Made by a program: the position numbers and the translations under genes
In this document: positions 1 through 64,000 of the stretch, piece after piece
Position numbering within the stretch: the stretch's first letter is position 1
Layout: each line of letters begins with the position of its first letter
The notes under the pieces: generated by a model
Database searches by the model: none
The model's input: the letters and a program-made list of their open reading frames with translations, nothing else
Told to the model about the DNA's origin: nothing
Assembly: GCA_947369085.1 (NCBI GenBank)
Contig: CANBJR010000006.1
Coordinates: 1 to 64,000 of the forward strand
From: an uncultured Clostridia bacterium
GTDB taxonomy: Bacteria; Bacillota; Clostridia; Oscillospirales; Acutalibacteraceae
Direction of reading: 5' to 3'
Length of the DNA stretch: 64,000 nt

Positions 1-35
1 CTTTTGAATTTTTGTGCAGTATTTTGGAATTTTTC

Positions 36-1634
36 TTAAGTTGACGACATTGCCTCGCAGGGATTACTTATTGAAAAGCTTTTGCTTGTTATCTTAATTC
101 TGATTTCATTAATATCGGTTGTATATTTTACGGAATTATCAACAAAGTTTTCTATTACGCATTTTATAAGTTTTTTATCGGCATTTATTTTTACATCGCC
201 ATCGCTTTCAAGCACTATGTCATAAATCATATATTTTTCAATAATTTTCTCTGTGAGATGTGTCAGACTGAAATTTCGAATATTCAAGTTAAAATTTGCA
301 GAATCGAGTTTTGAATAATCAAGCATTTTTGAAACAAGCTCATTCATTGACCTTGTCTGTTCATTTATAACCTCACAATAATGCGTTCGTTTGTCAGTGT
401 TTACATTTTCTTCAAGATTTTCCGAGTATCCGCTGATAATAAAAAGCGGAGTTTTCAACTCGTGCGCCATTGAATTTGTTACTGTTCTCAATCGGTTTTC
501 TTGCTCTATTTGTTTTTTTAATGTTCTCCATGTGATTGCACCGATAATTACACCTGTTATCAAAAATACTGAAAGGATAAATACAAGCATAAAAATCAGC
601 TTATTGAAACAACTTTCTAGTACGTTGAATTTTCGTGCATAATTGCAGATGAAAGATATATTCTCATCAGAATCATATGGTTTAACGGACATTTGTTCCC
701 AGTTTGAGTATATATATGTAAACGGCGCAACATTTAATACTGTATGTACCTCGTATTCTCCGTACATATTAGTCTCATATATTTCTACTGTACCTTCCTT
801 TTGAGTAGAAATATCGTTCCCGTCAACTTTGTAATTATCTGTTACAAAGTCGTAATACTCATCTAACGCAGTACTTGCTTTATATTTTCCAAATACAAAA
901 TCATCATCAATAGCATTTCGGTGCATTTCTGTCTGACAATATAATTCAGCTTTTTTATCTGCAAGCGTAGGTTTTAATTCGTAATGCTTTATAACCTTGT
1001 CTTGTGCATACCAGTCGTTATCCTCGCTTGTCTGAACAATTTCAACACTTTTAGGTTGTAAATAACTTTTATCAATGTAGTATTCGGTACATAAAAGCTC
1101 ATAGTATTTGCCGTCACCGGTGTTTTTTTTCGTAAGATAATCTGAAATTTCGCTATATTGCTTGTCTGTCATAGAGTTTTTGAAGTGTTCAAATTCAATA
1201 CAACCAAAATCGGTAACATAGCTTTTTTCAATTATCTCTATTGAATCGTCATTTTCTGATATTTCGTCACCTGTGTGTTCTATATCACCCTCAAATGCCA
1301 CCGAGACCGCATTACCAGTCTGACAAAGTATCGCTCCGGTATCATTTTCTGTAATCTTAATCTGTTCGTCAACATCAAAATCATCAGAAATGTCCTTGAA
1401 CTTTTTATCGTATTTTCTGTTTAGAAGATAGTTTCCCCAGTTGTTGTTTGTTAAGTTCTGCATATTTACTGTTGCCTGATGAAAAGAGGAAGCAGAATTA
1501 CTTGTAAGTAAATCAAGTTCTGAATAATACGTTGTAACAGCAAACACGGCATACACTATTATACTTAATGCAAGCAAAGATACTGAAATGCTGATAAACA
1601 GTCTGCGTTTTTGTTTAATAAGTTTCTTCTTCAT
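36..1634 (-). CDS. Sensor histidine kinase of a two-component system, C-terminally truncated reading frame
   Basis: Membrane sensor kinase partnered with the response regulator just upstream; the regulator's TGA and this ATG overlap as TGATG, so the two are translationally coupled. Visible parts are a basic N-terminus, membrane segment 1 (about residues 12-35), an extracytoplasmic domain of about 300 residues that I cannot assign to a family, membrane segment 2 (about 345-367), and a HisKA domain with MAHELKTPL (phospho-acceptor His near 391). The start of the ATPase domain follows with the N box NFVDNSVKYT near 496-505. The frame stops at residue 532, before the D/G1, F and G2 boxes that hold ATP. 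The frame past the stop stays open to the window edge (EKFQNTAQKFK), so a nonsense change, an assembly error or a real short kinase are all possible. As read, it should not autophosphorylate. Confidence 0.85.
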   Translation of the reverse strand: MKKKLIKQKRRLFISISVSLLALSIIVYAVFAVTTYYSELDLLTSNSASSFHQATVNMQNLTNNNWGNYLLNRKYDKKFKDISDDFDVDEQIKITENDTGAILCQTGNAVSVAFEGDIEHTGDEISENDDSIEIIEKSYVTDFGCIEFEHFKNSMTDKQYSEISDYLTKKNTGDGKYYELLCTEYYIDKSYLQPKSVEIVQTSEDNDWYAQDKVIKHYELKPTLADKKAELYCQTEMHRNAIDDDFVFGKYKASTALDEYYDFVTDNYKVDGNDISTQKEGTVEIYETNMYGEYEVHTVLNVAPFTYIYSNWEQMSVKPYDSDENISFICNYARKFNVLESCFNKLIFMLVFILSVFLITGVIIGAITWRTLKKQIEQENRLRTVTNSMAHELKTPLFIISGYSENLEENVNTDKRTHYCEVINEQTRSMNELVSKMLDYSKLDSANFNLNIRNFSLTHLTEKIIEKYMIYDIVLESDGDVKINADKKLIKCVIENFVDNSVKYTTDINEIRIKITSKSFSISNPCEAMSST

Positions 1635-2311
1635 CAGTATTCACCTATCCTGTAACCACGCTTAACTACCGTTTTAATCATTTTTGAGTTATCTCCCAGC
1701 GCTTTGCGAAGATTTTTAATGTGAGTGTCAAGCGCACGTTCGTCAACATCGCTGTCATAGCTCCAAGCTGATTTTATCAGAGTATCTCGTGATACGACAC
1801 AGCCTTTATTCTCAAGCAAAGTTTTAAGAATGGAGTATTCCTTTGCCGGAAGATTTATTTCTTTTTCATCTGAAATTACAATCCCGTTGTTTGGGTTGAG
1901 GGAAAGCGTTCCGAATTTCAAAACCGATGAACGCACGAGTCCTTTTGAACGCTTTATAAGAGCATTTACCTTGTTATAGAATACAGGCAGAGAAAAGGGT
2001 TTTACTATATAATCATCACAGCCAAGCGCATAGCCTGTTAAAATATCCTCCTGCGCACATCTTGCAGTTATGAACATAATAGGAACATCACTGAAATGCC
2101 GTACCTCCTTACAGATTTCAAATCCGTCAAGTTGTGGAAGCATAATATCAAGCAAAAGTAAATCATAGGTGCTTTCGTAAGCCATATCTGCACCCTTTTT
2201 TCCGTTATCAGCAACGTCAATTAAAATATTATTTGAACTTTTCTCTATGAAATAATCGCACAGCATTTCGCTTATGTTCTTATCGTCTTCAACAAGAAGT
2301 ATCCTGTACAC
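1634..2311 (-). CDS. OmpR/PhoB-family response regulator
   Basis: DNA-binding response regulator. The receiver domain carries the acidic pair in LLVEDD, the phospho-acceptor Asp in LLLLDIMLPQLDG and the conserved Lys in DYIVKPFS. A winged-helix Trans_reg_C domain follows and ends in KTVVKRGYRIGEY. I place the start at the GTG at 2311 rather than the track's ATG at 2335. AGAGGTGA lies about 5 nt before the GTG, the protein then begins (V)YRILLVEDD as relatives do, and the upstream ATG lies inside a TATGAT -10 element. It is co-transcribed with the kinase and probably controls both itself and the divergent transport operon through paired 11-bp-period repeats. Confidence 0.93.
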   Translation of the reverse strand: MYRILLVEDDKNISEMLCDYFIEKSSNNILIDVADNGKKGADMAYESTYDLLLLDIMLPQLDGFEICKEVRHFSDVPIMFITARCAQEDILTGYALGCDDYIVKPFSLPVFYNKVNALIKRSKGLVRSSVLKFGTLSLNPNNGIVISDEKEINLPAKEYSILKTLLENKGCVVSRDTLIKSAWSYDSDVDERALDTHIKNLRKALGDNSKMIKTVVKRGYRIGEY

Positions 2312-2330
2312 AATCTTCACCTCTGTATAA

Positions 2331-2437
2331 ATCATATTAAATCAATCTGTGTTTTATCTGTAGTTATGATAATATTCTACATTAAATATAAATTTTTTGC
2401 AATTCTACAGATAAACTACAGACACTCGTTTTATAAT
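2331..2437. promoter_or_regulatory. Divergent promoter with two inverted copies of a response-regulator operator
   Basis: On the plus strand, CTACAGATAAACTACAGA (2405-2422) is two CTACAGA half-sites 11 bp apart, followed after 9 bp by TATAAT (2432-2437). On the minus strand, CTACAGATAAAACACAGA (2363-2346) matches it at 16 of 18 positions and is followed after 9 bp by TATGAT (2336-2331). Neither promoter has a good -35 hexamer; the repeat occupies that place. Tandem half-sites one helical turn apart in place of the -35 are typical of activation by OmpR/PhoB-family regulators. That the adjacent regulator binds here is inference. Confidence 0.8.
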
Positions 2438-2453
2438 TTAGGCGGTGATTGAA

Positions 2454-3851
2454 ATGAAAAAAATTTTGTCTTTCATAATATGCGCAGTGATTTTATTTTG
2501 TACAGCCTGCACAAGTTCCGAAAACCCCAACAACATTTCTGAAACTGTAAATAATCTTCCGAGCTATTATTATTCAGCAGAAGGAAGCGGAACAGTATTT
2601 GATATAATAGAGCGGTATAATAAGTACTGTAAAAGAAACGGTGAGTACGATAATCAGATTGAACTTGTAAAGTTTGAAAGCGACAAAATTATGTACGATA
2701 TAATATCAACAGAAATTATGGCGGGAAAAGGCCCTGATATTTTCAGCTTTGATATGCTTTTGCCTTTCGAAAAGCTTATTGGTAACGGTTCATTAGCCGA
2801 TATTAACGAGCTGATAGAAAATGATCCTGCTGAGGATAAATTAAATCTTAACGAATACAATAAAACAATTATGGATGCAGGAGTGTATAACAGCAAGAGG
2901 TATATTATTCCTATTCTTTATAATTTTGATATTATGATTTCAAGTGAAAATATCCTCCATAAATTTGGTGTTAGATATAAGCAGGGAGATTCGCTTACTT
3001 ACAGCACTCTTGGAGAAAAGTTTAAGAACTATTTTTATAGCCCTGACAGTTTCAGTTTTTTGACTTCAGATGCTGCAAGGCACGGAAGAAAATCTATATT
3101 TTACAAATTTTTAAACGAATATGTTGATTTTAAAAATATGACAACGGATTTTGATACCGAAGAATTTACAAACAGCCTTGACGTAATGAGCGAAATTTAC
3201 AGGAATTCAACGGAAGAAAACTATATTATCTTGGATAACGATAAAAAAGATATTGAATGGGGAGAGAGTAAAAATTTAATTTTCGATGCATTATTTTCAG
3301 ATGGCGGCTCGCCGAGAATAATTGAAAGCTTTTACAGAAGTAATTTTAACAACTACATTGAAAAGCCTGTTATTTTTAACGGACTGTCAAGAACAAAAAA
3401 TTCAGGTAAAGCATATATGGAATATGCAGTTGCTATCAACAATAATTCAAAACATAAAGAAACAGCCTTTAAATTTATTAAATATCTCCTGTCAGAGCGA
3501 ACACAGGAATATTATACAGGCATTTTATCAGGGTCTGATTTTGCAGGCTATACTTATGGTATTCCGGTACGTAATGAAGCTTTTGAACTGAATAAAAAAC
3601 TGGGATTAAACGAATGTGATGATTACGGCTACACAATAAAAGTCCACGAGGAATACAGCGATTTCACAAAGGTTTATCTGGAAATGCTTGAAAATATCAA
3701 CAGAGTATCAATTTACCCGAATGGAAATTATTCCTATTATGATATAAATGTGATTCAAAGTTCTGTTAATGATTATCTTGAAGGAAAAATATCTAAAGAA
3801 AAATTTATACGCCAGCTTACTACAGCTACCGATACCTATTTAAAGGAGTAA
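2454..3851 (+). CDS. Extracellular solute-binding lipoprotein (ABC importer), first copy
   Basis: Probable ABC-importer binding protein of the bacterial sugar-binding type. It has a short basic N-terminus, a hydrophobic stretch and a lipobox-like CTAC near residues 18-21, so it should be lipid-anchored outside the membrane. IMAGKGPDIFSFDM and the tail ending near RQLTTATDTYLKE fit the family-1 fold. The track begins at a GTG (2445) that sits in the ribosome site AGGCGGTGA; the ATG at 2454 (MKKILSF) is better. It is the first gene of the operon, 5 bp from a second binding protein that resembles it over the whole N-terminal half. The substrate cannot be told from sequence. Confidence 0.88.
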   Translation: MKKILSFIICAVILFCTACTSSENPNNISETVNNLPSYYYSAEGSGTVFDIIERYNKYCKRNGEYDNQIELVKFESDKIMYDIISTEIMAGKGPDIFSFDMLLPFEKLIGNGSLADINELIENDPAEDKLNLNEYNKTIMDAGVYNSKRYIIPILYNFDIMISSENILHKFGVRYKQGDSLTYSTLGEKFKNYFYSPDSFSFLTSDAARHGRKSIFYKFLNEYVDFKNMTTDFDTEEFTNSLDVMSEIYRNSTEENYIILDNDKKDIEWGESKNLIFDALFSDGGSPRIIESFYRSNFNNYIEKPVIFNGLSRTKNSGKAYMEYAVAINNNSKHKETAFKFIKYLLSERTQEYYTGILSGSDFAGYTYGIPVRNEAFELNKKLGLNECDDYGYTIKVHEEYSDFTKVYLEMLENINRVSIYPNGNYSYYDINVIQSSVNDYLEGKISKEKFIRQLTTATDTYLKE

Positions 3852-3856
3852 CAATT

Positions 3857-5152
3857 ATGATTAAAAAAGTAATAAGTCTAATTTTATGCTTACTGGCATT
3901 GACGGGGTTTTCTGCCTGCAGTGACTCAACAGCCGTAGGTACAAAGAATAAAATTACAACATATACTCTTAAAAACTGGTACTCAATTTCAGAAGGCAAT
4001 AGTATATGGAATTATAACAAACATTGCAAGGACTCAGATAAAATGATAGAAATAGTTGAATTTGAAACTGAAGAGGAATTAAAAAATAAGCTTAGCACCG
4101 AACTTATGAGCGGGAAAGGTCCTGATTTAATTTCTGCTGATTGCTTGTCAGCAGCAGGAATTTCTTATGAAAAGCTCATTGATCAGGGGTGTTTTGTCGA
4201 TATAAACGAAGTAATTAAAGCCGATACATCTCAAGATCAACTAAATCTGTCCGATTACAATGAGAAGGCATTGCAAAGCGGAGTTATAAATGGAAAAAGA
4301 TATTTTATTCCATTTTATTTTATGCCGAATTTTTGTGTAGCTTCACAACAGGAATTAGAAAAATATATAAATGCTGATACAAAGTCTTTGTCATACAATG
4401 ATATTATTAAAATAAACGATAAAATCAATGAAGAGAAAAGCGACAAGGTTATTTCATCAAATGCCGACGGTTATATTTGGTCATATGTTTATGATAATGT
4501 TGATTTTATTAACAAAACTTATAATTTCGACGGAGAATTTTCATCAACAGCCGAAAAATTAAAGGAATTAAAGGGTACGGGGGACAAAATAAAAGAAGAA
4601 CTATTGCAAGAGTTTGTTATTTCACCTTATCAGATATATGAATATTGTGCAGAAATTGAGAAATATGGAGAAACAGCAAGGATAATAGGAAAGCCGTCAA
4701 TTGACACCGACGTATTGAGCGCTCAGATGTGTGGTATTTATTTTATAAATAAAAACTCCGCTAAAAAACAAGATATACTGGAATTTATAAAATATGCATT
4801 GTCTGAAAAAGAACAAAATGATGTTGCGGGCACAGATATTGAAAAATACGATAACACAACAAGTTATTACGATGGTTCATACTTCCCGGTAAATAAGAAA
4901 TCATACAAATCACTTATGAATAATGCTAAAAAGTTAAAATATCTTGATGATACCATAAAAATAAGTAATGAAAGCGTAGAACAGCTTGAAAATATACTTG
5001 CACAAATTTCAGATTTTCAATTTTCGCAAAGTACAAATTATATGACGGAAGTCGGCAGTGAGCTGATAAGCGACTATGTTGACGGAAAAATTAGTATAAG
5101 TATGTTTGTTGAAGATTTGAAAACTAAGACAAAAATCTATATGGAAGAATAA
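3857..5152 (+). CDS. Extracellular solute-binding lipoprotein (ABC importer), second copy
   Basis: Second lipoprotein of the operon, with lipobox-like FSAC near residue 20. It shares with its upstream neighbour the order of a Tyr/Ser-rich start, KLSTELMSGKGPDLIS, DINEVI, LNLSDYNEKALQSGV and NGKRYFIPF, so the pair looks like an old tandem duplication that has diverged strongly in the C-terminal half. The ribosome site AAGGAG overlaps the stop region of the first gene. Two binding proteins feeding one permease pair could widen substrate range, or one could act as a sensor partner of the kinase; both are inference. Confidence 0.85.
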   Translation: MIKKVISLILCLLALTGFSACSDSTAVGTKNKITTYTLKNWYSISEGNSIWNYNKHCKDSDKMIEIVEFETEEELKNKLSTELMSGKGPDLISADCLSAAGISYEKLIDQGCFVDINEVIKADTSQDQLNLSDYNEKALQSGVINGKRYFIPFYFMPNFCVASQQELEKYINADTKSLSYNDIIKINDKINEEKSDKVISSNADGYIWSYVYDNVDFINKTYNFDGEFSSTAEKLKELKGTGDKIKEELLQEFVISPYQIYEYCAEIEKYGETARIIGKPSIDTDVLSAQMCGIYFINKNSAKKQDILEFIKYALSEKEQNDVAGTDIEKYDNTTSYYDGSYFPVNKKSYKSLMNNAKKLKYLDDTIKISNESVEQLENILAQISDFQFSQSTNYMTEVGSELISDYVDGKISISMFVEDLKTKTKIYMEE

Positions 5153-5156
5153 TATT

Positions 5157-6008
5157 ATGACAAGAAAAAGAAAAGACTATCTTACAGCATTTTTGTTTGT
5201 TTTGCCGTCACTTATCGGGATTGCAATTTTTTATGTTGTTCCATACATAATCTGCATTATCAAAAGTTTATACATTGGGCAGGAATTTGTAGGACTGATA
5301 AACTATATTCAGCTTTTCAGTAACAATACATTTATTCTTGCATTAAAGAATACAGTGATATTTACAGTTGTTGCAATACCTTTGCTTATGATTATTTCAT
5401 TTTTGATTGCACTTTTTCTTAACTCATTCAAAAAAATTTTATCATTTTTCAGAAGTGCGTTTCTTATTCCTGTTGTTGTTCCAGTTGCGTCGCTTATCTG
5501 TGTTTGGCAGGTTGTTTTTGATGACTACGGGGCAATCAACGGACTATTAAATACATTAGGTATTGATACCGTGGAGTTTTTCAGCTCTGAATTTTCAATG
5601 GGAATGATAATTTTTATATATGTTTGGAAATACTGCGGATTTTGCGTAATTTTGTTTACTGCGGGTCTTGCTAATGTTCCAAAATCTCTTTATGAAGGTG
5701 CAAAACTTGACGGCGCAAATTCATTTCAGCTTGTAACTAAAGTCACAATACCGATGATTACACCAACTACTTTCTTTGTCTTTCTTATAGAAATAATATA
5801 TTCTTTTAAAATTTTCCGTGAGGTATTTGCTTTGTTTGGCAACTATCCGAATGAACACATTTATTTTTTGCAGAATTTTATAAACAACAATTATTATAAT
5901 CTCAACTATCCGAGATTATCATCCGCCTCTATAATCCTTTCAGTTTTTATAATAATTATTCTGCTTGTTTTCTTTATTTTTGAACGCAAACACAGTTTTT
6001 CGGAATAG
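5157..6008 (+). CDS. Sugar-type ABC transporter permease (MalF/UgpA-like)
   Basis: Inner-membrane permease of the binding-protein-dependent type. The 283 residues are mostly hydrophobic and fit six membrane segments, starting at FLFVLPSLIGIAIFYVVPYI. The cytoplasmic EAA loop that docks on the ATPase is clear: EGAKLDGANSFQLVTKVTIP near residues 180-200. It starts 4 bp after the second binding protein. No ATPase gene lies in the operon, so it presumably shares an MsmX/MsmK-type ATPase encoded elsewhere, as many Firmicute sugar importers do. Confidence 0.93.
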   Translation: MTRKRKDYLTAFLFVLPSLIGIAIFYVVPYIICIIKSLYIGQEFVGLINYIQLFSNNTFILALKNTVIFTVVAIPLLMIISFLIALFLNSFKKILSFFRSAFLIPVVVPVASLICVWQVVFDDYGAINGLLNTLGIDTVEFFSSEFSMGMIIFIYVWKYCGFCVILFTAGLANVPKSLYEGAKLDGANSFQLVTKVTIPMITPTTFFVFLIEIIYSFKIFREVFALFGNYPNEHIYFLQNFINNNYYNLNYPRLSSASIILSVFIIIILLVFFIFERKHSFSE

Positions 6009-6018
6009 AGAGGGTAGT

Positions 6019-6843
6019 ATGAAAAAGATTATAAAATGCATATTCCTGTTACTTGTCACAGCAATATTTCTGTTTCCTGTTGTGTATATGATAGCCTGTT
6101 CCTTTATGTCAAGCTCACAAATAAGCAAAATGCTCGACTTTGCAAACGGAGAATATAAGGATTTAAATATGATTCCGGAAATGTTTACACTTGAGCAGTT
6201 CTATCAGGTGCTTTTCAGACGTCCTGAATATCTGCTGAAATTTTGGAATTCCGTAATCATAACTTTACCTACGGTAATCGGTCAGGTTGTTGTGTCCTCA
6301 TTTGCGGCATTTGCTTTTGCAAAGTTAAAATTCCCGTTTCGGGACAAACTGTTTTTCATTTACATTGTTTTGTTGATTCTGCCATTGCAGGTAACACTTG
6401 TTCCAAATTATATTATTCTGGATAATATGAATTTACTAAATAATTTTCTCGCAATAATATTACCCGGAACATTCTCAACTTTCGGTATTTGTCTGTTAAG
6501 GCAGAGTATTAAATATATTCCTGACTCATCAATTGAGGCAGCAAGGATAGACGGAGCTTCGTATTTCAGAATTTTTACAAGAATTATTATACCGCAGATA
6601 AAAGGAGGCCTCATAACGCTGACATTACTTTGCTTTATTGACAATTGGAATGTGGTTGAACAACCTTTAATTTATTTTGAAGAAAATTCAATGTATCCGC
6701 TTTCAATTACAATGGCAGATATAAGCAATTCAGACTACGGTATTATATTTGCCTGCGGAGTAATGTTTATGATTCCTGCACTTGTTATCTATTTCTACGG
6801 TCACAAAGATATTAACTTATCAATCTATGATATTGAAAAGTGA
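6019..6843 (+). CDS. Sugar-type ABC transporter permease (MalG/UgpE-like)
   Basis: Second half of the permease pair. The EAA loop reads IEAARIDGASYFRIFTRIII, and the hydrophobic pattern fits six segments. The track starts at 5965 inside the previous gene; the ATG at 6019 (MKKIIKC) has AGAGAGGGT about 4 nt ahead and gives the usual length of about 274 residues. Expected to form a heterodimer with the upstream permease. It is followed after 7 bp by a small membrane protein not normally found in sugar-importer operons. Confidence 0.93.
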   Translation: MKKIIKCIFLLLVTAIFLFPVVYMIACSFMSSSQISKMLDFANGEYKDLNMIPEMFTLEQFYQVLFRRPEYLLKFWNSVIITLPTVIGQVVVSSFAAFAFAKLKFPFRDKLFFIYIVLLILPLQVTLVPNYIILDNMNLLNNFLAIILPGTFSTFGICLLRQSIKYIPDSSIEAARIDGASYFRIFTRIIIPQIKGGLITLTLLCFIDNWNVVEQPLIYFEENSMYPLSITMADISNSDYGIIFACGVMFMIPALVIYFYGHKDINLSIYDIEK

Positions 6844-6850
6844 GGTTTTT

Positions 6851-7252
6851 ATGAAACAGGATAAATACAAAAAAATGGCTATGAAATTTGGGGCATTATT
6901 TTTTGTTGTGGTGTTATTTCTTACATATTTTTCAAAGACAATTGATAACTTGCTTTTGCCAAAGGTAAAAGTTTCAGATGTAATTACAGGAAGCCTTTCA
7001 GAATATCCCGACACTATGCACACGCATTATTTATTACCGCTTTCGTCGGTTGTATCAGAAGAAGTATATGTTATATTTACTGATGAAAAGGGAGAAGTAA
7101 CAGTAAATGCAGTATCGGTAAATATCTGCGGCAGTAATGACCTATATTATGAAGTAACGTCAGAGTCTCTTTTTTCGGATATGCAGGTGGTATATAAGAC
7201 ATCAAAAGAAATCTTTGACGGTGACAGGGTATATGTAGAGGAGGGGGAATGA
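6851..7252 (+). CDS. Miniature membrane-fusion (MacA/HlyD-like) adaptor, single membrane anchor
   Basis: 133-residue protein starting at MKQDKYKK (ribosome site TGAGGT; the track start lies inside the permease gene). It has one membrane segment (about residues 12-28) followed by TIDNLLLPKVKV, wording typical of the start of Gram-positive RND/MacA-type adaptor proteins. It then jumps to what resembles their C-terminal membrane-proximal domain: LLPLSSV, a VYVIFTD strand, and the closing FDGDRVYVEEGE. The lipoyl, hairpin and barrel parts between are missing. I read it as a reduced adaptor; that reading rests on motif resemblance only. Its stop overlaps the next start (ATGA), so the two are probably partners. 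Confidence 0.6.
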   Translation: MKQDKYKKMAMKFGALFFVVVLFLTYFSKTIDNLLLPKVKVSDVITGSLSEYPDTMHTHYLLPLSSVVSEEVYVIFTDEKGEVTVNAVSVNICGSNDLYYEVTSESLFSDMQVVYKTSKEIFDGDRVYVEEGE

Positions 7253-8361
7253 TGAAAAGAATTTTGCCAAGTCTAATTCTTTTTATAATTATTATTGTAT
7301 CTTTCTTCTATTTTACGACTAATATAACAAATCAGTTTCCAAACGCAACTCTGATGAATTATAATTTAAAATCTTCCAAAGAACCTCTCACCATAGCCGA
7401 TATGGAAACACTTTTTGAAAGTATTTCAAATAACGGTGTTGCATTTTGCTGCGAGTATAAAGAAGTGAAAATTAAAGAAGAAGCTGTTACCATTGCGCTT
7501 GTAAATGAGAATTTTCTCAATGTTATGAATATAAGTTTAAAAGAAGGTATTTCTGAAAATAATATTACAAACAAGGCTTATTCTGTTGTAATAAGCGATA
7601 AACTCGCATTAAAATTATTTTTTAACAAAAAAGCAGAAAATAAAAAATTAAATATTCTCGGTAAAAATTTTAAAATAACAGATGTGTATAATATAAGTTC
7701 AAGTATTTTTGATGACATTTCAAAAGACGGTAAGGAACGTATTTATATACCGTACACCTGCGTTGATAACTATGAAGATATTAATATTGATTCAATTGCT
7801 TATTTAAATAATTCGCTATCAGCGCCTTTGATAGAGCAAATGAATTTAAGTCAATACAATTCGGTTAATTTTACGGAAAAATGTAAGGTTATCCATACAT
7901 TTGAACATCTGATGTGTTTTTGCTTATTTACAGGTTTCTGCATAATCTCAATAAAAATATGGTACTTACTGTGCAGAAAGTATTTCAGAGAAATTAAAGA
8001 TAATCTAAAAGAAAACTACATTCTTAAATCAATTGCTTCAATACCTACAAAATATTTATTATTGATTCTTGCAGGAATCGGCATACCATTGATTCTTCTG
8101 TGTATATTTTTCTGTTCGGATTTCAGTGTTTACATAGTTTCAAAATATGTGCCGAATGACAATATCTTTGATGTAACGCATTATATAAGCTCAATTATTG
8201 AAAACGCAAATATTTCAAATAGATTCGCACTTACAGGAAATAATTATCTATTTACTTTATATTCAAAAACGTGTTACATCTTAATATCTATTTTTACTTT
8301 GTTTATTATCTCACACTTTATTATAATTTGTAAGGTTTTAAATAAGCTGAAAACTATATAA
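7249..8361 (+). CDS. MacB/FtsX-like ABC-type membrane protein without ATPase
   Basis: 370 residues with four likely membrane segments, near 5-24, 221-242, 268-290 and 342-364, and a large external domain between the first two. This is the layout of MacB/FtsX permeases. The external domain holds a weak match to the MacB periplasmic core, with a VNENFLNVMNISLKEG stretch followed by VVISDKLALKLFFNKKAENK and ILGKNFKITDVY. The ribosome site GAGGAGGGGG lies just before ATGATG, and the start overlaps the adaptor-like gene. The usual cytosolic ATPase partner is absent nearby. Last gene of the operon. Function unknown; transport, mechanotransmission to the kinase and envelope sensing are all possible. 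Confidence 0.6.
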   Translation: MMKRILPSLILFIIIIVSFFYFTTNITNQFPNATLMNYNLKSSKEPLTIADMETLFESISNNGVAFCCEYKEVKIKEEAVTIALVNENFLNVMNISLKEGISENNITNKAYSVVISDKLALKLFFNKKAENKKLNILGKNFKITDVYNISSSIFDDISKDGKERIYIPYTCVDNYEDINIDSIAYLNNSLSAPLIEQMNLSQYNSVNFTEKCKVIHTFEHLMCFCLFTGFCIISIKIWYLLCRKYFREIKDNLKENYILKSIASIPTKYLLLILAGIGIPLILLCIFFCSDFSVYIVSKYVPNDNIFDVTHYISSIIENANISNRFALTGNNYLFTLYSKTCYILISIFTLFIISHFIIICKVLNKLKTI

Positions 8362-8580
8362 AATGAACCAGTAAAAATGCTTTTCTATCTTTTATAATTT
8401 TTTTGAAATATTTGAAATAATTGTAATACTGTTTATTTTTTAATACGTGTACATTTAATTTACGATATATAACGCTTGTGCTAAAAAGACATATTTTAGT
8501 TATATTAGCATTAATTCTCTGCAATAACAGTTAATAATTATCATTATATGTGTATTAATTAATAATATTGCAATAATAAC

Positions 8581-8609
8581 TTGTAATAGCAAAAAATAAA
8601 TGCTATTAT
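8581..8609 (+). promoter_or_regulatory. Putative promoter with embedded inverted repeat upstream of the Cache protein
   Basis: TTGTAA (8581-8586), a 17-bp spacer and TATTAT (8604-8609) form a plausible sigma-A promoter 34 bp before the start codon. An inverted repeat TAATAGCA/TGCTATTA (8584-8591 and 8601-8608) overlaps both hexamers, so a dimeric regulator bound there would block polymerase. The rest of the 281-bp gap from 8362 is AT-rich with no open frame. Confidence 0.45.
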
Positions 8610-8642
8610 TAAATCAAGAAAATTATGAAAGGAATATAGATT

Positions 8643-9539
8643 ATGAACAAATCGAAAACAGTAAATAAAAACATTGCTATAATTGTTGCTGTTGCTATTT
8701 CCATAATAATGGCCGTAACATCAGTAGTATGTACAGTCCTTGGAGCTGACCGTAATACAGACAACAACACATACTTAACTGACGCTAAAGGCGTTGTAAC
8801 CGATTTTGTAAACAACGAAAGCTACAACAATTTCACTTTTATGGACGGCCTTTTTGCAAAAGCAAATATTGTATCTGCCTGCGTGGATGAACATACTAAT
8901 GCTGATGTAATTGCTGAAATTACAAAGAATCTTAGGCTTAATTCTTTTGTAGTAACTGACCCTGATGGCAAAATAATTAGTGCTACTGACGCTGATAAAA
9001 TCGGAACAAACATTCTTGACGATGAAAACACAAATCAGTTTAAAAAAGTATTAAAAGGTATAGCGTATAAAAGCACAAATGAGCCGAAAGCTGTTGAGGG
9101 CGAAAATGGTATTTATAATGTTATGGCTTGCGTAACACGTTCAGCAGGCGGTGTTGTGGTTATAGATATTGACACTAACACTTATGCTTCAGTTACCGGC
9201 AAAGATATTGCTAAAAGTTGCAAAGGCGATACAATCATTGCCAAAGACGGAAAAATTATTAGTTCAAACTTTGATATTGCCGAAGCAACCCAACTTGAAA
9301 ATCTTGGAATTACGGAAGATATGTTGAATGATGATGCGTTTACAATAACAGTTAATGATGTTAATTATTCGCTCAGCGCCGAGAATGTTGATGATTACAC
9401 AGTAATAAGCGGTGCAGTTATGGAAGAAAGCGGATTCGATTATATTTTCGGAGTTGTAATACCTACTGCTGTATGTGCGGTAATGATTCTTTTATCAGTA
9501 ATAATATTTACTGTATCCGGTAAGAAAAAAGAAATCTGA
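8643..9539 (+). CDS. Membrane-anchored Cache (PDC) sensor-domain protein without output domain
   Basis: 298 residues: membrane segment near 10-33, an external domain of about 235 residues, membrane segment near 270-292, and a short basic tail (GKKKEI). The external part reads like a Cache/PDC ligand-binding domain (FVVTDPDGKIISATDADKIG followed by a later FKKVLKG helix), as found in chemoreceptors and sensor kinases. No HAMP, kinase, cyclase or methyl-accepting part follows. The ribosome site is GAAAGGAATATAG. It is a single-gene unit closed by a strong terminator. It may sense a ligand for a separate partner; the ligand is unknown. Confidence 0.65.
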   Translation: MNKSKTVNKNIAIIVAVAISIIMAVTSVVCTVLGADRNTDNNTYLTDAKGVVTDFVNNESYNNFTFMDGLFAKANIVSACVDEHTNADVIAEITKNLRLNSFVVTDPDGKIISATDADKIGTNILDDENTNQFKKVLKGIAYKSTNEPKAVEGENGIYNVMACVTRSAGGVVVIDIDTNTYASVTGKDIAKSCKGDTIIAKDGKIISSNFDIAEATQLENLGITEDMLNDDAFTITVNDVNYSLSAENVDDYTVISGAVMEESGFDYIFGVVIPTAVCAVMILLSVIIFTVSGKKKEI

Positions 9540-9551
9540 TAATGCTGATAT

Positions 9552-9594
9552 AAAAATAGCAAGTGAGAGTATGTAACTTTCACTTGCTATTTTT
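9552..9594. terminator. Rho-independent terminator after the Cache gene
   Basis: Perfect 15-bp stem AAAAATAGCAAGTGA/TCACTTGCTATTTTT around a 13-nt loop, starting 12 bp after the stop codon. A-run and T-run on both sides make it usable on either strand. Confidence 0.9.
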
Positions 9595-9620
9595 GCATAA
9601 AATCATAATAAGAACAGTTA

Positions 9621-9650
9621 AAGCGGCAATTTTTATTGCCGCTTATTTTA
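9621..9650. terminator. Hairpin terminator between converging Cache and XRE genes
   Basis: Perfect 10-bp stem AAGCGGCAAT/ATTGCCGCTT with a TTTT loop, followed by ATTTTAT on the plus strand. It sits 27 bp from the end of the minus-strand XRE gene. The trailing T-run is short, so strength is uncertain. Confidence 0.6.
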
Positions 9651-9670
9651 TACACGAAAGGGGAGAGAGG

Positions 9671-9880
9671 TTATTTTACAAACTTCTCTATGCCAAGTAT
9701 GTAATCACTTGAAATCTTATACAGGCAGCACAGTGCAATCAGATGCCTTATAGGAAGTTCTCGCTTACCGCTTTCGTATTTACTGTATTGTTCCTGTCGG
9801 GTGTGAAGAATAAAAGCAATCTGCTGTTGGGTGTATCCGTTGCTAACTCTAAGTTCTTTTAATCTTTTATAATAATCCAT
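9671..9880 (-). CDS. Small XRE-family helix-turn-helix regulator
   Basis: 69-residue protein that is nearly all HTH_3/Cro-type domain: RLKELRVSNGYTQQQIAFIL forms helices 1-2, and RQEQYSKYESGKRELPI is the recognition helix and turn. No effector domain is present. The ribosome site GAGGTGA lies 5 nt before the ATG. It is probably an autorepressor, because an inverted repeat covers its own -10 region. Targets beyond itself are unknown; the divergent gdhA gene is a candidate because the shared 400-bp gap holds further copies of the half-site. Confidence 0.88.
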   Translation of the reverse strand: MDYYKRLKELRVSNGYTQQQIAFILHTRQEQYSKYESGKRELPIRHLIALCCLYKISSDYILGIEKFVK

Positions 9881-9910
9881 AAGTCACCTCAAAATATTAC
9901 AATCAGTATT

Positions 9911-9949
9911 ATTAACATAATTATAACATGTTAATATGTCTATTTGCAA
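9911..9949 (-). promoter_or_regulatory. XRE gene promoter with overlapping inverted-repeat operator
   Basis: On the minus strand: TTGCAA (9949-9944), an 18-bp spacer, TATAAT (9925-9920). The inverted repeat ATTAACAT/ATGTTAAT (9911-9918 and 9928-9935) flanks the -10 element, the usual place for a self-repressing operator. Confidence 0.65.
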
Positions 9950-10159
9950 CTAATATTAATGTTTAATTATATGTTAAAAACAAACTTCTTAATTATACAA
10001 AACATAGTTCTGTATGTTAAAAGTAGATTTCAAGGTTTATTATGCAGCTTTATTTTATTAAATAGTTGAGATTTTATTATTTAAAATTGCAGAAAAACCT
10101 AATAAATATAGAAAAAATTAAAAAAATCGGAAAATTTTGCAAGAAAGTTATAATTATTG

Positions 10160-10191
10160 TTGCAAAATTCAAAGAAATATAGTATTATAAT
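10160..10191 (+). promoter_or_regulatory. Putative gdhA promoter
   Basis: TTGCAA (10160-10165), a 17-bp spacer, TATTAT (10183-10188); an overlapping TATAAT lies at 10186-10191. This leaves a leader of roughly 85 nt before the ATG. Confidence 0.55.
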
Positions 10192-10239
10192 AAAGTCAGC
10201 AAAGCATAATGATAATTAACGGATTATGTTGAATGCTGA

Positions 10240-11613
<1,374 letters not shown>

Positions 11614-11644
11614 TTTAATTTAAAACATTTTCTTATATTACTGC

Positions 11645-11685
11645 AAACAGCAGACCGCAATTTAAAAACGGTCTGCTGTTTTTTT
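11645..11685 (+). terminator. gdhA terminator
   Basis: 13-bp perfect stem AAACAGCAGACCG/CGGTCTGCTGTTT with an 11-nt loop, followed by an uninterrupted T-run. Confidence 0.93.
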
Positions 11686-11686
11686 G

Positions 11687-11714
11687 TTGATTTTCATATA
11701 ATTTTTGATATAAT
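11687..11714 (+). promoter_or_regulatory. Putative promoter of the GNAT gene
   Basis: TTGATT (11687-11692), a 16-bp spacer, TATAAT (11709-11714), 28 bp before the coding start. Confidence 0.55.
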
Positions 11715-11742
11715 GTAATTATAATGTAAAGGATGAATTGTG

Positions 11743-12273
11743 ATGAAATTAAACACTAACTATGATAAATACTTAGACGTAATCAAAAATCTATATCTTA
11801 TTGCTTTTCCGAGGAGCGAGAGAAAGCCTTTTAAATTAATCTTAGAAAAGTGCAATAGCGGCTTAATGGAAATTAATATAATTCAAAATGATTTTGATGA
11901 TTTTCTTGGCTTTGCAATTATGATTATAAATAATGATATGGTATTGCTTGATTATTTTGCAATTGCACCGGAGCATAGGGGACAGAACATTGGTTCTTCT
12001 GCGCTAAAAATGCTTTTTGAAAAGTACAAGGATAAACGATTCATTCTTGAAATCGAAAACACTGATATTGAATGTGACAATACGGAAGAGCGAGTACGCA
12101 GAAAAGCATTTTATCTTAAAAATGAAATGACTGTTATGCCGTTTAAAGTGAATCTATTCGGTGTTGAAATGGAAGTTCTCACACAAAATTGTGAAGTGAG
12201 CTATGAAGAATATTGCAGTATATATAAAAACACATTTTCTGATGAAATTTGCAGAAAAATTAAACTAATTTGA
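11743..12273 (+). CDS. GNAT-family N-acetyltransferase
   Basis: Probable acetyl-CoA-dependent transferase. MVLLDYFAIAPEHRGQNIGS has strand 4 and the pantetheine-binding turn of the GNAT fold (R/Q-G-x-G/A variant HRGQNIGS) near residues 66-87. LKMLFEKYKDKRFILEIEN follows as the expected helix and strand. GTG (11740) and ATG (11743) are both possible starts after AAAGGA; I use the ATG. Substrate not recognisable. It may be co-transcribed with the DinB-type gene 44 bp downstream. Confidence 0.8.
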   Translation: MKLNTNYDKYLDVIKNLYLIAFPRSERKPFKLILEKCNSGLMEINIIQNDFDDFLGFAIMIINNDMVLLDYFAIAPEHRGQNIGSSALKMLFEKYKDKRFILEIENTDIECDNTEERVRRKAFYLKNEMTVMPFKVNLFGVEMEVLTQNCEVSYEEYCSIYKNTFSDEICRKIKLI

Positions 12274-12317
12274 AATTCAAAACATTGTTAAATAATTAAC
12301 AAATAGAGGATAGTAAA

Positions 12318-12842
12318 ATGAAACAGCATACCCTTATTGAAATTATATCAGATCAGACTCAAAGAATGCTTTGGGAAGTAAACAATGTAATTGACTGTGT
12401 ACCTGACAGCCTATGGAATAAAGAATACTGCGATATGCCGCTTTGGAAACACATTTATCATATGTTACATTCACTTGATTTGTGGTTTATCAATCCTTGT
12501 GACAGAAATTTCCGTGAGCCAAGCATTCATATAGAAAATCTTAATAACCTTGATGTAGCTGCTAATAAAACTCTTTCACGTAATGAAATAAATGATTATT
12601 TAAATCAAATAGAAAATAAGATTAATAAGTACATTACCAACGTAAACGATAAACAATTATTAGAGTATCCTGAAAATTGCGAATATACAAAATTTACTTT
12701 AATTATCGCTCAGTTCAGACATCTGCACACTCATATGGGTATGATTATGGGTTTTGTAATTGACGACACCGGATTATGGCCGAATGTACTTGGTCTTTCT
12801 AAACCGATACCGCAGAACGGAGATCATAACAAATATTGCTGA
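12318..12842 (+). CDS. DinB-like four-helix protein
   Basis: 174 residues resembling the DinB/YfiT metal-binding four-helix superfamily. The first His sits in WKHIYHMLHSLDLWF near residue 50, and the last pair in FRHLHTHMGMIMG near 135-145, in the positions of the family's three-His metal site. Family members include thiol transferases and many of unknown role; function is not assigned here. The ribosome site is AGAGGA. A small CTGT/ACAG hairpin lies about 30 bp after the stop. Confidence 0.75.
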   Translation: MKQHTLIEIISDQTQRMLWEVNNVIDCVPDSLWNKEYCDMPLWKHIYHMLHSLDLWFINPCDRNFREPSIHIENLNNLDVAANKTLSRNEINDYLNQIENKINKYITNVNDKQLLEYPENCEYTKFTLIIAQFRHLHTHMGMIMGFVIDDTGLWPNVLGLSKPIPQNGDHNKYC

Positions 12843-12923
12843 ATTATTTTACTAAACTCTATTTTTTGTATGTCTGTAAAAACAGCTTAAAATATCAGTG
12901 AATTATAAATATAATATCCCCTG

Positions 12924-12953
12924 AATTATACAAAATATTCATTTTGTATAATT
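12924..12953. repeat. 13-bp perfect inverted repeat (hairpin)
   Basis: AATTATACAAAAT/ATTTTGTATAATT with a 4-nt loop, followed by TTCTAT. It could be a weak AT-rich terminator after the DinB-type gene or a protein-binding palindrome. Confidence 0.55.
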
Positions 12954-12960
12954 TTCTATA

Positions 12961-12994
12961 TTGGAATTATCCTGCCTCATTTTTATGATATAAT
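12961..12994 (+). promoter_or_regulatory. Putative promoter of the recombinase gene
   Basis: TTGGAA (12961-12966), a 17-bp spacer, TATGAT (12984-12989); an overlapping extended -10 TGATATAAT ends at 12994. It lies between the two 16-bp direct repeats. Confidence 0.55.
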
Positions 12995-13083
12995 CGAGAA
13001 AAATCTTTATCTATATATAATACTTGAGATGATTTTATAAAATTTCTAAATGATTTTACTAAACTCTAAAGGCTGGTGTTTTT

Positions 13084-14067
13084 ATGGCTGTTTCATTTCG
13101 TGATGAAGCACCTCAGGTTATTAAGGATTATTTATTTTACCTTGAAACTATAAAACTTAAATCCAAAAAAACTGTGGATGAATACTATATTGACTTGAGA
13201 ACTTTTTTCAGATATTTAAAACATTCTCGCAAAATCGTTTCCGATAGCATTGAATTTCAAGACATTAAAATTGACGATGTTGACATAAATTTAATTAAAA
13301 CTGTCACACTTAATGACGCTTATGAATTTATGGATTATCTGTATCGTGACCGTCATAATCAAAGCGCCTCCAGAGCCAGAAAGTGTTCAAGTCTTAAAGG
13401 ATTTTTTGATTTTCTTTATAATAAGAAGCATTTGATTGACAGTAACCCTATCGACCAACTTGAAGTACCTAAGCGTAAAAAAGCTTTACCCAAATATCTC
13501 ACACTTGAACAGAGTATAGAGCTTCTCAATGCTGTAGAAGGAAAATATAGGGAACGTGACTACGCAATAATTACTCTGTTTCTTAATTGCGGGTTGCGTG
13601 TTTCTGAAATGTCAGGACTTAATTATACTGACATTCGCAGTGACAACACATTGAGAATTCTCGGCAAAGGCAATAAAGAACGAGTTGTATATCTTAATTC
13701 AGCCTGCATTGACGCTATAAACGATTATATGAAAGTGCGTCCTGTTGACGGAGTTAAGGACAAAAAGGCTTTGTTTATTAGCCGAAATAATCAGAGAATG
13801 TCAGTTAAGACTATTCAAGCTATGGTTTACAAATATCTTGCTAAAATTGGTCTTGACGCACAAGGATATTCCTGCCATAAGCTGCGTCATACTGCGGCTA
13901 CACTTATGTATCAGCATGGAGGAGTTGACGTGAGAGTTCTTAAAGAAGTATTAGGACACGAAAATCTCGGCACAACTGAAATCTATACACATTTAAGCTC
14001 AGAACAAATGAAAAATGCTGCTGATTCAAATCCTTTGTCAAATGTAAAGAAAAAGAAATCTGACTGA
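13084..14067 (+). CDS. xerC: Tyrosine recombinase, XerC/XerD type
   Basis: Site-specific recombinase expected to resolve chromosome dimers or act at a related core site. It has an N-terminal core-binding domain (about 10-120) followed by the catalytic domain. The active-site set is complete: Arg172 in CGLRVSEMSGL, Lys near 195 in GKGNKER, His265 and Arg268 in CHKLRHTAATL, His292 in LGHENLGTT, and Tyr301 in IYTHLS. At 327 residues it is slightly longer than XerC because of an insert near 52-70. No phage or element genes surround it, so a housekeeping role is more likely than an integrase. XerC versus XerD cannot be settled here. Confidence 0.85.
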   Translation: MAVSFRDEAPQVIKDYLFYLETIKLKSKKTVDEYYIDLRTFFRYLKHSRKIVSDSIEFQDIKIDDVDINLIKTVTLNDAYEFMDYLYRDRHNQSASRARKCSSLKGFFDFLYNKKHLIDSNPIDQLEVPKRKKALPKYLTLEQSIELLNAVEGKYRERDYAIITLFLNCGLRVSEMSGLNYTDIRSDNTLRILGKGNKERVVYLNSACIDAINDYMKVRPVDGVKDKKALFISRNNQRMSVKTIQAMVYKYLAKIGLDAQGYSCHKLRHTAATLMYQHGGVDVRVLKEVLGHENLGTTEIYTHLSSEQMKNAADSNPLSNVKKKKSD

Positions 14068-14073
14068 TTAATA

Positions 14074-14109
14074 AACGGCACGTTGATATATAAAATCTTC
14101 GTGCCGTTA
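14074..14109. terminator. Bidirectional terminator between the recombinase and DUF6873 genes
   Basis: 9-bp stem AACGGCACG/CGTGCCGTT around a 17-nt loop, lying between converging stop codons. T-runs are short on both sides. Confidence 0.7.
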
Positions 14110-14118
14110 CTTATTGCT

Positions 14119-14811
14119 TTATATTTTAACTACACCCCCTATATCAGTAAGGGGATTTTCTTTGCATAGTATTTTGATTGATACATTATGTTTATCAGCA
14201 AAATTTTTAATCTTAAAATAATCAGGATGATTTTTTACATTACCAAAAAAAACAACTGTATTTTCATCAATTTTGCCGCTTGCTCCGCCGATAAAGCCAT
14301 AATCATAGCCATCAAGAACAATATTACCGGGAGAAATCAACAAAACCTCTACCCCGTTATTTTTCAATGCTTTTTTAATTGATAAATCGGATGTAACAGC
14401 TGCATTATCATTAACAACAAGCGTTGAACAACGAGCATAACCTTGATTTACATTAACCGTTTTTATGTTATTATTTCGGCAATAAACAAGCAGATTTTTG
14501 TCAATCGCTGAAAGTTTACCGTACAAAGTATTATTAATATAAAGAAAATTCAGTAAAATATTTTTTGGGTATCTATCCCCTGCTTTATTTTTGCAATAAA
14601 TAATATTTTTGTTTGATAATTTTCGAGAAAGTATTGTACATTCACTAATAATAAAAACATCACTTTTTATTGAGAGAATCTGCATATCTGCATGTTTTTG
14701 TTCGGGAATCGGAAAAGTATTGACTGTATCGCTGGTAATAACAGTATTGCCAAGCTTTTCAATCTCTCTTACAAAGCAGGGATACTTGTCCGACATAACA
14801 AAAGTGCTCAT
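14119..14811 (-). CDS. Conserved hypothetical protein, probably DUF6873 (GME-fold) family
   Basis: 230 residues, cytosolic, no membrane segment. The order of short segments, with a start near MSDKYPCFVREIEKLG, Asn/Gly-rich VNVNQGYARCSTLVVNDNA, then DGYDYGFIGGASGK and FFGNVKNHPD, fits the clostridial family named DUF6873/GME fold, related to the guanidino-group-modifying enzymes. That assignment is from memory. I cannot point to a full catalytic triad, and activity is unknown. It overlaps radA by one base (TGATG), so it is the last gene of cwlD-radA-this. Confidence 0.6.
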   Translation of the reverse strand: MSTFVMSDKYPCFVREIEKLGNTVITSDTVNTFPIPEQKHADMQILSIKSDVFIISECTILSRKLSNKNIIYCKNKAGDRYPKNILLNFLYINNTLYGKLSAIDKNLLVYCRNNNIKTVNVNQGYARCSTLVVNDNAAVTSDLSIKKALKNNGVEVLLISPGNIVLDGYDYGFIGGASGKIDENTVVFFGNVKNHPDYFKIKNFADKHNVSIKILCKENPLTDIGGVVKI

Positions 14812-16175
14812 CAGCTAATTGCCTCGAATGCTTGTCTGATATTTTTTACTCCTATAAGTTCTGCATTGTCACAATGCACTCCTTTTAAATTGTGATATGG
14901 CATTATAATTTTATTAAATCCAAGTCTTTCTGCCTCGTTTATTCTCATTTGTGCCTGTGAAACAGCTCTTATTTCTCCTGCAAGTCCAATTTCGCCAAAC
15001 ACAACTGCTTTTTCGTTGATAGGAGTATCTTTAAGACTGCTGATAAGTGCCATTGCAATTGACAAATCTATTGCCGGTTCGTCAACTCGTAGACCTCCGA
15101 CAATATTTATGTATGTATCGCAATTAGAAAAATAATATCCTGCACGTTTTTCAAGCACTGCAAGCAAAAGTGACAGTCTGTTATAATCAAAGCCTGTTGA
15201 CATCCTACGTGGATTACCATAACCGCTCTGGGTTGCAAGACCCTGAGTTTCCGCAAGAATAGGTCTTGAACCCTCGATTGTACAGGTTACACATGTTCCC
15301 GAAACATTCTTAGGTCTGCCTGAAAGCAGCATTACAGAGGGATTTTCCACCTCCTGTAATCCTTTGTCTGTCATTTCAAAAACGCCAATTTCGTTTGTTG
15401 AGCCATAGCGATTTTTAATTGCTCTTAAAACTCTACAGCTCATTTGTTTGTCACCCTCAAAATGCAGAACGGTATCAACGATGTGTTCAAGCACTTTAGG
15501 ACCTGCAATAGAGCCCTCTTTGTTTACGTGTCCTACAATAAACATTGGAATATCACAGCCTTTAGCGGTTCGCATAAGTATATTTGTACATTCCCTTACC
15601 TGCGTGACACTACCTGTTGACGAACTTAGCTCAGATAAATTCATTGTTTGAATTGAGTCAATCATAACAAGATCGGGTTTTACGTTTTTTATCTGCTCAC
15701 ATACTATTTCAACATCGGTTTCTGTCATAATAAAAAGATTAGGTGAACTTACGCCAAGACGAATTGCACGAAGCTTTAGCTGACGCTTTGATTCCTCACC
15801 CGAAACGTAGAGAATTTTGAGAGTATCACCCATATATTGACAAATCTGCATTAATACAGTTGATTTACCGATTCCCGGGTCACCGCCGAGAAGTATAAGA
15901 CTTCCCTTTACTATTCCTCCGCCGAGAACTCGGTTAAGCTCTTTGCTTCCCGTATCATAACGGTATTCGTCCTCGGTTGAAATTTCATTAATTGAATATG
16001 GTTTTGTATATGTTGAAAAAGAGCGTGATTTTGAAGCAGAAACATTTTTTGAAGTATCTTTAATTTCTTCATTCATTGTGTTCCACTCACCGCAGGATGG
16101 ACACTTTCCATACCATTTTGGCGATTCATAGCCGCATTCAGAACAAATATATACGCTTTTAATTTTTGAAGCCAT
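14811..16175 (-). CDS. radA: DNA repair protein RadA
   Basis: RecA-related branch-migration helicase acting in recombinational repair. It has an N-terminal zinc ribbon CSECGYESPKWYGKCPSCGE (8-27), Walker A GGDPGIGKST near 97, Walker B LVMIDSIQ, the RadA-specific KNRYG motif near 265, and a C-terminal Lon-protease-like domain (about 300-450) ending LIGVKNIRQAFEAIS. At 454 residues it is standard length. It lies 14 bp after cwlD in the same unit. Confidence 0.96.
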   Translation of the reverse strand: MASKIKSVYICSECGYESPKWYGKCPSCGEWNTMNEEIKDTSKNVSASKSRSFSTYTKPYSINEISTEDEYRYDTGSKELNRVLGGGIVKGSLILLGGDPGIGKSTVLMQICQYMGDTLKILYVSGEESKRQLKLRAIRLGVSSPNLFIMTETDVEIVCEQIKNVKPDLVMIDSIQTMNLSELSSSTGSVTQVRECTNILMRTAKGCDIPMFIVGHVNKEGSIAGPKVLEHIVDTVLHFEGDKQMSCRVLRAIKNRYGSTNEIGVFEMTDKGLQEVENPSVMLLSGRPKNVSGTCVTCTIEGSRPILAETQGLATQSGYGNPRRMSTGFDYNRLSLLLAVLEKRAGYYFSNCDTYINIVGGLRVDEPAIDLSIAMALISSLKDTPINEKAVVFGEIGLAGEIRAVSQAQMRINEAERLGFNKIIMPYHNLKGVHCDNAELIGVKNIRQAFEAIS

Positions 16176-16189
16176 TATTTCACTTCCTG

Positions 16190-16900
16190 TCAGTTTGTAT
16201 TATAGTAACTTAAAAATCCTGCTGTTATAGAAAAAGCCATTTGCTTCTGATATTGCTTATCAAGTAAATGATTACATTCCTCTTCATTTGAAATAAATCC
16301 GCACTCCACAATAACCGCAGGATTATTTGTATTTTTCAATAGATAAATTCCACCGTCTGCTTCTTTACACTCACGCTCGTTATCAGGCTGTAAAAGTCCC
16401 TTAACCGAAAATTTAATACTGTCTGCAAGCTGTTTGCTTTTCTGATTATTAGGAGAATAAAAAATCTGCGTTCCATGGTACTTGCTTTCAGAAAATTTAT
16501 TTTGATGTATGCTTATAATAGTATTTTCTTCTGAAGAATTAAATATTTCAAGTCGTTTCTTCATATCTGAAACTTTTCGTTTTCGTATTGTATCTTCCCC
16601 ACTGTCAAGGGCCATATCGGCTTTTCTGGTTTTAGTAACGTCAAATCCAAGCAAGTAAAACAACGCTGAGGTATCGTTTGCTATCGATAGATTTATGTCC
16701 TTTTCAAGCACTCCTCTGTCACTGACAGCCCCTCCATCTTCGCCTCCGTGACCCGGATCTATGACTATGGTCGGAAGATTGTCTGATATGTCAGATGAAG
16801 TGTTTACAGTAATATTACCTGCCGCAGAAATCATTAATATAAAGAATGACATAAGAAGTATAATGCAGATTGATGAAAATATCAGTTTTCTGTAATTCAT
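16190..16900 (-). CDS. cwlD: N-acetylmuramoyl-L-alanine amidase, CwlD type
   Basis: Zinc amidase that removes peptide side chains from peptidoglycan; CwlD starts muramic-delta-lactam formation in spore cortex. A signal-anchor lies near residues 8-28. The Amidase_3 zinc and catalytic residues are visible in IDPGHGGEDGG, GVLEKDINLSI, IISIHQNKF and AVIVECGFISNEEE. At 236 residues with no repeats or wall-binding domain it fits CwlD better than a vegetative autolysin. Ribosome site GGAGG. A near-consensus promoter lies upstream. Confidence 0.88.
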   Translation of the reverse strand: MNYRKLIFSSICIILLMSFFILMISAAGNITVNTSSDISDNLPTIVIDPGHGGEDGGAVSDRGVLEKDINLSIANDTSALFYLLGFDVTKTRKADMALDSGEDTIRKRKVSDMKKRLEIFNSSEENTIISIHQNKFSESKYHGTQIFYSPNNQKSKQLADSIKFSVKGLLQPDNERECKEADGGIYLLKNTNNPAVIVECGFISNEEECNHLLDKQYQKQMAFSITAGFLSYYNTN

Positions 16901-16956
16901 AATAATCCACCTCCGTTTAATAGTATGACAGGGTGTATTATTAATATTACCTTTTA

Positions 16957-16984
16957 ATTATATACTAAAAAAGTGTTTAGTCAA
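16957..16984 (-). promoter_or_regulatory. Promoter of the cwlD-radA-DUF6873 unit
   Basis: Minus strand TTGACT (16984-16979), a 16-bp spacer, TATAAT (16962-16957), about 57 bp before the cwlD start. It looks like a housekeeping sigma-A promoter; no clear sporulation-sigma element was seen. Confidence 0.7.
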
Positions 16985-17031
16985 TATTACAATATTTTAA
17001 AAATTTGATTCTAAAGCAAAAATTTATAAAA

Positions 17032-17062
17032 AGGACAAGCCGTTTTATTAACAGCTTGTCCT
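17032..17062 (-). terminator. lysA terminator
   Basis: 9-bp stem AGGACAAGC/GCTTGTCCT with a 13-nt loop; read on the minus strand it is followed by TTTTTATAAATTTT. It closes the tig-to-lysA cluster. Confidence 0.85.
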
Positions 17063-17084
17063 AGAATTTTAGTTATAAAATTAA

Positions 17085-18383
17085 TTAGATGTCGTTCTTT
17101 ACAAGATCTTCATAGCTTTCACGCTTGATTATTACACGTGATTTGCCGTCTTTAACCATTACCATAGCAGGGCGAGGAATTCTGTTGTAATTAGAAGCCA
17201 TTGAATAGTTGTAGGCACCCGTTGAAAGTACTGCAAGCGTGTCGCCTACTTCAACCTCGGCAATCTTTGTGTGCTCCTGAATAAGGTCACCGCTCTCGCA
17301 GCATTTACCTGCAATTGTAACAGTTTCGTTTGCTTCTTTATCAGCTTTGCCTGCATTTAAAACTGTATAGTCTGACTGATAGAGCGCATATCTGATATTA
17401 TCAGTCATACCGCCATCTATAGACACGTATGTTCTTACGTTTGGTATTTCTTTTTTTCCGCCAACTGTGTACAGTGTAATTCCTGCTTCACCAACAATTG
17501 ATCTACCCGGCTCAATGTAGATAAACGGCACAGGCAGACCATATTCGGCAGATTTTGCCTTAACGGCAACAGAAACCTTTTCCATATAGTTTTCATAAGG
17601 AACAGGCTCGTCCTTACTTGTATACATAATACCAAAGCCGCCGCCAAGATTAAGCTCTGAAATAGTAACATTAAGTTCTTTTTGAATTTTAGCGATAAAA
17701 TCCATCATAATTTCAGCAGCAGTTACAAACGGATCGATGTCAAAAATTTGAGAGCCGATATGGCAATGAAGCTCATTTAGTGTTACATTATTAAGCTTTA
17801 ATGCTTCTTTAGCAGCTTCAAAAGCCTCTCCCGTTTCAAGAGCAAAGCCGAATTTTGAATCAATCTGACCTGTTCTGATGAAGTTGTGAGTATGAGCGTC
17901 AACGCCCGGCTTTATACGGAAAGAAATATTTACTTTCTTTCCCATATCTCCTGCGATTTTGTCAAGCAGTTCAAGCTCGTAAAGATTATCTACAACGAAC
18001 TTACCTACTTTTGATTCAATGGCAAACTTAATTTCATCTGCTGTTTTGTTATTGCCGTGAAAATGCACCTTTTCCATTGGAAAACCTGCCTGTAAAGCAG
18101 TATAGATTTCGCCGCCGGAAACAACGTCAAGACCGATGTTCTCATCCTTTGCAATTCTGCAAAGCTCTTTGCAGGAGAGTGCCTTGCTTGCATAAAGCGG
18201 CATACCGTTTCCGTCATAAAACTTCTTAAAGGAGTTAACATATGAACGGCAGGTTTCCTTGATAACATTTTCATCAAGTACATAAAGGGGTGTGCCGTAT
18301 TCCTTTGCAAGATCTAAAGTATCGCACCCTCCTATTGTAAGATGCCCCTTTTCGTTTACATTAAGACAATCATTTACAAACAT
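17085..18383 (-). CDS. lysA: Diaminopimelate decarboxylase
   Basis: PLP enzyme of fold III that converts meso-diaminopimelate to lysine. The PLP lysine is in PLYASKALSCKELCR near residue 65, with HCHIGSQI, the phosphate-binding LNLGGGFGI, EPGRSIVGEAG, and the C-terminal CCESGDLI active-site motif near 360. At 432 residues it is full length. It starts 3 bp after engB ends and so is in the same transcript. Confidence 0.96.
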   Translation of the reverse strand: MFVNDCLNVNEKGHLTIGGCDTLDLAKEYGTPLYVLDENVIKETCRSYVNSFKKFYDGNGMPLYASKALSCKELCRIAKDENIGLDVVSGGEIYTALQAGFPMEKVHFHGNNKTADEIKFAIESKVGKFVVDNLYELELLDKIAGDMGKKVNISFRIKPGVDAHTHNFIRTGQIDSKFGFALETGEAFEAAKEALKLNNVTLNELHCHIGSQIFDIDPFVTAAEIMMDFIAKIQKELNVTISELNLGGGFGIMYTSKDEPVPYENYMEKVSVAVKAKSAEYGLPVPFIYIEPGRSIVGEAGITLYTVGGKKEIPNVRTYVSIDGGMTDNIRYALYQSDYTVLNAGKADKEANETVTIAGKCCESGDLIQEHTKIAEVEVGDTLAVLSTGAYNYSMASNYNRIPRPAMVMVKDGKSRVIIKRESYEDLVKNDI

Positions 18384-18386
18384 TGC

Positions 18387-18989
18387 TCATACCTCCGTAA
18401 TACTAAAATTATTAATAGATTCTTCGATCAGCTTTCTGATTTCATCATTTCCAAACCCTGTCTGAGCAGAAAAAGGAATTAAAGGAATATGTTCAATTGT
18501 GCTAAAAATATCCTTGTAATATTCTATCTGCTTTTCATATTGAGACTTTTTAAGTTTATCGCTTTTTGTAAGCACTGCTGCAAAATTAAATCCGCCTCTG
18601 TACAGAAAATCAATCATATGTAAATCATCATCAGTTGGCGGATGACGTAAATCGAGAATCTGAATTACAAGCGCACGATTTCTCTCTTGATTAAAGTATC
18701 CCTCAACAAGCCTTGCCCAACGCTCTTTTTCAGCCTTAGATACTTTTGCATATCCGTATCCCGGCAAATCAACCATTCTGAATTCATGTAATTTGTAAAA
18801 GTTGATAGTAGCAGTTTTTCCGGGTTGAGCGCTGACTCTTGCAAGTGCTTTTCGCTGAACAAGCTTATTGATGAGTGATGATTTACCGACATTCGAATGG
18901 CCGGAAAATACTATTTCAGGCATATCAGATTTTGGAAGCTGTTCTACCTTGCCTGCTGCAAATTCAAAGCATACTTCGTTAAAATTCAT
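18387..18989 (-). CDS. engB: Ribosome-biogenesis GTPase EngB/YsxC
   Basis: Small GTPase needed for 50S assembly. G1 is SGHSNVGKSSLIN, G3 is DLPGYGYAKV, G4 is TKSDKLKK, G5 is SAQTGFG. The track start at 19064 would overlap lon by 60 bp. The ATG at 18989 (MNFNEVCFEF) has AGGAG 7 nt ahead and gives 200 residues, the family's usual size. An ATG 6 bp further up is too close to that site. It follows lon by 14 bp. Confidence 0.95.
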   Translation of the reverse strand: MNFNEVCFEFAAGKVEQLPKSDMPEIVFSGHSNVGKSSLINKLVQRKALARVSAQPGKTATINFYKLHEFRMVDLPGYGYAKVSKAEKERWARLVEGYFNQERNRALVIQILDLRHPPTDDDLHMIDFLYRGGFNFAAVLTKSDKLKKSQYEKQIEYYKDIFSTIEHIPLIPFSAQTGFGNDEIRKLIEESINNFSITEV

Positions 18990-19003
18990 ACCCATACTCC
19001 TGT

Positions 19004-21409
19004 TTACTGTCTTAGTGTTGCTACACCGCTTTTGTGTTGCGGTGCTATCTTTATGTTTTCCCATTCCTTTTCAGAAACTTTAATTGTATCATTGAAAGCA
19101 AGCGAAATAACGTCCTTAAAGCTTTCAACCGGTACAAAGTTTACTTTTTCTCTTACAACGCTGTCAATATCTTGTAAATCAGGTGTATTTCCTTTAGGAA
19201 TGATTACAGTATTGATTCCGTGTTTGTAAGCCGCCATACTTTTTTCTTTTAAACCGCCTATCGGTAAAACTTTGCCTCTTAGGGTGATTTCACCTGTCAT
19301 AGCAATATCGTGCCTTACAGGCTTTAAAGTTAAAGCAGAATAAATAGCTGTAGCCATAGTGATTCCTGCTGATGGTCCATCTTTCGGAATTGCACTTTCG
19401 GGAGCGTGAATGTGAATATCCTTGTCTTTATAAAACTCAGAGTCAATACCGAGAACCTCACAGTGACTTCTTATGCAGGTTATTGCCGTTTTTGCAGATT
19501 CCTGCATTACATCGCCGAGTGATCCTGTAAGCTCTATCTTCCCTGTTCCCTGCATTACTGCAACCTCAATCGGGAGAAGCTCTCCACCGACTGACGTCCA
19601 GGCAAGTCCGTTTAATACACCGATTTCATCTTTATCTGAATAATTATCGGAAAGATATTTTTTATGTCCGAGCATTTTCTCAATTGCATTTTCATCAATT
19701 TTAAAGCTTAGGACATCATCTTCAAGCTTTTTAACAGCACATTTTCTTAGAATTGAAGCAATAAGTCTTTCAAGCGTACGTACACCCGCTTCTCTTGTGT
19801 AAAAATCAATTAAGAAATATATGCCTTTTTGCGTAAACTTGACTTCTTTACTGTTAAAGCCGCATAAATCAAGTTGTTTTGGAATAAGATGTTTTTTAGC
19901 TATATTATACTTTTCTTCTCTTGTATAGCTGTTGATTTCAATAAGCTCCATTCTGTCGAGTAAAGGAGCAGGAATAGCTGAAACGTCATTCGCCGTTGTA
20001 ATAAACATAACATTTGACAAGTCAAACGGTATGTCAATATAGTGATCAACAAACTTATTATTTTGCTCACTGTCAAGCACTTCAAGAAGTGCCGATGTAG
20101 GATCGCCCTTATAATCGCTTGCAAGCTTGTCTATTTCGTCAAGAATAAGAACGGGATTGTTTGTTCCCACTGTCTGAACTGCCGACATAATTCTGCCCGG
20201 AATAGAGCCGATATATGTACGTCTGTGACCTCGAATTTCCGCCTCATCTTTCACACCGCCGAGAGCAATACGCTGGCTTTTTCTGCCTATTGCTTTTGCA
20301 ATAGACTGTGCTATTGAGGTTTTTCCCACCCCGGGAGGTCCTGCAAAACAGATAATCTGCCCTTTCTGCTTTTCACTAAGCTTCTTAACAGCAAGCTGCT
20401 CAATTATTCTGTCTTTAATTTTCTCAAGTCCAAAGTGACTTTTATCAAGTTCTTTACGAATTTTGGGAATTACAATCTTATCTTTTGACGAAATATTCCA
20501 CGGCAAATCAATTACTGTATCAAGGTAGGTTCTAATTACAGATGCTTCCTGACTGCCGTAAGGCATCTTCATAAGTTTACGGCACTCTTTAAAGAGTGTT
20601 TGTTGTGACTTCTCTGCAAGCTGAAGTTGTTCTATTTTTTTGAAATATTCCTCTGCTTCTGCTGATGGATTGTCGTCTTCCCCAAGTTCTTCTTCTATAA
20701 CACGTTTTTGCTCACGCAAAAAATATTTACGCTGACTTTCGTCAATTCTCTGTCTTGCTTTATTTAAAATTTCATCCTCTATTCTTAAAATAAAATTTTC
20801 ATTTACAAGAATATCCAAAATCTCCTCAAGACGATGAGTTTCCGGGAGAATTTCAAGGATTGATTGTTTAGTATGATAGTCAAGAATTAAATTTGAAGTA
20901 ATAAAATCCGCAAGCTCACCCGGGTATTTACAAAGCGCAACCTTAAAAATAATATCAGGAGGCATTTTGGGTGAAACGTCCATATACTTTTCAAATTCTT
21001 TTTTTACAGTTCTCATAAGGGCTGAATCACGGGCAGTCATTTGAAATGGTTCGTCCGCAACAGGTTTGATTTCAGCCATCAGGCACTTTTCGTCAAATAC
21101 AGGTGAAACAATTTTCGCTCTGTACTGACCCTCTATAACAATTCTCGTTGTATTTTCAGGCTGTTTAAGCACCTGTACTATTTTTGCAATTACACCTGTG
21201 CTGTATAAATCTATAATTGTGGGTTCGTTTTCCACAGCGTCCTTCTGGGCTGTAAGGAAAATGAGCTGGTCTTTTTTCATCGCTTTGTTAATTGCAGTAA
21301 TACTCTTTTTTCTTCCGACATCAAAATGTATTAATGACTTAGGAAACACGACCAAACCTCGAAGCGGAAGAACCGGTACAATTAAATTTTCATTCATATT
21401 AAAATCCAT
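19004..21409 (-). CDS. lon: ATP-dependent protease Lon
   Basis: Cytosolic AAA+ protease that degrades misfolded and regulatory proteins. It has an N-terminal LON substrate domain (VPVLPLRGLVVFPK), Walker A GPPGVGKTSIAQS near 350, Walker B PVLILDEIDKL, and a protease domain with the catalytic Ser in PKDGPSAGITMA and Lys in GLKEKSMAAYKHG. I use the ATG at 21409 (MDFNMNEN) because AAAGGA lies 6 nt ahead; the track's ATG at 21424 has no site. About 801 residues. It sits between clpX and engB as in Bacillus. Confidence 0.97.
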   Translation of the reverse strand: MDFNMNENLIVPVLPLRGLVVFPKSLIHFDVGRKKSITAINKAMKKDQLIFLTAQKDAVENEPTIIDLYSTGVIAKIVQVLKQPENTTRIVIEGQYRAKIVSPVFDEKCLMAEIKPVADEPFQMTARDSALMRTVKKEFEKYMDVSPKMPPDIIFKVALCKYPGELADFITSNLILDYHTKQSILEILPETHRLEEILDILVNENFILRIEDEILNKARQRIDESQRKYFLREQKRVIEEELGEDDNPSAEAEEYFKKIEQLQLAEKSQQTLFKECRKLMKMPYGSQEASVIRTYLDTVIDLPWNISSKDKIVIPKIRKELDKSHFGLEKIKDRIIEQLAVKKLSEKQKGQIICFAGPPGVGKTSIAQSIAKAIGRKSQRIALGGVKDEAEIRGHRRTYIGSIPGRIMSAVQTVGTNNPVLILDEIDKLASDYKGDPTSALLEVLDSEQNNKFVDHYIDIPFDLSNVMFITTANDVSAIPAPLLDRMELIEINSYTREEKYNIAKKHLIPKQLDLCGFNSKEVKFTQKGIYFLIDFYTREAGVRTLERLIASILRKCAVKKLEDDVLSFKIDENAIEKMLGHKKYLSDNYSDKDEIGVLNGLAWTSVGGELLPIEVAVMQGTGKIELTGSLGDVMQESAKTAITCIRSHCEVLGIDSEFYKDKDIHIHAPESAIPKDGPSAGITMATAIYSALTLKPVRHDIAMTGEITLRGKVLPIGGLKEKSMAAYKHGINTVIIPKGNTPDLQDIDSVVREKVNFVPVESFKDVISLAFNDTIKVSEKEWENIKIAPQHKSGVATLRQ

Positions 21410-21440
21410 TTTAATTCCTTTCATGGGTATAACTCAATAA

Positions 21441-21473
21441 AAAGTAAAAGCTGTATTGTTTGGCAATACAGCT
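21441..21473 (-). terminator. Terminator between clpX and lon
   Basis: 10-bp stem AGCTGTATTG/CAATACAGCT with a 4-nt loop; on the minus strand it is followed by TTTTACTTTTTATT. It should reduce read-through from clpX into lon. Confidence 0.85.
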
Positions 21474-21486
21474 ATAATTTACATTA

Positions 21487-22824
21487 TCAAGATGCTGTGC
21501 TGCGCTTATGACGCTTCGTTGCATCTTTCTTTGACAAATTATTTAAATTGACCGACGGTTTATCTTTTCTTCTTGTAATCTGAGGCTGTGCATTATCTGT
21601 AACTACATCTTTTGTAATTATGATTTTTTCAATTGTGTTATCAGACGGAGTCTCAAACATAAGATCGGTAAGAATCTCCTCAATAATGCCACGCAAACCT
21701 CTTGCGCCGGTATGCTGCTCTTGCGCTTTCTGTGCAATTGATTTTAGAGCGTCCTCCTCAAAGTAAAGCTCAACATCATCAAGTTCAAAAAGCTTTTTAT
21801 ATTGAGCAACAATAGAATTTTTGGGAACGGTAAGAATTTTTACAAGCGCATCGGTATCAAGTCCGCTCAAAGCAGTAATAACGGGAAGTCTGCCGATAAG
21901 TTCGGGGATAATTCCGAATTTTACAAGATCATAAGCTGTAACGTCTTTCATCCAATCAGTTTCATCAAGTTCTTTTTTTGACTGAATAAGCGACTCAAAG
22001 CCGATTACAGAGGACCCCTTGCGCTTTTCAACGATTTTTTCAAGTCCGTCAAATGCTCCGCCGCAGATAAACAGTATATTTTTTGTGTCTATCTGCAAAA
22101 ATTCTTGCTGAGGATGCTTTCTGCCCCCCTGAGGAGGTACATTTGCAACAGTTCCTTCTACAATTTTAAGAAGCGCCTGTTGAACACCCTCGCCGCTTAC
22201 ATCACGAGTTATTGACGGATTCTCAGATTTCCTCGATATCTTGTCAATTTCATCAATGTAGATTATGCCTCTCTGAGCTTTTTCTATATCATAGTCAGCT
22301 GCCTGAATGAGTTTTAAGAGGATATTTTCAACATCTTCTCCAACATATCCGGCCTCAGTAAGAGTAGTAGCATCAGCAATTGCAAAAGGAACATCAAGCG
22401 CTTTTGCAAGCGTTTGTGCAAGTAAAGTTTTTCCTACACCTGTAGGACCCAAAAGCAAAACATTGCTCTTTGCAAACTCAACGCTGTCATCATTAGAAAA
22501 TGAACGCTTATAATGATTATATACAGCTACGCTCAATGTAACCTTTGCCAAATCCTGACCGATTACATATTCATCAAGAATAGCTTTGATTTCTTTAGGC
22601 TTTAAAAGTTCTGCGATGGAAGTTGCGGGTTCGGTTGAATCAGGGTGATTTTTAGATTCAATCTCCCTTTCAAGCTCACCTGACTCCTCAAGAATATTCA
22701 TACAAAGTTCAACACACCTGTCACAGATGTAAACACCGTTGCCTGCAATCAGACGTCCGACCATATCCTGCGGCTTGCCGCAAAATGAGCAATAAATATC
22801 CTTATCGTTGTTTTTATTAGCCAT
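21487..22824 (-). CDS. clpX: ClpX, ATPase subunit of ClpXP protease
   Basis: AAA+ unfoldase that feeds substrates to ClpP. It has an N-terminal zinc-binding domain with CSFCGKPQ and CDRCVELC (12-40), Walker [14 protein letters not shown] near 130, Walker [11 protein letters not shown], the ClpP-docking IGF loop as VIGFES near 275, and sensor 2 TGARGLRGI. 445 residues, with a basic tail. It lies 15 bp after clpP, so the two subunits are made together. Confidence 0.97.
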
Positions 22825-22839
22825 CAGCCAATCCTCACC

Positions 22840-23421
22840 TTATCTTTTTTCAATAACCTTGTCAATAAGACCATATTCAAGAGCCTGCTGTGCAGTCATA
22901 AAGTTGTCACGATTTGTATCTCTTGCAATAACATCAATGGGTTGACCGGTGTTATCAGCAAGAATCTGATTCAAGCGCTGTTTCATATCAAGGATGTGTC
23001 TTGTATGAATTTCCATATCTGTAGCCTGACCTTGCGCACCGCCCGACGGCTGGTGAATCATAATATCACTGTTAGGAAGTGCAAGACGCTTGCCCTTTGT
23101 GCCTGCTGCAAGAAGAAATGCACCCATACTTGCAGCCATGCCCATACAAATTGTTGAAACATCACATTTGATGTAGTTCATTGTATCAAAAATCGCAAAG
23201 CCGTCAGTTACACTTCCTCCGGGACTATTGATGTAAAGACTAATGTCCTTTGTCGGATCCTGACTTTCAAGATAAAGAAGCTGAGCAACAACAACGCTTG
23301 CGCTGGCACTGTTTACTTCTTCATTTAACATAATTATTCTGTCATTTAAAAGACGTGAATAAATATCGTAGGAACGTTCACCTCTGTTGGTTTGTTCTAC
23401 TACATATGGTACCAATGCCAT
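22840..23421 (-). CDS. clpP: ClpP, proteolytic subunit
   Basis: Serine peptidase forming the tetradecameric barrel. The catalytic Ser is in [13 protein letters not shown] near residue 97, His in [10 protein letters not shown] near 122, and Asp in RDTNRDNFM near 171. 193 residues, full length. It lies about 50 bp after tig. Confidence 0.97.
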
Positions 23422-23474
23422 TCAAATCATAACCTTTCTTAAATATAATTAACGAAAATTTACAGTATATACAA

Positions 23475-24755
23475 TTACTTGATTACAGCTTTATCCTTAA
23501 TGAGCTTAAGAGCCTTTTCAACCTTAACGTCTTCTGTAAGAGATTCAGCAGGAACAGCAGCCTTAACTTTGTCGATTTCCATCTTGTAAGCGTCAGCCAT
23601 CTTCTGATATTCTTCATCAAGGTCAGCTTCTGTTACTTCGATATTTTCTTTCTTAGCAACAGTTTCAAGAGCAAGTCTTAATTTAACTCTCTTTTCAGCT
23701 TCTTCCTTGTACATACCCTTAAGGCCGTTTACATCCATACCCATATACTGCATATATGTGTTCATATCCATACCCTGAGCACGGAGACGCATTTCAAAAT
23801 CTCTTACCATCTCAGAAGCCTGATTGTCATACATTGCCTCAGGAATTTCACCCTCAAGAAGCTCCATAAGCTTGTTTGCAATCTGGTCATCAATATCCTT
23901 GTCAGCTTCTTCTTTGAGGCGATTTGCAATTGTTCCTTTAAGCTCTTCTTTATATTCATCAAGAGTTTCCTTTTCGGAAACGTCCTTTACAAAATCATCG
24001 TCAACTTCCGGAAGCTCTTTTGCCTTGATTTCGTGAAGCTTAATATTGAATTCAGCTTCCTTACCCTTAAGCTCTTCTGCCTGATAATCTTCGGGGAATG
24101 ATACAGTAATAGTAAACTCTTCATCAGTATTATGACCGATGATCTGCTCCTCAAATCCGGGAATAAAGTTGCCTGAACCAAGCTTTAAGTTATAGTTTTC
24201 AGCTTTGCCGCCATCAAAAGCTTCGCCGTCAACGAATCCTTCAAAGTCAATAACTGCAACGTCACCATCCTGAGCAGCTCTGTCTTCTACAGTAACCATT
24301 CTTGAGTTGCGATCTCTTACCTTTTCAATTTCTTCATCAACAAGTTCATCTGTTACTTCTGTTGATTTCTTTTCTACTTCAATACCTAAGTAATCATTGA
24401 TTTCCATATCAGGCTCAACAATGATTGTTGCTTTAAATGTAAAGCCGTCTTTGCCTGCTTCTACAGCTTCAAGACTTTCAACCTTAACGATTTTTACATC
24501 AGCTTCTTTTGCTGCTTCGTAAAGAGCATCAGGATAACAATCTTGCATTGCGTCCTCGTAGAAAACTTCAGTGCCGTACATTTTTTCTACAATTCTACGG
24601 GGAGCTTTGCCCTTTCTGAAGCCCTGAATGGAAATATTTTTAACCTGTCTTTTATAAACAGCGTTAATTGCTTTTTCAAATGTTTCTCCGTCAACATTTA
24701 CGACTAATTCGTATGTATTTGCCTGCTCTGCCTTTTTGCTTTCCTTTAATGCCAT
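23475..24755 (-). CDS. tig: Trigger factor, ribosome-bound chaperone
   Basis: Binds nascent chains at the ribosomal exit. The N-terminal ribosome-binding domain has the signature GFRKGKAPRRIVE near 42-54. An FKBP-type prolyl isomerase domain (about 155-235) and a long acidic helical C-terminal domain follow. 426 residues. GGAGG precedes the ATG. First gene of tig-clpP-clpX-lon-engB-lysA and driven by a clear promoter. Confidence 0.97.
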   Translation of the reverse strand: MALKESKKAEQANTYELVVNVDGETFEKAINAVYKRQVKNISIQGFRKGKAPRRIVEKMYGTEVFYEDAMQDCYPDALYEAAKEADVKIVKVESLEAVEAGKDGFTFKATIIVEPDMEINDYLGIEVEKKSTEVTDELVDEEIEKVRDRNSRMVTVEDRAAQDGDVAVIDFEGFVDGEAFDGGKAENYNLKLGSGNFIPGFEEQIIGHNTDEEFTITVSFPEDYQAEELKGKEAEFNIKLHEIKAKELPEVDDDFVKDVSEKETLDEYKEELKGTIANRLKEEADKDIDDQIANKLMELLEGEIPEAMYDNQASEMVRDFEMRLRAQGMDMNTYMQYMGMDVNGLKGMYKEEAEKRVKLRLALETVAKKENIEVTEADLDEEYQKMADAYKMEIDKVKAAVPAESLTEDVKVEKALKLIKDKAVIK

Positions 24756-24799
24756 TATAAAATTCCTCCAATAGTTAATTTAAAAATAAATATCACTTT

Positions 24800-24828
24800 A
24801 TTATATCACAACATTTTGTTTTTGCCAA
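24800..24828 (-). promoter_or_regulatory. tig promoter
   Basis: Minus strand TTGGCA (24828-24823), a 17-bp spacer, TATAAT (24805-24800), 44 bp before the tig ATG. No CIRCE or CtsR-type heptad repeat was seen beside it. Confidence 0.75.
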
Positions 24829-24849
24829 TAGATAAAATAAATAAATTAT

Positions 24850-25539
24850 CTACCTAACCAACACCGGCATAAACGAAACTTTATCACAGGAAATCAGTTT
24901 TAAATCTATTCCCTTATAATTGCCTTCAATTGCGCTTTTTATTCCGCGCTGACCGTGGATATGGCCGTAATAGCATTTTTTAATGTTGTAACTTAAAAGA
25001 ACATTGACTATTTCTTTGCATTCAATTCCACCGAAAACCGGCGGATAATGAAGAAAAACAACAGGTGTTTTCCTTGTTTTTAATGCACTTTCAATTGATG
25101 CAGTCAATCTTCCGATTTCTCGGTTGAGCACCTTGATATCTTCAGGCGTATCATTTTCAAGAAACCATCCTCTTGTACCGCATATTGCGTAATCACCGCA
25201 CTCGTATGAGTTATTGAAAAGAATAGAGATTGAGTTCAGTGAGTTTTGAGCAAGAAACTTGTCAGTTTTACTCTTTGTTCCCCACCAATAGTCATGATTC
25301 CCTTTTAATAATATCTTTTTCCCCGGTAAATTGTCGATAAACTTAAAATCGACGTAAGTTTCTTCAAGTTTCATTGCCCAGGAAATATCACCGGCTATAA
25401 CAACAGTATCGTTATCTGTTACAATACTTTTCCAGTTTTTTTCGAGTCTTTGCGTGTAATCATTCCACCCGGTAAAGATATCCATTGGTTTATCCTCACC
25501 GAGTGAAAGATGTAAATCCGCAATAGCAAACAAAGACAT
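24850..25539 (-). CDS. Calcineurin-like metallophosphoesterase
   Basis: Dinuclear-metal phosphoesterase. The five motifs are in order: ADLHLS, AGDISWAM, LKGNHDYWWG, LHYPP and YGHIHGQRG. The 229 residues have no signal peptide, so it is cytosolic. The WNDYTQRLEKNW start and YWWG are shared by a clostridial subfamily of unknown substrate. Its start overlaps the thrC stop by one base, so translation is coupled, but no link to threonine synthesis is evident. Confidence 0.85.
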   Translation of the reverse strand: MSLFAIADLHLSLGEDKPMDIFTGWNDYTQRLEKNWKSIVTDNDTVVIAGDISWAMKLEETYVDFKFIDNLPGKKILLKGNHDYWWGTKSKTDKFLAQNSLNSISILFNNSYECGDYAICGTRGWFLENDTPEDIKVLNREIGRLTASIESALKTRKTPVVFLHYPPVFGGIECKEIVNVLLSYNIKKCYYGHIHGQRGIKSAIEGNYKGIDLKLISCDKVSFMPVLVR

Positions 25540-27047
25540 TATTCTATGTTGAGTGCCTTAAGCACATAATCCTGCATTTCATTAACTTCGGTAACGTCTG
25601 AAAAACGTGAAGTTTTATTTTTAAGACCTGCAAGGGGTGCAGGAACAGGCATTCCTGTAATTTCGTTGAGCTTGTCAACCATTTCAAATTCAGTTTCGGG
25701 AAGCTCTCTTTCGGGAGCTACTGCCTGCAATACAGCCTTAGAGAACTTATAGGGACTTGCAGTTGAAGCGATTATCGCAGGTGTGCTGTCTCCTGTTTCA
25801 TTTACATATTGCTCATAAACATTTACTGCAACGGCTGTGTGTGTATCGCAGAGATAATTATCCTGCTCAAACAGTTTGCTTATTGTAGCCTTTGTCTGGA
25901 CATCATCACAATAGCCGCCAAAGAACTTGTCCTTAATTACATTCTTTACTTCGTCTGTAACCTCATATTTGCCCTCTGACTTAAGCTTATTCATCCAATC
26001 TCTTGTTGTTTCATCGCTGTTGCCCGAGAGATTGTATAATAGACGTTCAAGATTACTTGAAACAAGAATATCCATTGAGGGTGAAATTGTAGTATAAAAA
26101 CGTCTGTTTTTATCATATACACCTGTTCTTATGAAATCTGTAAGAACATTGTTTGAGTTTGAAGCACAGATAAACTTATTAATCGGAAGTCCCATAATGC
26201 TTGCATAGTAAGATGCGAGAATATTACCGAAGTTACCTGTAGGAACAACAACATTGATTTTTTCACCAAGTGCAATTTTTCCTGAATTTACCATATCGCA
26301 GTATGCAGAAATGTAATATACAATCTGAGGAAGAAGTCTGCCCCAGTTGATTGAGTTTGCAGATGAGAAAAGCATATTATTATCTGCAAGCTTTTGAGAA
26401 ACTTCAGGAGTAGTAAAGATTTTCTTAACGCCTGTCTGAGCATCATCAAAGTTGCCTTTTATGGCACAAACGTTAACATTTGCGCCTTCCTGTGTATTCA
26501 TCTGATGCTTCTGCATTGGGCTTACACCGTCAACAGGATAGAATACGAGAATTTTTGTATGGTCAACGTCCTTAAAACCTTCAAGAGCAGCCTTTCCTGT
26601 ATCGCCAGAGGTTGCAACAAGAATTACTGCGTCTTTACCGTCATAAGTCTTTTTGAGTGACTTTGTAAGAAGATGCGGAAGAATCTGAAGTGCCATATCC
26701 TTAAAGGCACACGTCGGGCCGTGCCAAAGTTCAAGAATATTAAGTGTATTGTTATTTAGATTACAAGTTTTTAAAGGAGCGGGATTTTCTCCGCCAAACT
26801 TTTCAGAAGCGTATGCTTTTTCAACGCAATCATTAATTTCTTCTTCTGTAAAATCAGTAAGAAAATCAGAGAAAACCTTTTTGGCTCTGCCCTTATAGTC
26901 AGTTTTTAAAAGAGCCTTAAACGTGTTCTCATCGTATTTTGGAAACTCCTGCGGAACAAACAAACCGCCGTCCTTTGAAATTCCCTGTGCGATAGCCTGA
27001 GCTGAGGAAACAACTTCCGCAGCATTTTGTGTGCTGTTGTATAACAT
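25539..27047 (-). CDS. thrC: Threonine synthase
   Basis: PLP enzyme converting O-phosphohomoserine to threonine. The PLP lysine is in HGPTCAFKDMALQ near residue 116, the phosphate loop in VPTGNFGNILA, and VATSGDTGKAALEG near 146 is characteristic. At 502 residues it belongs to the longer class found in many bacteria and yeast. AAAGGGAG lies before the ATG. The 82-bp upstream gap is too short for a T-box and shows none. Confidence 0.96.
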   Translation of the reverse strand: MLYNSTQNAAEVVSSAQAIAQGISKDGGLFVPQEFPKYDENTFKALLKTDYKGRAKKVFSDFLTDFTEEEINDCVEKAYASEKFGGENPAPLKTCNLNNNTLNILELWHGPTCAFKDMALQILPHLLTKSLKKTYDGKDAVILVATSGDTGKAALEGFKDVDHTKILVFYPVDGVSPMQKHQMNTQEGANVNVCAIKGNFDDAQTGVKKIFTTPEVSQKLADNNMLFSSANSINWGRLLPQIVYYISAYCDMVNSGKIALGEKINVVVPTGNFGNILASYYASIMGLPINKFICASNSNNVLTDFIRTGVYDKNRRFYTTISPSMDILVSSNLERLLYNLSGNSDETTRDWMNKLKSEGKYEVTDEVKNVIKDKFFGGYCDDVQTKATISKLFEQDNYLCDTHTAVAVNVYEQYVNETGDSTPAIIASTASPYKFSKAVLQAVAPERELPETEFEMVDKLNEITGMPVPAPLAGLKNKTSRFSDVTEVNEMQDYVLKALNIE

Positions 27048-27129
27048 TGAAATCTCCCTTTCAAATGACTTCCATACTGAAAAAATGTAATCAAATACTC
27101 TTTTATCAGTATAAACTTAGAATATTTTA

Positions 27130-28068
27130 CTACATAATTCGCTTGTTGTCAAAGTTTTCAAAGAAATTAAGCGCATTTTCGTAAAAAATCTTTCTAATTA
27201 CGCTTTCTTTATAATTATCTTTTAAAAGCATTTCATAAATTTCTGTTAAACTCTCGCTTCCTGTTATGTCAACAGGAAGATTACAGCCGTCAAAATCAGT
27301 GCCAATGCAAACTGTATTTTCACCGCCAAGGGATAAAAATTTATCAATATGCTTTATTAAATCGTATTTATTTGCCGTATCAGAAAAATTGTTCAGAAAA
27401 TCTCTGTGAAAATTAACACCGACTATTCCTTTATTGTTTTTTATAATATTAAACTGTTCGTCAGTAAGGTTGCGCCTGTGATTTGTGACGGAACGTGAAT
27501 TTGAATGCGTTGCAATAAAAGGTCGGGTTGCAATCTTTGCGACATCATAAAAAAGCATTTCGCTTGCATGAGAAACGTCAACTACAATGTTGTTGTTTTC
27601 CATTTCAGAGATTACTTTTTGACCAAACTCGGTAATTCCTTGTGGATGCAATACACCTGCACCATCACCAACAATGTTTGAGTCATTCCACGTAAGAGTT
27701 ATAATCCTTACACCAAGTTTTGAAAATCTCTCAATATTTTTAATTTTACCGTTTAAAGCAGAAGAGTTTTCAATTGTAAAAAGTGCAGAATTTACGTTAT
27801 TTTTAAAACAATTGTAAACACTCTCGCCTTGTTCTATGAACTTTATACCGAGTCTTTTACACTCAGAAGTAAATTTTTTATGTGCAGAATAAAAAATCTG
27901 CTCTGCTTTTCCAGGGGAATAATCATCTGGAATCCAAATTGCGTAGCACTGTATTCTTTTATCGTCTTTATTAAGGGTCTGACTGACTTGCATAGAAGTA
28001 TCGTCAAGCGGCAAATTCTGTGTTACAGACTTGTATAATGTATCACAATGAAGGTCAAAAAGGTTCAT
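27130..28068 (-). CDS. Membrane dipeptidase family (peptidase M19)
   Basis: Zinc dipeptidase related to renal dipeptidase. The first metal site is FDLHCDTLY at the N-terminus, the bridging region is VVDVSHASEM, the later His is in IATHSNSRSVTNHRRNL, and IGTDFDGC comes near the end. 312 residues and no signal peptide, so probably cytosolic peptide turnover. It follows yraN by 9 bp as the last gene of rbgA-rnhB-yraN-M19. Confidence 0.9.
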   Translation of the reverse strand: MNLFDLHCDTLYKSVTQNLPLDDTSMQVSQTLNKDDKRIQCYAIWIPDDYSPGKAEQIFYSAHKKFTSECKRLGIKFIEQGESVYNCFKNNVNSALFTIENSSALNGKIKNIERFSKLGVRIITLTWNDSNIVGDGAGVLHPQGITEFGQKVISEMENNNIVVDVSHASEMLFYDVAKIATRPFIATHSNSRSVTNHRRNLTDEQFNIIKNNKGIVGVNFHRDFLNNFSDTANKYDLIKHIDKFLSLGGENTVCIGTDFDGCNLPVDITGSESLTEIYEMLLKDNYKESVIRKIFYENALNFFENFDNKRIM

Positions 28069-28077
28069 ATTCTTCTC

Positions 28078-28446
28078 CTATTCAAAAGCGCCTTCAATAT
28101 AATTGATATTTACAACTTTCAAATTATCAGCATTTACATAAACCTCACATACATCAAAGCGGCAGAATTTTTCAGTTTCATTTTCGGATAAATACATTGA
28201 AGCTGTTTTTATAATTTTAAGCTGTTTTTGTCGATTGACTGCCTCTGCCGCCGAGGTCATAGAATCGGTATGACGTGTTTTAACTTCTACAAAAGCAATG
28301 TAGTTTTTATTCTCCGCAATAATATCAATTTCTCCGTATCTTTTTTGGTAATTTCTTGCTAATATCTTATAATGTTTCTTTTTAAGAAGTTTAGCAACGT
28401 AATCCTCGCCAATTTGTCCTATACTTTGTGTAGAAAACTTTTTCAT
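28078..28446 (-). CDS. YraN-family (UPF0102) nuclease-fold protein
   Basis: 122 residues with the PD-(D/E)xK layout: GEDYVAKLLKKK helix, then YGEIDIIAE and IAFVEVKTRH as the metal-site strands. The family is widespread, and its physiological role is not firmly known; a part in DNA processing is often proposed. It overlaps rnhB by 4 bp, a very common pairing. Confidence 0.92.
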   Translation of the reverse strand: MKKFSTQSIGQIGEDYVAKLLKKKHYKILARNYQKRYGEIDIIAENKNYIAFVEVKTRHTDSMTSAAEAVNRQKQLKIIKTASMYLSENETEKFCRFDVCEVYVNADNLKVVNINYIEGAFE

Positions 28447-29042
28447 TTTAATATATTTTTAAGAAAGCTCATTCTATGATACGGACAAGGACCGTATTTT
28501 TGAATTGCCTCTCTATGAGCAGCCGTCCCGTATCCCTTGTGTTTATCAAACTGGTATTGCGGATATTCTTTTGCATATTCATAAAGGAGTCTGTCTCTTG
28601 AAACCTTGGCAAGTATTGACGCACAAGCAATTGACATAGATTTTGCGTCACCCTTTATAATAGTTTCACCGTCAATATCAAGCTGAGGCATTTTATTTCC
28701 GTCAATCATAGCATAATCAGCTTTAACATCAAGACCTTCAACAGCTCTTTTCATAGCAAGCATAGTTGCATTCAAAATATTAATGCTTTCGATTTCTTCA
28801 ACGCTTGCATACGCTATACAATATGAAACAGCAGTTTCCTTTATTACATCGAAAAGTGCTTTACGCATTTTCTCGCTGAGTTTTTTGGAATCATTCACTC
28901 CATCAATAAAAGTATTTGCAGGTAAAATTACCGCAGCGGCACAAACAGGACCTGCAAGAGGCCCCCTGCCAGCTTCGTCAACTCCGCAAATCGCTTTATA
29001 GCCCTTTGATAAAGCATTTTGTTCATATTCAATCCAATTCAT
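28443..29042 (-). CDS. rnhB: Ribonuclease HII
   Basis: Removes RNA from RNA-DNA hybrids and single ribonucleotides from DNA. The active-site start GVDEAGRGPLAGP (20-32) carries the Asp-Glu pair, the third acid is in YAMIDGNKMP near 115, and the last in KVSRDRLLYEYA near 150. 199 residues, full length. It overlaps both neighbours by 4 bp. Confidence 0.97.
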   Translation of the reverse strand: MNWIEYEQNALSKGYKAICGVDEAGRGPLAGPVCAAAVILPANTFIDGVNDSKKLSEKMRKALFDVIKETAVSYCIAYASVEEIESINILNATMLAMKRAVEGLDVKADYAMIDGNKMPQLDIDGETIIKGDAKSMSIACASILAKVSRDRLLYEYAKEYPQYQFDKHKGYGTAAHREAIQKYGPCPYHRMSFLKNILK

Positions 29043-29929
29043 TTTAACACCCCATTAGGCATTTCAACTGTAATTCTTCCGAGCTTTGCGCTTCTGAACT
29101 CATCAAGCAGCATAATGGCAGCCCTTTCGGTATTGACTTCTCCGCCTGAAATGAGCATACCTCTTTTTTTAGCAATTATTTTTAGCAATTCATAAGAATC
29201 AATACTGTCAAAGTCAGTTTCTTCAAGCTTAAAACGTGCAATAAAGTCGGAAGGCTTGAGTCCTTTTAAAAAGTCAAGCAACCTTATCGCCAAAAGCTCA
29301 ATATCAAGAATCTGATCCTTAACTGCTCCTGTAAACGCAAGATGCTCTCCGACAATTTTGTCGTTGAATTTTGGCCACAAAACGCCCGGAGTATCAAGCA
29401 TTTCTAAATTTTTTGCGATTGTAAACCATTGATTACCTCTTGTAACACCCGGTCTGTCCTCAACCTTTGCACGGTTTTGTTTGGCGATTTTATTAATAAA
29501 AGATGATTTTCCAACATTTGGTATTCCCACAATCATAATCCTCATAGTGGGATTAACCATTCCCTTTGATTTAAGACGATTGATTCTTTCACTCATAACC
29601 TTATTGACTGCCGGAGCAAATTTTTTAAGTCCTTTGCCGCTTTTGCAGTCAACAGCAATTGCAGTTGTTCCCTGCTTTTCAAAATGGTCAATCCACATTT
29701 TTGTTGCAGTCTGATTAGCCATATCGCATTTATTGAGTAAAATTATTCTCGGTTTATTTTGAATTAGCTTTGCAAGGTCAGGGTTTCGGCTGCTAATGGG
29801 TATTCTTGCATCTATTATCTCGGCAACAGCGTCAACAAGCTTTATGCTTGCCTGAATCTGTCGTTTTGTTTTGGTCATATGACCGGGAAACCACTGTATA
29901 TTCTGCATTTCGCTCATATTAATTGCCAT
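29039..29929 (-). CDS. rbgA: Ribosome-assembly GTPase RbgA/YlqF
   Basis: Circularly permuted GTPase for late 50S assembly. The order G4 LLNKCDMAN, G5-like AVDCKSGKG, G1 VGIPNVGKSSFIN and G3 LDTPGVLWP is diagnostic. A C-terminal helical domain ends RITVEMPNGVLK. Start is uncertain: GTG 29944, ATG 29929 (MAINMSEM) or ATG 29917 (MSEMQNIQWFPGHM) are in frame, and AAAGG lies only 2 nt before 29929. It follows the lepB pair and rplS, as rplS-rbgA-rnhB does in Bacillus. Confidence 0.95.
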   Translation of the reverse strand: MAINMSEMQNIQWFPGHMTKTKRQIQASIKLVDAVAEIIDARIPISSRNPDLAKLIQNKPRIILLNKCDMANQTATKMWIDHFEKQGTTAIAVDCKSGKGLKKFAPAVNKVMSERINRLKSKGMVNPTMRIMIVGIPNVGKSSFINKIAKQNRAKVEDRPGVTRGNQWFTIAKNLEMLDTPGVLWPKFNDKIVGEHLAFTGAVKDQILDIELLAIRLLDFLKGLKPSDFIARFKLEETDFDSIDSYELLKIIAKKRGMLISGGEVNTERAAIMLLDEFRSAKLGRITVEMPNGVLK

Positions 29930-29994
29930 AGCCTTTCTGCCCACAAATAGTAATTAAAATTTCCTACAACCTTACTATGGGCGGATAAGGCGTA

Positions 29995-30047
29995 AATGGT
30001 AATTTAGCCATTGCTCGTTGTCGTTTGAGGCAAACTGAGCGGGCAAT
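29995..30047 (-). other. Structured, GC-richer leader segment upstream of rbgA
   Basis: Between the lepB hairpin and rbgA, the sequence turns GC-rich and folds on paper into AATGG/CCATT (29995-29999 with 30008-30012), a GTTTG/CAAAC hairpin (30023-30035), and an outer GCTC/GAGC plus ATTGC/GCAAT closing pair (30010-30047). It could be an RNA leader or a short repeat element; no family recognised. Confidence 0.35.
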
Positions 30048-30054
30048 ATAATTT

Positions 30055-30080
30055 ATATAGTGTGAATTTTCACACTATAT
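30055..30080. terminator. Hairpin after the lepB gene
   Basis: Perfect 12-bp stem ATATAGTGTGAA/TTCACACTATAT with a 2-nt loop, 6 bp after the lepB stop. On the minus strand only AAATTATATT follows, so it is a moderate terminator or an mRNA-end hairpin. Confidence 0.6.
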
Positions 30081-30086
30081 CATCCT

Positions 30087-30647
30087 TTAATATAGGTATT
30101 TTATTCTGTCAAACGGGTAAAACACAAATTGTGCTTTGCCGATTATATCTTCACAAGGAACTAAACCAATACTTGAATCTCGGCTGTCAAGTGATATTCC
30201 CCTGTTGTCACCCATTACAAAAATATAGTTATCAGGAATTAAATAGGGAAACTTAAATTCATTTTCAGGCTTTTTCGTAAAAGACGAGATATAATCTTCT
30301 TCAAGCATAACTCCGTCTACATACACATTGCCGGTTGAATAATCTATTTCCAAAGTCTGTCCCTCAGTTGCAATCACTCGCTTAATTATTCTTTTCTCAA
30401 TCATATTTTCAGCGTTGACGGCAACAATGTCACCCGACTTTGGAGTATAGTTAAAGCTTGTAAGAAGAACCTTATCACCGTTATGCAACGTTCCATACAT
30501 AGAATTTCCGACTACATTAGCATCTCTTATAAAAAAAGTAAAAATAATTGACACTACGGCAAAAACAAAAATAACTGATTTTATTATTTCAAAAGAATAG
30601 CAGGTTATCTTGCTATGATTGTAGCTGAATTTTATTTTTTCTCTCAT
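30087..30647 (-). CDS. lepB: Signal peptidase I, second of two tandem copies
   Basis: Membrane protease that removes signal peptides. A single N-terminal membrane segment (about 20-42), the catalytic Ser in VGNSMYGTLHNGD, Lys in KRIIKRVIATEGQ, and box E VMGDNRGISLDSRDS are all present. The track start is replaced by the ATG at 30647 (MREKIKFSY), preceded by GGAGG at 5 nt. 186 residues. It lies about 90 bp downstream of a paralogue. Confidence 0.95.
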   Translation of the reverse strand: MREKIKFSYNHSKITCYSFEIIKSVIFVFAVVSIIFTFFIRDANVVGNSMYGTLHNGDKVLLTSFNYTPKSGDIVAVNAENMIEKRIIKRVIATEGQTLEIDYSTGNVYVDGVMLEEDYISSFTKKPENEFKFPYLIPDNYIFVMGDNRGISLDSRDSSIGLVPCEDIIGKAQFVFYPFDRIKYLY

Positions 30648-30737
30648 GTATTCCTCCGATAAAAGTAAAAGCTTATTTCTATTATAAAACAGAAACAAGC
30701 TTAATACAATACAAAATTAATATATATAATTAATAAA

Positions 30738-31415
30738 TCAGTAAAGATATCCGAAATCACTGAACGGGAAAGCAACAAACTGTGCCTTGCCGATTACATT
30801 TTCAACGTCAATAAGACCTATTTCAGTTCTACGGCTATCGAGTGACACTTTTCTATTGTCACCCATAACAAAAACCTTTCCTTCAGGTACAACCTCGGGA
30901 ATTTCATAATCACCGTAATTTCCTGCAAAAGTAGAATCGTTTATGTAAGGCTCATCAAGAACAACACCGTCTACGATTATTCTGTCATTTTCATAGTCGA
31001 GTTTAATCGTTTGACCTTCAGTTGCAATAACTCTCTTTATAATCGGATTCGCATACTCGGCACCGTGCGAAATTACAACAATATCGCCATCTTTAGGAGT
31101 ATAGAAAAGATTTGATACAATAACCTTGTCCTTAGACTCAAGAGTGCTTTCCATTGAAGTTCCGTCAACATCAACTAAACGAAAAACGAAAGTAAGACAT
31201 ATCACAACAATAGAAATTGCAAAAAGTATGCAACGTATCCAATCATAGAAGCCTGAAATTGCCCCTTCGGATTTCATTGTTACAAACCTACTGCCGCTAA
31301 ATTCATCATACTTATCTTTAAAATAAATATCTGGATTTAATTCAGCAGAAAGCTCAATATCATCCTTGTTAAAAGTTTCGTTTTGATTTTCATCATATGT
31401 ATTATTTACGCTCAA
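30738..31415 (-). CDS. lepB: Signal peptidase I, first of two tandem copies
   Basis: Same enzyme family as its downstream neighbour, with catalytic Ser in DGTSMESTLESKD, Lys in NPIIKRVIATEGQ, and VMGDNRKVSLDSRRTE. It differs by an N-terminal Asn/Glu/Asp-rich cytosolic extension of about 60 residues before the membrane segment. The start is probably the TTG at 31415 (AGGTGA 6-7 nt ahead); the track's GTG at 31424 lies inside that ribosome site. A tandem pair suggests partly different substrate sets. Confidence 0.93.
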   Translation of the reverse strand: MSVNNTYDENQNETFNKDDIELSAELNPDIYFKDKYDEFSGSRFVTMKSEGAISGFYDWIRCILFAISIVVICLTFVFRLVDVDGTSMESTLESKDKVIVSNLFYTPKDGDIVVISHGAEYANPIIKRVIATEGQTIKLDYENDRIIVDGVVLDEPYINDSTFAGNYGDYEIPEVVPEGKVFVMGDNRKVSLDSRRTEIGLIDVENVIGKAQFVAFPFSDFGYLY

Positions 31416-31440
31416 TTTATTCACCTGCTGAAAGTAAAGT

Positions 31441-31468
31441 AAAAAAGGGACTTTTCAGTCCCCTTTTT
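31441..31468 (-). terminator. rplS terminator/attenuator
   Basis: GGGACT/AGTCCC stem (31447-31452 and 31457-31462) extended by A-T pairs around a bulged C, with a 4-nt loop, and on the minus strand followed by TTTTTT. It lies between rplS and the first lepB. Confidence 0.85.
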
Positions 31469-31481
31469 AAACATTAAAGAA

Positions 31482-31829
31482 TTACTTGCGAATCTGCTCT
31501 TTAACCTTAGCAGCCTTACCAACTCTATCACGGAGATAGTAGAGCTTACTTCTGCGAACCTTACCGTAACGAACAACCTGTACGTCTTTAACGTTGGGTG
31601 AATGAAGTGGGAACACTCTTTCAACACCTACGCCGTAAGCGACACGTCTTACAGTAAATGTTTCAGCTACGCCACTGCCTCTTTTGGCAATAACAGTACC
31701 CTCAAACATCTGGATTCTTTCTCTTTCGCCTTCACGAATGTTTACCGATACCTTTACAGTATCACCGATGCTGAACTGAGGGGTAGTATCCTTAACAGAA
31801 CCGGCAACAATTGTTTTTAATGCGTCCAT
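31482..31829 (-). CDS. rplS: Ribosomal protein L19 (bL19)
   Basis: 115 residues with the full L19 pattern: [53 protein letters not shown] and [25 protein letters not shown]. It sits at the 30S-50S interface. AGGAGG precedes the ATG. A strongly structured leader upstream suggests autoregulation. Confidence 0.98.
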
Positions 31830-31884
31830 TTTTTATCCTCCTAATTTTCCCGATATTCATACCTAATGGCAGCGGACTATCAGC

Positions 31885-31943
31885 TTCAAAATGACGGCCA
31901 AGCCGTTATTTGAACCGCGTCGTGAGTAACGACGGTATCAAAT
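31885..31943 (-). ncRNA. Candidate L19 leader (ribosomal-protein autoregulatory structure)
   Basis: Upstream of rplS, two stable hairpins are visible. The first is a long one closing TTTGA/TCAAA, ACC/GGT and GTCGT/ACGAC with small bulges (31909-31942). The second is a 9-bp one AATGACGGC/GCCGTTATT with a 3-nt loop (31890-31910). Firmicute rplS genes often carry an L19 leader of a few hairpins to which excess L19 is thought to bind. Membership in that family is by position and shape, not by alignment. Confidence 0.5.
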
Positions 31944-32003
31944 GCCTATTAATAATATCATAAAAGAAAAAATAATTCAAGAGTTTTTTCAAAAAAAAGA
32001 AAA

Positions 32004-32921
32004 TTATTTGCTTATATTATCAAGTTTAGTTAAAAACTCGGTGAAATAATCAGGCAATCGTGAAACAAACTCTAAATACTCTTCCGTTTTTGGGTGAACA
32101 AAGCCTATCTTACGAGCATGCAGACATTGCCCGTTGAAAGATACTTTTTCATTTTTTACTCCGTATACGGTGTCCCCTGCAACAGGATGACCGAGATAAG
32201 CCATATGTACCCTGATTTGATGAGTTCTGCCTGTTTCAAGTATACATTTAATATGCGTATAACCCCTGTATCTTCTAATAACGGAATAATGAGTTACTGC
32301 GTTTTTGCTGTTTTTAGCAGTAACACACATTTTCTTTCTGTCATTGGGATTTCTTCCTATGGGTGCATCGACTACACCATCATCGTCCTTGAGGTTACCA
32401 AATACAACAGCCTCGTACTCTCTGGTAAAGGAATGGTCTTTAATCTGTTTTGCAAGATGAGTATGTGCAAAATCGTTTTTTGCAACTATAAGAAGACCGC
32501 TTGTATCCTTGTCAATACGATGAACAATTCCGGGTCTTAGAACACCGTTAATACCCGACAAACTGCTTCCGCAATGATATAAAAGAGCATTTACCAAAGT
32601 ACCGTCATAATTGCCTGCAGCAGGATGAACTACCATTCCTTTGGGCTTGTTTACAACAAGTAGGTAATCATCCTCATATACGATATCAAGGGGTATATTT
32701 TCAGCCTTTGCTTCATAAGGAACAGGATCGGGAATCTGTAAAACTACGACATCGCCTGCTGAAAGCCTGTGCTTTTTATCGACCGGCTTATTATTAACAG
32801 TAACGCCCGAATTTTCAATTAGATTCGCAGCGGCACTTCGTGACAAACCAACATCAGAAACGGAAATAAACTTATCAAGTCTTATTCCGCTTTCATTACA
32901 AATCAATCTATGCTCAGTCAT
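32004..32921 (-). CDS. rluD: 23S rRNA pseudouridine synthase, RluD family
   Basis: N-terminal S4 RNA-binding domain (IRLDKFISVSDVGLSRSAAA, 12-31), then the synthase domain with VNKPKGMVVHPA and the catalytic Asp in HRIDKDTSGLLIVAK near 140, and the ETGRTHQIRVHMAYLGHPV end motif. 305 residues. Equivalent to Bacillus YlyB, and like it adjacent to lspA, with which it overlaps by 8 bp. Confidence 0.95.
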   Translation of the reverse strand: MTEHRLICNESGIRLDKFISVSDVGLSRSAAANLIENSGVTVNNKPVDKKHRLSAGDVVVLQIPDPVPYEAKAENIPLDIVYEDDYLLVVNKPKGMVVHPAAGNYDGTLVNALLYHCGSSLSGINGVLRPGIVHRIDKDTSGLLIVAKNDFAHTHLAKQIKDHSFTREYEAVVFGNLKDDDGVVDAPIGRNPNDRKKMCVTAKNSKNAVTHYSVIRRYRGYTHIKCILETGRTHQIRVHMAYLGHPVAGDTVYGVKNEKVSFNGQCLHARKIGFVHPKTEEYLEFVSRLPDYFTEFLTKLDNISK

Positions 32922-33396
32922 TTTTTATTTTCGCCTTTTTAGAACTGTCGAGCATATCGGAGAAAAACAAAAGATAGATTACAAGCAGAATTGTGCCTGC
33001 TGTTATGCAATAGTCTGCAAAATTACATACCGGCGGAAAAAACGAAAGGCTTATATAATCAATTACATAACCGTAAAATATTCGGTCAATCAAGTTTCCT
33101 ACGCCTCCGCCGACTATGAGAGCTGCACAAATATAGAAAAACCTACCTTTTGGTCTTTTTTTGAACATATAAAAAATTATAATAGCAAGCAAAACGGATG
33201 TTAAAGCAATAAACACCCAGTGCATTCCGGAAAACATTCCGAATGCAACACCTCTATTTTCTACATATACAAGGCTAAACAAATTATCAATTACATTTAT
33301 AGAACCTACAGGTTGAAGATATGCAGAAACAAAATATTTTATTATCTGGTCAATAATAACGAGCACTGCTCCGATTATCAGTGAAATAAACGGCAT
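32914..33396 (-). CDS. lspA: Lipoprotein signal peptidase (signal peptidase II)
   Basis: Membrane aspartyl protease that cleaves prolipoproteins such as the binding proteins at the window's left. Four membrane segments, VENRGVAFGMFSG, and the catalytic Asp pair in GGGVGNLIDRIFYGYVIDYI and CNFADYCITAG are visible. The track start is too early; the ATG at 33396 (MPFISLIIG) has GGAGG 5 nt ahead and gives 160 residues, the usual size. Confidence 0.96.
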   Translation of the reverse strand: MPFISLIIGAVLVIIDQIIKYFVSAYLQPVGSINVIDNLFSLVYVENRGVAFGMFSGMHWVFIALTSVLLAIIIFYMFKKRPKGRFFYICAALIVGGGVGNLIDRIFYGYVIDYISLSFFPPVCNFADYCITAGTILLVIYLLFFSDMLDSSKKAKIKND

Positions 33397-33421
33397 AAGT
33401 TCCTCCAAAATGCTATTAGAA

Positions 33422-33451
33422 CAAATCGGTGTGATCAAACACACCGATTTG
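33422..33451 (-). terminator. Hairpin after ileS
   Basis: Perfect 12-bp stem CAAATCGGTGTG/CACACCGATTTG with a 6-nt loop, 16 bp after the ileS stop. The T-run on the minus strand is poor (TTCTAAT), so partial termination before lspA is likely. Confidence 0.7.
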
Positions 33452-33467
33452 CTTTAATTATTAGTCA

Positions 33468-36233
33468 TTATTTTAAATTTTCACAACAACGTGAGCAAAG
33501 TGTGGGATGCTCGTTGCTTTTACCAACGGTTTTTGAAATAGCCCAACAACGTTCACACTTTTCGCCCTCAGCTTTTTCAATCTTAATTTCAAGTTCAGAT
33601 GAATTTTCTACAATTTCAACTTCTGATACAATGAATGCAGTTGCGAGCTCATTTTCAGCCTTTTTAAGGAAAGCAAGCTTATCACCGCTTGCAACAAGTG
33701 TTACCTTAGCTTCAAGAGAACTCTTGATTGTTTTGTCCTTGATAAAAGCTTCAAGTGACTTTTTAACATCATCTCTTAACTCATGAATTTCGTCCCAGAA
33801 AGTCATAAAGTTGTCATCAATGGAAATATCGACCTTTTCAGGCATTTCGTTGAAAATAACGTGATTAGCATTTTCGTTTGATGAATGAGGCATATATTTC
33901 CAAATTTCATCTGATGTATATGCAAGGATAGGCGCAATCATTCTTGTCATTGCATTAAGAATAATGTAAATAGAAGTCTGAGCAGCCCTACGTGGCTTGC
34001 TATCAGCTTTTTCAGTATAAAGTCTGTCCTTTAAAACATCAAGATAAAAATTAGACATATCAACAACACAGAAGTTATGAATAGCGTGGTACACAATATG
34101 GAACTCGTATTTATCATAGGCTTCTTTGACTTTATCAATAAGATTATTGAGCTTTGCAAGCGCCCATTTGTCAATAGGCATAAGCTCGTCAAGCGATACC
34201 ATATTCTCATCGGGATTAAAGCCGTTGAGATTACCTAGGATATATCTTGCAGTATTTCTGATTTTTCTGTATGACTCAGATACTTGTTTTAATATATCAT
34301 TAGAAATATGGACGTCACTCTGATAATCGGTTGACGCTACCCATAGCCTCAAAACATCAGCACCGTATTGCTTTGTAACATCCTGTGGGCTGATACCATT
34401 ACCAAGAGATTTACTCATTTTTCTTGATTCATCATCAAGAATCATTCCGTGAGTAAGAACAGCTTTGTATGGTGCTTCACCTGTAGTTGCAACTGAAGTC
34501 AAAAGTGATGATTGGAACCAACCTCTATACTGATCGTTTCCTTCAAGATAAAGGTCAGCAGGAAATGTTAAGTCACTTCTCTTTTTAACAACAGCAGTAT
34601 GAGAAGAACCGCTGTCAAACCAAACATCCATTATGTCCTTTTCTTTTTCAAACTCAGTACAGCCGCACTTCTTACATTTTGTTCCCTTTGGTAAAATCTC
34701 TTCTGCGGTATGATGGTACCAGGCATTGGAGCCCTCTTTCTCAAACAAATTAGCAACAGCTAACATTGCTTCTTTATCAATATGAGCTTCGCCGCATTTC
34801 TTACAGAAGAATATGGGAATAGGAACACCCCATTTTCTTTGACGTGAAATACACCAGTCTTTTCTCTCTCTTACCATAGAAGTAATTCTGTCTTTACCCC
34901 ATTCGGGAATCCATTCAACTTCATTGATTGCTTTTACAGCATCTTCTTTGAAATCATCGACAGAGCAGAACCACTGGTCGGTAGCTCTGAAAAGAATAGG
35001 GGTTTTGCATCTCCAGCAATGTGGATACTGGTGCTTAATTTTCTTTAATGCAAACAAATAACCGTTTTCATCAAGATAAGCTGCAATTTTTTTGTTAGCT
35101 TCATCAGTTGTTAATCCTGCAAACTGACCAGCCTCATCGGTAAGTACACCGTTTGAATCAACAGGGCAAATAATGGGAATTTCAGGATAATTAAGACAAA
35201 CATTATAGTCGTCTACACCATGACCGGGAGCAGTGTGAACACAACCGGTGCCACTCTCAAGTGTTACATGTTCGCCAACGATAACGAGTGACTCTCTGTC
35301 AAGGAACGGATGGAAAGTTGTAATATATTCAAGTTCACTGCCTTTTACAGTAGCAACTACCTCATAATCAGTAATTCCGGCAACTTCCATTGCAGATTTG
35401 TATAAATCTGTAGCCATAACGAGATATTCATCGCCTGTTTTAATAACGGAATATTCAAATCTCGGACCAACACAAATAGCAACATTTGCAGGAAGAGTCC
35501 AAGTGGTTGTTGTCCAAATAACAAAGCTTACTTTTGACGGATCAATTCCCATTGCAGAGAATACACCTTTATCGTCCTTGGTTTTAAACTTTACATAAAT
35601 TGAATGGCAAGGATCTTCAGCATATTCGATTTCAGCTTCTGCAAGAGCAGTTTTGCATTCAGGACACCAATAAACAGGTTTTAAACCCTTATATATATAT
35701 CCTTTTTCAGCCATTTGTGCAAATACTCTTATTTGTTCGGCTTCAAATTCATGCTTAAGCGTTATATATGGATTATCCCAATCACCGATTATTCCCAAAC
35801 GCTTGAATTGAGTACGCTGGTCGTTAATATAGCCGGTAACAAATTCCTCGCACATCTTTCTCAGCTCGATAATAGAAATATCAGCTGAATTACCGATACC
35901 TGCCTTTTGTCTTGCTTTAAGCTCTGTAGGCAAGCCGTGAGTATCCCAACCTGGTACGTACGGCGCTTTAAATCCTGCCATATTTTTGTATCTTACAATA
36001 AAATCCTTTAAAATTTTATTGAGAGCATGACCTAAGTGAATATCTCCGTTAGCATAAGGCGGTCCATCATGAAGAACAAAGAGAGGTTTTCCATCATTAT
36101 TTTTCATAAGGTTATCATAAATATTCTCATCCTCCCAGCTTTTAAGAGTAACAGGCTCACTTTTAGGAAGACCTGCACGCATCGGGAAGTCAGTTTTTGG
36201 AAGATTAAGTGTAGAATTATAATCCTGGGACAT
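33468..36233 (-). CDS. ileS: Isoleucyl-tRNA synthetase
   Basis: Class I synthetase with editing domain. The HIGH motif is in PPYANGDIHLGHALNK, the editing domain spans roughly 200-400, KMSKS is in SRKMSKSLGNG, and the C-terminal zinc ribbon is CERCWAISKT followed by CSRCC. The track begins at a TTG inside the ribosome site; the ATG at 36233 (MSQDYNSTL) with GGAGAG ahead is better, giving 921 residues. It is 35 bp from divIVA, so there is no room for a T-box. Confidence 0.97.
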   Translation of the reverse strand: MSQDYNSTLNLPKTDFPMRAGLPKSEPVTLKSWEDENIYDNLMKNNDGKPLFVLHDGPPYANGDIHLGHALNKILKDFIVRYKNMAGFKAPYVPGWDTHGLPTELKARQKAGIGNSADISIIELRKMCEEFVTGYINDQRTQFKRLGIIGDWDNPYITLKHEFEAEQIRVFAQMAEKGYIYKGLKPVYWCPECKTALAEAEIEYAEDPCHSIYVKFKTKDDKGVFSAMGIDPSKVSFVIWTTTTWTLPANVAICVGPRFEYSVIKTGDEYLVMATDLYKSAMEVAGITDYEVVATVKGSELEYITTFHPFLDRESLVIVGEHVTLESGTGCVHTAPGHGVDDYNVCLNYPEIPIICPVDSNGVLTDEAGQFAGLTTDEANKKIAAYLDENGYLFALKKIKHQYPHCWRCKTPILFRATDQWFCSVDDFKEDAVKAINEVEWIPEWGKDRITSMVRERKDWCISRQRKWGVPIPIFFCKKCGEAHIDKEAMLAVANLFEKEGSNAWYHHTAEEILPKGTKCKKCGCTEFEKEKDIMDVWFDSGSSHTAVVKKRSDLTFPADLYLEGNDQYRGWFQSSLLTSVATTGEAPYKAVLTHGMILDDESRKMSKSLGNGISPQDVTKQYGADVLRLWVASTDYQSDVHISNDILKQVSESYRKIRNTARYILGNLNGFNPDENMVSLDELMPIDKWALAKLNNLIDKVKEAYDKYEFHIVYHAIHNFCVVDMSNFYLDVLKDRLYTEKADSKPRRAAQTSIYIILNAMTRMIAPILAYTSDEIWKYMPHSSNENANHVIFNEMPEKVDISIDDNFMTFWDEIHELRDDVKKSLEAFIKDKTIKSSLEAKVTLVASGDKLAFLKKAENELATAFIVSEVEIVENSSELEIKIEKAEGEKCERCWAISKTVGKSNEHPTLCSRCCENLK

Positions 36234-36268
36234 TTTATATATTCTCTCCAATATCTATAAATTTGAAA

Positions 36269-36955
36269 TTAATCAGCTGAAACATCATAGTTTTCGCCAA
36301 ACTTGAGGTGAGCAAACTTGCCTGAACGCTTTTGCGCAGGTTCAGGTTTTACGCTGAATTTTTCTTCAACAACCTCTTCGGCGACAGATTTTACTTCACT
36401 TTGCTCCACTGATTGTAATTCTATATTTTCAGGAGCAGGCTCTTCTTTAATATCATTTGTGGGATATTTTTCATCAAGAGCTTTTTGGGAATCATCAAGG
36501 TCTGCGGAAGTTGGGAGGTCATCAATAGCCTTAATGTGATTTCTGTAAAGCTCAATTAATTCATTTCTGAGTGCAACTGCGTCAGACTGGAGCTGAAGGT
36601 AATTTTCTTTCTCAATAGCTGTCATCTTGTTAGCGTCAACAAGCAAAGACTGCGCCTTATTCTCAGCGTCACGAACAATTTTTGCAGCTTTCTCTTTTGC
36701 TTCTCTGATGCAAGCGTCAGAAACCTTCTGTGAAGCTAAAAGCGCATTTCTAACAGTTTCCTCATCTGATTTATACTGTTCAACACGAGTTGCAAGTATG
36801 TCGATTTTATGAACAAGATTTGTTTTTTCTTTTTTAAGCTGCTCAAACGAAGAAATAACCTCGTCAATAAAAGCATCTACGTCTTCTGCTCTGTAGCCGC
36901 CGCTTAAGGTGGCTTTCCTGAAACTTATATTTTTAATCTCATCAATTGTAAGCAT
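36269..36955 (-). CDS. divIVA: DivIVA-domain cell-division/polarity protein
   Basis: N-terminal DivIVA domain ISFRKATLSGGYRAEDVDAF (10-29) with the lipid-binding lead, then a long coiled coil (about 35-145) and an acidic, Glu/Pro-rich tail of about 80 residues. In Firmicutes DivIVA marks curved membrane at septa and poles. 228 residues. AAGGAG lies before the ATG. Placed between ylmH and ileS as in Bacillus. Confidence 0.93.
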   Translation of the reverse strand: MLTIDEIKNISFRKATLSGGYRAEDVDAFIDEVISSFEQLKKEKTNLVHKIDILATRVEQYKSDEETVRNALLASQKVSDACIREAKEKAAKIVRDAENKAQSLLVDANKMTAIEKENYLQLQSDAVALRNELIELYRNHIKAIDDLPTSADLDDSQKALDEKYPTNDIKEEPAPENIELQSVEQSEVKSVAEEVVEEKFSVKPEPAQKRSGKFAHLKFGENYDVSAD

Positions 36956-36968
36956 ATGTATGCACTCC

Positions 36969-37715
36969 TTATCTAAAATGAATTAGAGAAATTCTGATAC
37001 GCCCCTTTTTCGTTTCACCCATAACAGCGTTCAGAATATATTTCCCATTTCCTCGAATAATCAGTACATCTCCAACAGCGGTTGGCTGACTGATATTCAT
37101 TGTTTGAATATAATTTTGACTTACGTTGCCTGTCATAATAAGCGACTTTGTCTTTTCGCGTGATAATCCCGTTACAGCAGCTACAATATTATCTAATCTA
37201 AGCGATGAAACAACAAGCAATAATTCTTCTGTTCCTCTTCCCTCAGGCAGTTTTGACAAATCAGCGTTGCAGATTTTTACACCGACATTGCCGATTTTAA
37301 AAATTTGAGAAACGATATAATCTTCAAGTTCGCTTTTTACAAAAATAATTGTTCTTCCGTCGCCAACAAGAATATCTCCGACTGTCTCACGTTCAATACC
37401 AAGTGACATCAAAGCTCCGAGAAAATCCCTGTGAGTAAGTCTGTCGCAATTGCGATAGCGAAATTCAAGCGCAGAAATCGGAAAAACGAGCTTTACGTCG
37501 CTATCGCTCAGTGCAAGTACTTTTCTTTCGCTGCTTTCATAACCGCCGAAAAAACAGTAGTTTTCAAAACAAATTGTCCTTAGATATTTTTCAGCCAAAG
37601 CTTGTTTTCTTTCGCTTAGAAACGAAAAGAAATACGGTTTATGTCGCGTATAACACAAATTGGCAGCGTCATCAAGCTTTGAGTAAAAAAGCTTGTCATC
37701 ATCAGAAGTATACAC
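36969..37715 (-). CDS. ylmH: YlmH-family RNA-binding protein with S4 domain
   Basis: 248 residues: N-terminal YlmH-specific part (PYFFSFLSERKQALAEKYL), middle LGALMSLGIERETVGDILVG, and a C-terminal S4 domain with LRLDNIVAAVTGLSREKTKSL near 175-195. Relatives bind stalled ribosomal material or 23S rRNA and lie in the division cluster. The GTG start overlaps the sepF end by 14 bp; its ribosome site is weak, which fits coupled translation. The usual ylmG gene between sepF and ylmH is absent. Confidence 0.92.
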   Translation of the reverse strand: MYTSDDDKLFYSKLDDAANLCYTRHKPYFFSFLSERKQALAEKYLRTICFENYCFFGGYESSERKVLALSDSDVKLVFPISALEFRYRNCDRLTHRDFLGALMSLGIERETVGDILVGDGRTIIFVKSELEDYIVSQIFKIGNVGVKICNADLSKLPEGRGTEELLLVVSSLRLDNIVAAVTGLSREKTKSLIMTGNVSQNYIQTMNISQPTAVGDVLIIRGNGKYILNAVMGETKKGRIRISLIHFR

Positions 37716-38172
37716 CGCTGTTTTCTAATTCGTCGAGTAAATCATCACCGGTAAGGTCAACATTACTCGGAATAATAATGTAAGTATTTGTAGCTACTCT
37801 TTTAATTTTTCCCCTGTTTGCATAAGCAACACCGCTTAAAAAATCAAGAATTCTTCTTGCCATATCCTTGTTTGTGTCTTCAAGATTAAGAACAACAGTA
37901 TGAGTTTTCATAAGCTCATCGGCAATTGAACGAGTTTCCTCGCCAAATCTCTCGGGTTTAAAAATACCAACCTGAAGTTTCGCAGTTGCGTTGATATTTA
38001 CAACCTTGTTTCTTCCGCCAACCTCTCTATCTCTGTCACGTTCTCTTTCCCTTACGGGTTGTTCTTCCTCGTAGCCGTCGTCACCTTCATCAGCGTATCC
38101 GTACTCATCGTACTCATACTCGTCGTCCGGTGCGTCCCACATACGCTTAAACTTATCAACAATTCCTGCCAT
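37702..38172 (-). CDS. sepF: Cell division protein SepF
   Basis: Anchors FtsZ to the membrane and bends it at the septum. N-terminal amphipathic MAGIVDKFKRMWDA membrane-binding helix, a very acidic then Arg/Glu-repetitive linker (EREREDRD-like, 20-55), and the SepF core LQVGIFKPERFGEETRSIAD, VLNLEDTNKDMARRILDFLSG and YIIIPSNVDL. 156 residues. Confidence 0.95.
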   Translation of the reverse strand: MAGIVDKFKRMWDAPDDEYEYDEYGYADEGDDGYEEEQPVRERERDRDREVGGRNKVVNINATAKLQVGIFKPERFGEETRSIADELMKTHTVVLNLEDTNKDMARRILDFLSGVAYANRGKIKRVATNTYIIIPSNVDLTGDDLLDELENSGVYF

Positions 38173-38190
38173 TTATATTTCCTCCTAAAA

Positions 38191-38904
38191 TTATGTGTAA
38201 TCTCTTGCGCCAAAAAGCGACGAACCTATTCTTACCATATTGGCGCCTTCCAATATTGCTTCATAATAATCAGCAGACATTCCCATTGAAAGAATAGTCA
38301 TACTTATATTATCTAATTTTTTTTGCGATATGTCAATAAATATATTATGCATATTATTAAAATATTTAGAAATTTTATGTTTATTATCACAAATTGGAGG
38401 TATTGTCATCAATCCTTTGACTGAAATTCCTTCAATTTTGGATATTTCACAGAGCAATTCTTCAAGGTTTTCAGGATACACTCCTGATTTGTTTTCTTCT
38501 CTGCCTATGTTAACTTCAACAAGAATATCGGTAATCTTATTAAGTTTAATAGACTGCTTTGCAATTTCATTCGCAAGCTTTACAGAATCAACAGACTGAA
38601 TTAAATCTACCTTGTCTACAATCTGTCTTACCTTATTAGTCTGTAGGTGTCCGATAAACTGCAATGAACACTTCTCAAGATTGTAGCTGTCGTATTTTGA
38701 CAAAAGCTCCTGAACCTTGTTTTCACCAATATGATCAAGACCGAGATTTATTGCGTGATTGATAATCTCTGGCTCAACTGTTTTGGTAGCAGCGAGAAAT
38801 GTTATATCATCCCTGCTTTTACCAACCTTTTGCGCTGCTTCTGCAATTCTTTCATTTATTATCTTATAATTGTATTCGACGTCACTCAATGACCTTGCCG
38901 TCAT
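38191..38904 (-). CDS. YggS/PLPBP-family pyridoxal-phosphate homeostasis protein
   Basis: Single-domain PLP-binding barrel. The PLP lysine is in TFLAATKTVEPE near 40, with HIGENKVQELLSK, QFIGHLQTNKVR and a closing LSMGMSADYYEAI followed by VRIGSSLFG. Helps keep free PLP and amino-acid pools balanced. I start at 38904 (MTARSLSD), 9 nt after AGGGAG; the track's ATG is too close to that site. Bacillus ylmE equivalent, upstream of sepF. Confidence 0.95.
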   Translation of the reverse strand: MTARSLSDVEYNYKIINERIAEAAQKVGKSRDDITFLAATKTVEPEIINHAINLGLDHIGENKVQELLSKYDSYNLEKCSLQFIGHLQTNKVRQIVDKVDLIQSVDSVKLANEIAKQSIKLNKITDILVEVNIGREENKSGVYPENLEELLCEISKIEGISVKGLMTIPPICDNKHKISKYFNNMHNIFIDISQKKLDNISMTILSMGMSADYYEAILEGANMVRIGSSLFGARDYT

Positions 38905-40165
38905 ACAAATCATCTCCCTTTAAAATTACCTTATCATAAAGTGAAACTGTTTCTCCGTTAAACAATTCATCTTCATCTGGAGAAGTATCACAGATAACAT
39001 AGTCATCATCAGCATAAAGAATGGAAATCTGTTTAAACTGAACCTCACTTCCGTAGAGTACATAAACACCCTGAACCTTTTTCTGCTCAGTATGCTTATT
39101 GTCGTTTTCATCATAAATTGTCTTAGTAACATAATCATCGTGAATTGCACGCTTGCTTATACGAAGTCCCGTGTATGTGCCAAGTCCGATTTCAACAGGT
39201 TCTTGTCTTGCTTCAATTAAGCCCTCGTCCATATAGTCACACTTAAGAATTACAAGAGCGTCTGAATCGGTTGTTTCCTGATGAATTCTGTAAATTGAAG
39301 CCGGAACGCTGTCTGTTGCTGCATCAGAAAATAAAATAGTAACGTTTCCGTCCCAAAGAGAAAGCTCGGTTGCCTCATCAGCAGATACCTTGCAGGCAAC
39401 ATACCAGTTTAAGCTACTGATAATTTTTCCTGCCGTGTTATCGGATATGTTGGATTTTTGTACTTTTTCTAAATCATTTAGCTTTATTCTATCAATATCT
39501 GAATACTTTATAGAATTTTCATATCCGTCACAATACTCGGAAAAATAACCTGCTTTGTCTGATTTAATTGTACCGATACTTTCTCCCGATGAATTTTTTA
39601 AACTGTCAATCTGTGCTTGAAGGCTTGAAATTTCTGAATTAAAATTAGTGTATTTACCTGTATAAAGCTGCCTTTGATTAATTGAAGAAAGTAAATTATA
39701 TGAATCGGTAAACGCAGAATTTAATTCTCCGTTATTTATATCATCAAGGTAATTTATAAGGTTATTGTGTATTGAATTGTTAATGGTGTCGATTCCGACA
39801 TTGTTAACAGAGTTATTCTTTTGCAAAGATTCAAGAGTGCTTTTCTGCTTTTCAAGAGCAGCAGCAGTTGTCTGAGCAAGAGCGTCATCTTCGTTTTCAT
39901 AAATATTAGCTATTGCACCGCCCACCTTGACTTCTTCACCCTCATAGCAAGAATAAGAAAGCACACCGTTAGTATTGTTGCTTATAACATTCTCATCACG
40001 GATTATAAAAGCGTTTGTAAAAATTTTATTTGTTACTGTAGTTTGTACTGCATTTTCAGTAGGGTACATATCAAAATTTGCACTGATTAGAAGATAAGCA
40101 ACGTATATAAGCGCAAGAATTGTGAGCGCTGATACAAGTATTCGCTTAAAAAGTAATTTATCCAT
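38882..40165 (-). CDS. HlyD-like membrane-fusion protein in the division cluster
   Basis: 427 residues with one N-terminal membrane segment (about 10-30). A lipoyl-like half follows (NGVLSYSCYEGEEVKVGGAI), then a coiled-coil hairpin rich in Leu/Gln/Asn (about 90-215), a second lipoyl half (SIGTIKSDKAGYFSEYCDGY), and a C-terminal barrel with VPASIYRIHQE and VYVLYGSEVQFKQI. No transporter partner lies nearby. Clostridia often carry such a putative membrane fusion protein next to ylmE-sepF, so a role in envelope assembly at division is plausible. It overlaps yggS and miaA by a few bases. Confidence 0.8.
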   Translation of the reverse strand: MDKLLFKRILVSALTILALIYVAYLLISANFDMYPTENAVQTTVTNKIFTNAFIIRDENVISNNTNGVLSYSCYEGEEVKVGGAIANIYENEDDALAQTTAAALEKQKSTLESLQKNNSVNNVGIDTINNSIHNNLINYLDDINNGELNSAFTDSYNLLSSINQRQLYTGKYTNFNSEISSLQAQIDSLKNSSGESIGTIKSDKAGYFSEYCDGYENSIKYSDIDRIKLNDLEKVQKSNISDNTAGKIISSLNWYVACKVSADEATELSLWDGNVTILFSDAATDSVPASIYRIHQETTDSDALVILKCDYMDEGLIEARQEPVEIGLGTYTGLRISKRAIHDDYVTKTIYDENDNKHTEQKKVQGVYVLYGSEVQFKQISILYADDDYVICDTSPDEDELFNGETVSLYDKVILKGDDLYDGKVIE

Positions 40166-41144
40166 AAATATATCCTTTTTTTATTATTTCAACGGCTTTA
40201 GCAAGTAGTTCTTCAAAAGAATTATATTCATCTGCGTAAAGCCAGTTCATATCCAAATCTCTTTTAAACCAGGTAATTTGGCGCTTTGAGTATCTGCGTG
40301 TTTCCATTTTTAGTTTGTCTATACATTCTTCAAGAGTTTTTTCACCATTAAAATACGGCAAGAGCTCCTTATAACCGATTGCCTTTACCGAAGTTAAACT
40401 AAGTTTATTTGAAATAACTTCCTTTGCTTCATTTAAAAGCCCGCTTTCAAGCATTATATCAACACGTTTATTTACTCTTTCATAAAGTTTTGACCTGTCT
40501 TTAAAATTAAGTCCGATTTTTATGGGCTTGTAAGGACTTTTTACAAGTCTCGATTTTTTATTTTGTTCTGTAATGGTTGTGCCTGTAGTTTTATAAAACT
40601 CAATTGCACGAATTATTCTTTTAGGATTTTTTTCAGTTTTCAGCCTATTAGCAGAATCTATATCAAATTCTGAAAGCATTTTTAGAAGAGTTTCTATCCC
40701 CTCTTCCTCGTAAATTTTACGAAGTTCAAGCGAAAGCTTTTCGTCACGCTGTTCTTCACTGAAAGTTATATGGTTAAGGAGTGAATCAACATACAGTCCA
40801 GTGCCTCCGACAATAAACGGAAGCTTGCCTCTTGAAATAATATCAGATATACATTCAGATGCATCCTTCACAAACATTGCGACAGAATAAGTTTCATCAG
40901 GTGAAACAAAATCTATTAAGTGGTGCTTTATACCTTCCATTTCATCCACTGTAGGTTTTGCGGTAGCAATCTGCATTCCTTTGTAAATTTGCATTGAATC
41001 AGCAGAAATAATTTCGCCGTTAAACATTTTTGCAAGTTTTATTGAGAGTTTTGTTTTGCCCGATGCAGTCGGGCCTACAATTGAAACAACTTTTATTAAA
41101 TTTTCCAGAATATCACACCCTGCCGAACTGCTTTTCAATTTCAT
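40158..41144 (-). CDS. miaA: tRNA dimethylallyltransferase
   Basis: Adds the isopentenyl group to A37 of tRNAs reading UNN codons; MiaB, also in this window, then methylthiolates it. P-loop VGPTASGKTKLS, the SADSMQIYKGMQIATAKP site, HHLIDFVSPDETYSV, GGTGLYVDSLL and the RYSKRQITWFKRD tail are visible. The start is unclear. The ATG at 41144 lies inside mutL with no ribosome site, while a CTG at 41108 has AGGGTG 7 nt ahead and would give the usual short lead before IKVVSIVGPT. Confidence 0.95.
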   Translation of the reverse strand: MKLKSSSAGCDILENLIKVVSIVGPTASGKTKLSIKLAKMFNGEIISADSMQIYKGMQIATAKPTVDEMEGIKHHLIDFVSPDETYSVAMFVKDASECISDIISRGKLPFIVGGTGLYVDSLLNHITFSEEQRDEKLSLELRKIYEEEGIETLLKMLSEFDIDSANRLKTEKNPKRIIRAIEFYKTTGTTITEQNKKSRLVKSPYKPIKIGLNFKDRSKLYERVNKRVDIMLESGLLNEAKEVISNKLSLTSVKAIGYKELLPYFNGEKTLEECIDKLKMETRRYSKRQITWFKRDLDMNWLYADEYNSFEELLAKAVEIIKKGYIYG

Positions 41145-43155
41145 TTTTGGTCATAACTATACAAACAGGCCTGCCGTGAGGGCAGTACTTTATCTGAGGA
41201 TTTTCTTCGAGTTTTTTTACAATGTCAATCAGTTCCTGCGGAGTGCTTTTATTTCCCGCTTTTATTGCGGAGCGGCACGCAACATTGTGATAGAACCAAT
41301 CCATTTTTTCTGTAAAAATATCATTTTTACCCATGGCAATGTAATCAGCCATTTCTGTAACACAATCGTTTATATCGGCAGCGTCAAGGTACTGCGGTGC
41401 ACTTCTTACTATTACCGTGCTGTTTCCGAAATCCTCAACGTCGAAAGCACATGATTTGAACATATCAATATTATTAATAGCGGCGTCGTATTCAGTTTTA
41501 TCAAGCGTTACAGTAATCGGATGAAGAAGCATCTGCGAAAAAGAAGCCGCCTTTTCTGCCTTAAGTTTTTCATAAATCATACGCTCATGAGCAGCGTGTT
41601 TATCAATAAACAAAATCTCTTTTTTATTCTTTTCTGCAATTATATATGTGCCGAATGCCTCGCCTATATATTTGATTTCAGTTTCAGTTTGCTCCATAAA
41701 AATGGGTATAGAATTACCTTTCGAATCAGCAAAACCATATTCTTTATCTTTTGAAATATCAGGAGAACCAATTTTCTTAGTCGTTTGTACTTCTCGTTTG
41801 GGCTCTGATACCACAGCAGGAATAATCTCTTGTTGAGGTTTAAAAGAATTTTCTTTATTTGAACTGTTTATAGCCTGATTAGTATAAATATTAAATGGAT
41901 TGCCTGAATCGGAAAGCTTTATGTTGTCAATACTCTTTCTTTTTGAAGATGTAGTTTTTTCAGCATTAACTGAGCTGAAATTTATGCTTTCAAAAGAATT
42001 AAAATCATCTTTTACCTTTTTAGCTTCGGGTTCTGTCGAAGATTTTAAAACGGGCTTAGGGGTTTCAGGTTGTTTTGATAATATCGCATGCGCATTATTG
42101 AAAGGATTAAATCCATTACGCTCGTTAAATGCTGCATTATTTTTAAATGATGCGTTCTTTCGGCTGTCAAACTTCATAAGCGAAGATTTTACTGCGTGAT
42201 AAACTGCATCAAAAACAGGCCGTTCGTTTATAAAACGCACTTCAATTTTTGCGGGATGAACATTAACATCAATCATTTCAAACGGAAGCTCAATATTTAG
42301 CACACAGGACGGAAATTTTCCAACCATTATTGAACCCTTAAATGCTTCCTCAATTGCCGCCATAGCAGTTCTTGTTTTAACATAACGTCCGTTGATAAAG
42401 AAATTTTGCATATTTCTGTTTGGACGTGAATTTACGGGTTTTGAAACATAGCCTTTAATTTTAATTGCGTCAAGCTCATATTCAACGGGTATTAAGCCAT
42501 TTGCAAAATCCTTGCCAAACACAGAATACACAGCAGAAATAAGCTTACCGTCTCCAAAGGTTTTAAGCGCTTGCTTTCCGTCTTTTATGTATGTAAATGC
42601 AATTTCAGGATGCGAAAGAGCTGTTTTGTCAATAATATTTGATACAGCGTTTCCCTCTGAAACATCTTTTTTCAGAAACTTAGCACGTGCGGGAATGTTG
42701 TAAAACAAATCCCTGATAATAAAAGTTGTACCAATTGGACATCCCGCATCATCAAAGGAAATTTCTTCTCCGCCGTCAATTTCATAGCTTGAACCAATTT
42801 CCTCATTAATATTTCTTGTAATCAGTTGAAGTCTTGAAACTGCGCAGATTGAAGCGAGTGCTTCACCTCTGAAACCGAGAGTTGAGATACAATCAAGGTC
42901 ATTTTCAAATTTCACCTTGCTCGTAGCATGCCTTAAAAATGCAACTTTGATATCATCTTTTAAGATTCCGCATCCATCATCGGTGACACGCATAAAGGTA
43001 GTTCCGCCGTTTTTAATTTCAACGGTGATGTTTTTAGCACCGGCATCTATTGAATTTTCAACGAGTTCCTTAATAACGGAAGCCGGACGTTCAACGACCT
43101 CGCCTGCCGCAATAAGTTCCGCAACATGCTTGTCAAGAACATTAATAACACCCAT
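41113..43155 (-). CDS. mutL: DNA mismatch repair protein MutL
   Basis: GHKL ATPase with N box ELVENSIDAGAKNI, the DDGCGI motif and FRGEALASICAV (to about 330), a Ser/Lys-rich linker of about 150 residues, and a C-terminal dimerisation domain. That domain carries the metal-dependent endonuclease motif DKHAAHERMIYE near 525, so it is a nicking MutL as in species lacking MutH. The closing CPHGRPV motif is also present. 680 residues, 23 bp after mutS. Confidence 0.97.
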   Translation of the reverse strand: MGVINVLDKHVAELIAAGEVVERPASVIKELVENSIDAGAKNITVEIKNGGTTFMRVTDDGCGILKDDIKVAFLRHATSKVKFENDLDCISTLGFRGEALASICAVSRLQLITRNINEEIGSSYEIDGGEEISFDDAGCPIGTTFIIRDLFYNIPARAKFLKKDVSEGNAVSNIIDKTALSHPEIAFTYIKDGKQALKTFGDGKLISAVYSVFGKDFANGLIPVEYELDAIKIKGYVSKPVNSRPNRNMQNFFINGRYVKTRTAMAAIEEAFKGSIMVGKFPSCVLNIELPFEMIDVNVHPAKIEVRFINERPVFDAVYHAVKSSLMKFDSRKNASFKNNAAFNERNGFNPFNNAHAILSKQPETPKPVLKSSTEPEAKKVKDDFNSFESINFSSVNAEKTTSSKRKSIDNIKLSDSGNPFNIYTNQAINSSNKENSFKPQQEIIPAVVSEPKREVQTTKKIGSPDISKDKEYGFADSKGNSIPIFMEQTETEIKYIGEAFGTYIIAEKNKKEILFIDKHAAHERMIYEKLKAEKAASFSQMLLHPITVTLDKTEYDAAINNIDMFKSCAFDVEDFGNSTVIVRSAPQYLDAADINDCVTEMADYIAMGKNDIFTEKMDWFYHNVACRSAIKAGNKSTPQELIDIVKKLEENPQIKYCPHGRPVCIVMTKNEIEKQFGRV

Positions 43156-43178
43156 AATGTCACCGCCTTTCTAAAACA

Positions 43179-45767
43179 TTATATCATATTCTTTAATTCG
43201 TAAAGCAAATTCATTGCTTCTATCGGGGTTAGTGTGTTTAAATCTGACTCTTTCAGCTTATCAATTACAGGACTTTGTTCTACGCCTAAAAGTGAAAGCT
43301 GCATATCGCCGTTTTCTTCTTTAATTATTTCTATCTTTCCATCATCATTGCTTTCGATTTCCGCGAGAATCTCTTTTGCACGGTTGATTATTGACTGAGG
43401 AACACCGGCAAGCTTTGCAACCTCAATACCGTAGCTGTCATCTGCACCACCGGGAATAATCCTGCGCAAAAAGGTTATATCATCACCGCGTTTTTTTACT
43501 GCGATGTTGTAATTCTTTACACCTTCAAGAAGATTTTCCATTACCGTAAGCTCGTGATAGTGAGTAGCAAACAAAGTTTTTGCACCAAGCTTCTTTTTAT
43601 CAGCACAAAACTCAAGCACTGCTCTTGCAATACTCATACCGTCAAAAGTGGAAGTACCTCTGCCTATTTCGTCAAGAATAAGCAGGCTTTTTGATGTAGC
43701 ATTTTTAACTATATTTGCGACCTCGCTCATTTCAACCATAAATGTTGACTGTCCCGAAGCCAAATCATCGGACGCACCCACCCTTGTGAAAATACTGTCT
43801 ACAATTCCAATCTCGGCAGATGATGCAGGAACAAAACTGCCCATCTGAGCCATAAGAACAATAAGAGCAATCTGGCGCATATATGTTGACTTACCTGCCA
43901 TATTTGGGCCTGTGATTATTGCTACTCTGTCACTGTTGCTGTCAAGGCAAACATCATTTGGAACAAACGGAGCATCCTTTAAAAGGACTTCAACAACAGG
44001 ATGACGTGAATCTTTGATTCTTATTGCAGACGAAAGATTAACATCGGGACGAATATATCTATTATCTGACGCTACATTTGCAAGTGAAACAATAACATCA
44101 AGCGTTGCAATTGCCTTTGCCGTCTTTTGAATACGTTCAAGGTTATCTGCAACATTTTTTCTGACAGCGTCAAATAAGGAAAATTCAAGTGCAACTGATC
44201 TGTCCTTTGCGCCGAGTATTCTGCCTTCAACCTCTTTTAAATCCTGTGTAATGTATCTTTCGCAATTTGTAAGAGTTTGTTTTCTTATGTATGTATCGGG
44301 AACAAGGTCTTTATATGAATTTGTTACTTCAATATAGTAACCAAACACTCTGTTATAGCCTACTTTGAGTTTAGGAATACCTGTTAATTCTCTTTGTTCA
44401 GCCTCAATTTTAGCAAGGATATCCTTTGAGTTATTCATATCACCTGTTACTAAATCGAGTTCGTCATTATATCCTCGCTTAATCATTCCGCCCTCTCTTA
44501 TAGTAAAAGGCGGTTCTTCAACGATAGCGCTGTCAATAAGACTAAATATATCATCAAGAGTATCAATATCATGATGAATTTTTCTGATATAAGAGGCTTT
44601 GCAGTCAGAGATAAGTTCTGAAATTCTCGGTAGATTCTGAATAGCCGAGCAAAGCGAACGCAAATCTCTGGCGTTTGCCGATCCGTAAACGATTTTTGTC
44701 ATCAGTCTTTCAATATCAAAAATACCGGAAATGTTATCTGTAATTTCAAGGCGCAGCATTGTATCATTGACAAGCTCTTCAACAGCAGACTGACGATTAT
44801 TAATTGAAGATATATTCATAAGCGGATGCTCAAGCCAAGAGCGAATCAGTCTTTTGCCCATTGCAGTTTTAGTCTTATCAATAACCCACAGTAGTGAACC
44901 TCGCTTTTCTTTAGTAAGCATTGTCTGCGTAAGTTCAAGATTGCGCTGTGTGTTGTAATCAAGCCTCATATACTGGCTTTCGCTGTAAATTTCAATGTGA
45001 TTTATGCGTTCAAGTCCGCTTTTCTGAGTATCCTTTAGGTATGACAGTAAAGCTCCGATTGTAGAAACAAGCACTTCACTGTCAGCTACATTCTCCGAAT
45101 TTTCTTTAAAATGTTCAGTAACTGTATTTTTGCAGAGGTTGTAATCAAACTCATCGTCCTCAATCATCTCAACACCGGCTGAAAGCTTGGTTTTAATAAA
45201 TTTCGGAAGTTCTTTGATTTTTACAATATCTCCGCCTATAAGAATTTCCTTTGGATTGTAGCTCGCAAGTTGACTTGTAAGAACATTATATGAATCTTTT
45301 CCTGAAATTTCCGTAGCGTATAATTCTCCTGTAGAAATATCACAAAAGCAAATTCCTATATGCTTGCTTTTTGAGAACATACAACAGATGTAATTGTTTT
45401 TACTTTCGTCGAGCATACTCGATTCCATAACAGTACCTGGTGTGATTACACGAATAATATCACGCTTTACAAGACCTTTAGCCTTTGCAGGGTCTTCGGT
45501 TTGCTCGCAAATTGCAACCTTATAACCTTTCGATACAAGACGAGCTATATATCCCTCACAGCTGTGAAAAGGAACTCCGCACATTGGCGCACGCTCGTCC
45601 TGACCGCAGTCACGGCCTGTAAGTGTGAGTTCTAATTCTTTAGAGGCAAGCTTGGCGTCATCATAGAACATTTCGTAGAAATCTCCAAGACGAAAAAACA
45701 AAATACTGTCCTTATTTTCTTCTTTAATTTTAAAATACTGTTTCATCATCGGAGATAACTCCGCCAT
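43179..45767 (-). CDS. mutS: DNA mismatch repair protein MutS
   Basis: Mismatch sensor. The mismatch-reading Phe-X-Glu is in LFFRLGDFYEMFYDDA near 25-40, followed by connector, lever and clamp domains, Walker A ITGPNMAGKSTYMRQ near 620, Walker B LLILDEIGRGTSTFDG, and a C-terminal helix-turn-helix. 862 residues, full length. Preceded by miaB-ylbF and followed by mutL-miaA, the Bacillus-type order. Confidence 0.98.
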   Translation of the reverse strand: MAELSPMMKQYFKIKEENKDSILFFRLGDFYEMFYDDAKLASKELELTLTGRDCGQDERAPMCGVPFHSCEGYIARLVSKGYKVAICEQTEDPAKAKGLVKRDIIRVITPGTVMESSMLDESKNNYICCMFSKSKHIGICFCDISTGELYATEISGKDSYNVLTSQLASYNPKEILIGGDIVKIKELPKFIKTKLSAGVEMIEDDEFDYNLCKNTVTEHFKENSENVADSEVLVSTIGALLSYLKDTQKSGLERINHIEIYSESQYMRLDYNTQRNLELTQTMLTKEKRGSLLWVIDKTKTAMGKRLIRSWLEHPLMNISSINNRQSAVEELVNDTMLRLEITDNISGIFDIERLMTKIVYGSANARDLRSLCSAIQNLPRISELISDCKASYIRKIHHDIDTLDDIFSLIDSAIVEEPPFTIREGGMIKRGYNDELDLVTGDMNNSKDILAKIEAEQRELTGIPKLKVGYNRVFGYYIEVTNSYKDLVPDTYIRKQTLTNCERYITQDLKEVEGRILGAKDRSVALEFSLFDAVRKNVADNLERIQKTAKAIATLDVIVSLANVASDNRYIRPDVNLSSAIRIKDSRHPVVEVLLKDAPFVPNDVCLDSNSDRVAIITGPNMAGKSTYMRQIALIVLMAQMGSFVPASSAEIGIVDSIFTRVGASDDLASGQSTFMVEMSEVANIVKNATSKSLLILDEIGRGTSTFDGMSIARAVLEFCADKKKLGAKTLFATHYHELTVMENLLEGVKNYNIAVKKRGDDITFLRRIIPGGADDSYGIEVAKLAGVPQSIINRAKEILAEIESNDDGKIEIIKEENGDMQLSLLGVEQSPVIDKLKESDLNTLTPIEAMNLLYELKNMI

Positions 45768-45804
45768 AATCTCACACCCTTTTAAGCTTAATTAAAAAAC
45801 AAAT

Positions 45805-46212
45805 TTAGTGACAACCGCCGCAGGTTTCGCAGCTGCCTGAGCAAGATGACTGCGAATAATCAGCAGTTTCGGGGTCAGCACCCTCGCAGGACTGCTGAAC
45901 AATTGCAAGCACTCTGTTAGCAACAACGTCAAATGCTTCCTTAGCATCATTGTAAGCAATCATATTTTCATTAGACATAATTTTTGAATATACTTCTCTC
46001 ATTTCAGTATTAAGCTGTGCAAGCTTGTCCTGATCTCTTTCCTTTTTAGAAGCCTCATTATTGATTGCCATTCTTTTAAGGTTAAACTCACCGATTAATC
46101 CCTGAAGTTCTGTATCGGCGTCCGCTTTTGTTTGAACTTCTTGTAATTTGATGTATGACTCCTCTTTTTGAATTGCTTTTCCAAGCTCTCTTGCCATTGT
46201 AATAATATCCAT
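45805..46212 (-). CDS. YlbF/YmcA-family protein with Cys-rich tail
   Basis: 135 residues: a helical YlbF-type domain (MDIITMARELGKAIQKEE, then KADADTELQGLIGEFN and MSNENMIAYNDAKEAFD) and a tail with Cys spaced CSGSCETCGGC. In Bacillus, YlbF, YmcA and YaaT form a complex that carries iron-sulfur clusters and controls RNase Y and developmental phosphorelay. The Cys tail is a likely cluster or metal site (inference). It lies between miaB and mutS, the spot ymcA holds in Bacillus. Confidence 0.85.
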   Translation of the reverse strand: MDIITMARELGKAIQKEESYIKLQEVQTKADADTELQGLIGEFNLKRMAINNEASKKERDQDKLAQLNTEMREVYSKIMSNENMIAYNDAKEAFDVVANRVLAIVQQSCEGADPETADYSQSSCSGSCETCGGCH

Positions 46213-46232
46213 AGTTTTTTCCTCCGAATTTA

Positions 46233-47645
46233 TTATACTAATTCTCCCTTGAGAATCCAGTTACGTGCTTTTGTTATTTTGACATTTATGAATGTACCGA
46301 TTAAATCGACAGGTGCTTTAAGCTCGACAATTATATTTCCGCTTGTTCTGCCTGTCAATTCACCGTTTTTGCCTGTTTCCCCTTCAATAAGAACCTTTTC
46401 TGTTTTTCCAACCATAGAAGAACAACGTTTTGCAGCAATTTCCTCCTGAACATCAAGCAGTTCTCTAAACCACTTTGACTTTTCTTCATAAGGTATAGGA
46501 TCGTCCATTTTTTCAGCAGGCGTGCCGACTCTGGGTGAAAAGATAAATGTAAAAAGCGATGTAAATTCAACCTCTTTTATCAATGAAAGAGTTTCTTTAA
46601 AATCTTCATAAGTTTCTCCGGGAAAGCCGACGATTATATCACTTGTAAGAGAAACATCTTCAATTTTTTCTTTAGCATAATTGACAATTTCAAGATATTT
46701 TTTTCTGTCATAATGCCTGTTCATCGCTTTTAAGATTCTGTCAGAACCGCTTTGGAACGGTAAGTGAAGGTGCTTGCTTATGTGCGTTCCGTTTGCAATC
46801 GCATCTATAAGCTCCTTTGAACAATCTCTCGGATGAGAGGTCATAAACCTAAGCCAATAGTCACCGTCAATTGAATCAATCTCGTTTATCAGATTTGCAA
46901 AATTCACACCGTCAGGCAGGTTTTTGCCGTAGGAGTTTACATTCTGCCCAAGGAGTGTAATGTCTTTATAACCACTTTGAATCATTTCTCTTGCTTCGGA
47001 AACGATTGTGTTCTTGTCACGGCTACGTTCACGTCCTCTTACGTATGGAACAATACAGTAAGTACAGAAGTTATTGCATCCGTACATTATAGGCAGCCAA
47101 CCTTTAAAACTGCCGTCACGTCTTACAGGAATACCCTCATACAGCTTGTTGTCATCGTTTCCGCGTTCAACAATACGTTTTCCATTCACAAGTGAATTAT
47201 ACACCAGTTCTGGGAAATGATGGAGTGAGTGAGTTCCGAATACAAGACCGACAAAAGGGAAGCTGTTGTATATTCTGTTAGCAATATGCTCCTGTTCCAT
47301 CATACAACCACAGAGAGCAATCAGAATTTGCGGGTGTTTTCTTTTTAGATTCTTGAGAGCGCCTACGTTGCCAAAAACTCTGTCTTCTGCGTGTTCTCGA
47401 ACTGCGCAGGTATTAAAAAGAATAAAGTCAGCTTCATCGGGTGCGTCAACAAAATCAAATCCGGACTGGGCAAGCATACCCTTTATTTTTTCACTGTCGG
47501 CAACATTTTGCTGACAGCCGTATGTTCTTACAAAAGCAAGCGGTTTCTCGCCTCGTTTTCTAATTTCCATAATTTCAGCAATCAGTTTCATATACTCAGA
47601 TTGCTTTTCAGACAGTTTATCAGCCGGATTTATGATATCAGCCAA
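46233..47645 (-). CDS. miaB: tRNA-2-methylthio-N6-dimethylallyladenosine synthase
   Basis: Radical-SAM methylthiotransferase finishing ms2i6A37. The N-terminal UPF0004 cluster Cys are in TYGCQQNVADSE, FNTCAVREHAED and ALCGCMMEQ. The radical-SAM CxxxCxxC is in GCNNFCTYCIVPYVRGRERS near 190, and a TRAM domain is at the end. The start is probably the TTG at 47645 (ADIINPADKL), with AAGGAGG 8 nt ahead, giving 470 residues. The track start and the ATG at 47666 lack ribosome sites. Confidence 0.96.
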   Translation of the reverse strand: MADIINPADKLSEKQSEYMKLIAEIMEIRKRGEKPLAFVRTYGCQQNVADSEKIKGMLAQSGFDFVDAPDEADFILFNTCAVREHAEDRVFGNVGALKNLKRKHPQILIALCGCMMEQEHIANRIYNSFPFVGLVFGTHSLHHFPELVYNSLVNGKRIVERGNDDNKLYEGIPVRRDGSFKGWLPIMYGCNNFCTYCIVPYVRGRERSRDKNTIVSEAREMIQSGYKDITLLGQNVNSYGKNLPDGVNFANLINEIDSIDGDYWLRFMTSHPRDCSKELIDAIANGTHISKHLHLPFQSGSDRILKAMNRHYDRKKYLEIVNYAKEKIEDVSLTSDIIVGFPGETYEDFKETLSLIKEVEFTSLFTFIFSPRVGTPAEKMDDPIPYEEKSKWFRELLDVQEEIAAKRCSSMVGKTEKVLIEGETGKNGELTGRTSGNIIVELKAPVDLIGTFINVKITKARNWILKGELV

Positions 47646-47681
47646 ATAAATGCCCTCCTTACCCATTGTATTAACTGTTTT

Positions 47682-47710
47682 AGTATACCACAAATTATAT
47701 CGTTTTTCAA
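47682..47710 (-). promoter_or_regulatory. Promoter of the miaB-ylbF-mutS-mutL-miaA unit
   Basis: Minus strand TTGAAA (47710-47705), a 17-bp spacer, TATACT (47687-47682), giving a leader of about 30 nt to the TTG start. Confidence 0.75.
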
Positions 47711-47797
47711 TATTTTTCACATGGATTTCAAATTATTACGACTATTTCTAATACAGAAGTATAGATTTATATTATCACGCGTAACTAATTAAAATCT

Positions 47798-47825
47798 ATA
47801 TAAAATTCATACAGAAATTTTATAT
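47798..47825 (-). terminator. Terminator after the Big_2/LVIVD gene
   Basis: 10-bp AT-rich stem ATATAAAATT/AATTTTATAT with an 8-nt loop, 29 bp after the stop; minus strand continues AGATTTTAATT. Confidence 0.5.
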
Positions 47826-47853
47826 TTTTCAAAGCTGTCCCTTTAGTATTTCG

Positions 47854-50706
47854 TTATAATCCCCGATACATTGTAAGATTGCCTCCCTGAAACTCTGTAC
47901 CCACAAATGCCCTGCCGTCATCGGTTGACAAAACACTGCATACTTTGGTTGCCCCTGTATCTAAATTACCTAAAAAATCAGGCTGAGAAGGATTACTTAA
48001 AGACCAGACAGATATGCCCTTATCAAAATTATCCATTATAAGATGATTTTTTGTAATTGCTATGCTTTGAGGAGAAGTTTCGCCGCCCGCGTTAACCGTT
48101 CTATACTCGTTTGGAATAGTATATATTTTTGTCTGCACGTTGTTAATATTACTAACGTTCAGAACTGCAACTCCTGCTATGGTGTTCTCAAGGTCATTCG
48201 TTTTACCGTGTAAGGGCGCAACAGTACAGTAAATATAGGGAAAATTACATACTAATCCCATGGTGTGATTTGTAGCTTGGTTAAGATTATTGTTTGATAT
48301 CTGCCTGATATTGCAAGTGTAAACACAAACAGGAGCGTCAGGTGTTGATAAATCATAAATCTTCACCAAATCTCGATCGTAACCTGATATTGCAAGATAA
48401 ACCGTTGTACCGTCAGTGTAAAAAGCAGGCTTTTGAAATTCTGTAACGCCCTCACCGCTTGCAGATTCTATACAAGACTGCGCTCTATTGTCATATTTAT
48501 ACAATAACGTTGGATTATCCGGTGTTGTCGAAATATCATACAACAACCAACCTCCTATCTGTTGAGTGACGCATAAATACTTATCATTATACGTTGCCGC
48601 ATTATGCGATTTGCCATAATACCTCGTACCATTTCCGTCACCCGGGTTGTAAGATTCTCGGGAATATGTAATTGTGTTTTTTAAAGTAAAATCATTCAAA
48701 TTTATTATATCAAGATAGCCGCCAATATCTGTATCACTGTCAAACGACGTGAATGTCCCTCCTTTTTGGTCACGATATGGCACATAGAGATATCCATTGC
48801 CGGCTGCCATACCTCTGGTGTAAACTTTGGCGTGTCCACCAACAGTTTTCACTAAAGTTGGTGCAGACTCATCACTAATATCAACTTTTGACACTGCTTG
48901 CTTAGCGTTACTGCAATGATACAAATATTTATCATCAACATACAACGCTCTTGTGCTGCCGGCGGTATTCATTGATAAAGGCTGAGTCAATGTTTTTAAT
49001 AAGTCTTGAAACTCAGCATCTAAATTTCTTACTACATTAACAATACATTGGTCAAAAAGACCTGATGATGTCTTAGCTGTAATTATTGCTGAACCGATTG
49101 ATTTTCCTGTTATCTGACCACTGTTATCTACAGAAACTATGTCGGAATCAGAGCTTGTAAAGAAAATGTTTTGCTGTTCACAGCCCAAAGGAGACAAGGT
49201 GTATGACAATTTACAGCTATCACCCACCTTTAGATCAGTTACTGAATTTGTGTTAAGGTCAAGAGAGGTAGCCTTTATTTTTACCTTAACATTACAACAT
49301 GCAGTCTTACCATTATAAAGTTTAATTGTAACCGTTGCTTTTCCCTTACTTTTTGCAGATATAATAGCCTTGTTTCCACTACCCTTGGTAACTTCCGCAA
49401 CGTTTAAATTTGAGCTGCTCCAATTGAGATTTGAAGCGTTTGCATAACTCCCACTATTGGTATATTCAGAAATTGTATAACTTTCACCACTGTATAATGT
49501 AAGGTTTGATGGATTAACATTAACACTGGTCGGAGCAGATTTTACTGTCACATTACAAGCAGCTGTCCTTCCGTTATAAAGTGTAATTGTGATTTTTGCC
49601 GTTCCTGTACTTTTTGCAGTTAAATTAGCCTTATTTCCAATGCCCTTTGCAACAGAAACGATATTTGAATCCGAACTGCTCCACTTTAGGAAAGAAGCAT
49701 TTGCGTAGCTACCGCTGTTTGTAGTTTCAGATACAGTACAGGTTTCCCCCATACCAAGAGTAAAACTTGTAGGATTAATTTTTACACTTGAAGGTGCAGA
49801 TTTGACTGTAACCTTACAGGTCGCTGTTTTTCCGTTGTAAAGAGTGATTTTTATTGTAGAAGTTCCTGATTTTTTGGCTGTCAGAGTAGCCTTGTTAGCA
49901 CTGCCTTTGGTAAAAGTTACAACATTTGAATTTGAATTACTCCACTCAAGATTTGAAGAATTCGCGTAACTCCCACTGTTGGTGCTTTCGCTGATTGTGT
50001 ATTTTTCTCCTACACCCAAAATCAGATTTGACGGGTTAATGGTTACACTTGTAGGAGCAGGCTTTACCGTTATCTTACAGCTTGCTGTCTTTCCGTTGTA
50101 GAGTGTGATTTTAACTGTAGTTGTACCTGTTCCTTTTGCAGTAATGGTTGCTTTGTTGCTGACACCTTTTTTTACAGTAGCAACATTTGGATTTGAACTG
50201 CTCCATTTTAAGTTATCTGCGTTTGCATAGCTACCATTGTTAGTACACTCACTAATCTGGAAATTCTCACCAACTCCCAAGGTTGCGCTGCTAGTATTCA
50301 AATTCACACTGTTTGGTGCGAACTTTACCGTTACTTTGCAGCTTGCAGTTTTGCCATTTTTTGTGGTTGCCTTTATTGTTGTTACTCCGGTGCTTTTTGC
50401 AGTTACCATGCCACTTTTAACCATTGCCACACTTGTATTTGAACTGGACCACGTTACACTTGAGTTCTCATTTGAGGGAGTAGTCGTGCTTGTAAGCTTG
50501 TAGTTTTCTCCTATTCCAAGTATGATTGAGGTTTTATCCAAAGATACTCCTGCAACAACAGTGCGAGTTGTAGCTGCGCTGTAATTTAGAGATGTTATTT
50601 CTATTGTCAAAACTACGCATATTATTACTGTAAACAATGTTAGAAGCATAGTAGTTAATTGTATATACTGTTTATTTGTCTTTAATTTCTTAATTTCCGT
50701 TTTCAT
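47854..50706 (-). CDS. Large secreted protein: six Big_2 Ig-like domains plus LVIVD-type beta-propeller
   Basis: 950 residues. A signal-anchor lies near 18-40, then six bacterial Ig-like (Big_2) domains from about 52 to 562, each ending in a T-T-x-T-x-NGKTA-C-x-V-x-V pattern. A C-terminal domain (about 565-950) of repeated blades resembles LVIVD/YVTN propellers (LYVDDKYLYHCSNAKQAVSK, YLYVPYRDQKG, LDIINLNDFTLKN, VYLAISGYDRDLVKIYDLST). Domains 2-5 repeat at exactly 87 residues and are close in sequence. No sortase or wall-binding motif is seen, so it is secreted or held by the N-terminal segment. A stalk-and-head adhesin or glycan-binding role is inference. Confidence 0.88.
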   Translation of the reverse strand: MKTEIKKLKTNKQYIQLTTMLLTLFTVIICVVLTIEITSLNYSAATTRTVVAGVSLDKTSIILGIGENYKLTSTTTPSNENSSVTWSSSNTSVAMVKSGMVTAKSTGVTTIKATTKNGKTASCKVTVKFAPNSVNLNTSSATLGVGENFQISECTNNGSYANADNLKWSSSNPNVATVKKGVSNKATITAKGTGTTTVKITLYNGKTASCKITVKPAPTSVTINPSNLILGVGEKYTISESTNSGSYANSSNLEWSNSNSNVVTFTKGSANKATLTAKKSGTSTIKITLYNGKTATCKVTVKSAPSSVKINPTSFTLGMGETCTVSETTNSGSYANASFLKWSSSDSNIVSVAKGIGNKANLTAKSTGTAKITITLYNGRTAACNVTVKSAPTSVNVNPSNLTLYSGESYTISEYTNSGSYANASNLNWSSSNLNVAEVTKGSGNKAIISAKSKGKATVTIKLYNGKTACCNVKVKIKATSLDLNTNSVTDLKVGDSCKLSYTLSPLGCEQQNIFFTSSDSDIVSVDNSGQITGKSIGSAIITAKTSSGLFDQCIVNVVRNLDAEFQDLLKTLTQPLSMNTAGSTRALYVDDKYLYHCSNAKQAVSKVDISDESAPTLVKTVGGHAKVYTRGMAAGNGYLYVPYRDQKGGTFTSFDSDTDIGGYLDIINLNDFTLKNTITYSRESYNPGDGNGTRYYGKSHNAATYNDKYLCVTQQIGGWLLYDISTTPDNPTLLYKYDNRAQSCIESASGEGVTEFQKPAFYTDGTTVYLAISGYDRDLVKIYDLSTPDAPVCVYTCNIRQISNNNLNQATNHTMGLVCNFPYIYCTVAPLHGKTNDLENTIAGVAVLNVSNINNVQTKIYTIPNEYRTVNAGGETSPQSIAITKNHLIMDNFDKGISVWSLSNPSQPDFLGNLDTGATKVCSVLSTDDGRAFVGTEFQGGNLTMYRGL
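49273..50316 (-). repeat. Four tandem 261-bp coding repeats (Big_2 domains 2-5)
   Basis: Residues 131, 218, 305 and 392 begin successive units (PNSV, PTSV, PSSV, PTSV), each exactly 87 residues long. GSYAN and TLYNG or KLYNG recur at fixed places. The DNA copies remain visibly alike, so unit gain or loss by recombination is possible. Confidence 0.85.
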
Positions 50707-50772
50707 AAAATACCCTCAAAATAAAAAATAGTATAATATTATTGAAATTTACATTACGTAGTATTATTTAAT

Positions 50773-50801
50773 ATTATATAACATTATAAATTTATCCACA
50801 A
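50773..50801 (-). promoter_or_regulatory. Promoter of the Big_2/LVIVD gene
   Basis: Minus strand TTGTGG (50801-50796), a 17-bp spacer, TATAAT (50778-50773), 66 bp before the ATG. The gene appears to be its own transcription unit. Confidence 0.6.
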
Positions 50802-50843
50802 TACGCAAATGTGATAAAAAATAAAATTTAATACGTTTATAAG

Positions 50844-51491
50844 TTAATATGTTCTGTAAAGATTTCCGTAAGATGACGGGATTTCTCCTACTATTACGGA
50901 CTGTGCAATTTCAAAATCTGTTGTAAAGGTAATATTTCCCGAATAGTCAAGCGAGGTTGTCATAATTTTTGAAGTCAACATAAGTCTGATATGGTGCACT
51001 GTCTGGTTTATTCCCGCTTGTTCAAATGTGCTTACAATTTCAGAAGAAAAACTGCCGGTTAAGTTAAAACTCAAGGTAATTGACGGACCCCAGTTTGAAA
51101 GCACAGTAACATTTGTAAAAGCGCCTATAGGAATATCAATTTCATTGTCATAAACCTTAGCAATTTCTTCCTGAACCGATTTTGTAATTTCAGACTTTAT
51201 TTTGTTAATTTTGATTGAATCGGTTTCAATTGACTGGACCTTACCATCTTCCGAATATTTTATTTTAGCTATATCATCATAGTTATAGCCAAGTTTTTCA
51301 AGCGTTGAATTTGCCGCGTCACAGACGGAATTTACAGACAGAATTTCTGCCTGTATTCTGATATATTCAGGTCTGAAATCAGAAAGATGTATTTCACAGA
51401 ATACAACGAGAGATAAAATAATTAAAAAAATCGACAGCAAAATTCGCCTTAAAATTTTGAATTTTCTTTTACGATGTCTGTTGTAGAGCAA
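50844..51491 (-). CDS. yunB: Sporulation protein YunB
   Basis: 215 residues: basic start (RHRKRKFKILRR), one membrane segment (about 16-35), and an external domain with the family's IRIQAEILSVNSVCDAANST, IPIGAFTNVTVLSNWGPSI and LMLTSKIMTTSLDYSGN followed by FEIAQSVIVGEIPSSY. In Bacillus yunB is a mother-cell sporulation gene needed for normal spore formation. The TTG start is supported by GAGGGG at 7 nt; that ribosome site is also the 3' arm of the upstream gene's terminator. Confidence 0.88.
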   Translation of the reverse strand: MLYNRHRKRKFKILRRILLSIFLIILSLVVFCEIHLSDFRPEYIRIQAEILSVNSVCDAANSTLEKLGYNYDDIAKIKYSEDGKVQSIETDSIKINKIKSEITKSVQEEIAKVYDNEIDIPIGAFTNVTVLSNWGPSITLSFNLTGSFSSEIVSTFEQAGINQTVHHIRLMLTSKIMTTSLDYSGNITFTTDFEIAQSVIVGEIPSSYGNLYRTY

Positions 51492-51526
51492 AAAAACACC
51501 CCTCGTACATTTTATACAAGAGGTGT
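51490..51526 (-). terminator. Terminator of the CD1247-type gene; its 3' arm is the yunB ribosome site
   Basis: 12-bp stem ACACCTCTTGTA/TACGAGGGGTGT (two G-U pairs) with a 7-nt loop, then seven T on the minus strand. GAGGGG in the 3' arm lies 7 nt before the yunB TTG. Confidence 0.85.
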
Positions 51527-51541
51527 AAATTTGTGAATTAA

Positions 51542-52009
51542 TTATTCAATGTCTTCGTCATCACAGCAGCCACAGGTGCATCCTTCTTCTGAACAACAGC
51601 CGTCCTCGTCGAATAAGTCTGAAAAATCAAACTCGAGAAGTTCGCCGCAATTCGGGCATTCAATTTCGCCCTCAAGAAGAACATCTTCGGAAACATTGAG
51701 TTTCTGTCCGCAAGCACCGCAGGTTACTTCATAAAAAGGATTGTCTTCATCCTCAAAATCGCAACAGTCGCAGTCATCATCTTCTTCATCGTCGTAAATG
51801 TCGGATTCAACATCTGCGAGATCCTGGTCGATTTCGTCAACCTGTGCGCTTAAATCATCGTAAAGGTCCTCCATATCGCTTACAGAATAAGCCATATCGT
51901 CAAGAAGCTCAACAATTGCGTTAATTACCTTTACCTCGGGCTTTGACTCGTCAAGGTTAAGACCTTCGGCAAGTCCTTTGATGTAAGAAATTTTTTCAGT
52001 TAAATTCAT
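51542..52009 (-). CDS. CD1247-type protein with zinc ribbon and acidic Cys-rich segments
   Basis: 155 residues. The N-terminal helical region MNLTEKISYIKGLAEGLNLD to about 70 matches the clostridial CD1247 N-terminal domain by its wording (from memory). It is followed by Asp/Glu-Cys-rich CDCCDFEDED, a zinc ribbon CGACGQKL...CPNCGELLEF (about 95-125), and another Cys-rich tail CCSEEGCTCGCC. Overall very acidic. Role unknown; the Cys pairs suggest metal binding. It follows efp by 18 bp and ends the aroQ-pepQ-efp stretch. Confidence 0.75.
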   Translation of the reverse strand: MNLTEKISYIKGLAEGLNLDESKPEVKVINAIVELLDDMAYSVSDMEDLYDDLSAQVDEIDQDLADVESDIYDDEEDDDCDCCDFEDEDNPFYEVTCGACGQKLNVSEDVLLEGEIECPNCGELLEFDFSDLFDEDGCCSEEGCTCGCCDDEDIE

Positions 52010-52027
52010 AATAAACTCCTGCAGAGA

Positions 52028-52585
52028 TTAAGCTCTGCCCATATATTCGCCTGTTCTTGTGTCAATCTGAATAACCTCGCCCTCGTCAATAAAGAGAGGA
52101 ACTTTGATTTCAGCACCAGTTTCAAGAGTAGCAGGCTTTGTAGCGTTTGTAGCAGTGTCACCTTTAAAGCCGGGGTCAGTCTTTGTAACCTGAAGCTCAA
52201 CAAAGTTAGGCGGTTCTACACCGAAAACACTTCCTTTGTAAGAAAGAACCTTGCAAACCATATTCTCTTTAACGAACTTGAAGTTGTCGCCGAGAACGCT
52301 TTTGTTAATCGGGATCTGCTCCCAAGTTTCGGTATCCATAAAGTAGTAAAGGTCACCGTCGGAGTAGCTGTATTCCATATCCTTTCTGTCAATAAATGCA
52401 GTCGGATATTTATCGTTGGGGTTGAAAGTTTTTTCTACAACCGCACCTGTAATAACATTTCTGATTTTTGTTCTAACGAACGCAGCACCTTTACCTGGCT
52501 TTACATGCTGGAACTCAATAATTGAAACAACCTGTCCGTCCATTTCAAATGTAACGCCGTTTCTGAAATCACCTGCTGATATCAT
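52028..52585 (-). CDS. efp: Elongation factor P
   Basis: Relieves ribosome stalling at polyproline. The three-domain 185-residue form is seen, with the tRNA-reaching loop [17 protein letters not shown]; the Lys in PGKG is the residue modified in other lineages. Domain II has [19 protein letters not shown], and the signature near the end is [20 protein letters not shown]. It lies downstream of pepQ and aroQ as in Bacillus. Confidence 0.98.
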
Positions 52586-52682
52586 TAGTAATACCTCCTA
52601 AAATTATGATTATACGCCAAAAAGCATTGCCGTAATATAACAATTAACATTATACATAAAAAGCTGAAAAAATGCAAGTGTT

Positions 52683-53774
52683 TTATAGAATTATAAGCTC
52701 TTTTGGTAAAGAAACAAAATTTTTACAGCTATTTTCGGTCACACAAACCATATCTTCAATTCTTACTCCAAACTTTTCGGGCAAATAAATACCGGGTTCA
52801 TCAGTAATAATCATACCGCTTTTAAGTTTTATATTGTTTTTTGGAGAAACATTAGGAGCTTCGTGTATGTCAAGGCCCACTCCGTGACCCGTTGAATGGC
52901 CGAAATATTTGCCGTAACCTGCATTTTCTATAATATCTCTTGCGGTTTTATCAACTTCACCGCATAAAACACCGTTTTTGATTTTTTCAAGAGCCGCAAG
53001 TTGGGCTTTTAGTACAATGCCGTAAATTTCCTGCATTTCATCTGTTGCAAATCCGACAGCGACTGTTCTCGTTGTGTCGCTGTGATAACCCTCATATGCT
53101 GCTCCGATGTCAAATGTAAAGAAATCTCCTGATTTTACAATATCATCAGAAGGAACACCGTGTGGAAGTGAAGTTTTTTTGCCTGTTATTGTGATAAGAT
53201 CAAATGAGATGTCCTCCGCCCCATTCATCTTCATTAAAAATTCAAGTCGAGCTGCAATTTCTTTTTCACTAACACCGACTGTAAGATAATTTAAAACTTC
53301 ATAGTAAGATTTTTCAGTGATTTTCTGCGCCTTTTGTATTTTCTTTATCTCAGTTTCGTCTTTGATTATGCGAAGATTTGAAACAGCATTATCAAGAACA
53401 GATGAATTGTCACACTCAATTTTATTCTCATTAAATAATGATTTAAAAGAATTAAAACGTGCTACTGTGATATCGGACACTTCAAAATATAGCTTGTCAA
53501 TACTGTTTTCTTTAAGAACTTTCAACAAATCTGCACCAAGACGGCTAAAACATATTACTTCGCAGCAGCTTGATTTTTTTCTTGCTGCTTCAATGTATCT
53601 GAAATCAACAAAAAGAAACACTTTTTCTGTTGTTACAAGCATAACACCTTCACTGTTAAAAAAGCCGCAAAGATATCCTATATTCTTTTGATTAGTAATA
53701 AACAAAGCTTCATCACTGCTTTGTAATACTGATTTTAACGCAGTAATTCTTTTATAGAATAATTCATCATTCAT
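52683..53774 (-). CDS. Xaa-Pro peptidase (M24 family)
   Basis: Metallopeptidase cutting before or after proline. The N-terminal creatinase-like domain (1-130) is followed by a pita-bread domain with the five metal ligands in FDIGAAYEGYHSDTTRT, GHSTGHGVGLDIHE, ITDEPGIYLP and GVRIEDMVCV. 363 residues, like YqhT. The start overlaps the aroQ end by one base. Confidence 0.95.
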   Translation of the reverse strand: MNDELFYKRITALKSVLQSSDEALFITNQKNIGYLCGFFNSEGVMLVTTEKVFLFVDFRYIEAARKKSSCCEVICFSRLGADLLKVLKENSIDKLYFEVSDITVARFNSFKSLFNENKIECDNSSVLDNAVSNLRIIKDETEIKKIQKAQKITEKSYYEVLNYLTVGVSEKEIAARLEFLMKMNGAEDISFDLITITGKKTSLPHGVPSDDIVKSGDFFTFDIGAAYEGYHSDTTRTVAVGFATDEMQEIYGIVLKAQLAALEKIKNGVLCGEVDKTARDIIENAGYGKYFGHSTGHGVGLDIHEAPNVSPKNNIKLKSGMIITDEPGIYLPEKFGVRIEDMVCVTENSCKNFVSLPKELIIL

Positions 53775-54205
53775 TACATCAAATCCTTAAGTGCATGTAT
53801 TGCAAGAAAATAACTGTTTTTTCCGAATCCGGCAATTTGTCCTGCACACACAGGAGCAATTACAGACTTATGTCTGAATTCTTCTCTTGCATGAATATTA
53901 GACATATGCACCTCTACGAACGGAATTTTTATACTTGCTATTGCGTCACGCAGTGCATAGCTGTAGTGAGTAAGTGCACCTGCGTTGATCACCACACCGT
54001 TATAGCATTCCCTTGCTAAATGAATTTTATCAATTAAATCGCCCTCATGGTTTGACTGGAAAACATCAGCGCTAAAACCATTCTTTTCGGCATATTCTTT
54101 AATCTGAATTTCAATACTTTCTGAGCTTTCGGTACCATAAATTCCCTTTTCACGAACTCCGACCATATTAAGATTGGGACCTAATAAAACAAGAATTTTT
54201 TTCAT
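53774..54205 (-). CDS. aroQ: 3-dehydroquinate dehydratase, type II
   Basis: Shikimate-pathway dehydratase. LGPNLNMVGVREKGIYG carries the catalytic Tyr, VINAGALTHYSYALRDAI the Asn/Ala loop, VEVHMSNIHAREEFRHKSV the His, and IAGFGKNSYFLAIHAL closes it. 143 residues; dodecamer in the family. First gene of aroQ-pepQ-efp. Confidence 0.97.
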   Translation of the reverse strand: MKKILVLLGPNLNMVGVREKGIYGTESSESIEIQIKEYAEKNGFSADVFQSNHEGDLIDKIHLARECYNGVVINAGALTHYSYALRDAIASIKIPFVEVHMSNIHAREEFRHKSVIAPVCAGQIAGFGKNSYFLAIHALKDLM

Positions 54206-54228
54206 AGTTTCACCTTATTTAATAAAAA

Positions 54229-54263
54229 ATGACAAAAAGCGGACAGAATGCTCTGTCCGCTTT
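54229..54263 (-). terminator. rpsU terminator
   Basis: 12-bp perfect stem AAAGCGGACAGA/TCTGTCCGCTTT with a 4-nt loop, followed on the minus strand by TTGTCATTTTTTATT. Confidence 0.9.
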
Positions 54264-54269
54264 GTTTGG

Positions 54270-54446
54270 TTACCTGTATTTGCGTTTGCGAGCTGCTTCG
54301 GATTTCTTCTTACGCTTTACAGAGGGCTTTTCATAAGCTTCTCTCTTGCGAACCTCAGCAATAACGCCAGCTCTGGCACACTGCTTTTTGAATCTTCTTA
54401 ATGCACTTTCGAGTGATTCATTTTCCTTGAGTCTAATCTCTGCCAT
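54270..54446 (-). CDS. rpsU: Ribosomal protein S21 (bS21)
   Basis: Absent from the ORF track because it is 58 residues. The minus strand reads [20 protein letters not shown] followed by [38 protein letters not shown] and a TAA stop. This is the full S21 pattern with its basic C-terminus. It is part of the small subunit near the anti-Shine-Dalgarno end of 16S rRNA. GGGAGGGAAG precedes the ATG, and the unit has its own promoter and terminator. Confidence 0.97.
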
Positions 54447-54504
54447 CTATCTTCCCTCCCATCTGCCATACAGCATGGGTACTTTGCATATAATTGCAAA
54501 ACTA

Positions 54505-54533
54505 ATTATACATTATGTAACTAATAATGTCAA
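54505..54533 (-). promoter_or_regulatory. rpsU promoter, full sigma-A consensus
   Basis: Minus strand TTGACA (54533-54528), a 17-bp spacer, TATAAT (54510-54505). It leaves a leader of about 50 nt that contains a CCCAT/ATGGG hairpin (54458-54479) touching the ribosome site. Confidence 0.9.
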
Positions 54534-54576
54534 TAGAAATGTAGAATTTTAGGAAAAATTAAATTAATAAGAACTT

Positions 54577-56988
54577 TTATAGCTTAACAACAAGGTTTAC
54601 AAGCTTTTTAGGAACTACAATCTCCTTGATTATATTCATTCCGTCAATAGCTTTTTTGACATTTTCATCAGACTTTGCAAGATTAAGAACCTCATCTTTT
54701 TGTGCATCTACGGGAATATTAAGCTTTGCCTTAATTTTTCCATTGACCTGAACAACAATTTCAACACTTTCATCAACGCACTTGGATTCATCGTATTTAG
54801 GCCAACTTGCCTCTGCAATAATACCGTCACCAAGCTTGCATATTTCATAGACCTCCTCGGTTACGTGAGGAGCAAAAGGATTGAGGAGAATAGAAAAAAC
54901 TCTAAGTTCTTCTCTGTTAATTGATTTTACGTTTGAAATATCGTTAATCAAAGCCATAAGTGTTGCAATAGCTGTATTAAATTTAATATTTTCTATATCA
55001 TCACCGACTTTTTTGATTGCCTTGTGGAAAGCGCCCTCAAGTTCAGGACGAATTGTATCGCCGTCAATAAGCATTGTCTGCAAGTTCCAGTAACGCTCAA
55101 CAAATCTGCGACATCCACGAATGCTCGACGGACTCCAAGGAGCTGCTTTTTCAAAGTCACCTATGAACATTTCATAAAGGCGCATTGTGTCAGCGCCGTA
55201 TTCTTCAACAATCTCATCGGGATTTACTACATTTCCTCTTGACTTACTCATTTTCTCGCCGTTCTCACCGAGAATCATACCGTGTGAAGTACGCTTTGCA
55301 TATGGCTCTGGAGTAGGAACAATTCCGAGGTCATAGAGGAATTTATGCCAGAAACGGCTGTAGAGCAGATGAAGTGTTGTGTGTTCCATACCACCGTTAT
55401 ACCAGTCAACCGGTGCCCAGTAATCTAGAGCTTCTTTTGAAGCGATAGCCTTGTCGTTGTGGGGATCCATATAACGCAGATAATACCATGAAGAACCTGC
55501 CCACTGAGGCATAGTATCTGTTTCACGGTAAGCCTTACCTCCGCAATGGGGACAGGTTGTTTCAATCCAATCTGTCATTTTTGCAAGAGGAGATTCGCCG
55601 TTATCTGTCGGTTCATATGATTCTACCATAGGAAGCTTAAGAGGAAGTTCGCTTTCATCAATCGGTACATAGCCACACTTGTCACAATGAACAATCGGAA
55701 TAGGTTCGCCCCAGTAACGCTGACGTGAGAACACCCAGTCACGAAGCTTGTAGTTTACCTTTGAATGACCTTTGCCCTCTTTGGTAAGCCAATCAATTAT
55801 CTTCTTCTTGGCTTCGTCAACGCTAAGTCCGTCAAGCATACCTGAGTTTGTTAAAACACCTGTAGCACAGTCGGTAAATGGTTCTTCCTGAACATTTCCG
55901 CCCTTAACAACCTCAATAATCGGCAAATCAAACTTCTTTGCAAATTCCCAGTCACGTGTATCGTGAGCAGGAACAGCCATAATTGCGCCTGTTCCGTAAG
56001 AAACAAGAACATAGTCGGAAATAAAAATAGGAATTTCTTTGTTATTAACTGGGTTTATAGCCATAACACCGTCAAGTCTTACACCTGTTTTATCCTTTGC
56101 TACTTCTGTTCTTTCAAAATCAGATTTTCTTGCAGCAGCAGCCTGATATGATCTGATTTCTTCCATATTTCTAAGTTTATCAGACCATTTTTCGATAAGC
56201 GGATGTTCCGGCGAAATTACCATATATGTTGCGCCGTAAAGTGTATCAGCTCTTGTTGTATAAATAGTAAGAGTGTCGCCAGTCGTTGTTTTAAAGTCAA
56301 CCTCAGCGCCTGTGCTTCTGCCAATCCAGTTAACCTGCTGCGCTTTTACTCTGTCGGGATAGTTAACAAGATCAAGGTCATTTATCAGTCTGTCGGCATA
56401 TTCTGTGATTTTGAGCATCCATTGAGATTTTACTTTATGTACAACCTCGCTTCCACAGCGTTCGCAAACACCGTTTACAACTTCTTCGTTTGCCAGAACA
56501 CATTTACAAGAAGTACACCAGTTTACATTCATTTCTTTTTTATATGCAAGACCTTTTTTAAAGAGCTGAATAAAAATCCACTGAGTCCATTTATAATAAT
56601 CAGGATCAGTTGTGTTAATTTCTCTGCTCCAGTCAAATGAAATACCAAGCGACTGTATCTGCTTTTTAAAGCGAGCAATATTGTTTTTGGTAACAATTTC
56701 AGGATGAATATGATTTTTTATTGCGTAGTTTTCGGTAGGAAGTCCAAAAGCATCCCAACCGATAGGATAAAGTACATTATAACCCTGTAGTCTGCGTTTT
56801 CTTGCAACAGTGTCAAGTGCAGTATAGGGTCGTGGATGACCTACATGCAAACCCTGACCGGAAGGATAAGGGAACTCAATAAGCGCATAAAATTTTTCTT
56901 TATCAGAATTTTCTTCTGCGTGAAATACTCCCTTTTCTTCCCAGATTTTCTGCCATTTCTGTTCTGTGGTTTTATGATTATATTTCAA
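54577..56988 (-). CDS. leuS: Leucyl-tRNA synthetase
   Basis: Class I synthetase. The HIGH motif appears as [20 protein letters not shown] (44-63), a zinc-type insert has [14 protein letters not shown] and CERCGSEV, the editing domain has [15 protein letters not shown], the second zinc region is HCDKCGYVP with CPHCGGKAY, and KMSKS is in [16 protein letters not shown]. 803 residues, standard. No T-box fits in the 16 bp before it; rsfS lies immediately upstream. Confidence 0.98.
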
Positions 56989-57004
56989 TTTTAACCCTCC
57001 CGAA

Positions 57005-57358
57005 TTAATCTGCTATACCTGTAAGCTCAACAGGCTTTCCGTCCTGCCAAAGTCTGTCAAGGTCATAAAATTCTCTTGCTTCATCTGAAAATACGTTTAC
57101 TATTACATCAACATAGTCAAGTAAAATCCAGCTGTTTGAACGATAACCCTCAATATGACTTACGGAAATTCCTGCTTCGTCAAGTTTATATTCAACCTCG
57201 TCTGCGAGTGCTTTGACGTGAGTTGAACTTGTACCCGTAGCAATTACCATATAATCAGCAAGAACAGATATATCGCTTATTTCTATTACCTGTATATCTA
57301 AACCTTTTTTGCTGCTTATAGCCTTAGCAGCCATTACAGCCTGATCGTAAGAATTCAT
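57005..57358 (-). CDS. rsfS: Ribosomal silencing factor RsfS
   Basis: Binds L14 and blocks subunit joining when nutrients are short. 117 residues with [37 protein letters not shown] and [14 protein letters not shown] followed by [10 protein letters not shown]. It overlaps yqeK by 4 bp in the conserved yhbY-nadD-yqeK-rsfS group. Confidence 0.96.
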
Positions 57359-57939
57359 TTACTCTTTCCTTTCGTGGGATTATTTAAAACAATTTCATTG
57401 TAACAAGCAAGCTCGTCCGGATGAATGGCAAGCTCACGGGAGGATAAATCAGAAAATGTAAATTTAAACCCGTAAAGCATTGCTTCTTCAAGACTTTTCT
57501 TTGATTTTTTACGCATCGTTGCAACTCCGTTGTATGTACGTTCCTCAGATGTAAAATCTGCAATAAATATTATTTTTTCAAGAATAGACATTCCCGCTCT
57601 GCCCGTCGTGTGATAGCAAACAGCATTAAGAATATCTTCATCATCAATACCCAAGTGATTTTTTATATATACACTTCCGCTTATACCGTGCCACAGCTTA
57701 GGAGCATTTTTTTGAATATCGTCTAAGATTATACCACTGTCAATAATAATTTGCAACTGTTCTTCTTTTGGCATTTCTTTAGTAATATCATGAAGAATAC
57801 CTGCAACTGCCGCCTTTTCCTCGTCACCACCGTAGCGTTTAGCAAGCTTGACTGCTTCTTTTGAAACATTAACGCAGTGGTTATATCTGCTTTCGCTCAT
57901 CATAGATTTGATAATCTTTTTATATTCGGCAATACTCAA
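57355..57939 (-). CDS. yqeK: YqeK-type HD-domain hydrolase
   Basis: HD phosphohydrolase. The first His is in YNHCVNVSKEAVKLA, the HD pair in AGILHDITKEMPKEEQ near 50, and a later His in AVCYHTTGRAGMS with IIFIADFTSEERTY. Relatives symmetrically hydrolyse Ap4A. 194 residues. Between nadD and rsfS as in Bacillus. Confidence 0.94.
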   Translation of the reverse strand: MSIAEYKKIIKSMMSESRYNHCVNVSKEAVKLAKRYGGDEEKAAVAGILHDITKEMPKEEQLQIIIDSGIILDDIQKNAPKLWHGISGSVYIKNHLGIDDEDILNAVCYHTTGRAGMSILEKIIFIADFTSEERTYNGVATMRKKSKKSLEEAMLYGFKFTFSDLSSRELAIHPDELACYNEIVLNNPTKGKSK

Positions 57940-57945
57940 TTTTAG

Positions 57946-58551
57946 TCACTTCCTATAGAGATTATTTTTTGTTATATATTCATAAACATTCCTGTCAATT
58001 AAAGACTCAATCAAATCGTAATTATCTATATTTTCTCTTATAAAAGTTGAAGAAACACTTAAAACAGGTTCATCAAATATGCACGCCGTTGCACCCAAAG
58101 GCTTAAGAAAATTTATATAGTGACTATTTAGGACCTCAAAATCCATACGATTTCTGGGAACAGCTGCTATAATCGCTTTATCAAAAATAACATTTGGATT
58201 TTTCCATTTTTCAAGCGTTAAAAACATATCTGCACCCGTTATAAAGTACAGAGAATCATCGGGATAGATTTCTTTAAGATTTGTCAGAGTTTCATATGTA
58301 TAGCTTTTACCCTTGCGTTTAATTTCAATGTCCGAAACTAAATAATCTTCAAAATTTTGAACAGCTATACTGCACATATTAAGTCTATGAACTTCACTTA
58401 CCAAATCTTTATCAGATTTATGCGGCGGAGTATAGGTTGGAATAAAAATAATCTTGTTAAGATTAAGTTTTTCTTTGCAATAATTTGCAAGCAAAATATG
58501 TCCGTTGTGAATGGGATTAAAAGTTCCGCCTATAATACCAATTTTGTTCAT
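57946..58551 (-). CDS. nadD: Nicotinate-nucleotide adenylyltransferase
   Basis: Makes deamido-NAD from NaMN and ATP. The nucleotidyltransferase GGTFNPIHNGHILLA (9-23) has the HxGH equivalent, PTYTPPHKS follows, FITGADMFLTLEKWKN is the acceptor site, and VLSVSSTFIREN the ISSTxxR motif. 201 residues. It overlaps yhbY by 4 bp. Confidence 0.97.
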   Translation of the reverse strand: MNKIGIIGGTFNPIHNGHILLANYCKEKLNLNKIIFIPTYTPPHKSDKDLVSEVHRLNMCSIAVQNFEDYLVSDIEIKRKGKSYTYETLTNLKEIYPDDSLYFITGADMFLTLEKWKNPNVIFDKAIIAAVPRNRMDFEVLNSHYINFLKPLGATACIFDEPVLSVSSTFIRENIDNYDLIESLIDRNVYEYITKNNLYRK

Positions 58552-58853
58552 TTCTTTTTCGCTTTCGGCAACTCAATAACAGGCTCATCGGGATTTTTAC
58601 GATAAAGCACGAATTTTGAACCGATTACCTGAACAACATCAGCACCGCATTTTTCAGCAAGAATTTCAGCAGCCTCTCTTGAAGAATACATGCTGTTTTC
58701 AAGCACCTTGCCCTTTATTATTTCACGTGCCGTCAAGGCTGTATCAGCTTGACGAATAATGTTGTCGGAAATCTCGCCTTTACCCAAAATTAAAATTGTA
58801 TCAAGCCTGTTTGCAAGGCTTCTCAGATAAGCCCTCTGTTTACTTGTAAGCAT
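58548..58853 (-). CDS. yhbY: YhbY-family RNA-binding protein (CRM domain)
   Basis: 101 residues forming one CRM domain: LTSKQRAYLRSLANRLDTI, ILGKGEISDNIIRQADTALT with the GxxG-like loop, LTAREIIKGKVLEN, and VQVIGSKFVLYRK. Associates with pre-50S particles. First gene of the nadD group. Confidence 0.94.
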   Translation of the reverse strand: MLTSKQRAYLRSLANRLDTILILGKGEISDNIIRQADTALTAREIIKGKVLENSMYSSREAAEILAEKCGADVVQVIGSKFVLYRKNPDEPVIELPKAKKK

Positions 58854-58866
58854 ATATTAAATCCTT

Positions 58867-59463
58867 TCAGTTGTTATCAAGATATTTCTCAAGTTCAGCT
58901 TTTAGCTTTCTTAATGCTTTTCCTCTGTGACTGATTAAATCTTTTTCATCGGGCGAAAGCTCGGCATAGCTCTTATTACCATATTTAAAAATCGGGTCAT
59001 AACCAAAGCCGCCGTTACCGTGAGGTTCAAAGGAAATGCTTCCCTCACAAACACCCTCTACTTCAATTTTTTCCCCGTTTGGCAGAATACAGCAAATTGC
59101 ACAGGTGAAATGAGCCGTTCTTTCCTCTTCACAAACATCTTCAAGCTCTGAAATAAGCTTGTTGTTCTTATCACAGTCAGTTGCATTTTCCCCCGCGTAA
59201 CGTGCAGAAAAAATCCCCGGACGTCCGTTTAGAGCGTCAACACATAAGCCTGAATCATCTGCAACAGATGCTAAGCCTGTTTTTTTGAAAGCAGCATTAG
59301 CTTTTATAAAAGCATTTCCTGCAAAGGTAGTTCCTGTTTCCTCAACATCATCAAGTGAAACACCTGCCTCCTTTGCAGACACAGCATTAATTCCCAGTGG
59401 ATTTAGAATGCGTTCAAGCTCTTTAAGTTTTTTAGGATTATTTGTTGCAATAATAAATTTCAT
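58867..59463 (-). CDS. rdgB: XTP/dITP diphosphatase (RdgB/HAM1)
   Basis: Clears non-canonical purine triphosphates. IIATNNPKKLKELERIL at the start, TFAGNAFIKANAAFKKTGL, VADDSGLCVDALNGRPGIFS, the GGFGYDPIF substrate loop, and the closing SHRGKALRKLK are visible. The track start lies inside ftsY; the ATG at 59463 (MKFIIATNN) with GGAG 8 nt ahead gives 198 residues, the usual size. Confidence 0.97.
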   Translation of the reverse strand: MKFIIATNNPKKLKELERILNPLGINAVSAKEAGVSLDDVEETGTTFAGNAFIKANAAFKKTGLASVADDSGLCVDALNGRPGIFSARYAGENATDCDKNNKLISELEDVCEEERTAHFTCAICCILPNGEKIEVEGVCEGSISFEPHGNGGFGYDPIFKYGNKSYAELSPDEKDLISHRGKALRKLKAELEKYLDNN

Positions 59464-59467
59464 ATTT

Positions 59468-60382
59468 TTACTCCGTCTTTGCAAAAAGAGCTTTTGCAAA
59501 ATCTTCTGAATTAAACGGCTGTAAATCGTCAATTTGTTCTCCTACGCCGATATATTTTACCGGGATTCCAAGACCGTCTTTGATTGCAAGGACAACTCCG
59601 CCCTTTGCTGTTCCGTCAAGTTTTGTGAGTACAATACCGGTAATTCCTGTTGCCTGTCTGAACTGTTCAGCCTGATTCACGGCATTCTGACCGGTTGTTG
59701 CATCGAGCACAAGGAGTTTTTCCTTTGCGGCATCGGGTAGCTCTCTGTCGATTACACGGTTAATTTTTGCAAGCTCGTCCATAAGATGCTTTTTATTGTG
59801 CAGGCGGCCTGCCGTGTCGCAGATTATAACGTCAGCATTTCTTGCTTTTGCTGCTGAAATTGCATCAAAAACAACCGCAGCAGGGTCGCTGCCTTCGTTT
59901 TGCTTTATAATTTCACAGGCACTTCGTTTAGCCCAGATGTCAAGCTGTTCAATTGCAGCGGCACGAAAAGTGTCGGCAGCAGCAAGAACAACTTTTTTGC
60001 CCTGTTTTGAAAGATTGTTAGCAAGTTTTCCTATAGTTGTAGTCTTTCCTACTCCGTTAACACCTATTACAAGAATAATTGATGGAGATGTTGAAATATC
60101 AAGTTCTTCACCGCCGCTCAGCATTTCGGAAACGGTTTCTTCAAGAAGCCGATTAATTTCATCAGGATCTTTTATTCCTTCTTTTTTAACTCTGTTTTTT
60201 AATTCATCACAGATTTTTTCAGCTGTATGAACACCAACGTCACCCATAACGAGAAGCTCTTCAAGTTCTTCAAAAAGCTCATCGTCAATCTTTGTAAAAG
60301 ATTTAAGCATTGAGTCGATTTGACCTGCAACAGCATTTCTGGTTTTCTTTAAGCCTTCTTTTATTTTACTGAAAAATCCCAT
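59468..60382 (-). CDS. ftsY: Signal recognition particle receptor FtsY
   Basis: SRP GTPase docking ribosomes to the membrane. The N domain begins with amphipathic MGFFSKIKEGLKKTRNAV; the G domain has GVNGVGKTTTIGKLAN, DTFRAAAIEQL, DTAGRLHNKKHLMDEL and LTKLDGTAKGGVVLAI. 304 residues: it lacks the long acidic A domain of the E. coli protein, as in most Firmicutes. It lies 12 bp after smc. Confidence 0.97.
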   Translation of the reverse strand: MGFFSKIKEGLKKTRNAVAGQIDSMLKSFTKIDDELFEELEELLVMGDVGVHTAEKICDELKNRVKKEGIKDPDEINRLLEETVSEMLSGGEELDISTSPSIILVIGVNGVGKTTTIGKLANNLSKQGKKVVLAAADTFRAAAIEQLDIWAKRSACEIIKQNEGSDPAAVVFDAISAAKARNADVIICDTAGRLHNKKHLMDELAKINRVIDRELPDAAKEKLLVLDATTGQNAVNQAEQFRQATGITGIVLTKLDGTAKGGVVLAIKDGLGIPVKYIGVGEQIDDLQPFNSEDFAKALFAKTE

Positions 60383-60394
60383 ATAATCATTCCT

Positions 60395-63300
60395 TTATTT
60401 TGAATCAATACCAAGTTTTTCCGCTACTTCGGTAGAACGCAGTTCAAGCAGCTTTGAAATTCCCTCATCTTGCATTGTTACACCGTAAAGCACATCAGCC
60501 TCTTCCATTGTGCCTCGTCTGTGAGTAATAAGAATAAACTGAGTATTGTCAGTAAGCCTGCGAAGATAGCTTGCGAATCTGTATACGTTTACATCATCAA
60601 GTGCCGCTTCAATCTCGTCCATAACGCAGAAAGGAGCAGGTCTTACTTTCATTATAGCAAAATACAACGCAATTGCAACAAGCGCTTTTTCACCGCCCGA
60701 CAAAGCGTCAAGATGAACAACAATTTTTCCCGGAGGATGAACAAGAATATCAATTCCGCTTGTCAATATATTTTCGGGGTCTGATAGTGAAAGCGAAGCT
60801 GTTCCACCGCCGAAAAGCTCTTTAAACGTATAGGTAAAGTTCTTGTTGATTTGGTCAAAGCTTTCTACAAATACCTCTTTCATTTGTTTTGTCAAATCAT
60901 TTATAAGGCGCTCAATTTCTTTCTTCGATTTTTCAACGTCATTTACCTGCTTGCTCATAAACTCATAACGTTCAGAAACTTCCTTATATTCTTCTATTGC
61001 TGAAACATTGACGTTTCCGAGTCCCTTAATTTTCTGTTTGAGTTCGTTGAGCCTTTTGTTGGCTTTTACAGAATCTTCAATCTCAATAGCATTTTCTTCA
61101 GCCTCGCGCTTCGTAAGTTCATACTCTTCCCAAAGTTTTGAAATTATATCATCATACTGCTTTTGAAGATTAATTTTTCGTTCTTCAAGACGTGCCAGTT
61201 CTCTGCCTGAGATTTCACGTTCAGCGTTTTTATCTCGCTCAAAGCTACGGATTTGGGCATTTCGCTTTTCAAATGTATCTTTTTGGTTATTAATTTCTTC
61301 AATTTTATTATACATAGCCCTCTGCTCATTTTCAAAGGCTATTATTTCGCCGTTAAGACTTTCAATTCTCTTTTGTGTTTCAGCAATAGTGTTTTTAATT
61401 GTATCAATCTGATTTAAAAGATCAGTTTTCTTTTCTTTATGGTCAGATCCTCTGTTTTGAGCAAACACTATTTCTGAATTTAATGCGTCAATATCCTTTT
61501 GAGCAGTTACAATTTCAAGACGAATATTTTGCAAGAGCGTTGTAAGCTCTTCTCTTTTTTGAGTAAGCTCCGCTCTGTTACCCGTTACGGAATTAACCTT
61601 TTCTTCTGCTTTTGCAATCTTATAATTTAGCTCAGCAAGCTGTTTTTTTGCCTGAGCACCACTTTCTTTTAACTTTGCAATTCTTGTTTCGCAATCTTTT
61701 ATTTCGTTTTTAGAATTATCAATTACGATCTTAGCATTATTGAGTTCATTTTCACAAGCACGTTTTTCAGCTTGTAATCGTACCGACTCCTGCTGCTTAT
61801 TTGATAAATCTGCTCTTGCACCGAGTAATTCGGCTTCAATTGATGAATATTCTCTGTTTACTTGTTCACACAGGTTTTGAACAGATTTTTCTTTATTCTG
61901 CAAGTCAGCAGTAAGATTTTTGAGCTGCTCAATTTCTGACGCACGGCTTAAAAGTCCTGTATTTCTGTTAAGCGAACCGCCCGTTAGTGAACCGCCTGCG
62001 TTCACCACCTGACCGTCAAGCGTTACTACTTTAAAGCGATACAAGTATTTCTTTGCGATTGCTGTTGCACTGTTCAAATCTTCGGCTATTACAATTTTTC
62101 CAAGCAAAGAACCAAGAATGTTAACATATTTTTCTTCACAAGAACAAAGCTCGCTTGCAACTCCTACAAAACCATAACAATCGTCAAGTCCGTTTTCACG
62201 AAGTTCGCGAGTTTTGATAGTATTAAGAGGTAAAAAAGTTGCTCTGCCTCCGTCAGTTGACTTTAAATAGCGAATAGCCTGCTTTGCATCCTCATCTGTG
62301 TTCACAACAATGTTCTGCATAGCCGCGCCAAGAGCTGTTTCAATAGCTACACCGTACTTTGACGGAACTGAAACAACTCTTGAAACAGGTCCGCAAACGC
62401 CATGAAGTTTACCGTTTTTAGATGCATTTACTACAACCTTTACGCTCTTTGAGAATCCTTCAAGATTGCGTTCAAGATTTTCAAGAAAAGATATTTTTCT
62501 TAGATGCTCTTTTACATCAAGAGAAAGTTTTTCGCTTTCAGACTTATATTCATTTCTCTTCTTTTCTTTTGACGATAATTTAAGCTGCAAGCCGTCAATT
62601 GAATTTTTCAGTGAATTAATTTGATTGTCGGTTTCAGCTAAATCTTCGTTATAAGCTTTGAAAATTTCTTCAAGTTCTGTAATCTGCGCAGTCTTTTCAG
62701 ATTTTGCAGTTTCAAGAGTATTTATTCTTGCAGAAAGCTCAGCAATTGTACTTTCGGAAGTCATATCAATTACTCTTGCATCAGCAGACTGAGATGTAAG
62801 CATTGAAAGCTCCGCTGTTACCTCCTGCAAAAGGTCGCCGCTTTTACTTGAATCAAGATTAATAATATTAAGTTTTTCGGAAACTTCGCTGTATTTTTTC
62901 TGTTTTTCAATTATTTCAGAATCAAGAACGGCAATTCTGTTTTGCTTTTCCAAAATAGCATTTTCAAGGCTGTCAGCACTTTGTTCTGCCTGTACAATCT
63001 CATTATTTATTCTGTCAATATTTTCGTTGCTGTGCAGAATATCGTTTTCGGCAACATAAATAAGTGATTTCTTTTGAGAAATTTCTGTTTCCTTTTGGGA
63101 AATTTCGTTTCTTATATTTTCAATTTCAGCAGAAAGAATACCATTTTTAGAGTATATTTCTTCGCTTTCTTGCTGAATATTTATTAGCGCCTGTTCTGCT
63201 TCGTTATATTGAGTTCTTGCAATTGAGATTTTTTCTTCCTGCTCTTTAATGCTAATCTGTGATTTGTCCAATGTCAGAAGCCAAAGTGCGATTTCAAGTC

Positions 63301-63970
63301 CTCTTTTTTCTTCCGAATAGTTTAAAAACTGTTGCGCTTTTTCAGACTGCTTTCTAAGAGGCTCAACACGTTCTTCAAGCTCCGTTACAATATCACGAAG
63401 CCTTAAAAGGTTGTCCTCAGTATTTTTCAACTTTCGTTCAGCCTCAATTTTTCTGTATCTGTAACGAGAAATGCCTGCTGCTTCTTCAAAGATTTCACGT
63501 CGTTCTTCACTTTTGGAAGAAACAATGCTGTCAATTTTACCCTGACCTATCATAGAATAACCGTCTCTGCCAAGACCGGTATCCATAAACAGTTCGTTAA
63601 TATCTTTTAATCTTACAGACGCTTTATTGATGAGATATTCACTTTCACCGCTTCTGTAGTAACGTCTTGTAACTGCAATATCATCGCCGTTGAAGTCAAG
63701 GAATCTGTCGGTATTATCTATATTAAGAGTAACCTCGGCATAGCCCTGTCTTTTGCGTTTATCTGTGCCATTGAAAACAACGTCCTCCATCTTTGAACAG
63801 CGCAGGCTTTTTGGCGACTGCTCGCCGAGAACCCAACGTATAGCGTCGCTTATGTTACTTTTCCCCGAACCGTTCGGACCTACAACCGAAGTAATTCCCT
63901 GTTCAAAGGATAATTTAGTTTTGTCAGGAAACGTTTTGAATCCCTGTACTTCCAATGATTTTAAACGCAT
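60395..63970 (-). CDS. smc: Chromosome segregation protein SMC
   Basis: Core of the bacterial condensin. N-terminal Walker A GPNGSGKSNISDAIRW (32-47), two long coiled coils around a hinge with HGVCGPVSRVVSVPSKYGVA and GRATFLPLNTIKTRELREN (about 510-660, including the Gly-rich VVNAGGSLTGGSLNRNTG), then signature LSGGEKALVAIAL and Walker B FCVMDEIEAALDD near 1130. 1191 residues, full length. AGGGG lies 7 nt before the ATG. The scpA/B partners are not in the window. Confidence 0.98.
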   Translation of the reverse strand: MRLKSLEVQGFKTFPDKTKLSFEQGITSVVGPNGSGKSNISDAIRWVLGEQSPKSLRCSKMEDVVFNGTDKRKRQGYAEVTLNIDNTDRFLDFNGDDIAVTRRYYRSGESEYLINKASVRLKDINELFMDTGLGRDGYSMIGQGKIDSIVSSKSEERREIFEEAAGISRYRYRKIEAERKLKNTEDNLLRLRDIVTELEERVEPLRKQSEKAQQFLNYSEEKRGLEIALWLLTLDKSQISIKEQEEKISIARTQYNEAEQALINIQQESEEIYSKNGILSAEIENIRNEISQKETEISQKKSLIYVAENDILHSNENIDRINNEIVQAEQSADSLENAILEKQNRIAVLDSEIIEKQKKYSEVSEKLNIINLDSSKSGDLLQEVTAELSMLTSQSADARVIDMTSESTIAELSARINTLETAKSEKTAQITELEEIFKAYNEDLAETDNQINSLKNSIDGLQLKLSSKEKKRNEYKSESEKLSLDVKEHLRKISFLENLERNLEGFSKSVKVVVNASKNGKLHGVCGPVSRVVSVPSKYGVAIETALGAAMQNIVVNTDEDAKQAIRYLKSTDGGRATFLPLNTIKTRELRENGLDDCYGFVGVASELCSCEEKYVNILGSLLGKIVIAEDLNSATAIAKKYLYRFKVVTLDGQVVNAGGSLTGGSLNRNTGLLSRASEIEQLKNLTADLQNKEKSVQNLCEQVNREYSSIEAELLGARADLSNKQQESVRLQAEKRACENELNNAKIVIDNSKNEIKDCETRIAKLKESGAQAKKQLAELNYKIAKAEEKVNSVTGNRAELTQKREELTTLLQNIRLEIVTAQKDIDALNSEIVFAQNRGSDHKEKKTDLLNQIDTIKNTIAETQKRIESLNGEIIAFENEQRAMYNKIEEINNQKDTFEKRNAQIRSFERDKNAEREISGRELARLEERKINLQKQYDDIISKLWEEYELTKREAEENAIEIEDSVKANKRLNELKQKIKGLGNVNVSAIEEYKEVSERYEFMSKQVNDVEKSKKEIERLINDLTKQMKEVFVESFDQINKNFTYTFKELFGGGTASLSLSDPENILTSGIDILVHPPGKIVVHLDALSGGEKALVAIALYFAIMKVRPAPFCVMDEIEAALDDVNVYRFASYLRRLTDNTQFILITHRRGTMEEADVLYGVTMQDEGISKLLELRSTEVAEKLGIDSK

Positions 63971-64000
63971 TAAAATACCCCTATTTTATGTATAAATCAT

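Follow-up and report, generated by a model that had tools for sequence, protein, structure and literature searches.

Two predicted pho-box-type promoters between divergent two-component and transport operons in a Ruminococcus bromii-like gut bacterium

Is the transport operon that lies beside an uncharacterised two-component system in a gut bacterium controlled by that system, and does the regulator also control its own gene? The question is raised by an intergenic region at the start of contig C6 of an uncultured Clostridia bacterium (G000; 2.18-Mb genome in 98 contigs). "The window" here means the whole 64,000-nucleotide stretch that was analysed. The region carries two similar 18-bp sites in mirror orientation, and a preliminary description had proposed that the adjacent regulator acts through them to switch on itself and the transport operon together. 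Sequence comparison leads us to regard it as probable (roughly 0.85) that positions 2312-2453 hold two independent, regulator-activated promoters of the pho-box type, driving the regulator-kinase operon and the transport operon. The features concerned are as follows.

36-1634, minus strand: sensor histidine kinase whose assembled sequence stops at the contig end, short of the C-terminal ATP-binding part (from domains and gene overlap)
1634-2311, minus strand: OmpR/PhoB-type response regulator, 225 aa, GTG start at 2311 (Response_reg and Trans_reg_C domains, start codons of orthologues; closest solved structure 1kgs, DrrD)
2331-2336 (2336->2331), minus strand: -10 element TATGAT of the regulator-kinase operon
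2346-2363 (2363->2346), minus strand: operator of the regulator-kinase operon, CTACAGA-TAAA-ACACAGA, CTACAGATAAAACACAGA (read directly)
2405-2422, plus strand: operator of the transport operon, CTACAGA-TAAA-CTACAGA, CTACAGATAAACTACAGA (read directly; both half-sites conserved in 14 loci; the sole match without mismatch in the genome)
2432-2437, plus strand: -10 element TATAAT of the transport operon (read directly)
2454-3851, plus strand: lipoprotein solute-binding protein 1 (SBP_bac_1, SBP_bac_8)
3857-5152, plus strand: lipoprotein solute-binding protein 2 (SBP_bac_1)
5157-6008, plus strand: ABC importer permease, MalF/UgpA-like (domain and family profile matches)
6019-6843, plus strand: ABC importer permease, MalG/UgpE-like (domain and family profile matches)
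6851-7252, plus strand: short membrane protein, 133 aa, which looks like a periplasmic adaptor cut short (L146 has a full-length relative of 361 aa)
7249-8361, plus strand: membrane protein with a MacB-like core domain (MacB_PCD) and without an ATPase domain

The anatomy given in the preliminary description was confirmed to the base by direct reading. In inverted orientation the two 18-mers share 16 of their 18 bases, and within each the half-sites start 11 bp apart, with 7/7 identity between half-sites on the plus strand and 5/7 on the minus strand. By chance such an inverted pair, with two mismatches or fewer, arose in 1 of 300 base shuffles of the intergenic region. The distance to TATAAT and to TATGAT is exactly 9 bp, as had been claimed (plus-strand spacer cactcgttt, 2423-2431; minus-strand spacer 2345->2337). 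The lack of a good -35 also held up, with no TTGACA-like hexamer paired with either -10 element (0/52 promoter-like pairs in a scan of positions 1500-9000, where such pairs were only slightly above chance frequency). A TTGCAA-17-TAGAAT pair with a 9/12 match, itself near chance frequency, lies on the minus strand (2402->2374) and points to the regulator gene; it could be an extra basal or weak constitutive promoter for the regulator. The regulator start was placed at GTG 2311, preceded by the Shine-Dalgarno sequence gaggtgaag, and ATG stands at the equivalent position in the ~70 orthologues examined. The listed start, ATG 2335, was rejected because it falls within the -10 element and the orthologues begin at the position of GTG 2311. 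From this start and the positions of the -10 elements, the leaders of both operons are predicted to be very short, ~10-15 nt.

The regulator belongs to the OmpR/PhoB type by its receiver domain (PF00072, E 1.3e-21) and winged-helix Trans_reg_C domain (PF00486, E 5e-24), and it falls below the cut-off for the PhoB equivalog (161.4 bits, E 2e-47, vs 296.2 bits for NCBIfam TIGR02154). Its gene overlaps the kinase gene by one base. The kinase frame stops after SNPCEAMSST (window 1-60, minus strand), while that of its closest relative (G165, L331) runs ~60 residues further and includes a GLGL box; Pfam detected no ATPase domain in the window kinase, which may be incomplete, and an assembly artefact may account for the contig's final 50 bases. 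On the plus strand the transport genes are at most 13 bp apart or overlap, and the scan revealed no terminator-like site between genes. A solute-binding protein together with two BPD_transp_1 permeases is the set expected of a CUT1-type carbohydrate ABC importer; no ATPase gene is present among the eight genes. The 133-aa protein aligns to both ends of an adaptor-looking protein of 361 aa (L146, 5884-6969), the middle being absent in the window. The proposal that the eight genes form one regulon stands in part: gene order and spacing fit it, but the kinase frame breaks at the contig end, and additional targets are possible in some relatives.

Homologues were collected with the solute-binding protein and the regulator as starting queries, which yielded 93 regulator homologues with upstream DNA. 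Searching with the regulator led to relatives in Ruminococcus, among them R. bromii ATCC 27255 and 5AMG; most derive from rumen or hindgut metagenome-assembled genomes. Both operators are present in all 14 loci in which an orthologous regulator and this transporter are divergently arranged (Ruminococcus bromii-like metagenome-assembled genomes), and the distance from operator to -10-like hexamer is exactly 9 bp at 28/28 sites. Inter-operator distances, measured in 13 loci, run from 23 to 64 bp, and the half-sites range across the 14 loci from CTACAGA through CTTCAGA to TCCATA/TCCAGA. The alignment is conserved chiefly in the half-site cores, four in all, and in both -10 elements.

The repeat architecture also emerges when no motif is given. 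For 66 regulators, each with 110 bp of upstream DNA, a pair of near-identical 7-mers offset by 11 bp was seen in 41 of the upstream regions, against 8.8 expected from dinucleotide shuffles, and the enrichment is marked only at 11 (other offsets from 7 to 24: 4-16 seen, 6.5-8.8 expected). A scoring matrix, seeded on 14 sites from seven loci with the weak seed sites placed with the -10 in view, put 48 of 92 regulator promoters above the 99% null; the best-scoring 18-mer was picked blind to the -10, and TA stood at +9 in 48/48 and TANNNT in 43. Among later-fetched loci a scoring operator was found in only 4/26, all four at 9 bp. The -35 positions at the -10 elements of the scored operators are no better than random positions (TTGACA match of 3/6 or less in 43/48), and the best sigma promoter anywhere upstream gave a weak contrast between cases with and without an operator. 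At their own promoters 44 of the 92 homologues have no recognisable site of this kind, so autoregulation does not extend to the whole family.

The sites follow the regulator gene. Transporter operons with the divergent regulator carry them in 14/14 cases, as against 2/12 of those without a neighbouring regulator (L065, and L069 weakly). In a close relative, G165 (regulator identity 95%), the operator on the regulator side is intact and the one on the transporter side has been lost; a MalF search of that genome indicates that the transport operon is absent, and on the far side of the intergenic region stands the gene for glutamate dehydrogenase, located beyond the transport operon in the window. 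This linkage, together with the invariant 9 bp, supports the earlier proposal that the adjacent regulator would switch on both itself and the transport operon.

Two further arrangements were observed among the relatives. G170 (L250, G170:C7:27845-28690) retains both operators and -10 elements, ~780 bp apart, at a locus with broken copies of the regulator and solute-binding genes; a recombinase-like gene adjoins the broken regulator. Elsewhere, permeases ~80% identical to those of the window are preceded by a tandem array of strongly diverged genes for solute-binding proteins, three in L061 (G031, R. bromii ATCC 27255) and four in L062 (G029), with no operator and no adjacent regulator.

Genome-wide, a 33-bp pattern (half-site, N4, half-site, N9, TANNNT) ranked the two window sites as the top two matches, with 0 and 1 mismatches, and the 18-mer was not scattered through the 2.18-Mb genome, as the preliminary description would predict. 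The third-best match belongs to a dispersed repeat, CTACGGATTTARTACAGA; repeats of this kind, with CTACGGATTTARTACARA, occur in G000 contigs C2, C5, C21, C26, C29, C43 and C89 and imitate the operator in pattern searches. A site-like match kept in G000, G121 and G165 (C24, C58 and C56) was set aside since it precedes a terminator-like hairpin. The search of the window's genome gave no convincing third target. Across 161 genomes of the genus, CTACAGAN5TACAGA has 28 exact matches and the reversed pattern none.

Sites of this kind could also serve repression, with the regulator sitting on the -35 region and barring RNA polymerase from both promoters until a signal arrives. They do overlap the core promoter region. 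However, a repressor does not need a constant distance to the -10, whereas here it is 9 bp in 28/28 sites with TA at +9 in 48/48 scored operators, and these -10 elements lack a -35 that would let them work unaided. Because the spacing is invariant, an activator touching sigma is favoured, and repression appears unlikely.

Another regulator might bind the sites instead, for example a paralogous OmpR-type regulator in the same genome (G000:C35:2387-3049). It is 64% identical, and a related operator, TTTCAGATTCACAACAGA, lies at the promoter of its gene (G000:C35:3068-3100, 2 mismatches to the 33-bp pattern), so cross-binding is possible. The occurrence of the sites with the adjacent regulator gene speaks against this, as does the fact that the half-site letters differ between regulator clades, and we consider control by another regulator improbable.

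The mirror symmetry itself invites the idea that the 18-mers, 16/18 identical and inverted, form one element, a cruciform, hairpin or symmetric binding complex, in place of two promoters. This is very improbable, and a single mirror structure was rejected, given that the gap varies among the 13 loci while each site stays 9 bp from its own -10, and that G165 keeps one arm intact and has lost the other. An RNA element or riboswitch was likewise rejected, as no Rfam family reached threshold and the best match was far under it. Chance resemblance, for which one could cite the abundance of CTACAGA-like 18-mers with 3 mismatches in this AT-rich genome, is already refuted at the present level of evidence by the 11-bp peak, the 28 exact matches against none reversed, and the focus of conservation on half-sites and -10 elements.

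We return to two regulator-activated promoters. A member of this regulator family, a 7-4-7 direct repeat, a fixed short distance to the -10 and a missing canonical -35 together make up the anatomy of a PhoB-type activator promoter. What we infer of phosphorylation, binding, activation, transcript starts and signal runs as follows. The phosphorylated regulator would bind each tandem CTACAGA pair head to tail, at about -39 to -22 relative to the predicted start, where it would substitute for the absent -35 and recruit RNA polymerase to the -10 located 9 bp downstream. The minus-strand site would drive regulator and kinase, giving positive autoregulation, and the plus-strand site the six-gene transport operon. 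The signal may be the substrate, perhaps presented by the lipoproteins. Recurrence in 14/14 loci strongly suggests that the regulator turns on itself and the transporter by a mechanism known from other bacteria.

The PhoB promoters phoA and pstS have 10 bp to the -10, whereas there are 9 bp here. In the pho box, an 18-nt operator, 4 nt separate two direct repeats of 7 nt each (PMC4415409), and PhoB promoters have no canonical -35, PhoB recruiting sigma region 4 (PMC4496699). The window operators resemble this system (E. coli, sigma-70) in the 7-4-7 direct repeat, the lack of a -35 and the regulator family, and they differ in half-site (CTACAGA vs CTGTCAT in the pho box), in the lack of phosphate genes here, and in a local set of two promoters in place of a global regulon. 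CiaR of streptococci is an activator that uses the direct repeat NTTAAG-N5-TTTAAG, 10 nt from the -10 (PMC3091779). It shares the tandem repeat, the 11-bp period and the fixed distance before the -10, whereas its half-site and recognition helix differ (VVEVYVSKVRKKL in CiaR, RALDTHIKNLRKAL in the window regulator) and it controls small RNAs and other genes. PmrA of Klebsiella shows an OmpR/PhoB-type dimer binding two half-sites head-to-tail (PMC3973317); the PmrA box likewise offers two half-sites to a regulator of this type, but these are CTTAAT and CCTAAG with 5 bp between them. The mechanism is therefore of a known kind and the half-site is new. No work on the motif or on this regulator-transporter system was found in the searched literature, and as far as that literature shows the instance is previously undescribed.

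At the paralogous regulator-kinase pair (L185), each side of the divergent region carries an operator-like site (G000:C35:3068-3100, minus strand, and 3144-3176, plus strand), and the pair faces a lipoprotein-ABC transporter operon. When a regulator has V or I at the position equivalent to PhoB Arg219, its second half-site has G as the sixth base in 32/36 cases; with R at that position, the base is other than G in 10/12. The association between half-site and regulator residue (by mutual information) is confounded by clade and descent and serves as a lead only. It is possible, though tentative, that in this OmpR-type paralogue family of Ruminococcus bromii-like bacteria the half-sites (CTACAGA, CTTCAGA, CTCCATA/CTCCACA and CTCCAGA) co-change with DNA-contacting residues, notably at the Arg219 position, as a specificity code separating parallel systems, and that the target set has widened in some species, for example to an acyl-carrier-protein/decarboxylase operon in G188 and G196.

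In those two genomes a perfect operator and -10 stand before the acyl-carrier-protein/PLP-decarboxylase operon (L243, G188:C69:4195; L244, G196:C26:7925); conservation between them covers the operator and does not extend to the sequence immediately upstream. As a core target the operon was rejected, with the site in 2/28 operons examined (G188 and G196) and absent in G000. It is a possible extra target, at best lineage-specific, and secreted dockerin-like proteins recognised by eye in G018, G041 and G179 are further possible candidates.

The analysis predicts which operator, promoters and target genes go with an uncharacterised two-component system of Ruminococcus bromii-like gut bacteria. The 18-mer with its 9 bp and -10 element can be used at once for target prediction across the regulator family, and the ~50 operator-regulator pairs with varied half-sites constitute a natural data set on how DNA specificity is separated among OmpR-type paralogues.

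Follow-up and report, generated by a model that had tools for sequence, protein, structure and literature searches.

How might an operon work that joins the lipoproteins and permeases of a sugar-type ABC importer to a MacA/MacB-like pair and contains no ATPase gene of its own? We addressed this question for a locus near the start of a 64,000-nucleotide stretch of DNA from an uncultured Clostridia bacterium, a gut Ruminococcus (contig CANBJR010000006.1; the whole stretch is hereafter called the window). As judged from sequence comparison, one architecture is well supported: the locus probably encodes a single importer-powered complex combined with an unpowered MacA/MacB-like module, under the control of its own two-component system (TCS).

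The six-gene unit and its conservation

Six closely packed genes occupy positions 2454-8361 (+) of the window, with intergenic gaps of 4-10 bp and an overlap of 4 bp between the final two (Table 1). The first-pass annotation had described them as an importer set followed by a mini-adaptor and a MacB-like protein. All are present as described, and analysis of relatives confirmed that the six-gene unit is real and conserved. The components of a CUT1 (MalFGK-type) importer, namely a solute-binding protein (SBP) of the lipoprotein type and two permeases with EAA loops, are all encoded, and no ABC ATPase gene lies inside the unit (2454-8361). Just 3' of the operon, a gene at 8643-9539 (+) encodes a membrane protein; its sensor domain resembles dCache (weak Pfam matches), and no effector domain was recognised.

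Table 1. Genes of the operon and of the divergent two-component system, with the promoter boxes between them (window coordinates)
Feature	Position	Strand	Basis or remark
Sensor histidine kinase, large extracytoplasmic domain	36..1634	-	HisKA E 7e-15; partial HATPase_c
OmpR/PhoB-type response regulator	1634..2335	-	Response_reg and Trans_reg_C
Direct-repeat box CTACAGATAAAACACAG	2347..2363	-	faces TCS genes; matching box in other TCS loci
Direct-repeat box CTACAGATAAACTACAG	2405..2421	+	faces operon; sole zero-mismatch match in window genome
Solute-binding lipoprotein 1, CbpC-like	2454..3851	+	SBP_bac_1 (Pfam) E 5e-10; nearest solved structure 7x0o CbpC, E 4e-21
Solute-binding lipoprotein 2	3857..5152	+	SBP_bac_1 (Pfam); paralogue of lipoprotein 1, 30% identical
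MalF-like permease with EAA loop	5157..6008	+	BPD_transp_1 E 3e-11; EAA loop conserved in aligned loci
MalG-like permease with EAA loop	6019..6843	+	BPD_transp_1 E 9e-14; EAA loop conserved in aligned loci
Mini-adaptor, 133 aa: one TM helix and MacA-type membrane-proximal domain	6851..7252	+	alignment to full-length adaptors; AlphaFold
MacB-like 4-TM protein, 370 aa, ATPase-less	7249..8361	+	MacB_PCD E 1e-11; enlarged TM3-TM4 extracytoplasmic loop

We searched 148 relatives using the MacB-like protein as query, and matches came from 24 genomes. In a scan of named genomes, relatives turned up in the Ruminococcus bromii group, Pseudoruminococcus massiliensis and Anaerobacterium chartisolvens, and wider searches added members from further families of the same class and from another class of that phylum; the hybrid set thus recurs across clostridia. 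None of the 62 pattern matches in viral contigs was a relative. We then counted gene order in 58 distinct loci, defined by their MacB-like reading frames, 52 of which had more than 3.2 kb of upstream sequence. The adaptor gene lay directly 5' of the MacB-like gene in 52/52 and the order MalF-MalG-adaptor-MacB was kept in 50/52, counts that describe the companions of the MacB-like gene, through which (or through its profile) relatives were collected, and not how often these companions occur without it. The genes occur together far more often than chance would allow, and the last two are conserved with the first four; the first-pass annotation had named the opposite outcome as a refutation. The two exceptions were L107, with an abnormal MalG-adaptor reading frame, and L110 (genome G255), in which MacA-MacB come first and SBP-MalF-MalG after.

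The L110 operon also lies directly 3' of an ABC-2 ATPase/permease pair; the ATPase of this pair is similar to lantibiotic-protection types but scores below cut-off. In L046 (G137), two SBP-MalF-MalG-adaptor-MacB sets stand in tandem, and in the second of them the adaptor region is shorter and divided.

Power source and the MacA/MacB-like module

A motif scan of the operons of L027-L079 revealed no ABC ATPase except a peptidase-containing exporter (PCAT) in L049/L052. In seven distant loci an ATPase is encoded inside the operon, always most similar to UgpC/MsmX and never of the MacB type. The two scored against the NCBIfam UgpC model reached 466 and 469 bits (cut-off 432), and the three compared were 61-62% identical to a stand-alone MsmX-like gene of the window genome (G000:C46). 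That gene passes the UgpC cut-off itself and adjoins a pseudouridine-synthase-like gene, with no permease beside it in the 2.6 kb read. Matches to the PCAT profile in L116-L118 turned out to be UgpC-type ATPases. A MalK/UgpC/MsmX-type ATPase, as used by CUT1 importers, is available both in the window genome, where it is stand-alone, and in the operons of distant relatives; the EAA loops of MalF and MalG are kept in aligned loci, apart from one masked stretch. The first-pass annotation had found no ATPase for either permease type. This holds for the window unit, but the energy source of MalFG is no mystery, because the in-operon ATPase of distant relatives is of the importer's own UgpC/MsmX type. 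Shared ATPases have been described elsewhere: MsmX of Bacillus subtilis serves several importers (PMC5730181), and C. thermocellum transporter B is powered by a stand-alone ATPase (PMC9601137).

The MacB-like protein has no such partner. MacB_PCD was recognised by Pfam in 22/22 MacB-like proteins and FtsX, at E<=0.1, in 0/22; the control search gave 11 canonical FtsX matches elsewhere in the window genome. The AlphaFold model of the window protein (pLDDT 89) has four membrane helices, and Foldseek matched it to the MacB fold (A. baumannii MacB, E 2e-12). The protein accordingly combines the MacB periplasmic core domain and 4-TM fold of the type VII family with a membrane domain that Pfam does not recognise as FtsX-type, and no cognate LolD/MacB-type ATPase was found fused or adjacent in L027-L079, the seven distant loci having UgpC only. 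Its most conserved region is the TM3-TM4 loop (residues 290-332; mean conservation 2.53 bits vs 1.84-2.30 in other regions), with the core Y[IV]PxDNIFD; this loop is short in MacB (PMC5985334). These sequence features suggest that the MacB-like protein functions with no dedicated ATPase, its former partner having been lost.

Searched alone, the mini-adaptor matched no family, and the adaptor profile retrieved no convincing sequence homologue from the PDB. In its AlphaFold model (pLDDT 82), the best Foldseek folds were the MexA/AcrA/CusB/BesA adaptors, with weak E-values (best 0.02) and high Foldseek probability. A complete MacA/HlyD adaptor comprises lipoyl, hairpin, barrel and membrane-proximal domains; the window adaptor consists of a TM helix and a membrane-proximal-like domain and, by alignment, is without the inserted region found in full-length adaptors. 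Several divergent members have adaptors of 341-559 aa, an intermediate group has about 230-240 aa, and other Ruminococcus loci have mostly 133-164 aa; the much longer forms occur in L045, L046, L106 and others, with an HlyD_3 match in L106.

Loss of the conduit-building adaptor parts argues against an export duct. The lack of a recognisable FtsX domain (22/22) and the missing inserted region of the mini-adaptor speak against the proposal that two independent machines are merely co-transcribed, an MsmX-using importer and a MacAB-type efflux pump borrowing a LolD/MacB-type ATPase. ABC ATPases of LolD/MacB size do occur elsewhere in the window genome, and Gram-positive MacB relatives function in peptide detoxification (PMC5985334), but the scanned operons held no MacB-type ATPase and the seven distant ATPase-bearing ones only UgpC, so we regard this proposal as very unlikely. 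The first-pass annotation had suggested an importer with an attached envelope sensor or exporter. An importer with an envelope module fits the evidence best; the reduction of the adaptor, in most Ruminococcus loci, to a TM helix plus a membrane-proximal domain makes an exporter less likely. That interpretation therefore stands in part: the conserved hybrid and the lack of an ATPase in the unit are borne out, the exporter and the ATPase puzzle are not.

Regulation, divergence and gene neighbourhoods

The regulator and kinase genes are divergent from the operon and lie about 110-120 bp upstream of it. Among the TCS-bearing relatives compared, the response regulator is 62-91% identical. Window base 1 is a contig edge (G000:C6), at which the kinase frame stops inside the ATP-binding domain; kinases of relatives extend about 65 aa further, including G boxes, and this stop may represent either an edge effect or a real truncation. 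Two boxes, both direct repeats with an 11-bp period, stand in the divergent promoter (Table 1). They are the top two matches in the genome, and further two-mismatch matches numbered 2, vs 1 for a reversed control pattern. A box-like site at G000:C29, between rubrerythrin and purL, was set aside as weak. The operon-facing box is identical in L042, L048 and L073, with variants in L045, L076 and L079. Paired boxes are present in most TCS-bearing relatives checked, lying between regulator and operon in L034, L042, L044, L045, L048, L068, L069, L073, L076 and L079 (some of which are the same contig twice), and in weaker form in L053/L054; the sequence differs in L032/L033 (= L066/L067). The boxes appear to tie the operon to the neighbouring TCS, and the regulator would bind them. 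A profile of the window kinase sensor found no match among distant TCS kinases, and for this reason we do not claim TCS orthology across classes.

Comparison of the parts revealed unequal divergence. At 70-80% MalFG identity, mean identities were 72 for the regulator, 46 for the kinase core and 36 for the kinase sensor (regulator and kinase values from 15/81 pairs), and 41 for the adaptor exterior, 40 for the PCD, 39 for the MacB transmembrane helices and 33 for the best SBP. The extracytoplasmic parts thus change together, and far faster than permeases and regulator. Faster outer divergence suits ligand-driven change; relaxed constraint could produce the same pattern.

In six distant loci from three families (L116-L118, L156, L157, L159), the operon is part of gene clusters that encode VanS together with varying combinations of VanR, VanI, VanW, VanZ-like protein and S11 DD-carboxypeptidase. 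The L117 proteins exceed the NCBIfam cut-offs for VanI (749; cut-off 700), VanW (473; 365), VanR (422; 350) and VanS (406; 400), as does VanR of L116 (427; 350); the VanZ-like and S11 proteins of L118 fall below theirs, and other van assignments rest on phmmer similarity to L117/L118 proteins. Among 83 genomes of the class of G867, the hybrid occurs in 4 and vanI in 9 (E<=1e-85). All four hybrid genomes are among those nine, with 1.7-5.1 kb between operon and vanI, an overlap with a chance probability of about 7e-5 when shared ancestry is ignored. The van link is limited to one distant lineage group, and no van genes were found beside Ruminococcus loci; in one of these (L072), an S11-like gene lies directly 3' of the MacB-like gene. 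A vanI-bearing genome holds a second hybrid copy (L158, G867 C6), with a divergent regulator-kinase pair instead of van genes and exporter-type ABC genes on its flanks.

A different neighbourhood was observed in L049 and L052, where a radical-SAM/SPASM gene and a GG-leader peptide precede the operon and PCAT lies within it; the one PCAT scored, that of L049, exceeds its NCBIfam cut-off. These regions (L049 170-5865, L052 111-5862; R. bromii 5AMG and P. massiliensis) form a candidate RiPP cluster, in which the maturase, a Cys-containing GG-leader peptide and PCAT are interleaved with the operon. PCAT fragments are left in L027/L050, L028/L057, L051 and L055. The cassette is clade-limited: at the threshold used, 3/161 genomes of the genus had PCAT, 1 of them in the hybrid operon. 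Sporulation, glycolysis and proline genes beside some loci were considered as functional partners and rejected as apparently lineage-specific.

Ligand, proposed mechanism and known systems

Evidence bearing on the ligand comes from CbpC (7x0o), to which both window SBPs are nearer in sequence than to any other solved structure. The gene for CbpC is present in locus L105 (identical over 437 aligned residues), where genes for MoxR, MalF and MalG, an adaptor split in two and the MacB-like protein come after it. The "transporter C" of C. thermocellum (CbpC, MsdC1, MsdC2) is thus of the same operon type, with MalF-MalG-adaptor-MacB-like order and the loop sequence YLPPDNVFD. It differs in its adaptor, which is read in two overlapping frames (300 + 152 aa; L105 9634-10987, -), and in the MoxR-type gene inserted between SBP and MalF. 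The cited publications treat it as a putative sugar transporter; the legend of Fig. 1 in PMC9601137 lists an "acra" gene, and a text search of that paper gave no mention of MacB. In glucose-adapted cells, two genes of the CbpC operon were raised (PMC8303734).

A plain oligosaccharide importer that shares MsmX, takes up a nutrient carbohydrate and uses the adaptor and MacB-like protein as accessory scaffolding would agree with the CUT1-type SBP and permease families, with the stand-alone MsmX-type ATPase of the window genome and with the presence of R. bromii among the relatives. R. bromii is a starch degrader. According to PMC9601137 and PMC11212667, Nataf 2009 reported that CbpC binds sugar. 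Yan 2022 (PMC9601137), however, found that CbpC binds none of the sugars tested, that its pocket is blocked and that mutant growth is normal. No sugar-degradation genes were found among scanned neighbours, and the van and RiPP neighbourhoods also speak against this explanation, which we consider unlikely.

Import of peptidoglycan fragments, induced when the wall is remodelled and serving to recycle muropeptides or stem peptides, would account for the D-Ala-D-Lac ligase, S11 DD-carboxypeptidases and VanW nearby, and for the S11-like gene immediately 3' of the MacB-like gene in Ruminococcus L072; sugar-plus-peptide ligands would presumably suit CUT1-type SBPs. Scanned neighbours, however, included no amidase, muropeptide-catabolic or N-acetylglucosamine genes, and the RiPP cassette would be left unexplained. 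We consider this explanation unlikely as well.

An envelope-response role is likeliest because of the neighbourhoods and the negative sugar data of a relative: the operon probably encodes a TCS-controlled envelope-response importer, not a plain sugar transporter. We hold with moderate confidence a complete account in which one importer-powered envelope complex carries an unpowered MacA/MacB-like collar, is switched by the TCS and handles a wall-related ligand. The CbpC-like lipoproteins would hand ligand to the MalFG channel, which a shared ATPase of the UgpC/MsmX type would drive. The MacB-like protein and the reduced MacA-like adaptor, now without their former ATPase, would form an unpowered extracytoplasmic collar that aids ligand capture or handover. 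The TCS would sense a condition and switch on both itself and the operon through the paired direct-repeat boxes, and the most likely ligand would be a molecule that acts on or derives from the cell wall, rather than a nutrient sugar. Sequence and comparison show that the gene set is conserved, which type of ATPase relatives use, that FtsX is not recognisable, that the promoter has its boxes, that the outer parts diverge faster and that van and RiPP genes are neighbours in some loci; physical assembly, transport direction, regulator binding, the collar's role and the ligand class are inferred. More tentatively, the importer ATPase may drive, or work with, the engine-less collar in a chimeric complex that mounts a TCS-controlled response to cell-wall-active antimicrobials, with "cellodextrin transporter C" as a misassigned member.

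If the account is correct, a type I importer has merged genetically, perhaps physically, with a member of the type VII mechanotransmission family stripped of its ATPase, which raises the question of whether a MacB-like collar can be driven, or otherwise used, by an importer. The C. thermocellum transporter that has been investigated for sugar import would gain a new testable role, and vanI-type glycopeptide-resistance clusters a companion operon. The literature searched, of which coverage was partial, yielded no paper that describes this hybrid as a family.

Among known systems, the MsmX-powered CUT1 importers AraNPQ and MdxEFG of B. subtilis are not known to have an adaptor or a MacB-like protein. 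The likeness to these lies in the supply of the ATPase by a shared MsmX gene (PMC5730181). The vanI cluster of Desulfitobacterium, published as vanX-murF-vanK-W-I-R-S in a paper whose text does not contain the terms ABC transporter, permease or efflux (PMC4229326), is the counterpart of the van settings of the six distant hybrid loci. With the type VII systems MacAB, YknXYZ and SpMacAB (PMC5985334), the hybrid shares the MacB periplasmic domain and fold and the MacA-like adaptors, full-length in divergent members; unlike them, it is linked to MalFG, has an enlarged, conserved TM3-TM4 loop and shows neither a recognisable FtsX domain nor an ATPase partner. The BceAB-BceRS detoxification and sensing modules likewise place a MacB-related membrane protein beside a dedicated TCS. 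BceB, however, has ten transmembrane segments and its own ATPase, whereas the hybrid has a protein of 370 aa with four modelled membrane helices and no ATPase, a kinase with a large sensor domain, and MalFG as the powered part.
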